Translations under genes and position numbers: made by a program | DNA from: an uncultured Clostridia bacterium | Lineage (GTDB): Bacteria > Bacillota > Clostridia > Christensenellales > Borkfalkiaceae | Reading direction: 5' to 3' | Assembly: GCA_947626935.1 (NCBI GenBank) | Contig: CANQUD010000003.1 | Location: forward strand, 1-64,000 | Length of the DNA: 64,000 nucleotides | Part shown: positions 1 to 64,000 of the stretch, piece by piece | Numbering within the stretch: the first letter of the stretch is position 1 | Layout: every line of letters begins with the position of its first letter | The notes under the pieces: generated by a model | What the model was told of the DNA's origin: nothing | The model's input: only the letters and a program-made list of their open reading frames with translations | The model's database searches: none

Positions 1-310
1 CCCTGTCATGAGGGGCAGCTGCGTTATTGGAGCAGCTGCCTCCCCCCCGAAGGGGTAGGCTCTGATACCCTCTCCGTGGGAGAGCTTCCGCTCTTACCCT
101 CTCCGTGGGAGAGGGGTAGGGGTGTGGGTCACCGCATTTCTTGCCCACCCCTTGAGGGGTGGGTGTCCCGAAGGGGCGGAAGGGGTGTCATTCCGAATCG
201 GGACACCCCTCAGCCTCGGCAAGGGCAGCCTCGGCAGCTCCCCCTCAAGGGGGCGCCAAGGGGACTTCCCCTACAGGGGCAGCGAGGGGCGAAATGACGT
301 ATGCGGGGTA
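1..310 (+). repeat. Palindromic repeat island truncated by left window edge (modules D and F-like arms)
   Basis: GGCAGCTGC-gttattgga-GCAGCTGCC (14-40); CCCACCCCTTGAGGGGTGGGTGTCCCGAAGGGGCGGAAGGGGTGTCATTCCG; AATGACGT near 293-300. Confidence 0.8.
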
Positions 311-378
311 AGGCTTTCCCAAACACGAGAATTTCACGCGATTTTGACGGAATCGACAAAACACAAATCGGAATTAAG

Positions 379-407
379 TTGCAGAAACAACATTCTTGTG
401 ATATAAT
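379..407 (+). promoter_or_regulatory. Sigma70/A-type promoter for the HtrA-like gene
   Basis: TTGCAG (379-384) - 17 nt - TATAAT (402-407). Confidence 0.6.
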
Positions 408-447
408 ATGGAAAAATGGCAGAACCTATCAAAGCGAGGTATCTTCT

Positions 448-1776
448 ATGAATAAAAAAATCACGGCGGTCGGGGTCGTCCTCTGTCTCTCCCTCGCGTG
501 CGGACTGGCGGCTTGCGGGCTGTCGGGTTACGGCGAAGCGGACGGCAACTATCCCTACGACATCGCCGCAGAGCAGGGCTTTACGGGCAGTGAAGGCAGC
601 TGGCTCGCGCAGGAGACCGATCATTCGGTCTACTACACGATGTGGCAAGAAGCGGTCGGAGAGGGCTACGGCGGCTCCTACATCGACTTTTTGCAGGCGC
701 TCGACCTCAGCGAGGGCAGCATTCAGCTCCAGCGCTGTCTCCTCTCTACGGTCAACATCGTGACATCGGTGAGCACATCGGCGTCGGCGAGCGCGGGGGC
801 GGGGGTCATTCTCTCCGTCGACAATGTCTCGGGCGACATGGAAATTCTGACGAACTATCACGTCGTCTACAGCAGTTCCGCCCGCAGGATCTGCGATGAG
901 ATCTCCCTCTACCTCTACGGCGGGGAGAACCCGAGCGGAGAGATCTCGGCGACCTATTACGGCGGCTCGGCGAGCGAGGACATCGCGATCCTTCACGTGG
1001 ACGGCAGCGATACGGTGCTCGAATCGGCGGAGAGCGGCGCGAGAAAGTCGCACACGAACGTTTCCGTCGTCGCGGCGAGCGCTGCGCAGGCGGCGGAGAT
1101 CGGCTCCTCGGAGAGCCTCGTCGTCGGCGACAGGGTGTATGCGGTGGGGAACCCCGAAGCGATGGGCATTTCCGCCGTGGAAGGGATCCTCTCGGTGGAC
1201 GCCGAATATGTCCCGATGTCGGCTTTGGACGACTCGGGCGACAGCGTCAACATGCTTGAAATGCGCATCGACGCGCCCGTCAACCACGGCAATTCGGGCG
1301 GCGGACTCTTCAACGCGGCGGGGGAACTCGTCGGGATCGTCAACGCGAGGAGCGAGGATGACGGCGTTGTCGGCATCGGCTACGCCATTCCCATCGACCA
1401 TGCGATCGCGGTCGTGCAGAATATCATCGCAAACGGCGGAACGTACCGCAAAGCGCTCCTCGGGATCACCATTCAGACGGAGAGCAGCCGTTCGGTATAC
1501 GACGAGGAGACGGGCAGGGCGTTCATCTCCGAAAAGCTCGTCATCATCTCCGTGGACGGCGGCACGGCTGCCTACCGCGCGGGGCTGAACATCGGCGACA
1601 CGATCGTCTCCATGACCCTCAACGGCAAGACGGTGCAGGCGACCCGCCAATACAAGATGTCCGAAACGCTCCTCGGCGTCCGAAAGGGGGACACGCTGAC
1701 GGTCGTCGTCTCGAGGAAGGGCGAGGCGGTGACGGTCAACGTGACCTTCGACAGAGATGCATACTTTGTCTCATAG
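448..1776 (+). CDS. Secreted/lipoprotein trypsin-like serine protease with PDZ domain (HtrA/DegP family)
   Basis: ORF track 301..1776; ATG at 448 begins a lipoprotein signal (MNKKITAVGVVLCLSLACGLAAC). Catalytic-type motifs NYHVV, DIAILHVD, NHGNSGGGLFN and a C-terminal PDZ-like region. Confidence 0.9.
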   Translation: MNKKITAVGVVLCLSLACGLAACGLSGYGEADGNYPYDIAAEQGFTGSEGSWLAQETDHSVYYTMWQEAVGEGYGGSYIDFLQALDLSEGSIQLQRCLLSTVNIVTSVSTSASASAGAGVILSVDNVSGDMEILTNYHVVYSSSARRICDEISLYLYGGENPSGEISATYYGGSASEDIAILHVDGSDTVLESAESGARKSHTNVSVVAASAAQAAEIGSSESLVVGDRVYAVGNPEAMGISAVEGILSVDAEYVPMSALDDSGDSVNMLEMRIDAPVNHGNSGGGLFNAAGELVGIVNARSEDDGVVGIGYAIPIDHAIAVVQNIIANGGTYRKALLGITIQTESSRSVYDEETGRAFISEKLVIISVDGGTAAYRAGLNIGDTIVSMTLNGKTVQATRQYKMSETLLGVRKGDTLTVVVSRKGEAVTVNVTFDRDAYFVS

Positions 1777-1812
1777 AAATCTGGAAAATCTGCAAATATG
1801 TGCCGATTTTCT

Positions 1813-1841
1813 TTGACAAAACGTATATTATGCTGTATAAT
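1813..1841 (+). promoter_or_regulatory. Consensus sigma70/A promoter for the TlpA-like lipoprotein
   Basis: TTGACA (1813-1818) - 17 nt - TATAAT (1836-1841), perfect hexamers. Confidence 0.75.
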
Positions 1842-1876
1842 CATGTATATTTGAATGAGAAAAAGAGAGGAGATCT

Positions 1877-3439
1877 ATGAAAAATCCATCGAGAAAAGGG
1901 AAGATCTTGCTGCTTGCGGCGCTCCTCTGCGCGGCATTCTCCCTCGGGCTTGCAGCCTGCGGAGAGGAGAGCGGCGGGTCGAACGAGCACGTTCACGAGG
2001 TCACGTCGTGGGAGACGGTCAAGGAAGCGACCTGCACCGAAGAGGGGCAAAAGACGGGCGTATGCACCGTCTGCCAGGAGACCGTGACGGAGACGATCTC
2101 CAAAATTCCGCACACTTATGAGTCCGTTAAGACCATCAAGGAAGCGACCTGCACCGAGGGCGGTCTCGAAGAAGTCAAATGTTCCGTCTGCGGATTCGAC
2201 TCCACGAGAAAGACCGATCCCGCGCACAAGTGGAAGAGGATCGGCATAAACAAGACCCCGGATTGCGAAAATGACGGCGAGATCGTCGTCCAATGCACCG
2301 TCTGCTCCACCGAGGAGACGCAGGTCTGGAAGGCGCTCGGGCACAGCTGGGTGAACGGCGTCGTCACCGAGGCTCCGACCTGCACGGCGGCGGGTTCGCA
2401 GCACAGGAAGTGTTCCCGCGCGGGCTGCGGCAAGGAAGAGGACGTTGCCATTCAGCCCCTCGGACACGACTGGGAGAGCGACTACACCGTCGACGCAAAG
2501 CCCACGTTTGAGAAGGCGGGGTCCCGCTCCGTCCACTGCACCCGCTGCACGGCGACGAAGGACGTCACGGTGATGCCGCAGCTCGGCAGCGAGGCATATC
2601 CCTACAGATTCCGTCTGACCCGCTCCAACGGGCTGCTCATGACGGCTTCAGGCATCAAATATGTCATCAAGAACGAGGACGGCGAGGAAATGGGGAAGGG
2701 GACCTTCCGCAACGGCTCGATCGCCGCATTCCTTCCCCCGCAGAAGTACACGGTGGAACTCACCGACTTGCCCGAGGGCTACGTCGCCGAGACGAGCTAC
2801 CAGACGGGCTACGACGACTTTGCCCCCGACGGGAGCCTGCTCTGCGACATCGCCATCAAGGGAAGCGTCATTTCGGAAGAAGCGTCCCCTTCGACGACGT
2901 ACGGCGTGGGGTCCGTCATGCACGATTTCACCTACACGGATGTCGTGACGGGAGAGGAGCTGAAGCTCTCCGAATTGCTCGAGACAAAGAAGGCTGTCAT
3001 CCTCAATTTTTGGTATGTGGGGTGCGTTTATTGCGGGTATGAGTTCCCCGAATTGCAAGCGCTCTCGCGCGAATACGGGGACGATCTTGCCATCATTTCC
3101 GTCAACGCATCGGCGCGGCTCGCGGCGATCGGACAGATGGGACAGGCGGACAGCAAGACGTCGATCATGCGGTTCGTCAGCGACAACGGATACACCTTCC
3201 ACTTTGTCGAGGATCCGTCGGGCGGCGAGGAGTTGAGCTGGAAATTCGGAGTCAAGGGGACGCCCGTCAACTACTTCATCGACCGCGAGGGGGTCGTCTG
3301 CACGATCGTGGACGGCTATCTCGAGGGACGCAACGAGGAGCGGCTGAAAACGGCGATCGAACAGACGATGTCGATCGCGGACGCGGCGGATCCTTCCGCC
3401 ACTTCCTTGGAAGCGCTTCCCCCCGATAAACGCAAATAA
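1877..3439 (+). CDS. Lipoprotein: tandem CxxC-containing repeats plus C-terminal TlpA/thioredoxin-like domain
   Basis: Lipobox LAAC; repeats such as ATCTEEGQKTGVCTVC, ATCTEGGLEEVKCSVC, PDCENDGEIVVQCTVC, PTCTAAGSQHRKCSRAGC; C-terminal NFWYVGCVYCGYEFPELQ thioredoxin-fold motif. Confidence 0.8.
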   Translation: MKNPSRKGKILLLAALLCAAFSLGLAACGEESGGSNEHVHEVTSWETVKEATCTEEGQKTGVCTVCQETVTETISKIPHTYESVKTIKEATCTEGGLEEVKCSVCGFDSTRKTDPAHKWKRIGINKTPDCENDGEIVVQCTVCSTEETQVWKALGHSWVNGVVTEAPTCTAAGSQHRKCSRAGCGKEEDVAIQPLGHDWESDYTVDAKPTFEKAGSRSVHCTRCTATKDVTVMPQLGSEAYPYRFRLTRSNGLLMTASGIKYVIKNEDGEEMGKGTFRNGSIAAFLPPQKYTVELTDLPEGYVAETSYQTGYDDFAPDGSLLCDIAIKGSVISEEASPSTTYGVGSVMHDFTYTDVVTGEELKLSELLETKKAVILNFWYVGCVYCGYEFPELQALSREYGDDLAIISVNASARLAAIGQMGQADSKTSIMRFVSDNGYTFHFVEDPSGGEELSWKFGVKGTPVNYFIDREGVVCTIVDGYLEGRNEERLKTAIEQTMSIADAADPSATSLEALPPDKRK

Positions 3440-3459
3440 GTTGCAATTTTTCTTCTTTT

Positions 3460-3490
3460 CTTCCCCCGAAAGGGGGAAGATTTTTTATTT
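3460..3490 (+). terminator. Rho-independent terminator
   Basis: CTTCCCCCgaaaGGGGGAAG followed by aTTTTTTATTT. Confidence 0.75.
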
Positions 3491-4090
3491 CGCGCGATTT
3501 CTTTTCTTCGAAAATAAATCCGCGCGAGCGAACTGACACTGTGCATCAATTAGGTCGCTCCGAAAACGTTATATGTACTGACATTAAGCCTACGGTAGTG
3601 TGGCAAATTGGGTGCGCTTTGGCGGGGGAACCCCGCCACGCGCAGTGATTTTAGAATGTCCCCCCCATTCGTCACGGCTGCGCCGTGCCACCTTCCCCCC
3701 AGAGGGGGTCAGGTCTGGGCGAGCCTACCCCTTCGGGGTGGAGTGGCGCAATTCTGCTCAACAGCCCAGTGGGCTGTGAGCTGCGCCACGACAGGAGCGC
3801 TGGCAGGCGCGACGGGCTTTGCGGCGGTCCCTGCCGCCCAAAGAGGCTCCCGCGTAGCGGGTGGTGGGGGGGAACACGCCCCACCCCCTGTCGCGATGCG
3901 ACATCCCCCTCCCACGGAGGGGGTTCATGCCCACCCTCTCCATGGGAGGGTGGAGCGGCGCAATTCTGCTCAACAGTCCAGTGGACTGTGAGCTGCGCCG
4001 CGACATGAGGCGTGGCATCGCCGAAGGGCTTTGCGGCGGTCCCTGCCGCCCAAAGGTAGGGGTGTGGGTCACCGTAGACCGTTCATTCAG
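3491..4090 (+). repeat. Palindromic repeat island (element A copy 1 plus module B copies a and b)
   Basis: Element A hairpin CGCGCGATTTCTTTT...AAAATAAATCCGCGCG followed by GTGCATCAATTAGGTCGCTCCGAAAACGTTAT; module B hairpins at 3743-3789 and 3955-4001. Confidence 0.85.
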
Positions 4091-4306
4091 AGCGCAGCGA
4101 TGGATCCCGACGAAACAGGCGGAAAGATTGCATTCTATTTGTTAAAGTTATACAAGCTATTATATAAATTTATACATGATGATTGTGTGAAAATCTTAAA
4201 TTTATCCCCAAAACAGTTGACAACCGAGCGGGGGAATATGGTAGAATGATTGTATAAGAATTGCATAATAAGTTGTTTCATAAAATTTAGTAAAAAAGGA
4301 GTCAGT

Positions 4307-6619
4307 ATGAAAACCTTGAGAAAACTTTTGATCGCCGTCCTGTCCTCCGCGCTCATCGTGTGCATGGGACTCTTCGTCGCTGCCTGTGACGAAGGGGAGG
4401 AAAAGGAATATGACGGAGCATATTACACCGTCACGGCGGACTTCGATCCCGAAATGGGACTCGTGACGGTCAGCGCTCCCGCGTCCGAACAGGGCTATAA
4501 GAGCGGCGAGAGCGTCACGGTGACGGTCACGGCAAGCGAAGGCTATGCGATCTCCAAAGTGACGGTCAACGGCGCAGCCGCCTCGGGCAGTGGGACGGTC
4601 ACCTTCACCGTGACCGAGAATACCGTCGTCAAAGTGACCTTCAAGGCGACGGGAGAGACCCCTCCGCCGTCCGCAGACAGTTACACGGTCGACCTTCGCG
4701 TCAACAACGAAGAGTACGGCAGCGCAGATCTCTCCGCACCGCAGAGCGGCGACAAGTACGCGGCGGGGGAAGAGGTCACAGTGACGGCGACCCCCAAAAA
4801 GGGCTACCGCGTGCGGCAGGTCGCCGTGAACGGCAAGCCGATCGACCCGAACGCCGAGGGGAAGTATGTGTTCTCTGTCACGGTCAACTCGACGGTCACG
4901 GTCTACTTTGCCGTGGACGACAGCGACCTTCCCGATACGAACATCTCCTTCTCCGCCAGCTGGACGGGGACGTGGATCAGCACGGACGGCGAGCATCGCA
5001 TGTACTTTGCCGAAAACAAGATGAGCCTCGACGGCGTCGGCGTCTCGACCTTCACGGAATCGTCGAACACGGCAGGCGAGGGGTACGACTTCGTCTCGGG
5101 CAGTTCGGAATACTTGCTCACATGGGCGGACGGATACTATTCGATCGGCTACATCCTGCTTCTCCGCGACTACACGGCGCACAAGTCGACGTACTTCATC
5201 GAGAGCACCGTCTTCAACACCCCGCTCTCCATTCTCGAGGACCACTGGGGAACTTGGTATGTGGGCGATGAGGCTACGCTCGTCATCGACGAAACTTCCG
5301 TCATCTATCGGGGCGTGGACATGGACGTCGTCGTCGACATCGGACATCTCGACGCTTCCCTCGACGGGTGGAATTCTCCCATCGACTCCAATGTCTATCT
5401 CCTTCTCGGGGACGATACCTTCTACATCATGCTCTGGTATCCCGACGGGAATTGCCCCGTCATCGGCGACGATTACTTCTCGAGGAACCCCCAATCGGCG
5501 AGCTACACGCCGCCGCGGGACTACCTCGGCACATGGAAGGGCGTCGGTTCGGAGACGAGGGATCTCGTCATCCGCGAGGACGGCGTCACGCTCGGCGGCG
5601 AAGAGGTCGAGTATGGGAGAGGGGAACTCGGTGCGCTCTCCGTCACGGACGGCGGCAAGCAGTACGACGTGCTCTCCTTCGGCGACTTCGCGCTCTACTT
5701 CCGCACCTACTCCTTCAACGAACAGGGACTTCCCATCGGCTGGACCGATTCGATCTTCTTTGTCACAGCAAATCATCCCACCGACCTTTCTCTCCCGACC
5801 GAATACTATGGCACGTGGAAGGCGGCGGGCAGAGATGACCTCGTCATCGGCGCGGACACTCTCAAGTGGGGAGACCTCGACGGCGAAGTCATCGGCAGAA
5901 CGGAACTCGGCGGAGACGTCGAGGGCGGAATTTCTCCCACGTCCGCAGAGGGCAGCGTGCAGGCGGCGGCGGAGACCGAAGGTCCGAGCGGCTATCTCTA
6001 CACGGTCACATTCGGCGACAAAGTCTATCTCATCACGGGCAAAGCGGATTCTCTCCATGTCGAGGGCACGAAGGAAGCGGCGACCTTCACAAAGGGCAGC
6101 GTCATTCCCGCCGAGTTCAAGGGCAACTGGAACGCGGACGGCACCGAGTCGAGTTCGATCGTCGTCACGGACGAGAAGTTCGAACTGGACGGCACGACGT
6201 ATTCTCTCCTTCCGGGGGCATACGGCGTCGGCTACACCTTCACGAAGGACGGCACGCTCTACACCGTCACCCTTCTCGAAGGATATGAGGCGTATGTGCT
6301 CTGCCTCTCCCATACGGAAGAGGGGAGAACGGTGACGGTCTCCTATCTGACAGACCGCGAGATCCCGACCGTCTCGGTCGAAAACAGCGACCTCTACGGG
6401 GAATGGACGGACGGAGAGCAGAGGCTCGCCGTGACCCCGACGCAGGTGACGCTCAACAACCTCGAGGGGACCCTGCTCGGCTATGACGGAGAGTCCGATT
6501 TCTATGTGTTCTATGCAAACGGCACCGTCTATACGATGAAACTCGGCGAGGACGGCACCTCGGTCGCGCTCCGCGTGTTCGGCTCGGAGAGCGTCGGCTC
6601 CACGCTGACCCAAGCGTAA
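4307..6619 (+). CDS. Large lipoprotein with InlB/bacterial-repeat-like N-terminus and about six GTW-type repeats
   Basis: ATG at 4307, lipobox FVAAC; repeats SWTGTWISTDG, DHWGTWYVGDE, DYLGTWKGVGS, EYYGTWKAAGR, EFKGNWNADGT, DLYGEWTDGEQ. Confidence 0.75.
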   Translation: MKTLRKLLIAVLSSALIVCMGLFVAACDEGEEKEYDGAYYTVTADFDPEMGLVTVSAPASEQGYKSGESVTVTVTASEGYAISKVTVNGAAASGSGTVTFTVTENTVVKVTFKATGETPPPSADSYTVDLRVNNEEYGSADLSAPQSGDKYAAGEEVTVTATPKKGYRVRQVAVNGKPIDPNAEGKYVFSVTVNSTVTVYFAVDDSDLPDTNISFSASWTGTWISTDGEHRMYFAENKMSLDGVGVSTFTESSNTAGEGYDFVSGSSEYLLTWADGYYSIGYILLLRDYTAHKSTYFIESTVFNTPLSILEDHWGTWYVGDEATLVIDETSVIYRGVDMDVVVDIGHLDASLDGWNSPIDSNVYLLLGDDTFYIMLWYPDGNCPVIGDDYFSRNPQSASYTPPRDYLGTWKGVGSETRDLVIREDGVTLGGEEVEYGRGELGALSVTDGGKQYDVLSFGDFALYFRTYSFNEQGLPIGWTDSIFFVTANHPTDLSLPTEYYGTWKAAGRDDLVIGADTLKWGDLDGEVIGRTELGGDVEGGISPTSAEGSVQAAAETEGPSGYLYTVTFGDKVYLITGKADSLHVEGTKEAATFTKGSVIPAEFKGNWNADGTESSSIVVTDEKFELDGTTYSLLPGAYGVGYTFTKDGTLYTVTLLEGYEAYVLCLSHTEEGRTVTVSYLTDREIPTVSVENSDLYGEWTDGEQRLAVTPTQVTLNNLEGTLLGYDGESDFYVFYANGTVYTMKLGEDGTSVALRVFGSESVGSTLTQA

Positions 6620-6645
6620 GGCATCCGAACGGTTAAGGAGAAATT

Positions 6646-9600
6646 ATGAAATCTTTGAGAAAAGTATTATTGATCCTTTTCAGCGCACTCTTTGCGGTCT
6701 CCGTGGGGCTGTTTGCGGCTTCCTGCGGCGAGGAGAACAGCGGCGGGACGGCGGAGAAAGTCGGCTACACCGTCGAGGTCTATCTCGGCACGAACGGCAG
6801 CTACCAAAAGAGCGACACGGACTCCTTCACGGGAGAGGACGAGGTCGGCAAGCGGGTCACCGTGACGCCGCCCTCGATCGACGGCTATGCCTACAACGCC
6901 GACCATGAGGACGGCGTGGATACCCGTATCCTCTCCGAGAACGAAGCGGAGAATGTGTTCTCGCTCTATTACGACTCCACGGCGCCCGCCGTCGTCTCCT
7001 ACATCGAGTACGCGCCCAACCCGCCAGCGGGGCTTCCGCAGGGCACGGCGGTCCGCGGCTCCGTCCCGAGCACGATCGCCGAGAACGGCGTCGCCAAGGC
7101 GGCGGAGAACGGCTTCTCGATCACGGGCTACCGTTTTGCGGGGTGGAGCAGCCGCGCGGACGGCAATGTGGACTATCAACCGGGCGCAGACGTCTCCGTC
7201 GAGGGCAAACTGACCCTCTACGCCGTCTGGGACAGAGGATATACTGACCGTTTCGGCGGCACGGACTACATCTTCCTGCCGAGAAATGAGCAGGGCGTCG
7301 CCATTCTCTCCCGCGGCGGCGTGGAATTCAGAGGGACGTACACGGGCGATACCTTCACCTTCAAGAACAACAGCGGGGACGTCCTTCTCGAGGGCAGGAC
7401 GTTCGGCACCCAGTTCTGCTACAGACGGGACGACATCGCGGGCACCTTCTACGCGTACAATACTTATTATACTCCCGAAGGCTCGGCGGATCCCCTCAAC
7501 AGGACGGAGACGCTCGTCGTCGACGCGTACGGCAACGCGACGCACACCTATGTGGGCGACAACGGCGTGACGGTGTCGGACACGGGCACGATCATCTATA
7601 ACGAACCCACCGATGAGTACCTCTTCACCGCGGACGTCACGGGAGACGGCTTCGTCTATTCGCTCGGCGTCCTTGCGGGGGAAGACGAATTTGACACTTC
7701 CGACGACATCTACGTCTTTTCCACGACGAACGGCGAGGGCGGGCAGTACTATGAATTCATCACGCCCGACGGCACGAGCGGCAACCTCGGCGGCTCCCAG
7801 ATCGTGCTCGACGGCTACGGCGGATTCCTGCTCGACTATGACTGGCTCACGGGCTACTACAATGTGGAATGGGTGTACGACAACGGCTTCGGCATGTACA
7901 TGTACAGGATCAATGCGATCCTCATCGACGAATTCGGCATCTACGGCGATGCGGGATCGGAGATCGAGATGCACTTCTACACTCTTCCCCTCAACAGCAA
8001 CATCTACGGCTACGTCATGGCGAGAGGGGAACGCGGCACGTACACCCAAGGGGGGATGACCTTGACGCTCGACGGCTTCGGCGTCCTGCCCGACAGCGCC
8101 CTCTACACCGACGGGAGCGGACGGATGATCCACGGCAACTACACGATCTCCGCTTCTCCCCGCCAAACGGGCACCTTCATCGATTTCTCCGAGACGGACG
8201 AACTCGGCGCTCCCACGGGCACGAAGTATACCTTCCTTGTCAACGACGGCTCCTTCACGGAAGTCGATGAGGAAGGAGAGGGCAGCTTCAAGGAATACAT
8301 CTACCTGCACGACGGGGCGCTCGAATTCCAGCCCCTGCTTGTCCTCTACAACGAGAACTACACCGAGGGCGGGGAAGTCCTCGGCAAGAAGGCGGAATAC
8401 TGGTGCTATCCGGATGCCTCAAGCGACACACTCGAGCTTGCGGCGACGGGCTACGTCACCGAAGAGCGCCTCAAGGGCGGCAACAGGGCGGTCATGCGCA
8501 CATGGCACAAGGTCTCCGAGGAGACGGGCTATGAGGACGAGGTCGCGGACAACATCGTCATGCTCCTCGACGAGACCGTCGATGCCAACTACGTCCTCCG
8601 CGACGTCTACTTCACCTTTGAGAAGGACGGAAAGAAGGAATACACCGTCCTCACGGACAGCGAGGGGAGCGGCGCCGAACTCTGGTATCACAATGTCGGC
8701 ACGAACACCCTCGGCTCCCTCTTCATCGACGGGGACGGCAACTGCTATGCGGGCGGCTTCACCGTCGACAGGACCAATTACTACTTCGGAACGGTCGGCT
8801 ACTTCATCTATTACGCGACAGACCTCTCCACGCAGTTCATCTATATGGACCTCGACCTCGACGCTTCGGGCAACCCCGTCTCCTTCACCCTGCTTCCTCC
8901 GAACGGGGCGGAAGAGATCGGCATGCTTCTCGTCACGAACACGGGAACGGTCAATACGGATGCGACCATTCTCCGCAGGGGCAACGATCAGGCGCTCTAT
9001 TCGCCGACGGGCGACTTCGAAAACGCGAATGCCTTCACCCGCGGCGTCCTCGAATATCAAGAGACGACGGACGCGGGCGACGAGGTCTACGCCTTCATCT
9101 CGGATGCGGGCGTCGAGATGTTCCGCTTCATCAATTACTACTATAATTATGTGGAACTGGGCGGCGTGACGAGAGTCCTCGTCTACCATATCTTCAACGA
9201 GAAGGTCCACGGGACGTACAGCGGGGACGGGACCCTCGTCCTCGACGGCTACCGCGGCGCCACCTACACCGATCCTGCGGGCGTCGAACACCTCGGCTAT
9301 TACCGTCTCAGCTCTGACTCCGAAGCGGTCTACTTCGACGGCAGCGACTGGGGAGACAGCCAATATCTCTTCAAGCTCGACGGCAGCACGTTTGAGATGC
9401 TCGACGGGATCTACGGCGCATACGCCTTCAACATCAACGGCGCCGATTACACCTTTACCTTCGACGGGAAGGGGACGGTCACGGCGACCCTCCGCAACCA
9501 GCTGCAGGGCACGGGTCTGTACACCGTGAGCATTCTCCCGAGCGGCACGACGGAACTCGAGATCCTCATCGAACTTCCCGACGGGATCGAGACGTTCATC

Positions 9601-11292
9601 GTCAGAGTCAACGGGAACAGCCTTGTCCGCCGCAGCGGCGAGAGGGCTTCGCAGACCTTCCTCGGGGACGATTTCGGCGTCCTCATCCTCGACGGCTACG
9701 ACAACGTCACCTACTATCATTCGAGCGGATTCTCCGCCGTGACGGGGCATCTGACGTACATCGACAGGGCGGACGGGTTCATTCAGGTCCGCTATGACGT
9801 CAGTCTGACGGACGAATATTTTGTGCTCGACACCGTGCACAGCACCTTCTCCCATCCCGCCTATGCGACCGATCCCTACATCTACTATGCGGAAGATCTG
9901 CACGTCATCGCATTCGGCGCGGACGGGCTTGCGCAGATAGACAACAGCACGGGCTGCTACAACATCGTGAACGGCAAGGCGAAGGTCTATATGATGAACC
10001 CGTCCACGGGCGGCTACAACAAGAGCGAATTCCCCGCTCCCACGGGCGCAGACGTCTACACGACGTCGGACAGAACGTACTATCGCTTCAGGGGACAGGG
10101 CGGCGGATATATCGTCCTGAACGGTAAAGTCACGATCAGCGCAGAGGGGTACGATGACGTCGATGCGACGCTCTCCTTCCGTCTGACCAGCTCCTCCGTG
10201 GACGGCGTCGAGGCAAGATTCGCCGTCGGCGGGCAGACGCACACCCTTCTCCTCACCAATCACTACTGGGATCCTCAAGAAGGCAGGGTCATCATCGGCA
10301 TCGCGCTCTATGACGAGCGGGAATACGCCTACTACCCGATCTCCGTCTCCTACATCCCCGCAGGCATCGAGGGAGTCACGGCGAAGTCCTCCTTCCTCGC
10401 AGAGGGCGGTCTCATCTCCACGAGACTGACCGACTATTCGGACGCCTTGGCGCATGAGACGGACGAGACGAGGAAGATCAGTACCCTTACCGAAAACTAT
10501 GTCGGCTTCGGACCCTATCTTCTGACGGAAAAGTCCCTCTCGGGCGAACTCTACTGCGGCTCGACGACGTTCACCTTCACGAACGCACCCATTCTCGAGA
10601 TCTATTCGAGTCCCGCCGAAAATCTTTACCGCTATCTCGCGAAATTCACCGACAAGACGACGAACAAGCAGTATGCGGTCATCTATGAGAAGGAGATCGA
10701 CGGCTACTACACCCTCTATCAGGTCGTCTACTATGACGAAGTCGAGGGGAACGGGTACACCGTCGGCGTCGGCAGATATTTCTACAGCAACGAGGGCTAC
10801 GAATTCATCGTCGCATACAAGCAGGGCGAATTGAGCAACGTCCAGCTCTTCCAGAACGGCAAGATCATTCCCGCCTTCAACACCGTCGCGAATCCCCGCG
10901 AGAACACCGCGTGGATGATCCCGCAGGACGTCGACGACACCCGCCACGGCTGGTTCTTCTCTGTCACGATGGGAGAGAACGGTCCCACGGCTGTCACCGT
11001 CACGGAGTACAACTTCGTGCAGGGTCTGACGGAAGAGGGGACGGAAGCCGCCTATACGAACTTCTTCATCGACAAGACAGACCCGAGCAAGATCATGCTC
11101 GTCGCGTACATGGCGTATGTGGACGGAACGGTCACGTTCATGGATATCAAGTCGGTGACGCATACGGACGGGACGTACGTCTGGGTCGTCACGGCAATGG
11201 ACGATCAAGTGTACACCGTCACCGTTCAGCTCGGCGACGACGGCAGACCTCTCGAGAACAATAACGGAGACTGGCTCATCGTTGTGACCTAA
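6646..11292 (+). CDS. Giant (1548 aa) repeat-rich lipoprotein with InlB B-repeat-like (Flg_new-type) segment
   Basis: Lipobox FAASC; FAGWSSRADGNVDYQPGADVSVEGKLTLYAVW matches the B-repeat pattern; recurrent LDGYG/LDGF motifs. Confidence 0.75.
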   Translation: MKSLRKVLLILFSALFAVSVGLFAASCGEENSGGTAEKVGYTVEVYLGTNGSYQKSDTDSFTGEDEVGKRVTVTPPSIDGYAYNADHEDGVDTRILSENEAENVFSLYYDSTAPAVVSYIEYAPNPPAGLPQGTAVRGSVPSTIAENGVAKAAENGFSITGYRFAGWSSRADGNVDYQPGADVSVEGKLTLYAVWDRGYTDRFGGTDYIFLPRNEQGVAILSRGGVEFRGTYTGDTFTFKNNSGDVLLEGRTFGTQFCYRRDDIAGTFYAYNTYYTPEGSADPLNRTETLVVDAYGNATHTYVGDNGVTVSDTGTIIYNEPTDEYLFTADVTGDGFVYSLGVLAGEDEFDTSDDIYVFSTTNGEGGQYYEFITPDGTSGNLGGSQIVLDGYGGFLLDYDWLTGYYNVEWVYDNGFGMYMYRINAILIDEFGIYGDAGSEIEMHFYTLPLNSNIYGYVMARGERGTYTQGGMTLTLDGFGVLPDSALYTDGSGRMIHGNYTISASPRQTGTFIDFSETDELGAPTGTKYTFLVNDGSFTEVDEEGEGSFKEYIYLHDGALEFQPLLVLYNENYTEGGEVLGKKAEYWCYPDASSDTLELAATGYVTEERLKGGNRAVMRTWHKVSEETGYEDEVADNIVMLLDETVDANYVLRDVYFTFEKDGKKEYTVLTDSEGSGAELWYHNVGTNTLGSLFIDGDGNCYAGGFTVDRTNYYFGTVGYFIYYATDLSTQFIYMDLDLDASGNPVSFTLLPPNGAEEIGMLLVTNTGTVNTDATILRRGNDQALYSPTGDFENANAFTRGVLEYQETTDAGDEVYAFISDAGVEMFRFINYYYNYVELGGVTRVLVYHIFNEKVHGTYSGDGTLVLDGYRGATYTDPAGVEHLGYYRLSSDSEAVYFDGSDWGDSQYLFKLDGSTFEMLDGIYGAYAFNINGADYTFTFDGKGTVTATLRNQLQGTGLYTVSILPSGTTELEILIELPDGIETFIVRVNGNSLVRRSGERASQTFLGDDFGVLILDGYDNVTYYHSSGFSAVTGHLTYIDRADGFIQVRYDVSLTDEYFVLDTVHSTFSHPAYATDPYIYYAEDLHVIAFGADGLAQIDNSTGCYNIVNGKAKVYMMNPSTGGYNKSEFPAPTGADVYTTSDRTYYRFRGQGGGYIVLNGKVTISAEGYDDVDATLSFRLTSSSVDGVEARFAVGGQTHTLLLTNHYWDPQEGRVIIGIALYDEREYAYYPISVSYIPAGIEGVTAKSSFLAEGGLISTRLTDYSDALAHETDETRKISTLTENYVGFGPYLLTEKSLSGELYCGSTTFTFTNAPILEIYSSPAENLYRYLAKFTDKTTNKQYAVIYEKEIDGYYTLYQVVYYDEVEGNGYTVGVGRYFYSNEGYEFIVAYKQGELSNVQLFQNGKIIPAFNTVANPRENTAWMIPQDVDDTRHGWFFSVTMGENGPTAVTVTEYNFVQGLTEEGTEAAYTNFFIDKTDPSKIMLVAYMAYVDGTVTFMDIKSVTHTDGTYVWVVTAMDDQVYTVTVQLGDDGRPLENNNGDWLIVVT

Positions 11293-11302
11293 GGAGAAAA
11301 CT

Positions 11303-12100
11303 ATGAAGCATCGGGTACCGATACGGTTCTGGTACGGCATCTTTCTTGCCGTATTTACCGCAGTGCTCGCAATCGTGCTCATCGTGACGGCGTCATCCAT
11401 CTACTACGCCGATCCCGAAGGAGAACCCTACAGCCGCGCCCTTGTCGGGGAGCGGCTTCTCCCGTTGATCGCGCCCATCGTCCTTTACGTCGTCGCGGTC
11501 ATCGCGGGGGGCGTTCTCTCCTACGTGTTCCCGTCCGAAAGGAAGGACAAGGCGGGACGGGATGTCGCCTATCGCCGTCTCCGCGCCAAACTTCCCCCCC
11601 TCGGGGACGGAGAGGACGACAAAAAATTGAGGACGTTTGAAATTTGGCGGCTCGTCATCTGGGCGGTGTGCGCGGCGTTTTCCCTCGCCGCCGCGATCGT
11701 GACGCTCGTCCTCTTGTGTCGGACGGCAAATTTTTCGGGGATAGATCCCACCGCTGAAATTTTATCGATGCTCCGCATCAGCCTGCCCTTCATCGGGGGT
11801 GCGTTCGGACTCTGCATGGTCGCTTCTCTCTATGAGATCCTGACCTTGAAACCCCGCATGGACTGCGCCGTCCGCATTCTCGCGGCAAGAAGGGGAGAGG
11901 CGGCGGAAGTGTCTCCCGTCGGCGCGGCGGCGGAGCGTGCGCTCGGCGTCGTGCGGTCGGACGCGTTCGTCTGGACGGTCCGCGGCGTCCTTCTCGCTTT
12001 GGGACTTACGCTCCTCATCTTGGGGATCGTGAACGGCGGCGCGGGCGACGTGCTCGGCAAGGCGATCAGAATCTGCTATGAATGCGTCGGGATCGGATAA
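11303..12100 (+). CDS. Integral membrane protein, function unknown
   Basis: 265 aa ORF 10 nt after the upstream gene; several long hydrophobic segments (e.g. IFLAVFTAVLAIVLIVTASSIYY). Confidence 0.7.
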   Translation: MKHRVPIRFWYGIFLAVFTAVLAIVLIVTASSIYYADPEGEPYSRALVGERLLPLIAPIVLYVVAVIAGGVLSYVFPSERKDKAGRDVAYRRLRAKLPPLGDGEDDKKLRTFEIWRLVIWAVCAAFSLAAAIVTLVLLCRTANFSGIDPTAEILSMLRISLPFIGGAFGLCMVASLYEILTLKPRMDCAVRILAARRGEAAEVSPVGAAAERALGVVRSDAFVWTVRGVLLALGLTLLILGIVNGGAGDVLGKAIRICYECVGIG

Positions 12101-12111
12101 GGGGGGGAGAT

Positions 12112-13824
12112 ATGGAAGAAGAGACAAAGACTCCCGTCCCCGAAGAGACGCAGGAGAAGAAAACAAAGAAAAAGAGCCGCCTTCGGGCGTGGTGGCAAAA
12201 TCATAAGCCCACGAAGCGGCGCATCATCCAGCTCTATGCCGCCCTTCTGACAAACGCCAACATCAAGGGCTTTGCGTCGGGACGGATCTACGGCGGCACA
12301 GCGAAATATGCGTGTGTGCCGGGGTTGAATTGCTATTCCTGCCCCGGGGCGGTCGGGGCATGTCCCTTGGGGTCTCTGCAGAATGCCTTGGCGCAGTCGG
12401 GGACCCGTTTCCCCTTCTATGTATTGGGAATTTTGCTGCTCTTCGGCTTGCTGCTCGCAAGGACGATCTGCGGCTTTCTGTGCCCTTTCGGGCTTGTGCA
12501 GGATCTTCTCTACAAGGTCAAGACGCCCAAACTCAAGAAGAGCCGCTTCACCCGCGTGCTCTCCTATCTGAAGTACGTCGTCCTCGTCGTCTTTGTCTTT
12601 GCGCTGCCGACGATCTACGGCGTATTCGCGCACACGGCGCTCCCCGCATTCTGCAAATATATCTGTCCCGCGGGAACACTGGGCGGGGCGGTTGCGCTCC
12701 TCTCGAATGCGGCGAATGAGGGACTGTTCGCGAGCCTGCACGGGCTGTTCACATGGAAATTCTGCCTCATGGTGGGGATCGTCGTCGCCTGTATCTTCAT
12801 CTACCGTGCTTTCTGCCGATTTTTGTGCCCCCTCGGCGCGATCTACGGCTTCTTCAACCGATTCGCGCTCCTCGGCGTCAAGCTCGACAAGAACAAGTGT
12901 ACCGACTGCGGGCTGTGCACCGCCCACTGCAAGATGGATATTCGCCATGTCGGCGACCACGAATGCATCAACTGCGGCGAGTGCATCGACGTCTGTCCCG
13001 CCAAGGCGATCTCGTGGAAGGGGAGCAAGTTTTTCCTGCATCAGAATGCCGTCTATCCCGTCCCCGCACCCGAGACGGAAGAGCGCCCGATCGGAAGTGT
13101 GCTGTCCGTTTTCCCCGTGACGGGCGGGGAAAATGCCGAACAGGCGGAGACCTTGCCCGAAGCTGTCGGGACGAAGCCCGAAGCTGTCGGTTCGGCTCCG
13201 TCGGCGATCGCGCCGAAGGCTGCTCCGAGTCGGAAAGCGCTCCTGCTCCGCATCGCCGCATGGGTCGCGGCGCTTGCCGTTCTCATCTCCGCGCTCGTCT
13301 ATTTCAACGCCTGCGACCGCAGCAAAGAAGGGGGCACGACCCTCGAAGGCGGGAACAAAATCGGCGACATATGTTACGATTTCTCCCTTCCCTGCTATCT
13401 GAAAGAGGGGACGTTCACCCTCTCCGAACACCGCGGCAAGATCATCGTCATCAACTTCTGGGCGACATGGTGCGGCGGGTGCGTTGCCGAACTTCCCGAC
13501 TTCGAGCGCGTGCAGGAAGAGTATGCGGACGAGGTCGAGATTATCGCCGTCCACAGCGCCGACGTGCAGGAAGATGTCGTCAATTACATCGAGCGTCAGA
13601 TCGACGCAAACGACGGGACGCGCACATGGAGCGACTGGAGCCTGACCTTCGTGCAGGACAGCGGCGATGTGTTGGCGAGCGAGACATACGATCTTCTCGG
13701 CGGCTCGAGCGGCTATCCCATGACCGTCATCGTCGACAGAGAGGGGGTCATCCGTTTCTCGCGCGAAGGCTCCGTCTCCTACAACACGCTCAATTCGACG
13801 ATAAAGCTGCTACTTATGGAATAG
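12112..13824 (+). CDS. NapH-like polyferredoxin membrane protein fused to TlpA/thioredoxin-like domain
   Basis: ATG 12112; FLCPFG and FLCPLGAIYGF motifs, CTDCGLCTAHCKMDI and CINCGECIDVCPAKAI 4Fe-4S motifs, then TM and NFWATWCGGCVAELPDF. Confidence 0.85.
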   Translation: MEEETKTPVPEETQEKKTKKKSRLRAWWQNHKPTKRRIIQLYAALLTNANIKGFASGRIYGGTAKYACVPGLNCYSCPGAVGACPLGSLQNALAQSGTRFPFYVLGILLLFGLLLARTICGFLCPFGLVQDLLYKVKTPKLKKSRFTRVLSYLKYVVLVVFVFALPTIYGVFAHTALPAFCKYICPAGTLGGAVALLSNAANEGLFASLHGLFTWKFCLMVGIVVACIFIYRAFCRFLCPLGAIYGFFNRFALLGVKLDKNKCTDCGLCTAHCKMDIRHVGDHECINCGECIDVCPAKAISWKGSKFFLHQNAVYPVPAPETEERPIGSVLSVFPVTGGENAEQAETLPEAVGTKPEAVGSAPSAIAPKAAPSRKALLLRIAAWVAALAVLISALVYFNACDRSKEGGTTLEGGNKIGDICYDFSLPCYLKEGTFTLSEHRGKIIVINFWATWCGGCVAELPDFERVQEEYADEVEIIAVHSADVQEDVVNYIERQIDANDGTRTWSDWSLTFVQDSGDVLASETYDLLGGSSGYPMTVIVDREGVIRFSREGSVSYNTLNSTIKLLLME

Positions 13825-13827
13825 TTT

Positions 13828-14400
13828 CGAACGATTTCTTTTGCTGCGCAAAAGAAATACGTTCGAGCGAACTGACGTTGTGCATCAATTAAGTCACTCC
13901 GAATACGTTATTTGGATTGACATTAAGGTACCTGTAGGGTACCAAATGGGGTGCGCTTTGGCGGGGAGACCCCGCCACGCGCAGGGATTGGGAATACGCC
14001 CCACCCCCTGTCGCGATGCGACATCCTCCTCCCACGGAGGGGGGTTCATGCCCACCCTCTCCATGGGAGGGTGGAGCGGCGCAATTCTGCTCAACAGTCC
14101 AGTGGACTGTGAGCTGCGCCGCGACATGAGGCGTGGCATCGCCGAAGGGCTTTGCGGCGGTCCCTGCCGCCCAAAGGTAGGGGTGTGGGTCACCGCATTC
14201 TCTCGCTGCCCCTTTTAGGGGAAGTCCCCGAGCTCGCGAGGGGAAAGGGGTTTTGAAACCCTTCAGTCTCGCTTCGCTCGACAGCTCCCCTAAACCACCC
14301 CGCAAAAATACTTTGTCTTTTTGCGGGGACCCCGAGGGGCGCCAAGGGGGTACTACGTCATCCCGCCACGTGCAGGGAGTGGCTCTCCGCAATTTCATTC
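13828..14400 (+). repeat. Palindromic repeat island (element A copy 2, module B copy c, module E)
   Basis: CGAACGATTTCTTTTGC tgc GCAAAAGAAATACGTTCG (13828-13865), then GTGCATCAATTAAGTCACTCCGAATACGTTAT; module B hairpin 14076-14122; module E on minus strand about 14200-14347. Confidence 0.85.
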
Positions 14401-14404
14401 CAAC

Positions 14405-14435
14405 AAAAAAATCTCCGCCGAGGCGGAGATTTTTG
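14405..14435. terminator. Bidirectional-type terminator hairpin
   Basis: AAAAAATCTCCGCCgagGCGGAGATTTTT; just 3' of the minus-strand lipoprotein. Confidence 0.7.
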
Positions 14436-14451
14436 TATATGGGGTCTGATT

Positions 14452-15096
14452 TTAGGAGAGTGTGACGGTAAGGGAGCCGCCTTCCGCAGTCATCTTGTAT
14501 TGATTGTTGTCAAAGGTAAATCCCTCGGGCGGGGTGATGTGCACCTCGTATTCGCCCGCCGCGATCTCGAATACAGCGATGCCCGCATCGTTCGTCCGCG
14601 CCGTGTTGCACATGCCCTTGGGACCGCCGCACAGCTGGACGGTGATGCCCGCCGCGGGGGTATTGTCGGGCTTCATCACCGTGACGGTGTAGGAAACCGT
14701 CTCGCCCGTCTCTGCCGCGGGAAGGATCTCGATGGTCACCGAGGGAGTACTCTCCGTGACCGTTTTCTGCGCATAGACGTACTCGCTCAACATGTCGGCG
14801 ATGCGTTCGACGAGGTCGACGGTATACGAACCCTTGTCAAGCTCGAAGGTCGCCTTGCCGTCCGTGAGTTCGCTCTCCGCCGCGACGGTGCCGTCCGCCT
14901 TGGAGAGCCGCGCCTTGACGCCCGTCAGCAGAATGGGATTGTCCTCGCAGGTGACGGTGACCGTATAGGTAACTTTTCCGTCCTCATTCTTTTCGCCGTT
15001 GTCGCTGTTTTCGCCGCATGCGGCGATCGCGAAGAGCGCGGCTGCCGTGCAGACCGCAAGCAGGATCGCTGAAAATTTTCTGAAAAATGCCTTCAT
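14452..15096 (-). CDS. Lipoprotein with prealbumin-like/CnaB-type beta domains (putative)
   Basis: ORF 14452..15144 with likely start MKAFFRKF at 15096; lipobox IAAC; TYTVTVTCEDN..., VSYTVTVMKPDNTPAAGITVQLC. Confidence 0.65.
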   Translation of the reverse strand: MKAFFRKFSAILLAVCTAAALFAIAACGENSDNGEKNEDGKVTYTVTVTCEDNPILLTGVKARLSKADGTVAAESELTDGKATFELDKGSYTVDLVERIADMLSEYVYAQKTVTESTPSVTIEILPAAETGETVSYTVTVMKPDNTPAAGITVQLCGGPKGMCNTARTNDAGIAVFEIAAGEYEVHITPPEGFTFDNNQYKMTAEGGSLTVTLS

Positions 15097-15150
15097 TGTG
15101 ATCTCCTTTTTCTGCATTATAGCATAAAATGTTCTTTTTTCCAAACGATT

Positions 15151-15546
15151 TCACCGCTCCGACAAGAGGTCCTTCAGCGTGAAGCGGGAAAGATATTCAT
15201 GCACCGTCTCGTCAAGTCCTCTCCAGACGGGGAGCGTCGGGCAGGTGTCGGCATGGGGACAGGAGCCGTCCTTGAGACAGCTCGTCACCGAGAAGGAACT
15301 CTCGATCGCCTCGAGGATCTCTGCCAAGGAGTACTCTTGCGGCTCCCGCACGAGCCTGTATCCGCCGTTTTTGCCGCGCGACCCTTCCACAAGCCCCGCC
15401 TTTGCGAGGGCGGTCATGATGTTTTCCGAATATTTATGGGGAATGCCGTTCTGCATCGCGACGTCGCGGAGAGAGGAAAATTCCGTCTTTCCCGCAAGGG
15501 CGAGCATGATGCGGAGCGCGTATTCTCCCCTTGTCGAGACGATCAC
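15151..15546 (-). CDS. Rrf2 family transcriptional regulator (IscR-like)
   Basis: MIVSTRGEYALRIMLALAG start (GTG); HTH with KYSENIMTALAKAGLVEGSRGKNGGYRL; C-x-x-x-x-x-C-P-H-x-x-x-C cluster-type cysteines. Confidence 0.9.
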   Translation of the reverse strand: MIVSTRGEYALRIMLALAGKTEFSSLRDVAMQNGIPHKYSENIMTALAKAGLVEGSRGKNGGYRLVREPQEYSLAEILEAIESSFSVTSCLKDGSCPHADTCPTLPVWRGLDETVHEYLSRFTLKDLLSER

Positions 15547-15983
15547 GATTCGTCCCCGTGTTCGTCATGCCCGTGGTCGAGCGCGGGGAAGTCCTTTTCG
15601 TCATAGGGAATGTTGTGCTTGACATAATAGTCGCGGACAGCTGCCTGCACCGCTTCCTCGGCGAGCACGGAGCAGTGGAGCTTGTGCGCGGGGAGACCGT
15701 CAAGCGCTTCCGTGACGGCTTTGTTGGTCAGAAGCAGGGCTTCCTTGATGGGCTTTCCCTTGATCATCTCCGTCGCCATGGAGCTGGACGCGATGGCGCT
15801 TCCGCAACCGAATGTCTCAAACTTGACGTCCGTCAGAATGCCGTTTTCCACCTTGATGTACATTTTCATGATGTCGCCGCATTTGGCGTTGCCGACTTCG
15901 CCCACGCCGTCGGGATCCTCGATGACGCCGACGTTCCGCGGGTGTCTGAAGTGGTCCATGACCTTTTCGCTGTATAATGACAT
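15543..15983 (-). CDS. nifU: Fe-S cluster assembly scaffold NifU/IscU-like
   Basis: MSLYSEKVMDHFRHPRNVGVIEDPDGVGEVGNAKCGDIMKMYIKVE, FGCGSAIASSSMATE, HCSVLAEEA. Confidence 0.93.
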   Translation of the reverse strand: MSLYSEKVMDHFRHPRNVGVIEDPDGVGEVGNAKCGDIMKMYIKVENGILTDVKFETFGCGSAIASSSMATEMIKGKPIKEALLLTNKAVTEALDGLPAHKLHCSVLAEEAVQAAVRDYYVKHNIPYDEKDFPALDHGHDEHGDES

Positions 15984-16014
15984 GTTGATTCTCCTTTTGA
16001 ATGAAATGGTTCTG

Positions 16015-17208
16015 TTACAAAATGTATTGCCGTTTTCCTTCCTGCAAGTCTCTCCAGACGGGGGACATGTCGCGCAGGTACTGCACGACTTTCGGGACTT
16101 CCCCGATCAGGTAATCGATCTCTTCCTCGGTGTTGTTTTCGTTGATCGTGAGGCGGAGAGACCCGTGCGCCACGTCATGGACTCTGCCGATCGCGAGGAG
16201 CACATGCGAGGGGTCGAGGGACCCCGACGTGCACGCCGAACCCGACGAGGCGGAGATGCCCTTGTCGTCGAGGAGCAGGAGAAGGGATTCCCCCTCGATG
16301 CCCTCGAAACAGAAACTGACATTCCCTGCGAGCCGCTTGACTCTGTCGCCGTTGAGGGCACCGTGGGGGATCTTTTCCAGCCCCGCGATCAGCTTATCAC
16401 GGAGAGCGGTGACCTTTTTCATTGTCTCGGGAAGGGAACCGACGGCTTCCTGCATCGCCACCGTCATGGCGCGGATGGCGGGAAGATCTTCCGTCCCCGC
16501 ACGCTTGCCGCGTTCCTGCGCTCCGCCCTCGATGAGGGAATAGACGGGGGATCCTTGCCTTGCATAGAGGACGCCGATCCCCTTGGGACCGCCGAATTTA
16601 TGGGCGGAGAGGGCGAGATAGTCACAGCCGATCTTTCCGACGTTCACTTCCATGTGCCCGACCGCCTGCACGGCGTCGGTGTGGAAGAGAACTTTCTTCT
16701 CCCTGCACAGCTTTCCGATCTCCTCGACAGGCTGGATCGTGCCGATCTCGTTGTTCGCAAGCATCACGGAGACGAGGCAGACGTTCTCGTCGAGCGCCTC
16801 TTCAAGGTCCTTGACTTTGACGATGCCGTCCGTCCCGACGGGGAGCAGGACAACTTCAAAGCCTTCCTTCTGGAGCTTCTTGAGGGTGTGCAGGACGGCG
16901 TGATGCTCGATGGCGGTGGAGACGATCTTTGTCTTGCCGCGGAGCTTCCCGAGACGGGCGGCGGAGAGAATGGCTTGGTTGTCTGCCTCGCTCCCGCCCG
17001 AGGTGAAGAGGATCTCCTTGGGCTGTGCACCGAGAAGGGAAGCGATCGACGCCCTGCATTCCTCGAGAAGGGACTTCGCTTCCTGCCCCGCAGAGTGCAG
17101 GGAAGAGGGGTTGCCGTAGATCATTTGCGCGGTTTCCGCATAGGCTTTGACGGCGCTGTCGCGCATCTTCGTCGTCGCCGCATTGTCAGCATAAACGTTC
17201 ATAATCAT
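16015..17208 (-). CDS. nifS: Cysteine desulfurase NifS/IscS family
   Basis: YADNAATTKM, FTSGGSEADNQAI, SAHKFGGPKGIGVLY, SSGSACTSGS. Confidence 0.95.
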   Translation of the reverse strand: MIMNVYADNAATTKMRDSAVKAYAETAQMIYGNPSSLHSAGQEAKSLLEECRASIASLLGAQPKEILFTSGGSEADNQAILSAARLGKLRGKTKIVSTAIEHHAVLHTLKKLQKEGFEVVLLPVGTDGIVKVKDLEEALDENVCLVSVMLANNEIGTIQPVEEIGKLCREKKVLFHTDAVQAVGHMEVNVGKIGCDYLALSAHKFGGPKGIGVLYARQGSPVYSLIEGGAQERGKRAGTEDLPAIRAMTVAMQEAVGSLPETMKKVTALRDKLIAGLEKIPHGALNGDRVKRLAGNVSFCFEGIEGESLLLLLDDKGISASSGSACTSGSLDPSHVLLAIGRVHDVAHGSLRLTINENNTEEEIDYLIGEVPKVVQYLRDMSPVWRDLQEGKRQYIL

Positions 17209-17212
17209 ATTT

Positions 17213-17259
17213 CCTACTTATTTTGTAGGTATTATAGCACAGTGATACGCAAGTGTCAA
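17213..17259 (-). promoter_or_regulatory. Consensus promoter of nifS-nifU-rrf2 with overlapping dyad (candidate Rrf2/IscR operator)
   Basis: Minus strand TTGACA (17259-17254) - 17 nt - TATAAT (17236-17231), then dyad CCTAC-aaaataa-GTAGG (17229-17213). Confidence 0.7.
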
Positions 17260-17289
17260 GGAAAAAATCAAAAATAAAAAAATGTGGTG

Positions 17290-17900
17290 AAGATAAGAGC
17301 CTGCCCTCTACGGGGTGGAGAGGGTAGAGCCTACCCCTTCGGGGGGGAGTGGCGCAATTCTGCTCAACAGCCCAGTGGGCTGTGAGCTGCGCCGCGACAG
17401 GAGCGCTGGCAGGCGCAGACCGCCCGCATTCTATTTCTTTCGAAGGGCGGCACGAGCGGCATCGCCGCGAAGTACGGGCTTTGCGGCGGTCCCTGCCGCC
17501 CAAAGAGGCTCCGCCGAAGGCGGTGGTGGGGGGGATAACGCCTTATTCCTCTTGTCGCCCCTCGGGGTCCCCGCAAAAAGACAACGTATTTTTGCGGGGT
17601 GGTTTAGGGGAGATGTCGAGGCGTAGCCGAGACAGAGGGGTTTAACCCCTTTGGCTCACTGCGTTCGCCACTTCCCCTACAGGGGCAGCGAGACCCCCCA
17701 TTCGTCACGGCTTCGCCGTGCCACCTGTCTCATGCGGGTAGAGACCCGCATTCGGTCACCGCTCGCACGAGACAATGCGCTCGCTTCTGTCGCAACGCGC
17801 GAAAAGTTCACTGGACTTTTCGCAGAATGCGTTGCTCCACCCCCGCTGGGGGTCAGGTCTCGCTACCACTTTTAGGGGAAAAGGGTTTCAAGTTACGGCG
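17290..17900 (+). repeat. Palindromic repeat island (module B copy d, module E with nested hairpin, module G)
   Basis: Module B 17349-17395; E from about 17549 to 17692 with CCCCGCAAAAAgacaacgtaTTTTTGCGGGG in the loop; module G stem ATGCGGGTagagACCCGCAT 17732-17751. Confidence 0.85.
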
Positions 17901-17913
17901 GCAGGTCATCATC

Positions 17914-17943
17914 AAAAAAAGAGAGACGTAATGTCTCTCTTTT
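17914..17943 (-). terminator. Terminator downstream of rpsR
   Basis: AAAAAAAGAGAGACgtaatGTCTCTCTTTT. Confidence 0.75.
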
Positions 17944-17962
17944 CGATACCCATTGATGTTTT

Positions 17963-18325
17963 TTAGTCTGCCTTGAAGGGGAGCAGGCAAGCGACGCGGG
18001 CGCGTTTGATCGCGAGGGCGACCTCTCTCTGGTGCTTCGCGCAGGTGCCCGTCATGCGGCGGGGCAGGATCTTTCCGCCCTCGCTGATGAACTTCTTCAG
18101 CTTGTTGACTTCCTTGTAGTCGATGGTGCTCTTTTCCTGGCAGAAGAGGCAGACCTTTTTGAAGTTGGGCTTCTTGAAGCCGCGCTTCGCGGGACGGTCG
18201 CCCTTGTCGCGTTCGCGGCGAGGCTCGGTCGTCTCCTTGATCTCCTCCTTGACTTCGGCTTCCGCGGATTCCTCGGTTTCCGCTACGGGTTCTGCGGGAG
18301 TCGTCAGCTCTTCCTTCTCTTCCAT
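17963..18325 (-). CDS. rpsR: 30S ribosomal protein S18 with acidic N-terminal extension
   Basis: [61 protein letters not shown]. Confidence 0.95.
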
Positions 18326-18358
18326 GATGAATTCTCCTTGATTTTGATTTGGGGGACG

Positions 18359-18793
18359 TCAGAACGGAATGTCTCCGTCGTCGTCGAAAGATTCGAGCGC
18401 GGGCTTCTTCTTTCCCGCGTCGTGCGGTGCGCTCTTTGCAGGCGCGGCGTCATAGAAATCGTCTCCCGCGTTCTGGTTCCTCGAGGTGAGGAATTCGATG
18501 TCCTGCGCGATGATGTCGACAGCCGTGCGGCGGTTTCCTTGATTGTCCTCATAGTTGCGGATCTGAATGCTGCCCGAGACGGCGACTTTGTTGCCCTTCC
18601 TGCAGTATTTTCCGACGTTGTCGGCAAGTCCGCGCCATGCGGTGACGTTGAAGAAGTCCGTCTGTCTCTCGCCGTCTCCGCCCGAATAGCTGCGGTTGAC
18701 GGCAATGCCGAAACGGCACATGGGGATCCCGCTGTTGGTCTCCGACATTTCGGGGTCACGCGTAAGGTTTCCGATCAAAAATACCTTATTCAT
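18359..18793 (-). CDS. ssb: Single-stranded DNA-binding protein
   Basis: MNKVFLIGNLTRDPEMSETNSGIPMCRFGIAVNR...FNVTAWRGLADNV; acidic tail DDDGDIPF. Confidence 0.95.
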   Translation of the reverse strand: MNKVFLIGNLTRDPEMSETNSGIPMCRFGIAVNRSYSGGDGERQTDFFNVTAWRGLADNVGKYCRKGNKVAVSGSIQIRNYEDNQGNRRTAVDIIAQDIEFLTSRNQNAGDDFYDAAPAKSAPHDAGKKKPALESFDDDGDIPF

Positions 18794-18795
18794 TT

Positions 18796-19095
18796 TTACT
18801 TTTCCTCTTTCTTTGTGATAACGCGGCGGAGCAAGTCGGCGGAAATTCCCGCAACACGGTCAAGCTCCTTGACGACAGCGCCATCGGCGACGAAGGTCAT
18901 GAGGACGAAGAACGCCTCTGTCTTGTACTGAATGGGGTAAGCGAGCTTTTTGACGCCCCATTTGTCGACAGATTCCACGTTTCCGCCCATGGACGCAACG
19001 ATGTCGGTATACTTTTTGAGTTCCGCCTCTTTCGCCTCGTCCTCCAAGTCGCTCTTCAGCAGCATGAGCATCTCGTACTTCTGCATTTGATTCAC
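18796..19095 (-). CDS. rpsF: 30S ribosomal protein S6
   Basis: MNQMQKYEMLMLLKSDLEDE...VDKWGVKKLAYPIQYKTEAFFVLMTFVAD; synteny with ssb and rpsR. Confidence 0.93.
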   Translation of the reverse strand: MNQMQKYEMLMLLKSDLEDEAKEAELKKYTDIVASMGGNVESVDKWGVKKLAYPIQYKTEAFFVLMTFVADGAVVKELDRVAGISADLLRRVITKKEEK

Positions 19096-19112
19096 CTCCC
19101 GGTCTTATTCGG

Positions 19113-19176
19113 CGTGCGTTCGGACGCACGCAAGGTTTTGTAGTTTTATTATAGACGTTTTTGAACCGTTCGTCAA
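19113..19176 (-). promoter_or_regulatory. rpsF operon promoter and leader hairpin
   Basis: Minus strand TTGACG (19176-19171) - 17 nt - TATAAT (19153-19148), leader hairpin CGTGCG-tccgaa-CGCACG (19130-19113). Confidence 0.6.
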
Positions 19177-19204
19177 CACATTTTGAAGGGAAAATTCGAA
19201 GGAT

Positions 19205-19640
19205 TTTGTTTTGCCCGCCGCGCTTACCCTCTCCATGGGAGGGTGGAGCGGCGCAATTCTGCTCAACAGCCCAGTGGGCTGTGAGCTGCGCCGCGACATG
19301 AGGCGTGGCATCGCCGAAGGGCTTTGCGGCGGTCCCTGCCGCCCAAAGAGGGGAGTGGGTCACCGCATTCTCTTGTCGCCCCTCACAGGGGAGCTGTCGG
19401 GCGAAGCGAGACTGAAGGGTTTCAAAACCCCTTTCCCCTCGCAAGCTCGGGGACTTCCCCTAATAGGGGCAGCAAGACCTTACCCCCTACGGGGGGAAGG
19501 TGGATTTGCGTCAGCAAAGACGAATGGGGGGGAAGTTGTTGGCATTATCCCCCCCACCACCGCCTACGGCGGAGCCTCCCCCCGCTGGGGGTAGGCTCTC
19601 TTACTCTCTCCATGAGTGTACCGCGGTTTGTTCAAAGCAC
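19205..19640 (+). repeat. Palindromic repeat island (module B copy e, module E)
   Basis: Module B hairpin 19248-19294; module E about 19371-19478. Confidence 0.85.
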
Positions 19641-19646
19641 AAAGAA

Positions 19647-19669
19647 GGACCCGCCGAGAGGGCGGGTCC
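19647..19669 (-). terminator. Possible terminator of the 1211-aa gene
   Basis: GGACCCGCCgagaGGGCGGGTCC; short T-rich tail on minus strand (TTCTTT). Confidence 0.5.
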
Positions 19670-19686
19670 GAATGGTTGGGATTCGA

Positions 19687-22600
19687 TCAGTGGCTGCCGA
19701 TGGCGGAGATGAGCGTGATCACTTCGTTGATGGTAAGGTCGCTCAAGTTCATCTTATCCTCGCCGAAAGGATACCTCCCGCCCGCGGCTTCGATGATCGT
19801 CTTGATCGGCGTAAGGTCGACATTGGGCTGGCTTTGAATGATCTCGTGAATATACATCTCGTTGAGGGTGAGGTTGTTGATCTTGCCCGCAACGTCCGTG
19901 ACGAGGGAACCCATCTCGGTGATCTTCGTCGTCGCGCCGTCTGTGCCGTCCTCTTTGGTGAGAAGGAGATACCAGACGCCCGCATGGTAGGCGGTGAGCT
20001 GTGTGCCCGAGCCGCTCTTTTCATAGGCGACTTCGACTTCGGAAAGTTCGTGATAGTGACTGCCTTCCACGAAGAGGTGATGTACTTCCGCATACTCGGT
20101 GTAGTAGGGAGCGCCCGTGCCGTTGTCATAGACGTGCGCGTCTTTGGGAAGGTCTGCGCCGTTGAGTTTGTAGACGGCGGGGTATGCCTCGAGGTCGACG
20201 CGGTTGCCGTCCTCATCGGTGTAGTAGAAGTTCTTATCCGCGTCCTGTTCCACATTGCCGTTGTAGGGGACTTGATGTGTAGGGTTGTCGTAGTCGTAGA
20301 TGTAGTACTTCGTCTCTTCCTTGGTGACGGTGACCTTCACCTTTGTCACATACTTGATCGCGCCGCCCTCGAACGTCTTGAGGACCTTGCTCTCGTTGAC
20401 GGGGGTATAGCTGCCCGCGGAACCCGTGTACCAGCCTTCCGTGACGCGCGTATTCGCAGTTTTGAGGCGATAGTACTTCGTGACGGAACTCTTATCGCTG
20501 ACGATCCCCGTGGGCTTTGCGTCGCTCGGGACGGTCTCCGCATACGACCAGATGTCGTCGCCGAACACATCCTCGACGGTGAGGGAGTCGATCGCGCTGC
20601 CGATCGATTTGATCTGCGTGTTCTTGATGGAATTGAGGATCTTGTTGTCGGCGCTGAGGTCGATGACGTCGCCGAGGGTAAGGGTGTCGATGCTCGTCGT
20701 GATCTCGCCGAGGGACATCTCCTTGAGCGCCTGCAGCATCTTGGGCGCACCGTCCCCGATCGAGATGACGTCGCCGAGGGTGAGGCTGTCGATCTTCTCC
20801 TGACTGCTGAGGTCGGAGATGCGCCAGTCCTGCATCGCGTGGAGAATGCCTTGGTCGCTTTCGGACTTGAGGATCTGCCCGATCTTGAGGCGTTCGATGC
20901 GGTTCTGGTTGCCGAGGTCGCCGATCGCCCAGTTCTCCATGGCTTTGAGAATGCCCGAAGCGTCCGAGGTGTCGAGAACGTCCTTGATCTTGAGGCTCTC
21001 GATTTTTTCTTTCTTCTTGATGTCGGCGAGCGTCCAGTCTTCCATGGCATGGATGAGGGGAGAGGTCGCATCTGACGGGTCGAGGAGATCCCCGATCGTG
21101 AGGCTCTCGATCTTGTCTTTATCCTTGAGGTCGTCGAGTGTCCAGTCCGCAAGAGTCTGCATGATCTGCGAGGAATCGCTCGTGACGTTGAGGATGGACC
21201 CGAGCGTGATGCCGTCGAGAAGGGAAGCGTCCTCTTTGGTCAGATCGCCGATCGTCTTTTTGGAATAAAGCTTGCCCGTCGCATCGTTGGGGTCGGGAAG
21301 CATGACGATCTTGTCGTTTTCGATGACATACTTGCCGCCGCCCATGTATTGCTTTTTCCCGTCCGCGGTCGGCTCGGGATCGAGCATGTATTTGCCGTTT
21401 TCATCCTTGAGGTAATTGCCGTCCTCGCCCTTCTTCATCTCGTTGCCGTAGGCAATGGTGCGGAGAATGGAGTCCGAACCGGGCTTGATCCCGAGGAGAG
21501 AGTCGATGTAGAGACCGTTGATGAAATTGGTAGATTCATCGGTGAGATCGCCGAGCGTCGTCGCCGCGTGCCCGGGGAGCATTTCGATGAGTCCGCTCTC
21601 GTTGATCTCGTAATCTTCGCCTTCGGTGCCGTAGCAGAGGGCGTACATCATGGAATTTGAATCCATGTCCGCGACCTTGTCGGCGGTGTTGAGACCGAGC
21701 ATTTCGCCGAGGGGAAGTCCTTTGACGAAGTCCGTCGATTCGTCGATGAGGGTGTTGACGGAAGTTGCCTTGCTCTCGCCCTTCATCTTCAGATAATAGC
21801 AGCCCGCGATGGGATTTCCCTTGTCATCCTTGAGCTGTTCAAAGGTGTAGTCTTCGTTTTCGGTGCCGTAGCAGAGGGTGTAGACCATGGAGCTGTCGCC
21901 CTCGCCCGTCTCGGAGTCGAGCTTGATGTCGATGCCGAGGAAGGAGCCGAGGTCGATGTCGCCGAGAATGTCGAGCATGCCGTTCTCTTCGGAGCCGCTC
22001 TCCTCTCCGCCTTCTTCCGCAGACGTGGGTTGAGGGGAAAGGTCGTCATCTTCCTTGAGGGCGGGGATGAGGTCGGTGATGTTCTTGGGCTTGTTGTCGC
22101 CGAGCATGACGATCGTCTTTGTCGTGTTGCCGTTTTCGTCCTGCGTCTCGCCGATCGTGTAATGCACGCCGAGCTTGCCGTAGCTGAGCGCGTACATGGG
22201 GGCGTTGCTCTTGATCGATTCGGGAGTGACGTCCTTGTCAAGTCCGAGGACGGGTCCGAGTTCGATCTGGGGCAGAAGGTCCTTCTTGACGTACGACCCG
22301 ATCTGACCGAAGGGCTGGTCCTTGATGTCGGCAAGGTCGAGCTTGACGCCGAGTTCCTCGAGATTTTGCTTTACGAGCTGGTCGATGTATGTGTCGATGA
22401 GGGGGGTATACTTGGAGAAGTCGTTGAGGGTGAGATCCCCGGGGCTGCCGCTGAGCCTGTTCATGTCGGCGACGATCTCGTCGTACATCTCAAAGACGGA
22501 CTTGTCGAGATAGTCCGCGCTGATGTACTGTTCCGCCTCGAACCCGAACTGCGCCAGAAGATCCCTCGAGGGACCGCCGAGCAAGATCGCGCCCGCACCG

Positions 22601-23322
22601 ACGACGCCGCCGAGGGCGGCGAAAATTCCCATGAAGAATGCGAGAGAGACGCCGAAAATGCGCCAGAAAAGTCCTCTCGGCTTGTATTTGTTGCGGAGAG
22701 GGATCTCGCCCGCTTCGACGAGTTCCTTCTCCCGTTCGAGCTGCTTTTTGAGGAGTTCTTTCTTCTCCTTGCGGGTCATCTTTTGGGGCTTTTCCTTCTT
22801 GCCGTCCTTCCCCGCGGGTTTTTCGGGCTTTTCGGGCTTTTGCTCCGCGTTCCCGCCCTGTTTCTTGGCGGCTTTCTGCGCGGCGGCGGCTTCCTTCTGC
22901 GCCTTCGCCTGTGCCTCTTTCTGCGCCTTATCCTTGGCTTTTTGGGCGTCCGCCGCTTCCTTCTGTGCCTTCGCCTGCGCCTCTTTCTGCGCACGTTCTT
23001 TGGCTCTCTGCGCGTCCGCGGCTTCCTTCTGCGCCCTGTCCTTGGCTTTTTGGGCTTCGGCGGCTTCTCTCTGCACCTTCGCCTGCGCCTCTTTCTGCGC
23101 ACGTTCCTTGGCTTTCTGCGCGTCCGCGGCTTCCTTCTGCGCCCTGTCCTTGGCTTTTTGGGCTTCGGCGGCTTCTCTCTGCGCCTTCGCCTGCGCCTCT
23201 TTCTGCGCACGTTCCTTCGCCTTCTGCGCTTCGGCGGCTTCCCTTTGCGCCTTCGCCTGAGCTTCCTTCGCCGCTTTGTCCTCGGCGGGTCTCGTCGGTT
23301 TTTGGTTCTTTTCGTCTGCCAT
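19687..23322 (-). CDS. Large membrane-anchored protein: Ala/Lys/Glu/Gln coiled-coil repeat N-terminus, one TM, C-terminal approx. 40-aa repeat array
   Basis: N-terminal AQKEAQAKAQREAAEAQKAKDRAQKEAADAQKAKER repeats; TM GLFWRIFGVSLAFFMGIFAALGGVVGAGAILL; C-terminal repeats like DWTLADIKKKEKIESLKIKDVL. Confidence 0.75.
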   Translation of the reverse strand: MADEKNQKPTRPAEDKAAKEAQAKAQREAAEAQKAKERAQKEAQAKAQREAAEAQKAKDRAQKEAADAQKAKERAQKEAQAKVQREAAEAQKAKDRAQKEAADAQRAKERAQKEAQAKAQKEAADAQKAKDKAQKEAQAKAQKEAAAAQKAAKKQGGNAEQKPEKPEKPAGKDGKKEKPQKMTRKEKKELLKKQLEREKELVEAGEIPLRNKYKPRGLFWRIFGVSLAFFMGIFAALGGVVGAGAILLGGPSRDLLAQFGFEAEQYISADYLDKSVFEMYDEIVADMNRLSGSPGDLTLNDFSKYTPLIDTYIDQLVKQNLEELGVKLDLADIKDQPFGQIGSYVKKDLLPQIELGPVLGLDKDVTPESIKSNAPMYALSYGKLGVHYTIGETQDENGNTTKTIVMLGDNKPKNITDLIPALKEDDDLSPQPTSAEEGGEESGSEENGMLDILGDIDLGSFLGIDIKLDSETGEGDSSMVYTLCYGTENEDYTFEQLKDDKGNPIAGCYYLKMKGESKATSVNTLIDESTDFVKGLPLGEMLGLNTADKVADMDSNSMMYALCYGTEGEDYEINESGLIEMLPGHAATTLGDLTDESTNFINGLYIDSLLGIKPGSDSILRTIAYGNEMKKGEDGNYLKDENGKYMLDPEPTADGKKQYMGGGKYVIENDKIVMLPDPNDATGKLYSKKTIGDLTKEDASLLDGITLGSILNVTSDSSQIMQTLADWTLDDLKDKDKIESLTIGDLLDPSDATSPLIHAMEDWTLADIKKKEKIESLKIKDVLDTSDASGILKAMENWAIGDLGNQNRIERLKIGQILKSESDQGILHAMQDWRISDLSSQEKIDSLTLGDVISIGDGAPKMLQALKEMSLGEITTSIDTLTLGDVIDLSADNKILNSIKNTQIKSIGSAIDSLTVEDVFGDDIWSYAETVPSDAKPTGIVSDKSSVTKYYRLKTANTRVTEGWYTGSAGSYTPVNESKVLKTFEGGAIKYVTKVKVTVTKEETKYYIYDYDNPTHQVPYNGNVEQDADKNFYYTDEDGNRVDLEAYPAVYKLNGADLPKDAHVYDNGTGAPYYTEYAEVHHLFVEGSHYHELSEVEVAYEKSGSGTQLTAYHAGVWYLLLTKEDGTDGATTKITEMGSLVTDVAGKINNLTLNEMYIHEIIQSQPNVDLTPIKTIIEAAGGRYPFGEDKMNLSDLTINEVITLISAIGSH
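22865..23300 (-). repeat. Coding tandem repeat, period 108 nt (36 aa)
   Basis: GCCTGCGCCTCTTTCTGCGCACG recurs at about 22973, 23081 and 23189 (108-nt spacing). Confidence 0.85.
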
Positions 23323-23458
23323 GATTTTGCTCCCTCATGAAGATTGTCGGATGAAAATATCCATAGCTAATTATAATACGAACACAAATAAAAAGCAAGC
23401 GTTTATACGCAGAATTTTGCGGAATTGTACAGCCGCCGAAAGAAAAAAGAGGGGCGGC

Positions 23459-24601
23459 TCAATCGCCGTCCCCCGTGCCGTCTCCGAGTCCCTTGAAGGA
23501 ATCGAGCTTTCTTCCGATGCTGTTCGTCCTCTTTTCGGCGCTCTCCACGCTGTCCTGCGCCTCTTGCAGCTTGCGCCGCGTCTTTTCGAGAAGTTCCGAA
23601 AATTTGGCGAATTCGAGGCGGAATCCCTCGAGCATCTCCCGCAGTTCCCCCGAACGTCTCTCGATGGCTGCCGTGCGGAATCCCGTCTGCAGGGTGTTCA
23701 GAAGAGCGCCCAAATTGGTCGGTCCGCAGGCGATGACCCGCCTCTTGCGGAGAAAGTCCGAAAGCCCCGTCATCTTCGTCACTTCCGCATACAGCCCCTC
23801 GGAAGGAAGATACATGAGCGCAAAATCCGTCGTGACGGGGGGAAGAATGTACTTTTTCGCGATGGAATCGGCTTGCAATTTCACAGCTTTTTCTAAATTT
23901 CGGCGGGAGAGAAGTTCTCCGTCCCTGTCTCCCCGCTCGGAAGCGTCCACGAGCCGTTCGAACTCCTCGACGGGGAACTTGCTGTCGATGGGAAGGAGCA
24001 CCGTCTCGCCGTCGCGGGAGGGGAGAAGGATCGCAAAATCGACCAAGGTGTTGTCGAGCGGGTTGAGCTTGACGCTGCGCCCGTACTGCTCGGGAGAGAG
24101 CATCTGGTCGAGAAGGGCGTCGAGCTGCGCTTCGCCCCACGTGCCGCGGAGCTTGACGTTGGAAAAGACGCGCTTGATGTCGGCGACGTTGCCCGAGAGG
24201 GACTTCATCTCTCCCACGCTCTCGTACATCTTTTCGAGCCGTTCGCCGATCCTGTTGAAGCTGTCGGAGAGCTTTCCGTCGATGGAACTCGTCAGTTTGT
24301 CGTCCACCGTGCGGCGGATGCGCTCGAGATTCTGCGCGTTGGCGTCCACGATGTACTTGAGGTCCTCGGCAAGACGGTTCTGGATGCCCGTGAGCCGCGC
24401 TTCCGTCATGCGGTTGAGATTTTCCGTCGCACGGGCGGTATAGTCGGCGAGGGAAGAGATCTGGTCTATCTTTTGCGTGAGACGGTTGAGGCCCTCCCGC
24501 GAGACGTCGGACGGCTTTCCGCGCCGCACGAGGAGCGCGACGACCGCCGCGAGCGTCGCGACGCATAGAACGAGCATGATTGCAAGCAGTGCGATTTCCA
24601 T
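23459..24601 (-). CDS. rmuC: DNA recombination protein RmuC family
   Basis: Start MEIALLAIM at 24601; VKLRGTWGEAQLDALLDQML, DFAILLPS, LPIDSKFPVEEFERL, ACGPTNLGALLNTLQTGFR. Confidence 0.92.
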   Translation of the reverse strand: MEIALLAIMLVLCVATLAAVVALLVRRGKPSDVSREGLNRLTQKIDQISSLADYTARATENLNRMTEARLTGIQNRLAEDLKYIVDANAQNLERIRRTVDDKLTSSIDGKLSDSFNRIGERLEKMYESVGEMKSLSGNVADIKRVFSNVKLRGTWGEAQLDALLDQMLSPEQYGRSVKLNPLDNTLVDFAILLPSRDGETVLLPIDSKFPVEEFERLVDASERGDRDGELLSRRNLEKAVKLQADSIAKKYILPPVTTDFALMYLPSEGLYAEVTKMTGLSDFLRKRRVIACGPTNLGALLNTLQTGFRTAAIERRSGELREMLEGFRLEFAKFSELLEKTRRKLQEAQDSVESAEKRTNSIGRKLDSFKGLGDGTGDGD

Positions 24602-24615
24602 AAAAACTCCTTTAT

Positions 24616-25090
24616 GTTTCGAACGATTTTGTTTATTCGTCCACCCCTTGCCCACCCCTTGAGGGGTGGGTGCCCCGAAGGGGCGGAAGGGGTGTCCTTC
24701 AAAACAAAATACGTTCGAGCGAACTTACATTGTGCATCAATTAAGTCGCTCCGAAAACGTTATATGTACTGACATTAAGCCTACGGTAGTGTGGCGCGTC
24801 GCGACACTGCGCAGTTTGCGCGGCTTTGCGGGAACGCAAAGCCGTCGCCTGAAACGTAGGTCGCTCCTTTTCCAAAAAATCTTGCTTTGCAATATTTTTT
24901 GGATGCCTGTGGCTTTGGCGGGGGAACCTCGCTACGCGCAGTAATTTGAGAATGTTCCCCCCCATTCGTCACGGCTGCGCCGTGCCACCTTCCCCCCGCT
25001 GGGGGTAAGGTCTCGGCACAGAGCCTACCCCCAGCGGGGGGAGGCTCCCGCGCAGCGGGTGGTGGGGGGGATAATGCCATTCCGCATTTC
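24616..25090 (+). repeat. Palindromic repeat island (element A copy 3 carrying module D in its hairpin loop and a further approx. 115-nt insertion)
   Basis: CGAACGATTTTGTTT (24620-24634) ... AAAACAAAATACGTTCG (24701-24717) with CCACCCCTTGAGGGGTGGG module between; TGTGCATCAATTAAGTCGCTCCGAAAACGTTAT downstream. Confidence 0.85.
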
Positions 25091-25107
25091 ATACGTCATC
25101 ATAACGC

Positions 25108-26454
25108 TTAAGAGATCAGCTCTTTTGCCTTGCGGAGAAGGTGTTCCCGCTCGTTGCGGCGACCGTCGAGGGCGCAGTCGAGGAGCAGCGCACGGAGCAC
25201 GTCCGCCGTGTCCTTGGGCGGAACGCCGAGCGCTTGGACGTCCAGCCCGTTGACCTTCAGCTCCTTGAGCGTGAAAGGCACCCGTTCCTCTTTCATTTCC
25301 CCGAGGATCCTTCTCCACTTTGCGACGGCGGGCGCCTCGGAGAGGTCGTCCTTGCAAGCCGAGTAGTCCGCCTGCTTGACGGCGAAAAATTCTTCCAAAA
25401 ACGCAGAATATTGCACGATTTCCCGCCTTACCTTGCTCTCTTTCATCTTGAGATCGAGGTCCCGCATGTGCAGTCTGACGAGCCGACACACCCGCTCGGT
25501 GACGGCGGTCGGCGCCTTGAACCGCACGAGAATGTCCCGCGCGATCCTCTCGCCTTCCACTTCATGCCCGTGGTAATTTGCGTAGTGAAGGAAGCAATAG
25601 GGCTTTCCGACGTCATGCAGAAGGGCGGCGAGCCGCACGGACGGGGGGGAATAGAGGAGTGCCCGAAGGGAGTGTTCGAGCACGTCGTGGTCGTGGAAGG
25701 CGGGATTCTGGACCATGCCGTCGCCGAGGGTCAGCTCGGGCAGGATCTCCTCAAGGACTCCGATGTCCTTCAGAATGTGAAAACCGCGATATGGGGCGGT
25801 TTTTTCGCCTCTTTTCTCGTCCGCATGCAGCAAAAGAGTGAGTTCGCCGAAGATGCGTTCTGGGACGATGTCGTTGATGAGTTTTGCGTGCGTCTTTGCC
25901 CCCTCAAGGCATTCCGCATCGGGAGAAAAGCCCGTCTGCGCCGCCTGTCTTGCGAGCCGCAGGAGCCTCAACCCGTCCTCACCGAACACGCGGTCGGACG
26001 GCGCAACGGTGCGCAGGATGTGTTTGCGGATATCGTCCTCTCCGCCGAGGGGATCGACGAATTTTTCGCCGCTTATGTCGTAATAAACGGCATTGCAGCA
26101 GAAATCGCGCCGCCGTGCGTCCACCGCGATGTCGTCCGTGAAGGACACGGAAGCGGGGGCGTGGACGCCCGCCCGATAGGTGTCATGGCGGAAGCGGGTG
26201 AACTCTCCCTCCGCCGTCCCGTCCGAGATCTTCACCGTGCCCGTGCGGGGATAGACCGCGCGGACCTCGAACCCCGCCTTTTTCGCCGCGGAGACAAATT
26301 CCTCTTCCGTGCAGGCGGAGGCAAGATCCCAGTCGGACGACGGGGAGAGGGGAAGCCCGCAGAGGTAGTCCCGCACGCTCCCCCCGATGATATATAAAGA
26401 ATGCTGACAGGCGTCCGCCAGTTTCAAAAAATTTTCGGGCAAACATTCGCGCAT
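25108..26454 (-). CDS. cca: CCA tRNA nucleotidyltransferase / polynucleotide adenylyltransferase with HD domain
   Basis: LYIIGGSVRDYLCGL, DWDLASACT, RRRDFCCNAVYYD, AALLHDVGKPYCF. Confidence 0.9.
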   Translation of the reverse strand: MRECLPENFLKLADACQHSLYIIGGSVRDYLCGLPLSPSSDWDLASACTEEEFVSAAKKAGFEVRAVYPRTGTVKISDGTAEGEFTRFRHDTYRAGVHAPASVSFTDDIAVDARRRDFCCNAVYYDISGEKFVDPLGGEDDIRKHILRTVAPSDRVFGEDGLRLLRLARQAAQTGFSPDAECLEGAKTHAKLINDIVPERIFGELTLLLHADEKRGEKTAPYRGFHILKDIGVLEEILPELTLGDGMVQNPAFHDHDVLEHSLRALLYSPPSVRLAALLHDVGKPYCFLHYANYHGHEVEGERIARDILVRFKAPTAVTERVCRLVRLHMRDLDLKMKESKVRREIVQYSAFLEEFFAVKQADYSACKDDLSEAPAVAKWRRILGEMKEERVPFTLKELKVNGLDVQALGVPPKDTADVLRALLLDCALDGRRNEREHLLRKAKELIS

Positions 26455-26524
26455 GGCAATATTATATCATGCCGCGGGCAGGATGTCAAACGGAACAAAA
26501 TCGGCGCTTTTTTTCGATTAGCTC

Positions 26525-26553
26525 TTGCAAAAAGCGCGGAAGTATTGTAAGAT
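26525..26553 (+). promoter_or_regulatory. Sigma70/A-type promoter of the lipid kinase gene
   Basis: TTGCAA - 17 nt - TAAGAT. Confidence 0.5.
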
Positions 26554-26577
26554 ATAGGGGAGAGGAATACAAAAGAG

Positions 26578-27441
26578 ATGCTGCATTTGATCGTCAATCC
26601 GAATACGAAGAAGAGCGAAAAGGTCCTTGCCGAGGCGGAAGCCGTGCTTTCCGCCCGCAGCGTGCGGTACGACGTCTACCGTTCCAAGGATAGGGGAGAC
26701 ATCGCACGGGAAGTGCGGAGACTGACTTCCGCGGGGGAGACGACCGTCATCGCCGTCGGCGGAGACGGGACCCTCAACGAGGTCCTGACGGGCATTTCCG
26801 ACCCCGAAAAAGCCGTTTTGGGACTCATTCCCGCGGGAACGGGCAACGACTTCGCCAAGCGTGCGGGCATTCCCTACGGGGCGAAAGCCATCGACCTCTT
26901 TTTGGGCGGAGAGCCGAAGTATACGGACTTTCTCGACTGCGGCGGGGGGAAGCGCAGCCTCAACATCGCGGGACTCGGGATCGACGTCGACATTTTGGAG
27001 CGCATCGAGCGGAAGAAGGCGGCGGGAAAGAAAATGTCCTACTTTTCGAGCCTGCTGCGCTCTCTCATCAAATATAAGCCCGTCAAGATGCAGATTATCG
27101 CGGATGGGGTCGAAAAAAGCTACTTCGTCCTCATCGCCGCGGCATGCAACGGCACCCGGTTCGGCGGCGGGATCCCGATCTGTCCGCCCGCCGTCATCGA
27201 CGACGGAAAGATGGATCTCATCGCCGTCGACTGCCCGAAAAAGATCTTTTTACCCTACTATCTCATCAAATTGAAGCGCGGAAAGCTGCACAAGAACAAG
27301 ATCTATCACCGCGTGCTGTGCGAGGAAGCGCACATTCTCCCGACGGGGACGCAGAGCGTCCAGCTCGACGGGGAACTCTTCGCCGCGACGGAGCTGCACG
27401 TGAAGATCGTGAGCGGCAAACTGCGCATGTATCGAGGCTGA
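26578..27441 (+). CDS. Diacylglycerol/lipid kinase family protein
   Basis: MLHLIVNPNTKKSEK, VIAVGGDGTLNEVLTGI, LGLIPAGTGNDFAKRAG. Confidence 0.93.
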   Translation: MLHLIVNPNTKKSEKVLAEAEAVLSARSVRYDVYRSKDRGDIAREVRRLTSAGETTVIAVGGDGTLNEVLTGISDPEKAVLGLIPAGTGNDFAKRAGIPYGAKAIDLFLGGEPKYTDFLDCGGGKRSLNIAGLGIDVDILERIERKKAAGKKMSYFSSLLRSLIKYKPVKMQIIADGVEKSYFVLIAAACNGTRFGGGIPICPPAVIDDGKMDLIAVDCPKKIFLPYYLIKLKRGKLHKNKIYHRVLCEEAHILPTGTQSVQLDGELFAATELHVKIVSGKLRMYRG

Positions 27442-27442
27442 A

Positions 27443-28495
27443 ATGGGCAACCTGTATAAAGAAATTCTCGAACATATCCCGACGGCGGCGATCGTGTTCA
27501 ACGAGGCGCTGCGGGTCAGATATTGCAACCGCTCCTTCCGCGCCTACTTCGGCGGGAAGGAGCGGGGAACGCTGGCGGACGCCGTCTCGTGCACCGAGGA
27601 AGAGCATTGCGGCAAGGGCGTCAAGTGTGCCTATTGCACACTGCGCGAATTCTTTCAGGATGCCGTGCGGTCGGACAGGATCTCCTTCCGTAAGCTCGTG
27701 TTCCGCAGGGGAAAGGATGCGCTCACCCTCCGCATCAAGGTGACGCCGATGGGGGACGGGGTCTATCTCGGCGTCGCCGACAGCGCGTACGAGACGGAGA
27801 TCGCCCGTGAGATGTCCTCGGCGCAGGACATCCAGCAGCGCCTTCTCCCCGCCGCCAAGAGCGACGCGCCCTATTCCTACATGTACATTCCCTGCCGCGA
27901 GATCGGCGGAGACCTTCCCGACGTCTATGAGACGGATGGGGGGACGATGGGAGTCCTCGCCGACGTCTCGGGGAAGGGGATCTCCGCGGGCATGCTCTCT
28001 GCATTCGTGCGGGCGGGCTGGGACCGCGGCGAAATTTCCCCCGCACGGGCGATCTTGGGACTCAATGCGAAATTTCAGGAGCTGAACCTCGACGAACGGT
28101 CGTACGTCACCGCCGTCGCCGTCCGCATCGGACGGGAAGAGCGGGAACTCGTCTACTGTGCCGCGGGGCACAATGCGCCCATTCTCCTCAAGGGAGCGCA
28201 CGGCATCGACGAGATCGTCATGAAGGCGCCGCCCGTCTCGACGTGGATGCCCGATTTCGGCTATCGGGACGACAAGATCCCCTACGAAAAGGGGGATATC
28301 CTCGTCCTTCTGACGGACGGGGTCATCGAGAGCAGGAGTCCCTCGGGCGAACAGTTCTCCCTCGAGCGGGTGGAAGAGATCCTGCGCTGTTCGGAGAACG
28401 CCCAGCGGTTCATCGAGCGGCTCAAGGCGTCGCTCAAGGAGTTCTGCGGCACCTTCAACGACGACATCACGGCGATCGCGTTCGACCTCTCCTGA
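27443..28495 (+). CDS. PAS domain protein with SpoIIE/PP2C-type phosphatase domain
   Basis: PAS-like N-terminus; AQDIQQRLLP, YIPCREIGGDLPDVYE, LADVSGKGISAGMLSAF, YCAAGHNAPIL, LLTDGVIES. Confidence 0.9.
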   Translation: MGNLYKEILEHIPTAAIVFNEALRVRYCNRSFRAYFGGKERGTLADAVSCTEEEHCGKGVKCAYCTLREFFQDAVRSDRISFRKLVFRRGKDALTLRIKVTPMGDGVYLGVADSAYETEIAREMSSAQDIQQRLLPAAKSDAPYSYMYIPCREIGGDLPDVYETDGGTMGVLADVSGKGISAGMLSAFVRAGWDRGEISPARAILGLNAKFQELNLDERSYVTAVAVRIGREERELVYCAAGHNAPILLKGAHGIDEIVMKAPPVSTWMPDFGYRDDKIPYEKGDILVLLTDGVIESRSPSGEQFSLERVEEILRCSENAQRFIERLKASLKEFCGTFNDDITAIAFDLS

Positions 28496-28670
28496 AAAAA
28501 GGACCAAAAAGAATGTCGGGACCTTGCAAAACAGCCCGAAAAAATGACAAAACAGACCGTTTTCGGAATTATTTTTTCAAAACTCATTGACAGGTCGCGC
28601 GGACGGGACTAAAATAGAGCCGATGCGGGGCGGAACGTTTGGGGAAGTTCCTCCGCCGCGGGGGGAAAGG

Positions 28671-30050
28671 ATGAAACAAACAAAGAGCGGAACAAAAGCA
28701 CGGAGAGCGAGCGCTGCGGCGGTCGCGCTCCTTTTTCTGCTCTTGACGGCGGGATGCGACATCAATGTCGGCATTCCCGACTTTTCGACGCCGACCCCGA
28801 CCGTCACGGGCGTCACCCTCTTCGTCTCTGCCGCGGAGATCGCGACGGGAGCGCAGTTCAGGCTCTCGACGGCGCCCGCGGGCGAGGACGACTTCTGGGT
28901 CTGTTCCGACGAGGACATCGCCTCGGTGGAAAACGGTCTCGTCACGGGACTCAAGGCGGGAACGGCGGTCGTCACCGTCTCCAACGGCAGGGAGATGCAG
29001 TCGTGCGCTCTGACCGTCAAAGAGGACGCCGTCGGCTTGAAAGTGACGGGTTCGGACGCCAACATCGCCCTCGGGGACACCCTCGTCTTTGAAACGGGAC
29101 TTCCCGACCGCGTCTCGGTGGAGTGGGATACCTCGGAGCCGACCGTCGCGACCCTCGAAGAGGGCGTCTTTACGGGCATTGCGGCGGGGGAGACGACCGT
29201 CTCCGCGGCATATGAGGAATATTCGGACGATTACACCGTCACCGTCTTGGGCGGAGAGGGGGTAAGGCAGCTCCTCTGGGCGGACGAATTTGACGGACAG
29301 ACCCTCGACGGGAGCAAGTGGGAATTCCAGAACGGCGTGCAGGACGTCTACCAAAACGACGGAAAGACCGCATACGGTCCCATGTTCTGGGGGAACAACG
29401 AACTGCAGTACTACACGCGGGACGCCGTCACGCTCGCGGAAGGGGTCATGGAGATCACGGCGGCGGCGAAGGGGGGACTCCCCGACGGCAGGGAATTCAC
29501 TTCGGCGCGGATCGCGACCCGCGACAGGGGTTATTGGACGTACGGCTACTTCGAGGCGCGGATGAAGCTTCCCGAGGGCGCGGGCATGTGGCCCGCCTTC
29601 TGGCTGCTTCCCCAGCCCGAAAGGGGCATGGGCACCCAAAACCGCTACGGCGGCTGGGCGGCGAACGGCGAAATCGACATCATGGAAGCGCGGGGAAGGT
29701 ATCCCTATGAAGTGGGGAACACCGTCCACTTCGGCGGAAACCCGAGCACCTATCTCGCATACGGCGCCAAACTGCAGTCGCCCATCTCCGAATGGCACAC
29801 CTACGGACTGGAATGGCGGAGCGATCATCTCTCATGGTTCGTGGACGGCGTGGAGACGTACAGGGTGAAGAACACCTCGTGGCACACCGATTCGCCGCTC
29901 GGGGCGGGCAACCCCGCGGCGCCCTTCGACCAGCCCTTCTACATCGTCATCAACCTCGCCGTGGGGGGGAACTATGACGGCGGCGTCCGTCCCGACCCTT
30001 CCTTCACGTCCGCCGCGATGGAAGTGGATTACGTCAGAGTGTACGCGTAA
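28671..30050 (+). CDS. Lipoprotein glycoside hydrolase family 16 with N-terminal Ig-like (BIG2) domains
   Basis: ATG 28671 after ggggaaagg; lipobox LTAGC; BIG2-like repeats; GH16 active-site motif EIDIMEA; LLWADEFDG. Confidence 0.9.
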   Translation: MKQTKSGTKARRASAAAVALLFLLLTAGCDINVGIPDFSTPTPTVTGVTLFVSAAEIATGAQFRLSTAPAGEDDFWVCSDEDIASVENGLVTGLKAGTAVVTVSNGREMQSCALTVKEDAVGLKVTGSDANIALGDTLVFETGLPDRVSVEWDTSEPTVATLEEGVFTGIAAGETTVSAAYEEYSDDYTVTVLGGEGVRQLLWADEFDGQTLDGSKWEFQNGVQDVYQNDGKTAYGPMFWGNNELQYYTRDAVTLAEGVMEITAAAKGGLPDGREFTSARIATRDRGYWTYGYFEARMKLPEGAGMWPAFWLLPQPERGMGTQNRYGGWAANGEIDIMEARGRYPYEVGNTVHFGGNPSTYLAYGAKLQSPISEWHTYGLEWRSDHLSWFVDGVETYRVKNTSWHTDSPLGAGNPAAPFDQPFYIVINLAVGGNYDGGVRPDPSFTSAAMEVDYVRVYA

Positions 30051-30108
30051 AGAGAACTCAAAACGGCAGAGAGCCGTTGTTGGATAGAGGAAATCAAGGA
30101 GGAAACTT

Positions 30109-33100
30109 ATGAGACAAAGACTGATGGCAGCCCTGACTGTTCTGTTCGCGCTTGTGCTCGGGCTTGCCGTACTCACTGCCTGCGGAGATTCGGGCAGTTC
30201 GGGCGGATCGGGGGACATCTCCCTCTCGGTGGAGTCCTGCGAACTTGACGTCGGCGAGACGAAACTCATCGTCGCAACGTCCAAGGACGGCGGGAAGGTG
30301 ACGTGGACGACGTCCGACGACAGCATCGTCCATATCGTGACCCAAGTCGCCTCGCGGGGGATCGTCACGGTTCAGGCGATGAAGGACGGCAATGCGACGC
30401 TGACGGCGACCAACGAGGCGGGCAAGTCCGCAACGTGCGCAGTCAAGGTCGAAAAATACACCGTCTCCATCGCAGAGGGGACAAAGGACGTCACGGGCGG
30501 AACGGTGACCGTTCTCCGCAACGGCACCACGCTTGCCTATGAGGGAAAGACGCTCCAAGCCACGATCTACCGCGCGGGCGAGGCGACGGACGAGACAGCC
30601 GTCTGGTCCTCTTCCGACGAGGCGGTCGTCACCGTCGAGAACGGCGTTCTGACGGCGCACGACATCGGCACGGCAGTCATCACCGCGAAGCGCTCCAAGG
30701 GCGTCGCGGAAGCAACGGTGACGGTCGAAGTCAAGTGGGATACGGCGCCGACGGGCTGGTACAAGATCCTGCACGGCGGCGAGACGAACGCGCTCGGCGC
30801 CAATGTCGGCAAATGGACCTGGACGGGCGACGAGGGCTGGGGCGGTTCCACGCCAACTCTCTCGGGGGACGGCTTTGCGGACGGCGGTGCCGAATTCTCC
30901 TTCTCGGGCAACACGGGCTGGAGATGGTACGGCATGCAGCTCTTCTACAAGAACAGCTCCAACCTCGACGGGCACGTCTACAAGGTGACATTCACGCTCA
31001 CTTCCGACGCGGACGGCATGATCACCGTCAACGATTTCGAGTTCGACCTTCAAAAGGGGAAAAATACCATCGAAGCGTACCGTCTCGAGGGGAAGGACAA
31101 CGCATCTGTCTACATCAACATGGCGGTGCATGACAAGATCAGAAACAACATGAAGCCCCGCCGCACGGCGGATTCCACCGATGCGAGCGAAAACTTCGAC
31201 CCGTACCGCGTGGAAGAGGCGAACATGAAGATCGAGGACCTCAAATTCGAGGAAGTCAAACCCACGCAGCTGCTCGCGCCGACATCCTTTGCCCTCAACG
31301 ACGTCACCGTGGACGGCAAGGCGGAGAAGGAGATCGCCGTCACCGATCCCAACCCGACGAAGAGCTTCGAGGGCTATGTCGTCGGATTCTTTGAGGGCGA
31401 TGCGGAAGATCCGAGCTATACGCAGGTCGTCATGAAGCCTTGGGACGAGACGACGGACATTCTCGAGACGATGAAGGTAAAGGACGGCAAGATGCTCCTC
31501 GACACTTCCTATGTGAAGGGCGGGACGTACACCGTCAAGGTCCGCTCGTACACGGACGATCCCCGCTACAGCGACAGCGGCTGGAGCAGCGGCGTCAGCT
31601 GCACCGTCGAAGAGCATGCGATCTCCTACGAACCCGCGCCTTCCTACCGTGCGCTCGACCGCGGCATCGGCAAACTCTACTACTGGTCGGAATGGAACAT
31701 GATCTCGAATGCCAAGTTCGAGAACGGCACCCTTTCCTTCCGCCTCGGGCAGGAGTCCGACTGGTACAGCGACCAGTTCTATTACACGACGAACGAACTT
31801 GTTGACAAGCATCTCTATGAACTGACCTTCAAATTCAAGGGCGTCATCGAGACGGTGGACGCGAGCGGGAATACCGTCGAGACGGTCAGAGACCTCTCGG
31901 GCAAACAGATCGTCGTCAACAGCCAGCGCGTCGACCTCGGCAACGGCGAGCAGACCGTCACGGTCAGATTCTTCTATGAGAAGAACGATCAGGTCCTCGG
32001 GATCCAGCTCGGCAAGCCGAACGACGACTGGAGCGCGACCGTCAAGGGCGCGGGGCTTGACAGCGGCAAATATTACTTCTCCGACATTCAGTTCAAGGAT
32101 TTGAGCGATCCCGAGGCGAACGCTCCGATGTACTACGGCGAACTCCTCGCCGACACGGCGACCGTCACCGACGAACTCGCCTACTGGTACGCCGCAAGCG
32201 GAAAACTCACCTATGTGGAGGAATTCGGCGACTGGATGGCAAACGGCGCCACCATGCACTCGATGAGTTCGACTCCGAACAGCGCGAGCGACACGGGGTA
32301 CAGCTACACCTTCGACTACACGGTCGATCCCATCGAGGGGAGATTCTGCAACTGGATCGTGCGCTTCTTCTACAAGAAGAGCGGGCTTGTCACGAACGGG
32401 GACTATAAACTCACCCTCGTGCTCAACTCGAGCGCGTCGGGCGACGTCATGATCAACGGCACGACGCTCACCCTGCAAGAGGGCGAACATGAGTATCATA
32501 TCTTCTACAAGGAGAGGGCGGGCATGTCCCTCTGGATGAACATGGCGACGGACTACAGCATGATCCTCGACGAGACGCTCACCATCAAGTCGCTCAAGTG
32601 GGAAGAGGGGACGAGGACTCCCCTGACGGCGCCCACGGGGTCCGTCACGGACGGCGTCGTCACCTTCACGAACCCCAACACCGTCGGCGTCGACCACGCC
32701 GAGATCGGTCTCTTCAGCGGCGACAGGCTCGTCTCCACGCAGAAGATCACAAACAACGAAAAGATCGACGACTCCGTGCACATGAACGGGTCGTACACCG
32801 TCAAGCTCCGCCTCTGCGGCACGGACGAGTATGCGGACACCGATTGGGTGACGATCGGCAACTACACCGTGACGGGCGGATTCAACATCGGGCAGGGCAC
32901 GATGTCGGACGCCGTCTCGAATGCGGGCGAATGGTACGTCTGGCTCGATACGCCCGAGCAGGAAGGCTCCGCGGCGATGCTCAATAAGGCAGAGATCGAC
33001 AGGGCGGCAAAGAAACTCACCGTCGGCTACACGACGAGCGGCACCCCTCGGCTCGGCTACAGCGTCCAGCTCTTCTATGAGGACCCGAACGCCGTTACGG

Positions 33101-33849
33101 GCAAGACGTACACTCTCTCCCTCAAGGTGAAGCTCTCCGTCAGCGGGATCATCACGATCAACGACAAGCAGATCACCTTCGTTGCGGGACAGGAACAGGA
33201 CGTCGAGATCGTCTATACCGAAAAGGGCAGGGGCGACGAGGACTGGAACGCGGGCGCTTCCATCAGCATTCAGATGGGCGTCTATCAGGCAACGCCGATC
33301 ATGGCAGCCGAGATCACCCTCTCGGGCTGGTCGATTACGGAACTGACTTCCAACCCCAACGGCGACGAGTATTATCTGACCGAAACGGAGCTGGGAGAAG
33401 GGCAGATCCCCGCCGATTCCACCTTCTACTACTGGTCGGAATGGGATATGATCACGAACGCGACCTTCAACAAAGGCACGGTGTCCTTCCACTACGGCAC
33501 GCAGGGGAACTGGTACAGCGACCAGATCTTCTATAACAGCCTCGCATTCCCCAAGGAAGGGACCTATTCCTTCTCGGTGAAGGTCCATACCACGGTCGCA
33601 GGCATGGTCCGCATCAACGGCAAGCCCGTCACGCTCGAGGTGGGGGACAACACCGTCACGGTCGAAACATGCAACGGCATGTTCTCCATGCAGATGGGTC
33701 TCCCCGTGAATAAGACGGCAGAGGGCGATTACGATTATTCGGATAACCGCAGTTCGTCCACGCTTGCCAATGCCGACATCACCCTGTCCGAATTCAGATG
33801 GACGGCGGCGGACGGCACGGTGTACGGTCTCGACGGAAGGATCTCGTAA
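30109..33849 (+). CDS. Large lipoprotein with Ig-like domains and about five carbohydrate-binding-like beta-sandwich repeats
   Basis: Lipobox LTAC; recurring YYWSEWNMISNAKFENGTLSFRLG...WYSDQFYY / YYWSEWDMITNATFNKGTVSFHYG...WYSDQIFY and related segments. Confidence 0.75.
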   Translation: MRQRLMAALTVLFALVLGLAVLTACGDSGSSGGSGDISLSVESCELDVGETKLIVATSKDGGKVTWTTSDDSIVHIVTQVASRGIVTVQAMKDGNATLTATNEAGKSATCAVKVEKYTVSIAEGTKDVTGGTVTVLRNGTTLAYEGKTLQATIYRAGEATDETAVWSSSDEAVVTVENGVLTAHDIGTAVITAKRSKGVAEATVTVEVKWDTAPTGWYKILHGGETNALGANVGKWTWTGDEGWGGSTPTLSGDGFADGGAEFSFSGNTGWRWYGMQLFYKNSSNLDGHVYKVTFTLTSDADGMITVNDFEFDLQKGKNTIEAYRLEGKDNASVYINMAVHDKIRNNMKPRRTADSTDASENFDPYRVEEANMKIEDLKFEEVKPTQLLAPTSFALNDVTVDGKAEKEIAVTDPNPTKSFEGYVVGFFEGDAEDPSYTQVVMKPWDETTDILETMKVKDGKMLLDTSYVKGGTYTVKVRSYTDDPRYSDSGWSSGVSCTVEEHAISYEPAPSYRALDRGIGKLYYWSEWNMISNAKFENGTLSFRLGQESDWYSDQFYYTTNELVDKHLYELTFKFKGVIETVDASGNTVETVRDLSGKQIVVNSQRVDLGNGEQTVTVRFFYEKNDQVLGIQLGKPNDDWSATVKGAGLDSGKYYFSDIQFKDLSDPEANAPMYYGELLADTATVTDELAYWYAASGKLTYVEEFGDWMANGATMHSMSSTPNSASDTGYSYTFDYTVDPIEGRFCNWIVRFFYKKSGLVTNGDYKLTLVLNSSASGDVMINGTTLTLQEGEHEYHIFYKERAGMSLWMNMATDYSMILDETLTIKSLKWEEGTRTPLTAPTGSVTDGVVTFTNPNTVGVDHAEIGLFSGDRLVSTQKITNNEKIDDSVHMNGSYTVKLRLCGTDEYADTDWVTIGNYTVTGGFNIGQGTMSDAVSNAGEWYVWLDTPEQEGSAAMLNKAEIDRAAKKLTVGYTTSGTPRLGYSVQLFYEDPNAVTGKTYTLSLKVKLSVSGIITINDKQITFVAGQEQDVEIVYTEKGRGDEDWNAGASISIQMGVYQATPIMAAEITLSGWSITELTSNPNGDEYYLTETELGEGQIPADSTFYYWSEWDMITNATFNKGTVSFHYGTQGNWYSDQIFYNSLAFPKEGTYSFSVKVHTTVAGMVRINGKPVTLEVGDNTVTVETCNGMFSMQMGLPVNKTAEGDYDYSDNRSSSTLANADITLSEFRWTAADGTVYGLDGRIS

Positions 33850-33859
33850 GATCTCATTC

Positions 33860-33882
33860 GCTGCGGCGCACTGCGCCGCAGC
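33860..33882. other. Perfect intergenic hairpin between binding lipoprotein and GH3 gene
   Basis: GCTGCGGCGCA-c-TGCGCCGCAGC. Confidence 0.7.
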
Positions 33883-33917
33883 GTTTCCGCTTTGAAAACA
33901 AGGATCAGGAGGAAAAT

Positions 33918-36900
33918 ATGAAAATCAGATTCGGAGTCAAGCAGATCGTGCTCGCGGCGGTCGCCGCCGTGCTCGTCGGCGTGCTCATCGCGGGGAACAT
34001 CATTCTCAACAACTATGCGCCCATTCTGCACGGCTTCTTCGGCGGATATGCCGCATCGATGGAAGGGACGAGCGCAACGAGCGAGGAATCCGTCTTTGCG
34101 GATCAGGTCATTCAGGACGTCGCCGAGGACAGCATGGTCCTTCTCAAGAACGAAAAGGACGAGGAAGGGAAGCCCTACCTTCCCTATTCCGTCTCGGACA
34201 AGGTCAATCTCTTCGGCTGGGGCGCGACGGACTACGGCTTCCTGCTCGTCGGCGGCGGAAGCGGCGGCACGAACATCACGAAGGAAAAGCCCAACCGCGT
34301 GACGCTGACGGAAGCGTTCAAGGCGCAAGGACTCGAATACAACGAAGAATTGACGAGAGCGTATGTAGATTTTTCCGATTTCGACGCGGACTACCGTTCG
34401 GGCGGCTCCACGGGCGCAGACGTTGAGCTGAGCCTCAAAAATCCCCCCGAGAGCTTCTATACCCAGCAGCTCATGACAAACGCTTTGGCGTATTCAGACA
34501 AGGCGATCGTCGTGCTCTCCCGCTGGGGCGCCGAGAACGGCGGCGGCGAAGAACTCAAGAATATCGGAAAGTACGGCGGCGGCACCTTCCTCGAACTGAC
34601 GGAAGAGGAAAAGGTCATCTTCCGCAAACTTGCGGAGTACGGGTTCACCGTCACCGTCCTTCTCAACACGACCAACCCCCTCGAACTCAAGTTCCTCGAG
34701 GAGTACGACAACATCAAGGCTTGCCTGTATGTCGGGATCCCGGGGCAGTCGGGCTGCATGGCGATCCCCAATCTGCTGTTCGGCTCCAAGATCACCGAAG
34801 ACGGCGAGGTCGAGATCAGCCCTTCGGGACGGCTCAACGACACCTACGCCTACAGCTGGCAGGAAAACAGCCCCAACTACAACAACGTCGGCGTGACGAC
34901 CAACATCGCCTACAAAGAGGGCATCTATGTCGGCTACAAGTGGTACGAGACCGCGGAGGCGGAGGGCTTCTTTGCAGGAAAGGGGACGAGCTATGAGAAC
35001 GTTGTGCAATTTCCCTTTGGCTACGGACTCTCCTATACGACCTTCAAGCAGACCATAAAAGAAGTGACGCATGAGGGAGATAAGGTCTACGACAGCGCCG
35101 AACTCTTGGGCGAGGGCGAATATAAAGTCACCGTCGAAGTGGAGAACACGGGAGAGCATGCGGGCAAGGAAGTCGTGCAGCTCTACTACACCGCTCCTTA
35201 CACCTCGGGCGGGATCGAAAAGGCGAGCATCAATCTCCTCGCATTCGGCAAGACGGGACTTCTGGATCCCGGGCAGAAGGAAGAGGTCGAACTCATCTTC
35301 ACCGCCTACGGCATGGCATCCTACGACGATTACGACAAGAACAAAAACAATTTCAAGGGCTATGAACTCGACAAGGGACTGTACGAAGTCAAGCTCATGC
35401 AGAACGCCCACACGCCCGTTGCGGGGACGGGGAACGAAGTCAAGATCTCCTTCAATTCCACGAACGGGATCACATTCGAGACGGACCCCGTCACGGGGAA
35501 CAAGGTCGAAAATCTCTTCACGGGGGACAACGCCTATGCAGGCGTCCCGATCGACGGCAGCAACGGCGTCAACGGCGGCGTCACCTATCTCTCGAGAGAG
35601 AATGGCTTTGCAAACTACAGCAGCGCGATCACGCCCGTCGGCACGGTGACGCAGCTCGCAACGGATCAGAGGGGTTCGGTCGGCAACAAGAGCGGTTATA
35701 CCTACACGGGGTACGAAACGAAGGCGATCAAGGACGAAGTCGCGACCTATCAATACGGCGCGAACAAGACGCTCACGATCGTCTCCTTGGACGACGAGGA
35801 CGAGTCGGCTCCCACCCTCGCCCAGCTCAACGGTACCGAGCAAGCCGTGTTAAAGACGCAGACATGGCTCCTCGAGGTGCTCTTCGGAGAGGATCGGACT
35901 GCGGCGGAGGAATTCTGGGACCTTCTTCTTAACCAGCTCACCCAGACCGACATCAAGAACCTCATCGGCATGAGCGGATTCAAGACGGTCGCGCTCGAGT
36001 CCATCGGCAAGCCGCTCAACACCGACAAGGACGGTCCCGCGGGCTTCAACAACAACGTCGTCGATGCAAATACGATGACGCCCTTCCCCACTTTCCCCGC
36101 AGAGACCCTCTCGGGCTGCTCGTGGAACACGGAATTGATGTACGAGATCGGGCACGCGCAGGGACTCATCGGCACGTCCATGGGCGTGCAGGGCTGGTAT
36201 GCCCCGGGCGTCAACCTGCACCGTTCTCCCTACAATTCGAGAAACTATGAGTATTACAGCGAGGACGGCAGACTTTCGGGCTATATGGCGGCAAAGACCA
36301 TCGAGGGCGCGAAGGACTACGGCGTGTATTGTTATCTGAAGCACTTCGTGCTCGCCGAGAGCGGACAGAACTCCAACGAGTGGTATGAGTGGATCACGGA
36401 GCAGGCGCTCCGCGAGAACTACTGCAAGCCCTTCGAGATCGCCGTCAAGGTAGGCGGGGCGAACGCCATGATGTCCGCCTTCAACTGCGTCGGCGCCATT
36501 TGGTCAGGCTACAACCATGCGCTCCTGACGACGATGCTCCGCGAGGAGTGGGGCTTCCAAGGCTCCGTCATCACCGACTGGGGGCAGGACTACATGGGCA
36601 ACTACGGCAGAGCGATCAAGGCGGGCAACAACATGTGGCTCCGCAACGAAAGTTCGGCTGCCGACATCAAGTTCGACGGCGCGGGCGAGGAGTATGCCGC
36701 AAGGCAGTCGGCAAGGGGGATCCTCTATACCTATCTCGACACCCTCTACACGTCGGGGCTTGAATCGCAGGCGCCGACGGCAGCGCCCTTCTCGCCGCTC
36801 TTCGTCTCGCTCTGGACGATCGTCGACGTCGTGCTCGTGCTCGGGATCGCGGCATGCGTGCTGTTCTTCTTCTGGTCGCCGAGAAAGAAGCTGCCCGAGG

Positions 36901-37016
36901 GAACGGCTGCTTCCAGACTGAAGGAAGAGATCCCCGAGGAACTTCCCGAGAATTCTCCCGAAGAGAAGAAAGAAGACGCACCCGCCGATGCGCCCAAGGA
37001 CGATTCGGAGAAATAA
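33918..37016 (+). CDS. Glycoside hydrolase family 3 (beta-glucosidase type), domain-permuted, with TM segments at both ends
   Basis: ATG 33918 with aggagg RBS; C-domain-like segment first (GWGATDYGFLLVGGGSGGTNI), then DGPAGF, YLKHFVL, GSVITDWGQDYMG; TMs at both termini. Confidence 0.9.
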   Translation: MKIRFGVKQIVLAAVAAVLVGVLIAGNIILNNYAPILHGFFGGYAASMEGTSATSEESVFADQVIQDVAEDSMVLLKNEKDEEGKPYLPYSVSDKVNLFGWGATDYGFLLVGGGSGGTNITKEKPNRVTLTEAFKAQGLEYNEELTRAYVDFSDFDADYRSGGSTGADVELSLKNPPESFYTQQLMTNALAYSDKAIVVLSRWGAENGGGEELKNIGKYGGGTFLELTEEEKVIFRKLAEYGFTVTVLLNTTNPLELKFLEEYDNIKACLYVGIPGQSGCMAIPNLLFGSKITEDGEVEISPSGRLNDTYAYSWQENSPNYNNVGVTTNIAYKEGIYVGYKWYETAEAEGFFAGKGTSYENVVQFPFGYGLSYTTFKQTIKEVTHEGDKVYDSAELLGEGEYKVTVEVENTGEHAGKEVVQLYYTAPYTSGGIEKASINLLAFGKTGLLDPGQKEEVELIFTAYGMASYDDYDKNKNNFKGYELDKGLYEVKLMQNAHTPVAGTGNEVKISFNSTNGITFETDPVTGNKVENLFTGDNAYAGVPIDGSNGVNGGVTYLSRENGFANYSSAITPVGTVTQLATDQRGSVGNKSGYTYTGYETKAIKDEVATYQYGANKTLTIVSLDDEDESAPTLAQLNGTEQAVLKTQTWLLEVLFGEDRTAAEEFWDLLLNQLTQTDIKNLIGMSGFKTVALESIGKPLNTDKDGPAGFNNNVVDANTMTPFPTFPAETLSGCSWNTELMYEIGHAQGLIGTSMGVQGWYAPGVNLHRSPYNSRNYEYYSEDGRLSGYMAAKTIEGAKDYGVYCYLKHFVLAESGQNSNEWYEWITEQALRENYCKPFEIAVKVGGANAMMSAFNCVGAIWSGYNHALLTTMLREEWGFQGSVITDWGQDYMGNYGRAIKAGNNMWLRNESSAADIKFDGAGEEYAARQSARGILYTYLDTLYTSGLESQAPTAAPFSPLFVSLWTIVDVVLVLGIAACVLFFFWSPRKKLPEGTAASRLKEEIPEELPENSPEEKKEDAPADAPKDDSEK

Positions 37017-37022
37017 TGAAAT

Positions 37023-37054
37023 AAAAACAACGGCAGGTACCTGCCGTTGTTTTT
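37023..37054. terminator. Bidirectional terminator after GH3 gene
   Basis: Perfect palindrome AAAAACAACGGCAGGTACCTGCCGTTGTTTTT. Confidence 0.85.
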
Positions 37055-37059
37055 ATATT

Positions 37060-37195
37060 GAGTGAATAACACCCCTTCCGTCACTGCGTGACACCCACCC
37101 CTCGAGGGGTGGGCAAGAGGGACCTTGGCTCCCCCTTGAGGGGGAGCTGTCGCCATCGGCGACAGAGGGGGTGTCTCTGTGCGATCGCGTCATGC
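37060..37195 (-). repeat. Module D repeat (intergenic copy)
   Basis: ACACCCCTTCCGTCACTGCGTGACACCCACCCCTCGAGGGGTGGGCAAG...CTCCCCCTTGAGGGGGAG. Confidence 0.85.
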
Positions 37196-37206
37196 TGCCT
37201 GTGCGC

Positions 37207-39156
37207 TCAATTTCGCAAAGATAAATACACCATGAGGACGGCGATGTCGGCGGGGGAGACCCCCGAGATGCGTTCCGCCTGCCCGAGACTGAGCGGCTTG
37301 ATCTTGTTGAGCTTTTCCCGCGCCTCGAGACGCAGCCCCTCGATCGTTTCGTAGTCGAGGTCGGGCGGAAGGGGCTTCCCTTCCATGCGCCGCGCCTTCT
37401 CCGCTTCCGCCTCCGCCCGCTTGAGGTAGCCCTCGTATCTGATCTCCGTTTCGCAGGAGAGCATGACGTCCTTGGGAAGGTCACGGGGGAGAGAGAAGAC
37501 TTCCGCGATCTCCGAAAGGGGAATGCCGCGGCGGATGAGATCCGCATAGCTGACGCCCGCGGTGAGAGGGGGCTCGCCGTGTTTTCGCACGACCATGTCC
37601 GCGATCCCCTGTTCGGCACGTCCCTTGAGAAGGTCCATGAGTCCGTCCCGCTGTCTTTTGCGGTTTCGGTATACCATGTACCGCCTTTCATCGACAAGCC
37701 CGCAGGCATGTCCGTATTCGGTGAGCCGCAGATCGGCGTTGTCTTGCCGCAGGGAGAGGCGGAATTCCGCCCGCGACGTCATCATGCGATAGGGTTCGTC
37801 CGTGCCCTTCGTGACGAGGTCGTCGAGGAGCACGCCGATGTATGCTTCGTCCCGCCGCAGGACGAGCGGGGGAAGATCTCGCAGCTTGAGCGAGGCGTTA
37901 ATGCCCGCCATGAGTCCCTGCGCCGCCGCTTCCTCATAGCCGCTCGTGCCGTTGATCTGTCCCGCCGTGAAGAGTCCTTCGACGCGCTTATATTCGAGGG
38001 TCGGATAGAGGTCGAGGGAGTCGATGCAGTCGTATTCGATCGCATAGGCATAGCGGACGATGTCGCAGTGTTCGAGTCCCTTGACCGTACGGTACATTTC
38101 TTTCTGCAGATCGTGGGGAAGGGAAGTGGACAGCCCCTGCACGTAGACCTCGGTCGTGTCTGCCCCCTCGGGTTCCAGAAAGAGCTGATGGCGGGGCTTG
38201 TCCGCGAACCGCACGACTTTCGTCTCGATCGAGGGACAGTACCTCGGTCCCGTCGAGGAAATCTGCCCGTTGTAGAGGGGAGCGCGGTCGAGATTTTGAA
38301 GGATGACCTCGTGCGTCCTTTCGTTCGTCCACCCGAGATGGCAGGGCGTCTGCTCTTCGGGGACGGTTTCGTTCAAAAAGGAGAATGGATACGTATTTTC
38401 GCCCGCTTGGACGTCGAGGGCGGAGAAGTCCACCGTCCTTCCGTCGAGACGGGCGGGCGTCCCCGTCTTGAACCGCCTGACGCGAAAGCCGAGGGAGAGA
38501 AGGGACTGCGTGAGCGCGGTCGCCCGCGAGAAGCCGTTCGGACCGCTCTCCGCGACCGTTTCGCCCGTGATCGTCTGCGCGTTGAGATAGACGCCCGTCG
38601 CGACGACGACGGCGCGGCAGGAAAAGATCCCCCCGTACGTCGTCCTGACGCCGACGACGCGAGGGGGAAGAACACCCCTTCCGTCACTGCGCGACACTCC
38701 GTCGAGGGGCGGGCAAGCGGGATCTTGACTCCCCCTTGAGGGGGCGTCATTCAAATTCTCCACCAAGATCTCCGCCGCTTCGCCCTGCACGATGCGAAGA
38801 TTTTTCGTGTGCTCGAGGACGCGCTTCATCTCGGTGTGATACTTGTTCTTATCCACCTGCGCACGGAGAGACTGCACGGCGGCGCCCTTTCCCTCGTTCA
38901 GCATCCGATATTGCAGGGCGCACTTGTCGGCGACGAGACCCATTTCCCCGCCGAGCGCGTCGATCTCACGCACTAAATGCCCCTTCGCCGTACCGCCGAC
39001 GGAGGGGTTGCAGGGCATGAAGCCGATACTGTCGAGATTGAGGGTGAGCATGACGGTCGAACATCCCGTCCGCGCGAGGGCGAGGGCGGCTTCGCACCCC
39101 GCATGTCCCGCGCCGATGACGACGGCGTCAACGCTTCCTTCCGAAAAAGTACGCAT
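37207..39156 (-). CDS. mnmG: tRNA uridine-5-carboxymethylaminomethyl(34) synthesis enzyme MnmG (GidA)
   Basis: DAVVIGAGHAGCEAALALARTG, CNPSVGGTAKGHLVREIDALGGEMG, VVVATGVYLNA, FFTAGQINGTSGYEEAAAQGLMAGIN-like motif. Confidence 0.95.
   Translation of the reverse strand: MRTFSEGSVDAVVIGAGHAGCEAALALARTGCSTVMLTLNLDSIGFMPCNPSVGGTAKGHLVREIDALGGEMGLVADKCALQYRMLNEGKGAAVQSLRAQVDKNKYHTEMKRVLEHTKNLRIVQGEAAEILVENLNDAPSRGSQDPACPPLDGVSRSDGRGVLPPRVVGVRTTYGGIFSCRAVVVATGVYLNAQTITGETVAESGPNGFSRATALTQSLLSLGFRVRRFKTGTPARLDGRTVDFSALDVQAGENTYPFSFLNETVPEEQTPCHLGWTNERTHEVILQNLDRAPLYNGQISSTGPRYCPSIETKVVRFADKPRHQLFLEPEGADTTEVYVQGLSTSLPHDLQKEMYRTVKGLEHCDIVRYAYAIEYDCIDSLDLYPTLEYKRVEGLFTAGQINGTSGYEEAAAQGLMAGINASLKLRDLPPLVLRRDEAYIGVLLDDLVTKGTDEPYRMMTSRAEFRLSLRQDNADLRLTEYGHACGLVDERRYMVYRNRKRQRDGLMDLLKGRAEQGIADMVVRKHGEPPLTAGVSYADLIRRGIPLSEIAEVFSLPRDLPKDVMLSCETEIRYEGYLKRAEAEAEKARRMEGKPLPPDLDYETIEGLRLEAREKLNKIKPLSLGQAERISGVSPADIAVLMVYLSLRN
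38668..38752 (-). repeat. Module D repeat inserted in frame inside mnmG
   Basis: ACACCCCTTCCGTCACTGCGCGACACTCCGTCGAGGGGCGGGCAAGCGGGATCTTGACTCCCCCTTGAGGGGGCGTC; matches the intergenic copy at about 37065-37150. Confidence 0.85.
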
Positions 39157-39189
39157 AGTCGTTGAAATGAATGATTTTGCCTGTTTTTT

Positions 39190-39630
39190 GTTTCCCGAGG
39201 GGGGGATGACGTGGATACCCTTGGCTCCCCTCGGGGGTCCCGCTTTCTCTTGTCGCCCCTCACAGGGGAGATGTCGAGGCGTAGCCGAGACAGAGGGGTT
39301 TTAACCCCTTTGGCTCACTACGTTCGCCACTTCCCCTAAAAGGGGCAGCGAGAGGAAAACTGCGGTGACCCACACCCCTACCCCTCTCCCATGGAGAGGG
39401 TGGACTTGAACCCCCTCCGTGGGAGGGGGATGTCGCAACGCGACAGGGGGTGGGGCGTGTTCTCAATCGCTGCGCGTGGCGGGGTCTCCCCGCCAAAGCG
39501 CACCCCATTTGCCACACTACCGTAGGCTTAATGTCCCTACAAATAACGTGTTCGGAGTGACCTAATTGATGAACAACGTTACATCGCTCGCGCGGATTTA
39601 TTTTGCGAAGCAAAAGAAATCGCGCGAAAT
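39190..39630 (-). repeat. Palindromic repeat island (element A copy 4 on minus strand, module E)
   Basis: Minus strand CGCGCGATTTCTTTTGCTTCGCAAAATAAATCCGCGCG from 39626, then TCATCAATTAGGTCACTCCGAACACGTTAT; module E about 39249-39354 on plus strand. Confidence 0.85.
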
Positions 39631-39635
39631 TAATT

Positions 39636-40973
39636 TTATTGTTTCAGTACCGCGCTCTTGATGTCGTTGACGTCCTTGGTCGTGGCGTCGGAGACCTTCA
39701 TGAGCGAGGCGATCTTGTCGCGCGAGTAGATGACCGTGGCGTGGTCCCTGCCGCCCATCTCCTTTCCGACGGTGACAAGGGGGAGCGCCAGCATTTCGCA
39801 CATGAGATAGGTGCAGATCTGTCTCGCCCGCACGAGTTCCGCCCGCTTGTTCTTGCCGAGAAGGGCGTCCCGCGAGATCGAGAAGTGTGTGCACGTCGCA
39901 TGGATGATGCTCTCGGGGGTGACGACCGCCGTCTCGTCCACATTGATGGCTTCCTGCAGGGCGGTCGCGGCGAGCTTGAGGGTGATCGGCTCCTCATGCA
40001 GTTTGCTCGCAAAGATGACCGTGTTGAGCCTTCCTTCGAGCGTCCGCACGTTGCTGTCTGAATTTTTCGCGAGGAAATTGAGGACATCGTCGGGCACGAC
40101 ATACTTTTTCTCGAGCGCCTTGCGCTTCAGAATGGCGATCTTCGTTTCGAGGTCGGGCGGCTGGATGTCTGCGATGAGTCCCCCCTCGAAGCGGGTGCGG
40201 AGACGTTCCTCGAGCGTTGTCAGGTCCTTTGCGGGGCAGTCGGAAGAGATGACGATCTGCTTATTCTGCGAGGAAAGTTCGTTGAAGGTATGGAAGAAGG
40301 CTTCCTGTACGCCGTATTTCCCCGCCCAGAACTGGATGTCGTCGATGAGGAGCACGTCCACACCCCTGTAGCGGTTGCGGAAGCGGGATTCCCTGCCTTC
40401 GCCCTTCCTTGCAAGGCTGTCGACAAATTCGTTGAGAAACTGTTCGCTCGTCGTGTATTTGACCTTGAGCGTCGGTCTCTTCTCCTTGAGTTCGTTGACG
40501 ATCGCCTGCATCAGGTGCGTCTTGCCGAGACCCGTTCCGCCGTAGATATAGAGGGGATTGTATTCCGCCCCGGGGTTGTTGGCGACCGACCGCGCCGCCG
40601 CATAGACGAACTTGTTGGACGAACCGACGACGAAGGAGTCGAAGGTATAGCGGTTGTCGACCGTGACGGGGGAGTCCTCAAAGGCGTCGGGCAGGTTGTC
40701 GAGGGTGTATTCCTCGCTCCCGTCCACGACGATGGCAACGTCCGAAAGCCCCACATCGGCGGTCTTGACCGCCTCGCGGATCTGGGAAAGATGATGGGTC
40801 GTCACCGTCTTTGCGACGAGTTCATCCTCCGCCTTCAGGACGAGGGTGCGGTTGACGACGTCCACAGGCTCGAGATTCTCGATGAAGGCGCCGTAGGGGA
40901 TGGGCATGACGAGCTGCTTGATGCGCTCGCGGATCTTCGCCCAAAGATAATCGTACTCTGTTTTTTTTGCCAT
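39636..40973 (-). CDS. dnaA: Chromosomal replication initiator protein DnaA
   Basis: YIYGGTGLGKTHLMQAI, LLIDDIQFWAGKYGVQEAFFHTFNEL, GGRDHATVIYSRDKI. Confidence 0.97.
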   Translation of the reverse strand: MAKKTEYDYLWAKIRERIKQLVMPIPYGAFIENLEPVDVVNRTLVLKAEDELVAKTVTTHHLSQIREAVKTADVGLSDVAIVVDGSEEYTLDNLPDAFEDSPVTVDNRYTFDSFVVGSSNKFVYAAARSVANNPGAEYNPLYIYGGTGLGKTHLMQAIVNELKEKRPTLKVKYTTSEQFLNEFVDSLARKGEGRESRFRNRYRGVDVLLIDDIQFWAGKYGVQEAFFHTFNELSSQNKQIVISSDCPAKDLTTLEERLRTRFEGGLIADIQPPDLETKIAILKRKALEKKYVVPDDVLNFLAKNSDSNVRTLEGRLNTVIFASKLHEEPITLKLAATALQEAINVDETAVVTPESIIHATCTHFSISRDALLGKNKRAELVRARQICTYLMCEMLALPLVTVGKEMGGRDHATVIYSRDKIASLMKVSDATTKDVNDIKSAVLKQ

Positions 40974-40991
40974 TTTATCCTCGCAAATGAT

Positions 40992-41019
40992 TTGAGTTTT
41001 TTCGGGAATTTGATATAAT
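40992..41019 (+). promoter_or_regulatory. Putative recF promoter
   Basis: TTGAGT - 16 nt - TATAAT. Confidence 0.5.
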
Positions 41020-41098
41020 AAGCAAGAGGGGATCTCCCCGTAACTCCATTATAATACAAATTCGCCCGAAAAGAAAGTGATTTTGCGGATAAATCGTC

Positions 41099-42181
41099 AT
41101 GGTGATCAAAAAATTGACCTTGCACAACTTCAGAAATTATGAGGATGAGGCCTTTTCCTTCGACGAAGGTCTCAATGTGCTCACAGGCAAGAACGCACAG
41201 GGCAAGACCAACTGCGCCGAGGCAGTCTACTACCTCTGCACGGGGTCCTCGCTGCGCATCCGCCATGACAGACAGCTCATCCGCCACGGCGAAAGCTGCG
41301 CAAGCATTTCCGCGGACGTGAAGAGCCGCTACGGCTCCCTCGCCCTGCGGGCGGATATCTATGAGACCAAACGGGAACTGTTTGTGAACGGAAACAAACT
41401 TTCCCGCGCGGTCGATTTCTTGGGAAACATGAACGCGGTGTTCTTCTCCCCGGGGGAACTCCGCCTCATTCAGGACGGTCCCGACGAGCGGAGACGCTTC
41501 CTGAATTTGAGCATTTCGCAGACGTCGCGGGAGTACTGCACGGCGCTCCTTCGCTACCAGAAGATCCTCGACCAGCGCAACAATCTCCTCAAAAATCACG
41601 ATATATCGATGATTTTGGAGACTTTGCCCGTATGGGACGAGCAGATGAGCCTGTATGCTTCCCGCCTCATTTCGCGCAGACGGGCGTTTTTGAGGCAGCT
41701 CTCTCCCCTTGCGGAAGAGGCGCATGCCTTCCTTACGGACGGGGCGGAACGCCTTACGGTCGGCGCCGAAGAGCGGGAAGAGTCGGAAGAGCAGATCCGC
41801 ACAAGACTGTTAAAGGAATTTGACTATTCGCGGGAGAGAGACCTGCGGCTCGGCTTCACGACGGTGGGACCGCACCGCGACGACGTCAAGATCGCCATTG
41901 ACGGGGAAGAGGCGCGGGGATTTGCCTCGCAGGGACAGGCGCGGACGGCGGCGCTCTCCCTCAAGCTCGCCGAACTCAAGATCTTCGAGACGCTGACGGG
42001 GGAGCCGCCTGTGCTCATTCTCGACGATGTCATGAGCGAACTCGACCTTCCGCGGCGGAAGAAACTCCTTTCCCGCATCAGGGACGTGCAGTGTATCCTC
42101 ACCTGCACGCACGCCGAGCGCGTCCTCTACGGGACGGACTGCAAAAAAATCAGGATCCAAGGGGGGAAGATCGTTCCATGA
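41099..42181 (+). CDS. recF: DNA replication/repair protein RecF
   Basis: MVIKKLTLHNFRNYEDEAFSFDEGLNVLTGKNAQGKTNCAEAVYY, VGPHRDDVKIAIDG, ILDDVMSELD. Confidence 0.95.
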   Translation: MVIKKLTLHNFRNYEDEAFSFDEGLNVLTGKNAQGKTNCAEAVYYLCTGSSLRIRHDRQLIRHGESCASISADVKSRYGSLALRADIYETKRELFVNGNKLSRAVDFLGNMNAVFFSPGELRLIQDGPDERRRFLNLSISQTSREYCTALLRYQKILDQRNNLLKNHDISMILETLPVWDEQMSLYASRLISRRRAFLRQLSPLAEEAHAFLTDGAERLTVGAEEREESEEQIRTRLLKEFDYSRERDLRLGFTTVGPHRDDVKIAIDGEEARGFASQGQARTAALSLKLAELKIFETLTGEPPVLILDDVMSELDLPRRKKLLSRIRDVQCILTCTHAERVLYGTDCKKIRIQGGKIVP

Positions 42182-42999
42182 GGGCGGACCTGCACATCCA
42201 CACCTACTATTCGGACGGCAGACATTCCCCCGAGGAGATCGCCGCCTTTGCAAAGGGGAACGGCGTCTCCCTCATCGCCGTGACCGACCACGACTCCATG
42301 GACGGCATGGACGAAAAGCGTGCGGCGGCAACGGAGAGGGGACTTCTCTTCGTGAACGGCTGGGAAGTGTCCGCCTATGCGGGCTGCAAGGTGCATGTTC
42401 TCGGCTATTGCTGCCAAAAAACGCACGCTTATGATGCGTTTTTGCAGGAGAGAAAGGAAGGCGCCCTTCTCCGTGCAGCCGATATCCTGAAGAAGGCGAA
42501 CGCCTATCTTCACACCCGCGTGACGGTCGAAGATGCGATCGCCGAGATGGCGGTGAAGGACTCCCCGCTCCACACCATGCACATCGTGCGGGCGGTCGCC
42601 AAGGCGGTGAACGCTTCCCCGACGCAGCTTTACCCCGTCCTCTTCGACGTCGGGAAGCCCGCCTATTCGGAGATCGGCAGACCCTCTCCCTTCGACGCGC
42701 TCGAGGTCATCCATGAGACGGGCGGGATCGCCTCGCTCGCCCACCCGGGGCGCATTCAGATGGGGGAAGAGGAGAAGCTCAAACTCATGGACGCCCTCGT
42801 TGAACGGGGGCTGGACGGAATAGAAACCGTCCATTCGCAGCATACTTTGGAAGAGACGGAGCGCTTTCGGCGCTATGCCGCGGAGCGGGGACTCCTCATG
42901 ACGGGCGGATCGGACTTCCATGCAGACGGTTCTCCGAGAAAGATCGGCGAGCCGCCCTTTGTCCCCGATGAAAGACTCCTGTCGGCGCTCGGTCTTTGA
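42178..42999 (+). CDS. PHP domain metal-dependent phosphoesterase
   Basis: ATG 42178 overlaps the recF stop; MRADLHIHTYYSDGRHSPEEIA, AVTDHDSMDG, GGSDFHAD. Confidence 0.9.
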   Translation: MRADLHIHTYYSDGRHSPEEIAAFAKGNGVSLIAVTDHDSMDGMDEKRAAATERGLLFVNGWEVSAYAGCKVHVLGYCCQKTHAYDAFLQERKEGALLRAADILKKANAYLHTRVTVEDAIAEMAVKDSPLHTMHIVRAVAKAVNASPTQLYPVLFDVGKPAYSEIGRPSPFDALEVIHETGGIASLAHPGRIQMGEEEKLKLMDALVERGLDGIETVHSQHTLEETERFRRYAAERGLLMTGGSDFHADGSPRKIGEPPFVPDERLLSALGL

Positions 43000-43008
43000 G
43001 AGGAGCGA

Positions 43009-44229
43009 ATGAAAAAACAAATGATACTCTTTGCGCTCTCTCTTTTGGGGAGCGCTCTTTTTTTGGGCGGCTGGACGTTCGGCAGAGTGAAACAGGGGGT
43101 CGTCGTCGACGGCGTCGAGGTCGGCGGACTCTCCTTCGCGGCGGCGGAACGGGAAGTCCGCCTTCGTCTCCGCTCCGCGCTCCCGCCCTTCATCGTCCGC
43201 ACGGAAGAGGGGGACGAACTGTTCGAGACGGGCTTTACGGACGACCTTGACAGCCTTCTCCGCCACGCAAAGAGGGGGGAAGAGCTGCACGCGAACATCG
43301 CAAGGATCTGGGTGGACGCCGAAGAAGAACTCTCCGCCCTCTGTCAAAGGCACACAATTCCGCCGCAGGACGCGACGCTGTCATTTTCGGCAAGAGGGTT
43401 CGCATATTCCAAGGAAAAAGTTGGAATGGGGTGCGATTTTCAGAGACTTCTCTCCGACGTGACGGAAGCGCTCAACGAGGGTCGGACGGAAGTTTTTCTG
43501 CATACATTCCCCATTTTTCCGAAAGAGACGGAAAAAACTTTGCGTGCGCGTACGCAGGCGCTCGCTTCCTATACAACGTACTATGACGCCGCCAACACGT
43601 CCCGCGCCCACAACATCGCCCTCGCCGCGAGCAGGCTTTCGGGGTCGGCGATCGGTCCCGGGGAAGAGTTCTCCTTCAACGCCGCCGTCGGCAAGCGGAC
43701 GCGCGAAAACGGCTTCGAAGAGGCGAAGGTCATCAGCGGCGGGGAATTCGTGACGGGCGTCGGGGGCGGGGTGTGCCAAACGAGCACGACGCTCATGAAT
43801 GCCGCGCTCCTTGCGGGGTTGAAGGTCACGGAGAGCCGTCCCCACTCCCTTGCGGTCGGCTATGTTCCGCCCTCGCGGGATGCCATGGTCTCCGACGGCT
43901 CCGACCTCAAATTCGTCAACCCGTACGATGTTCCCGTCTATCTTTTGGGACTTGCGGGCGGCGGAAAGGTGCAGTTCACCTTCTACGGTCTCCCCGACGG
44001 CAGGACATACGAGGTCGAGAGCAAGGTGCTGCTGACCGCCGAACCGCCCGCGGAGAAGATCGTGGAAGGGGATGAGGACGGATGGATCCGTGCGCCCAAG
44101 CAGGGGATCGCGAGCGAGAGCTATCTGCTCGTCTATCGGGACGGAACACTGCTCTCCCGCACCCTTCTCCGCCGCGACACCTACGCCGCCGTGCAGGGAA
44201 TACGGCAAGTCAAGAGGGAAGAGGAGTAG
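43009..44229 (+). CDS. VanW family protein
   Basis: Signal anchor; NIALAASRLSGSAIGPGEEFSFNAAVGKRTRENGFEEAKVISGGEFVTGVGGGVCQTSTTLMNAALLAGL. Confidence 0.9.
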   Translation: MKKQMILFALSLLGSALFLGGWTFGRVKQGVVVDGVEVGGLSFAAAEREVRLRLRSALPPFIVRTEEGDELFETGFTDDLDSLLRHAKRGEELHANIARIWVDAEEELSALCQRHTIPPQDATLSFSARGFAYSKEKVGMGCDFQRLLSDVTEALNEGRTEVFLHTFPIFPKETEKTLRARTQALASYTTYYDAANTSRAHNIALAASRLSGSAIGPGEEFSFNAAVGKRTRENGFEEAKVISGGEFVTGVGGGVCQTSTTLMNAALLAGLKVTESRPHSLAVGYVPPSRDAMVSDGSDLKFVNPYDVPVYLLGLAGGGKVQFTFYGLPDGRTYEVESKVLLTAEPPAEKIVEGDEDGWIRAPKQGIASESYLLVYRDGTLLSRTLLRRDTYAAVQGIRQVKREEE

Positions 44230-44755
44230 GCTCTCATACCCTCTCCATGGGAGGGTGGTAGGGGTGTGGGTCACCGCTTTTCTCGTCGCCCCTCACAGGG
44301 GAGATGTCACGAGCAACGCGAGTGACAGAGGGGTTTTGAAACCCCTTTCCCCTCGCAAGCTCGGGGACTTCCCCTAAAAGGGGCAGCGAGGGGTACAACT
44401 TCTCCCCGTCCCCCGTACGTCATTCCGAACGCATGTGAGGAATCTCGTCCTTGAGATTTCTCGGCTACGCCTCGAAATGACGTGAATGCAGAGTCCCCTT
44501 GTCGCCCCTCACAGGGGAGATGTCGAGGCGTAGCCGAGACAGAGGGGTTTCAAAACCCCTTTCCCCTCGCAAGCTCGGGGACTGTCTCGGACGGGTAGAG
44601 ACCCGTCCTCGGTCACCGTTCGCGCGGGATAATGCGCTCACTCACCGCAAAACGCAGCGCACAGCACACCGTGCTGATGCGCAAGAATTGCGTTTTGCGA
44701 CCCTAAAAGGGGCAGCGAGACCTGACGCCCCACTGGGGTAAGCAAATTCCATGGC
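44225..44755 (+). repeat. Palindromic repeat island (two module E copies, module F, module G)
   Basis: Module E about 44281-44392 and 44498-44720; module F with ACGTCATT/AATGACGT arms 44417-44483; module G stem GGACGGGTagagACCCGTCC 44589-44608. Confidence 0.85.
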
Positions 44756-44808
44756 AACATCGATTTTTAATTTTTCATGTTCAATTTTCAATTTCGATCG
44801 AAAAACGG

Positions 44809-44837
44809 TTGCATTCTTTTCGGAAATCGTATATAAT
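44809..44837 (+). promoter_or_regulatory. rplS promoter
   Basis: TTGCAT - 17 nt - TATAAT. Confidence 0.65.
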
Positions 44838-44905
44838 GGCACTTGACTTCGGGCGGTCCTCTGCCGAAAGGGGCACGAACGCCGCGTATTACAGGAGGTA
44901 AAGTC

Positions 44906-45247
44906 ATGGGACTCATCGAGCAGATCGAAGCGGAAGGCTTGAAAGAGAATGTCCCCCAGTTCAATGTCGGTGACACCGTCAAGGTCGGCTACCGTATCAT
45001 CGAAGGCGGGAAAGAGCGTATCCAGAACTTCGAAGGCGTCGTCATTGCCAAAAAGGGCGGCAGCATCCGCGAGACCTTCACCGTCCGCCGTCTTTCGTTC
45101 GGCGTCGGCGTCGAGCGCTGCTTCCCGCTCCACTCTCCCAAGGTCGCGTATGTCAACGTGGTGAGAGCGGGCAAAGTCCGCAGAGCAAAGCTGTACTATC
45201 TGCGCGGACGTACGGGCAAGGCTGCCAAGATCAAGGAAAAGAAGTAA
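44906..45247 (+). CDS. rplS: 50S ribosomal protein L19
   Basis: ATG 44906 after [66 protein letters not shown]. Confidence 0.97.
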
Positions 45248-45255
45248 AAAAAATC

Positions 45256-45289
45256 GGGTCTGCCGAAGGTCACGGCGGACCCTTTTTTT
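45256..45289 (+). terminator. rplS terminator
   Basis: GGGTCTGCCGaaggtcaCGGCGGACCC followed by TTTTTTT. Confidence 0.85.
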
Positions 45290-45361
45290 GTCCGTTTCCC
45301 CGAGAGAAGGGGAGTTCGGAGAAGTTGTAAAAAAAATTTGTATAAAATGTCCGAAAAATCA

Positions 45362-45390
45362 TTTACAATTTTAACGCAATCGGTTAGAAT
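45362..45390 (+). promoter_or_regulatory. Putative promoter for the membrane glycosyltransferase-like gene
   Basis: TTTACA - 17 nt - TAGAAT. Confidence 0.5.
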
Positions 45391-45424
45391 AGAAAATACT
45401 AACTTATAATAGGAAATACCTCTT

Positions 45425-47470
45425 ATGAAGAAAATCACCAAAAAGCAATTCAAACTCACCCCGTTCTTCATCGCCTTTCTCGCGATCGCGCTCGTCTTTC
45501 TTGCGGTCGGAATGGGGACGCTCGGCTCCTTTACGACGTACGGCGAGGACTTCGCGCTGAAGGCGCCCGCGCCCGATGCGGACGGGAACATGCGCAACTC
45601 CACCGTCGTGTTCCGTCTCGACTCGAGCGTCACCGAGACCTATCTCGATGAGGACGGCAAAGAGCAGACCCGCTCGGTGAGCCTCACGATGGCGGACGTC
45701 TATCTCTACACGGACGCGATCTACACGAAGCCCGGGACCTCTGCGGAAGTCTCCGTCCAGCGCAGCTCCTCTTCCGATAAGTACTTCGGCGGACAGCTCA
45801 AGGAACAGCTCGGGAATCTCTATACGGACGGGACCGCGGACGCCTCGCAGGAGCAGGCGCTCTATCGCTGGGTGCATCCCTTCAAATTCACGTCGCCTTG
45901 GGCGATCGCGACATGGCAGTATTGGGAACTTTCCGCGACGACGGCAGACATCCGCGTCGCCGAGGTCCTCTTTGTCGGAAAGCCGAGCGACGAGACGAAG
46001 CCGCACAGCGCGGATCGCTATCTCATTCCCGCGCGGGTCGTCTCCGCGACGCCCGACACGGGGGAAACGGCGGAACAGGCAAGGACGAGGGCGGAAGCGC
46101 TCATCGACGCCCAGCCGACGTCCATTCCGACGGATGCCGTCTCTTCCTATGATACTTTCGTCAAGGATGAATACTATTCCCTTCTCACCGTCACCGAGAT
46201 GCGCGTGGGGGACAGCTACACGACGGACATCCACGGACAGGTGACGGGAACCTACCTTGCGGAGAGCGTCTACAATGTGCTCGGCATGGACCTTGTCGCA
46301 TTCGGCACGCTCCTCTTCGGCGTGTCGCCCTTCGGGCTGCGCTTCATGCCCATGCTCTTCTCCTTCGGGATCCTCGTCCTCGGCTTCTTCTTCGTCAAGA
46401 AGATCTTCAAGAGCGACAGGGCGGGCTTCCTCTTCGCGCTCCTCTATGCGCTGTGCGACGTCTCGCTCGCGCTCGGGCATGTCGGAACGCCGCTCACGGC
46501 GGGACTCTTCTTCCTGCTCCTTGCCGCCTATCTCGTCGACTCCTTCTACCGCAGAGGGGTGCCGCACGTCTCCTTCCGTGAACTTGCACCTCTCCTCTTC
46601 GGGGGACTTTCCGCCGCCGCCGCGATCTGCGTCAACGGCGCGATGCTCATCCCCGTCCTCGCCGTCTGCGGTCTGTATGCCGCGGGCATGATCCGTCAGA
46701 AGCGTGCGAACACGTACTACCTCGACAAGGCGATCGAGGCATGCGAAGCCCGGCCCGAGACGGAAGAGGGAAGGGACACGAAGGAAGTCGCAAAGACGGT
46801 GGCAAAGAACCGCTACAGGCTCCTGTCTGCGGGCGTTCTGTTCCCCGTTTCGCTCATTCTCGGAACATTCATCTTCTCGCTCCTCTTCATCCTTCCCGTC
46901 TATTCCCCGCTCGTCAAGCTCTATGACGATCCCGCGGCTTCCACGGCGAATGTGTTCTCGCTCGGCTGGAAGGCGTTTGTCGGCGGATTCGTCGGCGTCA
47001 ACGACCTCGGCGCTACTCCCTCTGCTTGGAATCTCTTCTATCGGCTCTTTGCGGGGACGGGCGAAAGTTTCGCCGTGACCGCTTCCGTCATGAACGGCGT
47101 CGCCGTCGTCTGCGGCTTGTTCGGGATCGGATATGCCGTCTACAAGATCGTCACCTGCTCGATCCATTTCTCCGAACAGGGAAAACAGCTCCGCCGCATC
47201 CTGCCCCTCGTTGCGGGACTTCTCGTCTCCCTCGTCACGGCATCCTTCGGCGGCGGATCCCTCGGATTCGTGTTCCTCGCCTACATCTTCTCCTTCATGC
47301 TCGCCGCCTATGCCGCGGATGACTGCATGAACTGCGAGGGGAAAGTCGGGACGGCTGCAAAGGCGCTGACGATCGCGGCATTGGTGCTCCTTCTCGTGTG
47401 CTTTGCACTGTTTGCGGTGTTCACCTTCTCGGTGCCTCTTCCCGCAACCTTCATGACGAAATTCATCTGA
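45425..47470 (+). CDS. Multi-pass membrane protein, possibly dolichyl-phosphate-mannose mannosyltransferase-like (GT39/ArnT type)
   Basis: 681 aa with large loop and many TM segments (LFGVSPFGLRFMPMLFSFGILVLGFFFVKKIF...). Confidence 0.55.
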   Translation: MKKITKKQFKLTPFFIAFLAIALVFLAVGMGTLGSFTTYGEDFALKAPAPDADGNMRNSTVVFRLDSSVTETYLDEDGKEQTRSVSLTMADVYLYTDAIYTKPGTSAEVSVQRSSSSDKYFGGQLKEQLGNLYTDGTADASQEQALYRWVHPFKFTSPWAIATWQYWELSATTADIRVAEVLFVGKPSDETKPHSADRYLIPARVVSATPDTGETAEQARTRAEALIDAQPTSIPTDAVSSYDTFVKDEYYSLLTVTEMRVGDSYTTDIHGQVTGTYLAESVYNVLGMDLVAFGTLLFGVSPFGLRFMPMLFSFGILVLGFFFVKKIFKSDRAGFLFALLYALCDVSLALGHVGTPLTAGLFFLLLAAYLVDSFYRRGVPHVSFRELAPLLFGGLSAAAAICVNGAMLIPVLAVCGLYAAGMIRQKRANTYYLDKAIEACEARPETEEGRDTKEVAKTVAKNRYRLLSAGVLFPVSLILGTFIFSLLFILPVYSPLVKLYDDPAASTANVFSLGWKAFVGGFVGVNDLGATPSAWNLFYRLFAGTGESFAVTASVMNGVAVVCGLFGIGYAVYKIVTCSIHFSEQGKQLRRILPLVAGLLVSLVTASFGGGSLGFVFLAYIFSFMLAAYAADDCMNCEGKVGTAAKALTIAALVLLLVCFALFAVFTFSVPLPATFMTKFI

Positions 47471-47503
47471 CAGGATAAAATTTGATTTCAAGGGAGAAAA
47501 AGT

Positions 47504-49024
47504 ATGATCGCAAAAATCATCTGCTATGCGTTGAGCGGACTCGAGGGGATCCCCGTCGAGGTCGAGGCGGATGTCAATAAGGGCGTTCCCTCGTACGACA
47601 TGGTCGGTCTCCCCGACACGGCAGTCAAGGAGAGCAGGGAAAGAGTCCGTTCCGCTCTCAAGAACAGCGGGTTGCTCTTCCCGATGAACAGGATCACGAT
47701 AAACTTTGCCCCCGCGGACCTCAAGAAAGAGGGGGCGGCGTTCGATCTTGCCATCGCCATCAGCCTCCTGAAGGCGAGCGAGCAGCTCCTCGGCGCCGAG
47801 GTCAAGGACATCGTCTTTTTGGGCGAACTTGCCCTCACGGGAGACATCCGTCCCATCAACGGGCTGCTTCCCATTCTGATCTCCGCAAAGTCGCACGGGT
47901 TCACCAAATTCATCATCCCCGAAGGCAATGCGGAGGAAGCGAGATACCTCGGCGGCGCCGAGATCTATCCCGCCGCTTCCCTCGGCGACGTCGTCCGCCA
48001 CCTCGTCGGCATGCAGCCGATCCTGCCCCTCGAGACGAGAATGTTCGTCCCCGGACAGCACAAGAAGAGCACGGCGGACCTCAAATACGTCAAGGGACAG
48101 CCCATCGCCCGCCGCGCCCTCGAGATCGCCGTCGCGGGCGGGCACAACATGCTCATGTCGGGTCCTCCCGGGACGGGCAAGACCATGCTCGCGCGTTGCC
48201 TTCCCACCGTCATGCCCGACCTCACCTTCGACGAAGCGCTCGAGATCACGAAGATCCACTCCGTCGCGGGCGTCTTGGGGGAAGAGGGGATCGTCACCGA
48301 ACGTCCCTTCCGCACCCCGCACCACACGGCGACCACCGTCTCCATGTGCGGCGGCGGAAACAAGATCGTCCACCCCGGTGAAATTTCGCTTGCGCACGGC
48401 GGCGTTCTCTTCTTGGACGAGCTGCCCGAATACAAGCGCTCCACGCTCGAGGCGCTCCGCCAGCCCCTCGAGGACGGCTGTATCACCGTCTCCCGTGCGG
48501 GCGGGACCTTTACCTATCCCGCGCGGTTTATGCTCTGCGCGAGCATGAACCCCTGCCCTTGCGGCAACTACGGCTCCGCCGACAGGATCTGCACCTGCAC
48601 GCCCGCCGAGATCAGACGGTACAGGAGAAAGGTCTCGGGACCTCTCCTCGACAGGATCGACCTTCAGGTGGAAGTCGACAACATTACATACGACGACTTG
48701 ACTTCCGAGGAAGTCAACGAGGACTCCTCCGCCGTCCAGAAGCGGGTCAACGAGGCGAGACAGATCCAGCGCGTCCGCTTCGAGGGAACGCCCATCCACA
48801 CGAACGCCGAGATGGGGGAGAAGGAAATTCAGGAATTCTGCCACCTCACGCGCGAGGGGGACAAGATCCTCCGCGACGCATTCGAGCGCATGAAGCTCTC
48901 CGCGAGAGCCCGCGCCCGCATCATCAAAGTCGCCCGCACGATCGCCGACCTCGACGCCAGCGAGGACATCCTGCCCAAGCACGTGTTCGAAGCGGTGTCC
49001 TACCGTCTGTACGACAAGATCTGA
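47504..49024 (+). CDS. comM: YifB/ComM family Mg chelatase-like AAA ATPase
   Basis: GIPVEVEADVNKGVPSYDMVGLPDTAVKESRERVRSALKNSG, LMSGPPGTGKTMLARCLP, CASMNPCPCGNYG. Confidence 0.93.
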   Translation: MIAKIICYALSGLEGIPVEVEADVNKGVPSYDMVGLPDTAVKESRERVRSALKNSGLLFPMNRITINFAPADLKKEGAAFDLAIAISLLKASEQLLGAEVKDIVFLGELALTGDIRPINGLLPILISAKSHGFTKFIIPEGNAEEARYLGGAEIYPAASLGDVVRHLVGMQPILPLETRMFVPGQHKKSTADLKYVKGQPIARRALEIAVAGGHNMLMSGPPGTGKTMLARCLPTVMPDLTFDEALEITKIHSVAGVLGEEGIVTERPFRTPHHTATTVSMCGGGNKIVHPGEISLAHGGVLFLDELPEYKRSTLEALRQPLEDGCITVSRAGGTFTYPARFMLCASMNPCPCGNYGSADRICTCTPAEIRRYRRKVSGPLLDRIDLQVEVDNITYDDLTSEEVNEDSSAVQKRVNEARQIQRVRFEGTPIHTNAEMGEKEIQEFCHLTREGDKILRDAFERMKLSARARARIIKVARTIADLDASEDILPKHVFEAVSYRLYDKI

Positions 49025-49029
49025 CAGCA

Positions 49030-50034
49030 ATGTACTCATCCGAAGAGAAAACGGTCATATACGAAGCGGCTGTATCGGGCAATAACAACCGCGCGGGGCT
49101 TGCCGCCATCCGAAAGGGCGGAGGCTTGCGCGTCCTCTCGAAGGAAGAGGACGACAGGACCGCCGCGTTCCTTTCCATGCTCGAAAAGAAGGGGATCTTC
49201 CTCGTCACCTTTCTCTCGGACGACTATCCCGAATCGCTCAAATATGCCTCCGACCCGCCCCTCGTCCTCTACGGCATGGGGAAGAGGGAACTGCTGCAAA
49301 GGAGAAAGTTCTGCATCGTCGGTTCCCGCATCACCCCTCCGTGGGCGGAAAAGGTGGGAAAACGGCTGTCCGAGGAGATCTCGGAACACTTCACGGTCGT
49401 CACGGGGCTTGCGGAAGGCGGAGACGCCGCCGCGATCGCGGGCGCCCTGCCGCGGGGCAACCTCATCAGCGTGCTCCCGTGCGGCATCGACGGATGTTAT
49501 CCCGCCGCCCACGCCGCCCTCAAGGAGAGGATCGCAAAAGAGGGACTTCTCCTCAGCGAATACCCCCTCGGCACGGGCACGGCGAAGTTCTCCTTCCATG
49601 CGCGGAACAGGATCTTGGCGGGACTTTCGGAGGGCGTCCTCGTCCTCTCGGCGGGGGTGAAGAGCGGAGCGCTCATCACGGCGGGCAAGGCGCTCGATTA
49701 CGGGCGGGACGTGTTCGCCCTTCCCTACAACGTCGGCATCTCGCAGGGAGAAGGCTGCAACGGACTCATCAAGGCAGGCGCCTACCTCGTCACGTCCTCG
49801 GCGGACATCTTCACCGTCTACGGCATCGAGCCGCACAGGACGGAGGAAGCCGCGACGGAGGGGGACGAGAGCAGGATCCTGAAATATCTGCGGGAGCAGG
49901 GCGAGACGCACGTCGCCGCCCTTGCGGAGGCGCTCGGCATGCGCATCTTCGAGGCTTCCGCCGCACTCTCCGCGCTGGAGATTAAGGGGCTTGCCACCAA
50001 GACGGGCGGCAACAAATACAGCGCACTCTCATAA
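49030..50034 (+). CDS. dprA: DNA-processing protein DprA
   Basis: ATG 49030; VGSRITPPWAEKVGKRLSEEI, VTGLAEGGDAAAIAGAL, HARNRILAGLSEGVLVLSAGVKSGALITAGKALDYGRDVFALP. Confidence 0.92.
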   Translation: MYSSEEKTVIYEAAVSGNNNRAGLAAIRKGGGLRVLSKEEDDRTAAFLSMLEKKGIFLVTFLSDDYPESLKYASDPPLVLYGMGKRELLQRRKFCIVGSRITPPWAEKVGKRLSEEISEHFTVVTGLAEGGDAAAIAGALPRGNLISVLPCGIDGCYPAAHAALKERIAKEGLLLSEYPLGTGTAKFSFHARNRILAGLSEGVLVLSAGVKSGALITAGKALDYGRDVFALPYNVGISQGEGCNGLIKAGAYLVTSSADIFTVYGIEPHRTEEAATEGDESRILKYLREQGETHVAALAEALGMRIFEASAALSALEIKGLATKTGGNKYSALS

Positions 50035-50063
50035 AAAAAGACTTTTTCAAAAAAGGGACTCAT

Positions 50064-52268
50064 ATGGATCTGATCATCGTAGAATCACCCAGCAAGGCAA
50101 AGACAATCTCCAAGTATCTCAAGGGCAAATACCGCGTGGACGCCTCGGGCGGACACATCCGCGACCTTCCCCAAAAGACGCTCGGCGTCTCCGTGGAGAA
50201 GAATTTCGAACCCCGCTATGTGACTTCCCCCGGCAAAGAGGACACGATCAAGCGGCTCACGGAAGAGGCGAGACGGGCGGACAGAGTCTATCTCGCGACC
50301 GACCCCGACCGCGAGGGCGAAGCCATTTCGTGGCATCTGCAGAGCGTTTTGGGACTGCCCGAAGATGGGGAGAACCGCATCGAGTTCAACGAGATCTCTC
50401 CCCGCGCCGTCGAGCACGCCCTGCAGCATCCCCGCCGCATCAACTATAACCTCGTCGATGCGCAGCAGGCGAGGAGAGTTCTGGACCGTCTCGTCGGCTA
50501 CAAGCTCTCTCCCTTGCTCAACAACAAGATCCAGAACGGACTTTCGGCGGGAAGAGTTCAGTCCGTCGCGCTCCGCCTCGTCGTCGAACGGGAGAGGGAG
50601 ATCGCGGCGTTCGTCCCCGAAGAGTACTGGACGATCACCTGCGATCTGCAGGATCTCGCAAAGAAGCACGCGTCCTTCCATGCCGTGCTCGAAAAATACA
50701 ACAACAAGAAGCTCAAGATCACCTGCAAGGAGCAGGCAGATAAGGCGCTCGCGGCGCTGAATGTGGGCAAGTACGTCGTCAGTTCCGTCAAAAAGACGGT
50801 CACGAAGTCCCATGCGCCCGCGCCCTTCACGACGTCCACTCTCCAGCAGGATGCTTCCAATAAACTGGGACTTTCCGCACCCGAGACCATGCTCATGGCG
50901 CAGCACCTCTATGAGGGCATCGACGTCGAGGGAGAGGGGCACATCGCCTTCGTCACCTATATCCGTACGGACTCCACGCGCGTCTCGGCGGAAGCGCAGG
51001 CGGCGGCAAGGGAGTACATCGCCGCCCATTACGGAAAGGAATATCTGCCCGAAAAGCCCAACTTCTACGCTTCCAAGAAGGGAGCGCAGGACGCCCACGA
51101 GGCGATCCGTCCCATCGACCTCGCCCGCACGCCCGAGGCGGTGAAAAAGCTCCTCAACAAGAAGCATTTCAGCGTCTACAAGCTCATCTATGAACGCTTT
51201 ATCGCGTCGCAGATGTCCGAAGCGCTGTACGATTCCGTGCAGGCGGACATCGCGAACGGCAGTTACGAACTCAAGGCGAGCGGCAAGGCGCTCCGCTTTG
51301 CGGGCTTCACCGCCGTCTGGACGGAAGTGAGACCCGAAGGCGCGGAAGAGGAAGCCAAGGGACTTCTGCCCCCGCTCAACGAGGGGGACACGCTCGGCTG
51401 TCTCGCCGTCAAGCCCGAACAGAAATTCACCAAACCCCCCATCCGCTACACGGACGCTTCCCTCGTCAAGGCGATGGAAGATAAGGGCATCGGGCGTCCC
51501 TCGACGTACGCTTCCATCATCTCCGTGCTCAACAAGCGCAAGTATGTGGAGAAGGACGGCAAGTACATGAAGCCGACCGAGATCGCCTATAAGATCACGG
51601 ACATGCTCGTGCATTATTTCACGGACATCATGGACGTCGGCTTTACGGCGGGCATGGAAGAGAGGCTCGACGAGATCGAGGACGGCGGCAAGGACTGGCA
51701 TGCGATCATCGGGGAATTCTATCCCCCCTTCGAGAAACAGCTCCGCCACGCGTCCACGGACGGCGACGAGCTGACGGAGATCCCTTGCCCCAAATGCGGC
51801 AGACCCATGGTCCGCAAGACGGGCAAGTACGGGAAATACCTCGCCTGCAGCGGCTATCCCGCATGCTCCAACATCGTCAGCGAATCGGAAGAGGAGATCT
51901 CCGACACGCCCTGCCCCAAATGCGGCTCTCTCATGGTCGTCAAGAGCGGCAGATACGGCAAGTTCCTCGCCTGCCCCAACTATCCCGACTGCAGATCGAC
52001 GATGCCCTTCGGCGAAAAGAAGGAAGAGGATGTGCTGGAAGGGATCTGTCCCGACTGCGGAAAGCCGACCAAGAAGCTCCGCTCGCGCACGGGCAAACCC
52101 TACTACGGCTGCAGCGGCTACCCCGTCTGCAGGTTCATGAGCTGGGATATGCCCACGGGGGAGAAATGTCCCAAATGCGGCGGACCCATCGTTAAGTCCG
52201 CCCGCGGCGTCGTCAAATGCGCCGACAGGACTTGCGGCTATAAAAAACCGTCGGAGACGGAAAAATGA
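50064..52268 (+). CDS. topA: DNA topoisomerase I
   Basis: MDLIIVESPSKAKTISKYLKGKYRV, TDPDREGEAISWHL, LSAGRVQSVALRLV, FVTYIRTDSTRVS; C-terminal zinc-ribbon repeats. Confidence 0.97.
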   Translation: MDLIIVESPSKAKTISKYLKGKYRVDASGGHIRDLPQKTLGVSVEKNFEPRYVTSPGKEDTIKRLTEEARRADRVYLATDPDREGEAISWHLQSVLGLPEDGENRIEFNEISPRAVEHALQHPRRINYNLVDAQQARRVLDRLVGYKLSPLLNNKIQNGLSAGRVQSVALRLVVEREREIAAFVPEEYWTITCDLQDLAKKHASFHAVLEKYNNKKLKITCKEQADKALAALNVGKYVVSSVKKTVTKSHAPAPFTTSTLQQDASNKLGLSAPETMLMAQHLYEGIDVEGEGHIAFVTYIRTDSTRVSAEAQAAAREYIAAHYGKEYLPEKPNFYASKKGAQDAHEAIRPIDLARTPEAVKKLLNKKHFSVYKLIYERFIASQMSEALYDSVQADIANGSYELKASGKALRFAGFTAVWTEVRPEGAEEEAKGLLPPLNEGDTLGCLAVKPEQKFTKPPIRYTDASLVKAMEDKGIGRPSTYASIISVLNKRKYVEKDGKYMKPTEIAYKITDMLVHYFTDIMDVGFTAGMEERLDEIEDGGKDWHAIIGEFYPPFEKQLRHASTDGDELTEIPCPKCGRPMVRKTGKYGKYLACSGYPACSNIVSESEEEISDTPCPKCGSLMVVKSGRYGKFLACPNYPDCRSTMPFGEKKEEDVLEGICPDCGKPTKKLRSRTGKPYYGCSGYPVCRFMSWDMPTGEKCPKCGGPIVKSARGVVKCADRTCGYKKPSETEK

Positions 52269-53545
52269 TCACGATCGTCGGTGCGGGACTCGCGGGCTGC
52301 GAGGCGGCGCACTATCTTGCAACGAAGGGGGCGGAAGTCGAGCTTATCGACATGAAGCCCCTCAAATTTTCTCCCGCCCATACGAGCGGGGACCTCTGCG
52401 AACTCGTCTGTTCCAATTCCCTCAAGAGCGACGACGTGTTCGGCAACGCCTGCGGACTCCTCAAAGAGGAGATGCGCCTTTTGGGTTCGGTGACGATGGA
52501 GGCGGCGGCAAGGACGCGCGTCCCCGCGGGGGGAGCGCTTGCGGTCGACAGGGAAAAGTTCTCCGCCTATGTCACGGACAAGCTCCGTTCCTTCAAAAAC
52601 GTGCACATATCGTCGAAAGAAGTCACGGACCTTCCCCTTCGGGGCATCGTTGCGACGGGTCCTCTGACGGCGGACGGGCTGGCGGAGAGCATTCGGCGGG
52701 AATACGGCGGGGGACTGCATTTTTTTGACGCTTCCGCACCCATCGTCTCCGCCGACAGCATCGATTTTTCCAAGACCTTCACGCAGGACCGCTACGGGAA
52801 GGGGACGGGGGACTATGTCAACTGCCCGCTCACGCAAGAGGAGTATGAACTGTTCGTGAAGGAACTCGTCGGCGCCGAACGCGCGACGCTGCATGCGTTC
52901 GAGAAGGGGGAGATCTTCGAGGGCTGCATGCCCGTCGAGGTCATGGCGTCCCGCGGGAAGGACACCCTCCGCTTCGGCACTTTCAAGCCCGTGGGACTGG
53001 AGACGGGCGGCGTCCGTCCCTATGCCGTCTTGCAGCTCCGCAGGGAGAATGAGGCGGGCACGAGCTACAACCTCGTCGGCTGTCAGACCAATCTGAAGTT
53101 CGGGGAGCAGAAGCGGGTGTTCTCTCTCATCCCCGCCCTTGCGCATGCCGAATTTTTGCGTTACGGGGTCATGCACCGCAATACCTATCTGCAGTCGCCC
53201 GACATTCTGAACGCCGATTTTTCCGCAAAAAACAACCCCATGTTGTTCTTTGCAGGGCAAATGTCGGGCGTCGAGGGATATGTCGAGAGCGCCGCCTCGG
53301 GTCTCATGGCGGGCATCCATTTCTGGGAAAGATCCAACGGGCGGGAACCTTGCGTTCCGTCCGACTGCACCGTCATCGGTGCGCTCTCCCGCTATATCGC
53401 GGCGCCGAACAGGGACTTCCAGCCCATGAACGCCAACTACGGCGTTTTGCGGGACGTGAAGATCCGCGACAAAAAGGAGAAAAAGCGGCTGCTCGCCGAG
53501 CGTTCTCTCGAAGAAATCAGAGCTTATCGGGAAAAAGTGTTTTAA
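52265..53545 (+). CDS. trmFO: Methylenetetrahydrofolate--tRNA-(uracil-5-)-methyltransferase TrmFO
   Basis: ITIVGAGLAGCEAAHYLATKGAEVELIDMKP, CNSLKSDDVFGNACGLLKEEMR, GQMSGVEGYVESAASGLMAG. Confidence 0.96.
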   Translation: MITIVGAGLAGCEAAHYLATKGAEVELIDMKPLKFSPAHTSGDLCELVCSNSLKSDDVFGNACGLLKEEMRLLGSVTMEAAARTRVPAGGALAVDREKFSAYVTDKLRSFKNVHISSKEVTDLPLRGIVATGPLTADGLAESIRREYGGGLHFFDASAPIVSADSIDFSKTFTQDRYGKGTGDYVNCPLTQEEYELFVKELVGAERATLHAFEKGEIFEGCMPVEVMASRGKDTLRFGTFKPVGLETGGVRPYAVLQLRRENEAGTSYNLVGCQTNLKFGEQKRVFSLIPALAHAEFLRYGVMHRNTYLQSPDILNADFSAKNNPMLFFAGQMSGVEGYVESAASGLMAGIHFWERSNGREPCVPSDCTVIGALSRYIAAPNRDFQPMNANYGVLRDVKIRDKKEKKRLLAERSLEEIRAYREKVF

Positions 53546-53599
53546 GGAAGGAAAAATCGGGTAAAAAAAATCAAAACCCGATCAATACGGAGAAATTTT

Positions 53600-54133
53600 A
53601 TGGAATTTCATGGAACGACGATCTGCGCTGTCAAGAAGGACGGCGTCACTGCGATCGCGGGGGACGGACAAGTCACCCTCGGCGAGAGCGTGGTATTCAA
53701 AAATTCGGCAGTCAAAGTCCGCCGCATCTACGGCGGCAAGGTCATTCTGGGGTTTGCGGGAAGCGTCACCGACGCGTTCGCCCTCTCCGAGCGGTTCGAG
53801 GGCATGCTCAACAAGTTTGCGGGCAACCTCATGCGCTCGGCGGTGGAGCTTGCGGATCTCTGGCGGAACGACAAGTTCGGCAGAAAGCTCGACGCCATGA
53901 TGATCACGGCGGACAAGGATACGCTCCTGATCCTCTCGGGCACGGGGGAAGTCATCGAACCCGACGAGGGCATCTGCGCCATCGGAAGCGGCGGGAACTA
54001 TGCGCTCGCAGCCGCCCGCGCCCTTGCGCAAAATACGGAATTTTCCGCCGAGGAGATCGCGAAAAAGTCCCTCAAGATCGCCTCGGAGATCTGCGTGTAT
54101 ACGAACGACCATATCATCTGTGAGACGGTTTGA
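53600..54133 (+). CDS. hslV: ATP-dependent protease subunit HslV
   Basis: [31 protein letters not shown]...[21 protein letters not shown]. Confidence 0.96.
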
Positions 54134-54315
54134 GCGTGAATTTGCGTCGCAATGCTTTGTCGCACTTGCGCACTCCTCGGTCACGTACGTCTCTGTACGC
54201 TCCCGTCGTCGTTTGCGCGTGCTCCTCGTCTTGCTCGCAACTTCGCACTCAAAATTCGCAACTCCCCACCCAAAGTCCCCCAAAGTCTCTACTTTGAAAT
54301 TCATTAGGAGATACC

Positions 54316-55623
<1,308 letters not shown>

Positions 55624-56385
55624 TTTCGAACGATTTTGTTTTTTCGTCCACCCCTTGCCCACCCCTTGAGGGGTGGGTGCCCCGAAGGGGCGGAAGGGGT
55701 GTCCTTCAAAACAAAATACGTTCGAGCGATGTAACGCTGTTCATCAATCGAGTCACTCCGAATACGTTATTTGTATTGACATTAAGGTTCCTGTAGGGTA
55801 CCAAATGGGGTCGCCCACGGCGGAAGTGAATTCCGCCTATGGCAAGTGATTTATATGTTTCGAACGATTTTGTTTTGAAGCTCACATTTTTCTTCGACTC
55901 GACACGTCATTCCGAACGCAGTGAGGAATCTCAAAACAAAATACGTTCGAGCGATGTAACATTGTGCATCAATTAGGTCACTCCGAATACGTTATATGCA
56001 AGGACATTAAGCCTACGGTAGTGTGGCAAATGGGGTCGCCCACGGCGGAAGTGAATTCCGCCTATGGCAAGTAATTGGGGAATGCCCCCCCACCACCCGC
56101 TGCGCGGGAGCCTCCCCCCCGAAGGGGTAGGCTCTGTGCCGCCGCCAAGACCTTACCCCCTACGGGGGGGAGGTGGCACGGCGCAGCCGTGACGAATGGG
56201 GGGGATAACGTCATTCCGCATTTCCTTGCTGCCCCTCATAGGGGAAGTGCCCCGTAGGGGCAAAGGGGTTTCAAAACCCCTCTGTCACTCGCGTTGCTCG
56301 TGACATCTCCCCTAAACCACCCCGCAAAAATACTTTGTCTTTTTGCGGGGACCCCGAGGGGCGACAAGGGGACTCCGTCTCATTC
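55624..56385 (+). repeat. Palindromic repeat island (element A copies 5 and 6 in tandem, module E)
   Basis: CGAACG 55627-55632 / CGTTCG 55719-55724 with module D inside; CGAACG 55861-55866 / CGTTCG 55944-55949 with module F fragment inside; module E about 56224-56370 on minus strand. Confidence 0.87.
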
Positions 56386-56428
56386 CAAGAACATACTACA
56401 AATTTTCAATTTCTCTGAAGGAGCACAT

Positions 56429-57685
56429 ATGATCAACATTCCCAAGGGGACAAAGGACGCGCTGCCGTCCGAAATCTACAAGTGGCACGCGATCGAGGAC
56501 ACGGCAAAAGCGGTCTCCGACCGTTACGGGTTCCGTGAGATCAGGACGCCCGTCTTTGAGCACACCGAGCTGTTCTCCCGCGGCGTGGGGGACACGACCG
56601 ACGTCGTCACGAAGGAGATGTACACCTTCCTCGACAAGGGCGGCAGGTCCGTGACGCTCCGTCCCGAGGGAACGGCGGGCGTCGCGCGTGCCTTCATCGA
56701 GAACGGACTTGCGGGCGGCGCGATGCCGTTCAAGGTCTACTACCTCATCTCCGCGTTCCGTTACGAGCGTCCGCAGGCGGGGCGACTGCGGGAATTTCAC
56801 CAGTTCGGCGCCGAACTCTATGGGGCGGAAGGTCCCTCGGCGGACGCCGAAGCGATCGCCTTCGCCGACAGATTCTTGCGGGAAGTCGGCGTCGGGAAAG
56901 CCGTCCGCCTTCACATCAACTCCATCGGCTGCCCTATATGCCGTGCGGAATATCAGACTGCTCTCAAGGAGTTTTTCCGACCCCATCTCGATGAAATGTG
57001 CCCCGATTGCAGGAGCCGTTTCGACAAAAATCCCATGCGCATGCTCGATTGCAAGGAAGAGGGGTGCAAGAAATTCACATCGCATGCCCCGCGCATGCTC
57101 GACTACCTCTGCGAGGACTGCCGCACCCATTTCGAGGGCGTCAAAGCGCTTCTGACACGGGCGGGGATCTCCTTCGAGGTGGATCCTTCCATCGTCCGCG
57201 GTCTCGACTATTACAGCCGCACGGTGTTCGAATTCACGAGCGACGCCTTGGGCGCACAGAGTACGGTGCTCGGCGGGGGAAGATACGACACCCTTCTCTC
57301 CCAGCTCGGCGCAAAGCCCACGCCCGCCGTCGGATTCGCCGCGGGGATCGAGCGCCTCATCCTGCTCCTCGACGCCCTCGCCGTCCCTGTTCAAGAGAAA
57401 CATGTCGACTGCTATCTCCTCGGCATGGACCCGTCGTCCCGCGAAAAGGCATTTTTGCTCGCGGAAGAGTTGCGGAGCGGGGGACTTTCCTGCGAGACGG
57501 ACCTCATGGACCGCTCCGTCAAGGCGCAATTCAAGTATGCGGACAAGCTCGGCGCGAGGTTCGTCGCCGTCTTGGGCGAACAGGAGCTGCAAGAGGGGTG
57601 CGCCGAGGTCAAGGACATGCAAAATTCCACGTCCGAACGCGTAAGATTCGACGGCTTGGCACAATATATCAAGGGGAGAAACTGA
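56429..57685 (+). CDS. hisS: Histidyl-tRNA synthetase
   Basis: ATG 56429; IPKGTKDALPSEIYKW, LRPEGTAGVARAFIENGL, FRYERPQAGRLREFHQFGAELYG, RGLDYYSRTVFEF. Confidence 0.96.
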   Translation: MINIPKGTKDALPSEIYKWHAIEDTAKAVSDRYGFREIRTPVFEHTELFSRGVGDTTDVVTKEMYTFLDKGGRSVTLRPEGTAGVARAFIENGLAGGAMPFKVYYLISAFRYERPQAGRLREFHQFGAELYGAEGPSADAEAIAFADRFLREVGVGKAVRLHINSIGCPICRAEYQTALKEFFRPHLDEMCPDCRSRFDKNPMRMLDCKEEGCKKFTSHAPRMLDYLCEDCRTHFEGVKALLTRAGISFEVDPSIVRGLDYYSRTVFEFTSDALGAQSTVLGGGRYDTLLSQLGAKPTPAVGFAAGIERLILLLDALAVPVQEKHVDCYLLGMDPSSREKAFLLAEELRSGGLSCETDLMDRSVKAQFKYADKLGARFVAVLGEQELQEGCAEVKDMQNSTSERVRFDGLAQYIKGRN

Positions 57686-57686
57686 C

Positions 57687-58004
57687 ATGGTGAAAGAAAT
57701 AAGCGGACAGGAGCTGGACAGGCTCGTCTCCGAAGAAAAAAAGACAGTCATCTGCGATTTTTGGGCAAGCTGGTGCGGTCCCTGCCGCATGCTTTCGCCC
57801 ATTCTCGCGTCGCTCAGCGAGGAATACGGGGACAGGGCGGAGTTTGTCAAGGTCAACGTGGACGACAACGGCGACCTCGCGGCGTCCCTCGGCATCTTCT
57901 CCATTCCCGACGTCTACCTCTTTGAGGACGGCGAAGTCAAGGCGCACAGCGTCGGCTTCCTGCCCGAGGAGCAGCTGCGCGAATGGCTCGAAGAGAATCT
58001 TTGA
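57687..58004 (+). CDS. trxA: Thioredoxin
   Basis: VICDFWASWCGPCRMLSPILASLSEEYGDRAEFVKVNVDDN. Confidence 0.95.
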   Translation: MVKEISGQELDRLVSEEKKTVICDFWASWCGPCRMLSPILASLSEEYGDRAEFVKVNVDDNGDLAASLGIFSIPDVYLFEDGEVKAHSVGFLPEEQLREWLEENL

Positions 58005-58020
58005 GTCCGACATCAAAAAG

Positions 58021-58050
58021 AAAAAACCGTCACATATGTGACGGTTTTTT
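58021..58050. terminator. Bidirectional terminator between convergent trxA and minus-strand lipoprotein
   Basis: Perfect palindrome AAAAAACCGTCACATATGTGACGGTTTTTT. Confidence 0.85.
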
Positions 58051-58067
58051 GATATTTTCAGGGAATT

Positions 58068-59042
58068 TCAGCCGTTGAAGGTCGCCTTTTTGAGGGTGTA
58101 CGTCATCGTGCCGAGATTGTACATGACGGGATTCTCAAAGGAGAGGAGCACGCTCCGATAGCGGTACGTCGATTCATCCGTCCGCGCCGCATAGAGGAAT
58201 TTGCGGGAAGGACCCGAGTGGGAAGAGGCGTACGTGCAGGTGAACTGGATGGCGTCGAGCGTCGTCTCCACCTTTTCGTCCCCGAGCGTGAAGCTGACGG
58301 CGGTCGTCTGGGCTTCCGCCGCGGTGTTGACGCTGACGGCTTGCTGGGTCTGCGGGTCGACCGTCTCAAAGGCATAGTTCGTGTTCGATGCGGAGAGGCT
58401 GAGTCCGCGCAGCCCCATGACGATCTGCTCGTTGTCGAGGACGGAATAGTCGTTGTCGAGTTCGATCTTCCCTTCCGTCGTCCTCTTGTGCGCTTCGGGC
58501 AGGGTAATGTCGAGCTTGTACTCGACTTCCGAGACGTCGGTCGCGTAATTCATGTCATAGGTGAACACGTACGGCGTGGACCATTCGTCCGAACCCTGTT
58601 CGGAGTAGGGGACGGTCGCATGCACGGTCTTTTGGCTCTTGAGGGGGCGGAATCCCTCGCTCGTGCGGGTGAACCAGACGTCCGATTCCATGGAATCGTC
58701 AAACGCCTCGCCGCGCTCGGAGCCGCGCTCGTAATATCCCGAGATGTCAAATCTGCTGTGGAAATGGTACGCCTGCACCGTTTCGCTCTCGGTCGAATAG
58801 TTTTCTGCGGTGAGCGTCGTCACATAGCTTCCCGTTCCGTAATTGACGCGCACGCCGTCGTCCGTCTCCGCGGGGCGGAAGGTCACTTCATATACGAGCG
58901 TCTCATCTTTCCCCAAGACGTTTTCCACGGTATTGTCCTGATACCAATTCGGCGAAAAGCCGAGCTTCATCGACCCGCCGCACCCGACGAGGAGCGCAAA
59001 GGGGGCGAGGAGCGGGAGCCATAAAAGGCGTTTCTTCTTCAT
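58068..59042 (-). CDS. Lipoprotein of unknown function
   Basis: Start MKKKRLLWLPLLAPFALLVGC at 59042; lipobox LVGC. Confidence 0.75.
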   Translation of the reverse strand: MKKKRLLWLPLLAPFALLVGCGGSMKLGFSPNWYQDNTVENVLGKDETLVYEVTFRPAETDDGVRVNYGTGSYVTTLTAENYSTESETVQAYHFHSRFDISGYYERGSERGEAFDDSMESDVWFTRTSEGFRPLKSQKTVHATVPYSEQGSDEWSTPYVFTYDMNYATDVSEVEYKLDITLPEAHKRTTEGKIELDNDYSVLDNEQIVMGLRGLSLSASNTNYAFETVDPQTQQAVSVNTAAEAQTTAVSFTLGDEKVETTLDAIQFTCTYASSHSGPSRKFLYAARTDESTYRYRSVLLSFENPVMYNLGTMTYTLKKATFNG

Positions 59043-59178
59043 GCCGATTCCTCCATAGCCTGATTTACCGCTATTATAGCACATTTTTTTTCATTTGTAA
59101 AAATAAAACGGTGAAATATGCCGAAATTTTCCGCAGAGTATGCTATAATAAAAGAAAAAATTTCTTTCAGGTGAAGGA

Positions 59179-62100
59179 ATGACGAACATCATCGGCGCGA
59201 AAACCCTCCGCGACGCCCTCTCGGAGCTTGAGAAGCTCATTCAAAGCGGGGAAGAACGGGGAGAGCGCATCACCGTCTTTTGCGAGGACAAACTGACCCT
59301 CTTGGCGGAGCGGGCAGCCGTTTCGCATGCAAGGGGAACTTTTTTGACGGAAGTCACGACGTTCGCCCGCTTTCTCAAGGGGGAAGGACCCATCTTGAGC
59401 AAGCAGGGGTCTGTCATGGCGGTCTCTTCCATTCTGTCCGAATACGCTTCCTCGCTCAAATGCTTTAAGAAGAGCGCGGCGCAGGCGGTCTACGAGACGA
59501 TCGCCCAGCTCCTCTCTTCCCGTGCCGATGCGGAGATGCTGAAGATGAGCGCCGAGGAGACGGAAGGAATGCTCTCGGGCAAGCTCTCCGACCTCTCCTT
59601 CGTGCTCGGAAAGTATGAAGAATTTCTCAAGGAACGGGGACTCTTCGACGAAAACGGCTATCTTGCGCTCCTGCCCGAAAAGATCGGGGAGACGGCGCGG
59701 GGCAGGCACATCGTCTTTTTCGCTTTCCCTTCCTTCACCCGTCAGGCGATGGAAGGGGTGCGGGCGGCGCTCCTCAACGGCGGGCAGGTGACGGGGATCT
59801 TCCTTGCGGGAGAGGGCGGCGCCTACACGAACGAGGCGATCGACGCCTTCACGCATGCCGCAAGGGAACTCGGACCCGTTCAGACCGTCACGGCGGAGAG
59901 CAGTCTCGAAGGGGACGCCGCTTTCCTCGCCGCGGGACTCTTCTCTCCCGAAGTCTACGGGAAGGAGAAGGAAACGCGGGAGCACATCCATCTCTTCCGC
60001 GCCTCCGACGAGGGGGACGAGCTGGAACGGGTGTGCGCTCTCATCAAGATGCATGCCGCCGAGGGGCTTCGCTACCGCGACTTCGCCGTGCTCCTTTCCG
60101 ACCGTGACAGATTTCTCCCCGCGGAGCGCATGTTCTCCGACTACGGCATTCCCTTCTTCTCGGACAGAAAGCGTCCCTTCTCCGAACATCCCTTCTGCCG
60201 CTTTGCGCTCGACATTCTCTCCTGCGTCCATGACGGCGGGCAGCCCGATTCGGTGGACGCCGTCCTCTCTTCCGTCTATTTCGGACATGCGGACGACTAT
60301 CGCAATTATCTCCTGAAATTCGGCGGCTTCCGCGGGGCGGTGAACCGCGAGATCAAGGACGGCGACGCGCTCAAGGGATACGACAGGGCGTCCCTTACGG
60401 AAAAGCGGGACAAGCTCCGCGCATGTCTTGCCCTCTTCCCGCGGGAAGGAAAGGGCAAGAAGTTCGTCGAAGGGATCAAGTCCCTCTATGAACTTGTCGG
60501 GGGAGACAAGGTCACGGACACCCTTGCGGAGAAGTTCGAGGGGGCGGAGCGGGAGTTTCTCGACGTCACGCCCCTCACTGCGATCCTCGACGAGACGGAA
60601 GCGCTTGCGGGGGAAGAGAGATTTACCGCCCGCGAGTTCATGAATGTCTTTGAGAGCGGACTCTCGGCGCTCGAGATCGCGATGATCCCGCAGTCTGCCG
60701 ACGCCGTCTTTTTGGGGGACGCCACGGAGAGCAAGTTCGACACCGTTCCCGTCCTCTTCTGCCTCGGGGCGGACGAGTCGCTCCCCCGCACTTCCAACGA
60801 TACAGCCGTCATCACCGACAGCGAGATCAAGCGGTTAAAGACCCTCTCCGTCGAGATCGAACCGCAGATCGACGTCGTCAACCGCCGTGCAAAGGAGAGC
60901 CTCTATCTCAACCTCTGCTCCTTCGGGCAGGAGCTTTATGTCGGCTGTCCCCTGCGCATCAAGGGGGAAGAGGCGCGGCGCGGAGAGGCGTATCTGCACA
61001 TCGAGCGCATGGTCAAGGAAAGTTCTCTTCCGCGGTACGGCGTCTCCATGTGCTGCGAGCGCGGACCCGCGTTCCGCACTCTCTTGCGGCTTCGGCAGCA
61101 GATCGCGGACGGCAGAGGGGACAGGGAGAGCAAAATTTCCGAAGAGTTCTGTTCCCTCAAGCGCATGCTCGAGGAGAAAGAGGGGGAAGAGACGGTCTCC
61201 CGTCTCCTCTACGGCGGGAAGAAGGAGAGAGGGGAACACCTCAAGGATCTCCTCTTCCGCGGACAGATCTCCCCGAGCCTTCTCGAGAGCTACTTCAGCT
61301 GTCCCTATCGGAGCTTTGCGGAGCACGGACTCAAGATCCGCGAGCGGGAAGAGCGCAGCGCTCTCTACACCGACACGGGGTCCTTCGTGCATGCCGTGCT
61401 CGAACAGGTCGCCCCGCAGTTCAACGACCTCGAGAGCGAAGAGGCGTGCAAAACGCTCGCCGAGAGGACAGCGCGGGACCTTCTCTCCTCTCCTCGCTAC
61501 GCCTTTTTGACGGACACGGGCGCGGGAGCGTACACGGGGGAGCGCCTCGTCAAGGAATGCGGCGCCGTGACGGCGGCATGTTACCGCCAGCTGCGCTTTT
61601 CGTCCTTCCGCGTGCTCTCCACCGAGGAAGAAATTTCCCTTCCCGCCATCGGGCTGAAGGGCAGGACGGACCGCATCGACGTCTCGGACGGATATGTCCG
61701 CATCATCGACTACAAGACGGGGGACATCGACGACAGGGCGGGCGCCTACTACACGGGCAGAAAGCTGCAGCTCGAACTCTATCTCCTCGCCGCCTCGGAG
61801 GGAAAGACCCCCGCGGGCGCCTTCTACTTCCCCGCACAGGAGACCTTCACGGCAGAGGGGGAGGAACCCTTCCGCATGAAGGGATTCTTCGTCAAGGACG
61901 ACGAGGTCCTCTCCCGCATGGACGCCCTGCGCACCGAGGGGAAGAGCACCTTCTTCGAGGGGGGCGGAAGGTCGGAAAAGGGACTTCCGCAGGAAGATTT
62001 CAACGATTTCCTCAACTATGCGCTCCTCGTCTCGGGGAAGGCGATCGGCGAGATGACGGAAGGCAATCTTGCGCCGTCCCCCTACGACGGGGCGTGCGAC

Positions 62101-62211
62101 TACTGTAAATTCAAGGGAATGTGCGGATTTTCGGGGGAGACGAGGAAGGAATCTTCCGTCTCCTGCGCACAGATCGCCGCCGTCGTCAAGGCGGAAAGGG
62201 GGGAAGAATGA
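59179..62211 (+). CDS. addB: ATP-dependent helicase/nuclease subunit B (AddB)
   Basis: C-terminal nuclease region ISPSLLESYFSCPYRSFAEHGLKI, GRTDRIDVSDGYVRIIDYKTGD; Fe-S type cysteines CDYCKFKGMCGF; precedes addA. Confidence 0.88.
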   Translation: MTNIIGAKTLRDALSELEKLIQSGEERGERITVFCEDKLTLLAERAAVSHARGTFLTEVTTFARFLKGEGPILSKQGSVMAVSSILSEYASSLKCFKKSAAQAVYETIAQLLSSRADAEMLKMSAEETEGMLSGKLSDLSFVLGKYEEFLKERGLFDENGYLALLPEKIGETARGRHIVFFAFPSFTRQAMEGVRAALLNGGQVTGIFLAGEGGAYTNEAIDAFTHAARELGPVQTVTAESSLEGDAAFLAAGLFSPEVYGKEKETREHIHLFRASDEGDELERVCALIKMHAAEGLRYRDFAVLLSDRDRFLPAERMFSDYGIPFFSDRKRPFSEHPFCRFALDILSCVHDGGQPDSVDAVLSSVYFGHADDYRNYLLKFGGFRGAVNREIKDGDALKGYDRASLTEKRDKLRACLALFPREGKGKKFVEGIKSLYELVGGDKVTDTLAEKFEGAEREFLDVTPLTAILDETEALAGEERFTAREFMNVFESGLSALEIAMIPQSADAVFLGDATESKFDTVPVLFCLGADESLPRTSNDTAVITDSEIKRLKTLSVEIEPQIDVVNRRAKESLYLNLCSFGQELYVGCPLRIKGEEARRGEAYLHIERMVKESSLPRYGVSMCCERGPAFRTLLRLRQQIADGRGDRESKISEEFCSLKRMLEEKEGEETVSRLLYGGKKERGEHLKDLLFRGQISPSLLESYFSCPYRSFAEHGLKIREREERSALYTDTGSFVHAVLEQVAPQFNDLESEEACKTLAERTARDLLSSPRYAFLTDTGAGAYTGERLVKECGAVTAACYRQLRFSSFRVLSTEEEISLPAIGLKGRTDRIDVSDGYVRIIDYKTGDIDDRAGAYYTGRKLQLELYLLAASEGKTPAGAFYFPAQETFTAEGEEPFRMKGFFVKDDEVLSRMDALRTEGKSTFFEGGGRSEKGLPQEDFNDFLNYALLVSGKAIGEMTEGNLAPSPYDGACDYCKFKGMCGFSGETRKESSVSCAQIAAVVKAERGEE

Positions 62212-64000
62212 CCTTCACGAACGAACAACAGGCTGCGATCGACAGACGCGGCAAGGTCATCGTCTCCGCGGCGGCGGGGAGCGGAAAGACGGCAGTCATG
62301 ATCGAACGGCTCGTCTCCCTCATTCTCTCGGGGACGGACGTCCGTCAGGTGCTCGCGCTCACCTTTACAAACAAGGCGGCGGCGCAGATGCGGGACAGGC
62401 TCCGCACGGCGCTCTCCGAGCGGCTCGTCTCTTCCGAAGGCGCGGAGCGGGAACGCCTCAAGGAACAGCTCTCTGCCCTGCCCCTTGCCGAGATCGGCAC
62501 CATTCACGCCTTTTGCGGCAGGCTCGTGCGGACGGACTTCTTCCTCTGCGACGCCGACGCTTCCTTCCGCATCATCTCCCCCGACGACGCCGAGGGGGCG
62601 ACCCTCAAGAGCCGCGCCGCCGAGATCGTGTTCGAAGAGGCGTACGAAAGGGGGGATGAGGACTTTTTGTCCCTGCTCTCCGTCTACTTCCGCAAGAAGA
62701 AGGATACCCGCCTCAAGAGCATCGTGACGGGACTCTATTCCGCCGTCCGCGAGCAGATCGGCTACAGGGAAATGCTCGAAAACATTCCCCCGAAATTCGA
62801 CGACGCCTGCGCATTTTTGGCATATGGGTACCAAAAAACGCTGGACTTCCTCATGGAAAATCTCGAGGGCATGCGGGAATATTTTGCCGAAAACAAGCGG
62901 GCTGCCGCCGTCCTCAACGACGTCGTCGCGGCATGCTCCGCCCTTTCGGGAAAGACCCTCTTTCTCATGCGCGAGGCGGCGCTCTCTCCCCTCAAGATCG
63001 GCACCATGCCGCCCATGACCAAGGCGGAAGGGGAAACGCTCCGCCGTCTCCGCTTTCTCTCGGGCGCGAGCAAGAAGATCAAGGAGATCTATACGGAACT
63101 GCGCGAATTTGCCCCCGAGGAGACGGAACGGGAGCGGAACGCACAGGCGGAGAGCACTGCGCGGGCGATCGCGTCCCTCGTTCTCCGCTTCGACGAGCAA
63201 TATACGCTCCTGAAAAGGGACGCAAACGTGCTCGACTACAACGACCTCGAGCATCTTGCCCTCAAGGTCCTCTCGGACGGGGAAGCCCTCGCCGCCCTCA
63301 AGTCCCGCTTCACCCATATCTTTGTGGACGAATATCAGGACGTCAACCGCGTGCAGGAACGCATTCTTTCCCTGCTCTCGGGGGAGGAAGTGTTCCTCGT
63401 CGGGGACAGCAAGCAGGCGATCTACGGCTTCCGCGGCAGCAATTCTGCATTTTTCGAGGAAAAGAGAAGGGCATTCCGCGCGGACGGGGGAGACTTGTCC
63501 CTCGATCGGAACTTCCGCTCGGCGGAAAACGTCCTCTCCGCCGTCAACCGCGTGTTCTCCGCCATAGACCCCCGCTATGCGCCCATGGTCGGCGGCGACC
63601 GCTACGACGGCGACCGCGGCGAAGTGAAATTTCACAGGATCGAGCGGGAAAAGACAGAGGAACCCCCGCGCGGCGTCTATTCCGTTCTCAACGGCAGAGA
63701 AGAGAAAAAAATCGACGAAATCGCGGCATATGTTGCGGATCTCATCGAGGAAGAGGTCTCCTCGACTTTCCGCGACGCCGACAAAAAGGACGAAAAAATT
63801 CGGAAAGTGGAGTTTTCAGACATCGCCGTGCTCGTCAGGAAGCACTCGGGTGGCATGGAGAAGATCGTGCGTGAACTCAACCGCCGCGACATTCCCGTCT
63901 CGTCCGCTTCCGCCGTCAACATCTGCGACTTTGCGGAAGCGCGGCTCCTCATCGACTGGCTTTCCCTCATCGACAACGCCGAGCAGGACGCTCCGCTCGG
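62208..64000 (+). CDS. addA: ATP-dependent helicase/nuclease subunit A (AddA), 3' partial at window edge
   Basis: ATG 62208 overlaps addB stop (ATGA); own translation MTFTNEQQAAIDRRGKVIVSAAAGSGKTAVMIERLVSLILSGTDVRQVLALTFTNKAAAQMRDRL; no stop before 64000, so absent from the ORF track. Confidence 0.93.
   Translation, partial: MTFTNEQQAAIDRRGKVIVSAAAGSGKTAVMIERLVSLILSGTDVRQVLALTFTNKAAAQMRDRLRTALSERLVSSEGAERERLKEQLSALPLAEIGTIHAFCGRLVRTDFFLCDADASFRIISPDDAEGATLKSRAAEIVFEEAYERGDEDFLSLLSVYFRKKKDTRLKSIVTGLYSAVREQIGYREMLENIPPKFDDACAFLAYGYQKTLDFLMENLEGMREYFAENKRAAAVLNDVVAACSALSGKTLFLMREAALSPLKIGTMPPMTKAEGETLRRLRFLSGASKKIKEIYTELREFAPEETERERNAQAESTARAIASLVLRFDEQYTLLKRDANVLDYNDLEHLALKVLSDGEALAALKSRFTHIFVDEYQDVNRVQERILSLLSGEEVFLVGDSKQAIYGFRGSNSAFFEEKRRAFRADGGDLSLDRNFRSAENVLSAVNRVFSAIDPRYAPMVGGDRYDGDRGEVKFHRIEREKTEEPPRGVYSVLNGREEKKIDEIAAYVADLIEEEVSSTFRDADKKDEKIRKVEFSDIAVLVRKHSGGMEKIVRELNRRDIPVSSASAVNICDFAEARLLIDWLSLIDNAEQDAPL

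Follow-up and report, generated by a model that had tools for sequence, protein, structure and literature searches.

Intergenic spaces in the genome of an uncultured Clostridia bacterium hold islands in which short repeat modules recur in changing combinations, raising the question of how such mosaics are assembled and what moves their parts. We addressed it starting from one stretch of 64,000 nucleotides in contig C3 (hereafter, the window) and extended the analysis to the rest of the genome and to related species. The islands are probably products of nested insertion of non-autonomous, REP/IS200-like hairpin elements into other palindromic repeats, followed by amplification of the resulting composites.

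Repeat islands and their modules

The source genome is a rabbit-gut metagenome-assembled genome (MAG) of 1.675 Mb in 55 contigs, of which 1.617 Mb, taken as stretches, was covered by the genome-wide counts. Its DnaA protein is 83–88% identical to those of rabbit-gut Clostridia MAGs and ~70–76% identical to those of Candidatus Gallimonas species; judged from sequence, we place the genome in or adjoining the genus Candidatus Gallimonas. Islands were delimited by repeated 14-mers. There are ~210 of them, amounting to 71.5 kb or 4.4% of the 1.617 Mb, the longest being 960 bp. Many contigs end within modules (e.g. C6, C13, C21, C47, C48, C49 and C53), so that the repeats probably broke the assembly and all copy numbers given here are lower bounds.

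The islands listed in the initial annotation are all present in the window sequence, and additional ones were found at 1–300, 24613–25079, 37069–37149 and 55623–56372. The main window islands occupy the intergenic spaces almost from gene to gene. They consist of element A and of palindromic frames (V, E/S, R-W, T, P, D), some of which hold a filling (B, K, Z1 or Z3). The principal features are listed below; R1 denotes matches to a covariance model of the bulged hairpin described further on.

3488–3654, plus strand: element A, consisting of a left hairpin (TTTCGCGCG...CGCGCGAGCGA), a core and a 3′ hairpin at 3621–3637
3660–3717, minus strand: inverted, empty T frame of the CGTGACGAATGGGGG family (token pattern and unit reading)
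3723–3872, plus strand: R-W frame with filling B (B at ~3741–3843; assigned from R-W length classes)
3879–3925, minus strand: inverted V unit, 5-C form, with small hairpin TGTCGCATCGCGACA (token pattern and unit reading)
3933–4074, plus strand: V frame with filling B (B at ~3953–4055; R1 match C3:3955–4001) and tail GTAGGGGTGTGGGTCACCG
13824–14349, plus strand: island of A, inverted V, V with B (B at 14074–14176; R1 match 14076–14122) and S/E with H in the hairpin loop
17322–17905, plus strand: island of R-W with long B (17347–17505; R1 match 17349–17395), E/S with H in the hairpin loop, and inverted T with Z3 (~17725–17840, minus strand; R1 match 17791–17836)
19223–19597, plus strand: island of V with B (B at 19246–19348; R1 match 19248–19294), E/S and inverted R-W
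24613–25079, plus strand: island of A with P nested in the left hairpin (P at ~24643–24700), inverted T and R-W
39218–39629, minus strand: island between dnaA and gidA, with E/S, inverted V, V and A (reverse)
44234–44722, plus strand: island of V in the exact empty form (44238–44277), E/S, and a second E/S with Z1 (~44583–44700, minus strand)
55623–56372, plus strand: island of two tandem A copies, one with P and one with X in the left hairpin, followed by inverted R-W, T and S/E with H

A further repeat, GTCATTCCGAACG..GTGAGGAATCTC, occurs inside hairpins and between units (window 55870–55935 and 44420–44480).

The sequence at 3601–3640 is, as first described, the end of the A core followed by the 3′ hairpin GGCGGGGGAACCCCGCC. 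The GGCGGGG/CCCCGCC hairpin that the initial annotation placed after A does exist, but it belongs to A itself and is one of four alternative stems, found in 12 of the 52 A copies within islands. All four stems take one position (window 3580–3650, compared over the 52 copies), and the 3′ hairpin of A is thus another instance of a structure that is kept while its sequence changes. Element A is also polar: in 52 of 52 copies its 5′ side coincides with an island edge (25 copies) or adjoins a P (25) or X (2) unit. Judging from the window, these P and X units seem to be nested within the left hairpin of A itself.

Order and orientation of units

Modules were tokenised genome-wide by short patterns and collapsed into units. 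The clustering statistic for unit transitions was 7770 over 462 adjacent pairs, compared with 2913 ± 144 after a full shuffle of units (maximum 3552 in 2000 shuffles; z ~34), 3982 ± 180 when only the order within islands was shuffled and 4345 ± 89 when only orientation was. Both order and orientation are therefore non-random, in agreement with the adjacency proposed at the outset. The tokens were defined after the sequence had been seen and blocks that spread as one are counted several times, so this z-score gauges non-randomness and does not count independent events. Adjacency is most pronounced for inverted E/S with inverted V (46 pairs against 12.6 expected), inverted R-W with T (38 against 3.0) and inverted A with inverted P (25 against 1.9). 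In total, 82 distinct transitions were found, and an identical pair may occur in several relative orientations.

There are several preferred unit orders, none of them fixed. The chain from A through inverted V and B-filled V to E, taken initially as the typical order, is real but represents a minority, with 9 of the 52 A copies showing the succession A, inverted V, V; the neighbour after A is more commonly inverted R-W (14 copies) or inverted T (13 copies). Likewise, the CCCCACCCCCTGTCGCGATGCGACAT stretch reported after the hairpin is present, yet it is a V unit read in reverse.

Frames hold fillings in constant slots

Filled and empty states were read from frame lengths; junction finding with 13-mers was swamped by tandem copies. 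The lengths fall into discrete classes. V-Y measures 35–38 nt (46 copies), 49 nt (40), 138–140 nt (16), 197–199 nt (2) or 86 nt (one); E-S 92–105, 137–146 or 201–218 nt, with one copy of 296 nt; R-W 43–49 nt when empty and 149–150 or 205–208 nt when filled; and P-p 49–70 or 159–171 nt. The steps are due to a small hairpin (+12 nt), to H in the loop of E/S hairpin 1, and to four longer, non-coding fillings, B, K, Z1 and Z3, of ~103–118 nt (B also has a form of ~160 nt). Each longer filling sits in a constant slot, immediately 3′ of the G-run that belongs to the first hairpin of the frame, and by reading its left flank is that G-run plus TGGA, TGA, TCG or AAG. Filling B is found in V, R-W and E, Z1 in S and D, K in P, and Z3 in T. 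Unfilled copies prevail, with 86 V frames lacking B and 19 holding it, and 57 and 10, respectively, for R-W. Most copies of one filling share both frame and flank (e.g. 19 of 21 K), so that independent insertions in this genome must be far fewer than the copy number. Evidently, composites were copied as blocks.

Junctions could be read most clearly in element A. Empty copies in the source genome have AAATTGGGTG/CGC (the slash marks the slot), while B-filled A reads AAATTGGGTG/GAGCGG...CAAAG/CGC in G006 (L236) and AAATTGAGTG/GAGCGG...CAAAG/CGC in G051 (L241), which puts B at GGGTG/CGC in both relatives. For V, the B-filled frame at 14054 shares its left 21 bases and its right flank with the empty frame at 44238–44277; the only difference is B itself, 103 nt, without target duplication. 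The exact pre-insertion form of V is represented by one copy, whereas the standard empty form (GGGAGAGGGGTAGGGG, 37 copies) differs at the slot, and in the P and S slots ~3 frame bases are missing beside the filling (K and Z1, respectively); precise insertion is thus best seen for A and one V copy. We infer that the direction was insertion rather than loss. In IS200/IS605 transposition, guide tetranucleotides select the cleavage sites. The GC skew of the genome, relevant for checking the strand bias of fillings expected under lagging-strand transposition, is weak.

The fillings share a fold

The conserved feature of the fillings is their fold, not their sequence. The sequences of B, K, Z1 and Z3 diverge, with stems that are completely different between families, but each filling opens with a hairpin composed of an outer stem, a 5′ bulge ATTCT, an inner stem and a three-base loop. 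Together with relatives from other species they make up a superfamily whose fold comprises a left hairpin, in which a five-base bulge has the sequence RTTMT, a right hairpin and, in most cases, a middle hairpin between the two. Scanning the source genome for this geometry with ATTCT returned 92 places, ~90 of them in these families. Of eight control 5-mers, seven returned 0–2 places, and the remaining one, CATTC, captures the identical hairpin with a one-base register shift.

Alignment A1, made from 12 distinct sequences, has 89.5% of its cells paired, and covariation is 0.578 against 0.183 after shuffling (0 of 500 shuffles) and at most 0.242 for slid structures, the fairer control; the structure was derived from the same sequences and K is misaligned by two columns, making these figures a guide. 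For six family representatives, fold z-scores run from −4.1 to −10.5, and every one of them forms the left bulged hairpin as well as the right one. K and the two G027 relatives have a strong middle hairpin; that of B, Z1 and Z3 is weak or takes a different form. By reading, Z1, Z3 and several relatives have an unpaired TGACCGA-like stretch before the right hairpin.

Distribution and exchange between species

The superfamily is restricted to the genus. Covariance model R1 matched 52 of 61 genus genomes with 1–101 copies each, the source genome included, so that copy number ranges over 0–101 across the genus; in an order-wide sample, 6 of 7 genus genomes were matched but none of the 193 other genomes. 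The sequences that were compared with phage and plasmid collections had no counterpart there. With Rfam, the window yielded no match at gathering scores, nor did the elements at 18 loci of relatives match at E-values up to 5, and a literature search for such repeats in Gallimonas-related bacteria returned nothing relevant. With 0–101 copies per genome within one genus, the fillings amount to an extensive natural data set on elements that retain their structure while their sequence varies freely.

Homologous slots are filled differently by different species. The P slot, occupied by K in the source genome, holds a Z3-like element in G056 (L253); the S slot, occupied by Z1, holds other families in G043 (L260) and G039 (L277); the T slot, occupied by Z3, holds a Z1-like element in G009 (L252); and the D slot, occupied by Z1, holds a B-like element in G037 (L245). 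A frame with the hairpin CTCCCAAAA...TTTTGGGAAGAGG contains a B-like element in G060 and G041 (L242 and L239) and another family in G027 (L258). With one filling in different frames and one frame with different fillings across species, the mosaic, combinatorial construction proposed initially is supported, and comparison between species makes hairpin-directed transposition and BIME-type mosaic growth testable. In G019, a related bulged-hairpin element directly follows the 5′ half of a tRNA-Arg, exactly past the GGGG of the anticodon stem.

Islands themselves turn over between species. The interval between dnaA and gidA (39156–39636 in the window) spans 13 bp in three relatives, in others between 59 and 640 bp, and its repeat content differs from species to species across the genus.

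A 5′ half of tRNA-Arg(CCT), ending at the anticodon stem, lies beside an intact tRNA-Arg in G019 (L257:1460–1770) and in G018 (L214).

Search for a mobilising enzyme

The initial annotation suggested looking elsewhere in the genome for a RAYT, IS200/IS605 or integrase gene. No match to PF01797 (Y1_Tnp) was obtained in the source genome, nor were there matches to PF07282 (TnpB), PF01548 (IS110) or PF00078 (reverse transcriptase). Multi-copy protein genes in this genome are spurious ORFs within repeats and one adjacent pair, with nothing transposase-like among them. PF01797 matched in 16 of the 61 genus genomes; these genes are of IS200 type, and at the loci read they have other ends and are not flanked by modules. 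Thus, no candidate transposase was found in the source genome, and none consistently across the genus. Integrases fared differently: four tyrosine recombinases are encoded outside the window (C9:34924, C20:16821, C40:13154 and C2:31581), but they are ordinary-looking and only that in C20 adjoins an island. The one in C40 is apparently frameshifted, and those read look, by sequence, like phage or ICE integrases. With a completeness of 93.7% and an assembly that breaks at repeats, a partner gene could be missing from the MAG. The filling superfamily points to a putative mobilising enzyme.

Origin of the islands

The palindromic frame families A, V, E/S, R-W, T, P and D are scattered in intergenic spaces. 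According to the scenario that we consider probable, these frames would have received the fillings (B, K, Z1, Z3 and relatives) by insertion at fixed slots, each immediately behind the G-run of the first hairpin on its 3′ side, without target-site duplication where the junction is readable. Filled composites would then have been amplified as units, which, together with the polar position of A, could have produced the preferred module order. The shared fold may represent single-stranded DNA ends recognised in trans by an HUH transposase (IS200/IS605- or RAYT-like) that is now lost or not yet recognised. Absence of duplication, hairpins at both ends, the bulge and the fixed left flank are all expected from single-strand transposition of the IS200/IS605/RAYT kind; that an HUH enzyme acting in trans moves the fillings is, even so, a tentative guess. 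It is also possible, if doubtful, that the fillings are short non-coding mobile elements of an undescribed, genus-restricted kind, with the RTTMT-bulged fold and freely changing stems, which recognise hairpins, are themselves recognised by hairpins and insert 3′ of palindrome G-runs (in frames, in A and in the tRNA anticodon-stem fragment) by means of an enzyme outside the families searched.

Mosaics could instead have arisen without any transposase, chiefly through hairpins that recombine or switch templates at G- or C-runs they have in common (copy choice). Such a process would suit several observations: every junction lies at a G-run, frames and fillings alike are palindromic, no transposase was found, small losses occur beside the P and S fillings, and stems vary with compensation within one genome. 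We nevertheless hold copy choice to be rather unlikely as the main source, given that filling ends and sizes are constant, that B occupies an exact position in A and that the G019 element lies behind a tRNA-Arg fragment, neither target having evident homology to the frames except for a G-run. Moreover, conservation of the bulge sequence alongside divergent stems speaks for recognition by a protein.

It seems improbable that a filled frame is a single structured element, such as an RNA gene or regulator, with the short forms as its deletion products. One filling recurs in element A and in frames unrelated to each other, short forms are more numerous than long ones in both V and R-W, Rfam has no match, and species differ from none to 101 copies. 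This has to be set against the conserved fold with changing stems, the unpaired TGACCGA-like linker of several families and the unproven direction of insertion in V. Finally, descent of all islands from one long repeat by deletion, the alternative that would undermine the mosaic interpretation, has very little to commend it: some islands (families D2–D4) do share long collinear stretches, but the 82 transitions, the varied orientation of identical pairs, the presence of B in V, R-W and E frames and an order that is preferred rather than fixed do not support it.

Comparison with known systems

The proposed nested, hairpin-directed insertion invites comparison with known repeats, and the initial annotation likened the islands to BIME and integron mosaics. 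The BIME analogy holds insofar as both involve palindromes in composite arrays, while the integron analogy is unsupported: there is no cassette array behind a single attI-like site, the fillings are non-coding and lie in scattered frames, and no attC-like R′/R″ motif was noticed. NIME, Correia elements and pneumococcal BOX, like the islands described here, are intergenic mosaics of short repeat modules, NIME being repeats bounded by one short inverted repeat; to our knowledge, nested bulged hairpins in slots have not been described for them.

The fillings share with REP, BIME and REPIN sequences (PMC3733652, PMC8266576, PMC3116915) a high copy number of intergenic palindromes, composite arrays, family-specific stems and, in the case of E. 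coli REPs, a bulged hairpin; the E. coli RAYT, TnpA_REP, requires the bulge in the REP hairpin (PMC8266576). They differ in that RAYT-mobilised REP/REPIN systems have a RAYT gene flanked by the repeats, whereas this genome has no Y1_Tnp gene. A REP/REPIN palindrome is 20–40 nt, whereas the fillings are 103–118 nt with several hairpins and a five-base bulge and, unlike REP/REPIN, are nested inside other repeats. By reading, no GTAG or CGTC foot motif was noticed at the filling hairpin. Non-autonomous IS200/IS605 derivatives, or palindrome-associated elements (family properties in part from PMC6006769), resemble the fillings in being small, in having a subterminal hairpin at either end and a short fixed sequence flanking the left one, and in leaving no target duplication; the difference is that no autonomous TnpA copy with matching ends was seen in the source genome or at the genus loci read. 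Insertion sequences that target REP palindromes (PMC1525189) are likewise mobile elements inserting specifically into palindromic repeats, but here the inserter is a tiny non-coding hairpin element and the slot partner of many copies. Known RNA families (e.g. HEARO/omega RNA) found no counterpart in the Rfam searches of the window and of the 18 relative loci. We could not match the genus-specific filling superfamily to any described one, and regard it as related to REP/REPIN and IS-derived palindromic elements. Classical, DDE-type MITEs differ from filling B, which lacks a target duplication (in V and A) and, by reading, a terminal inverted repeat. The E/S frames have inverted ends.
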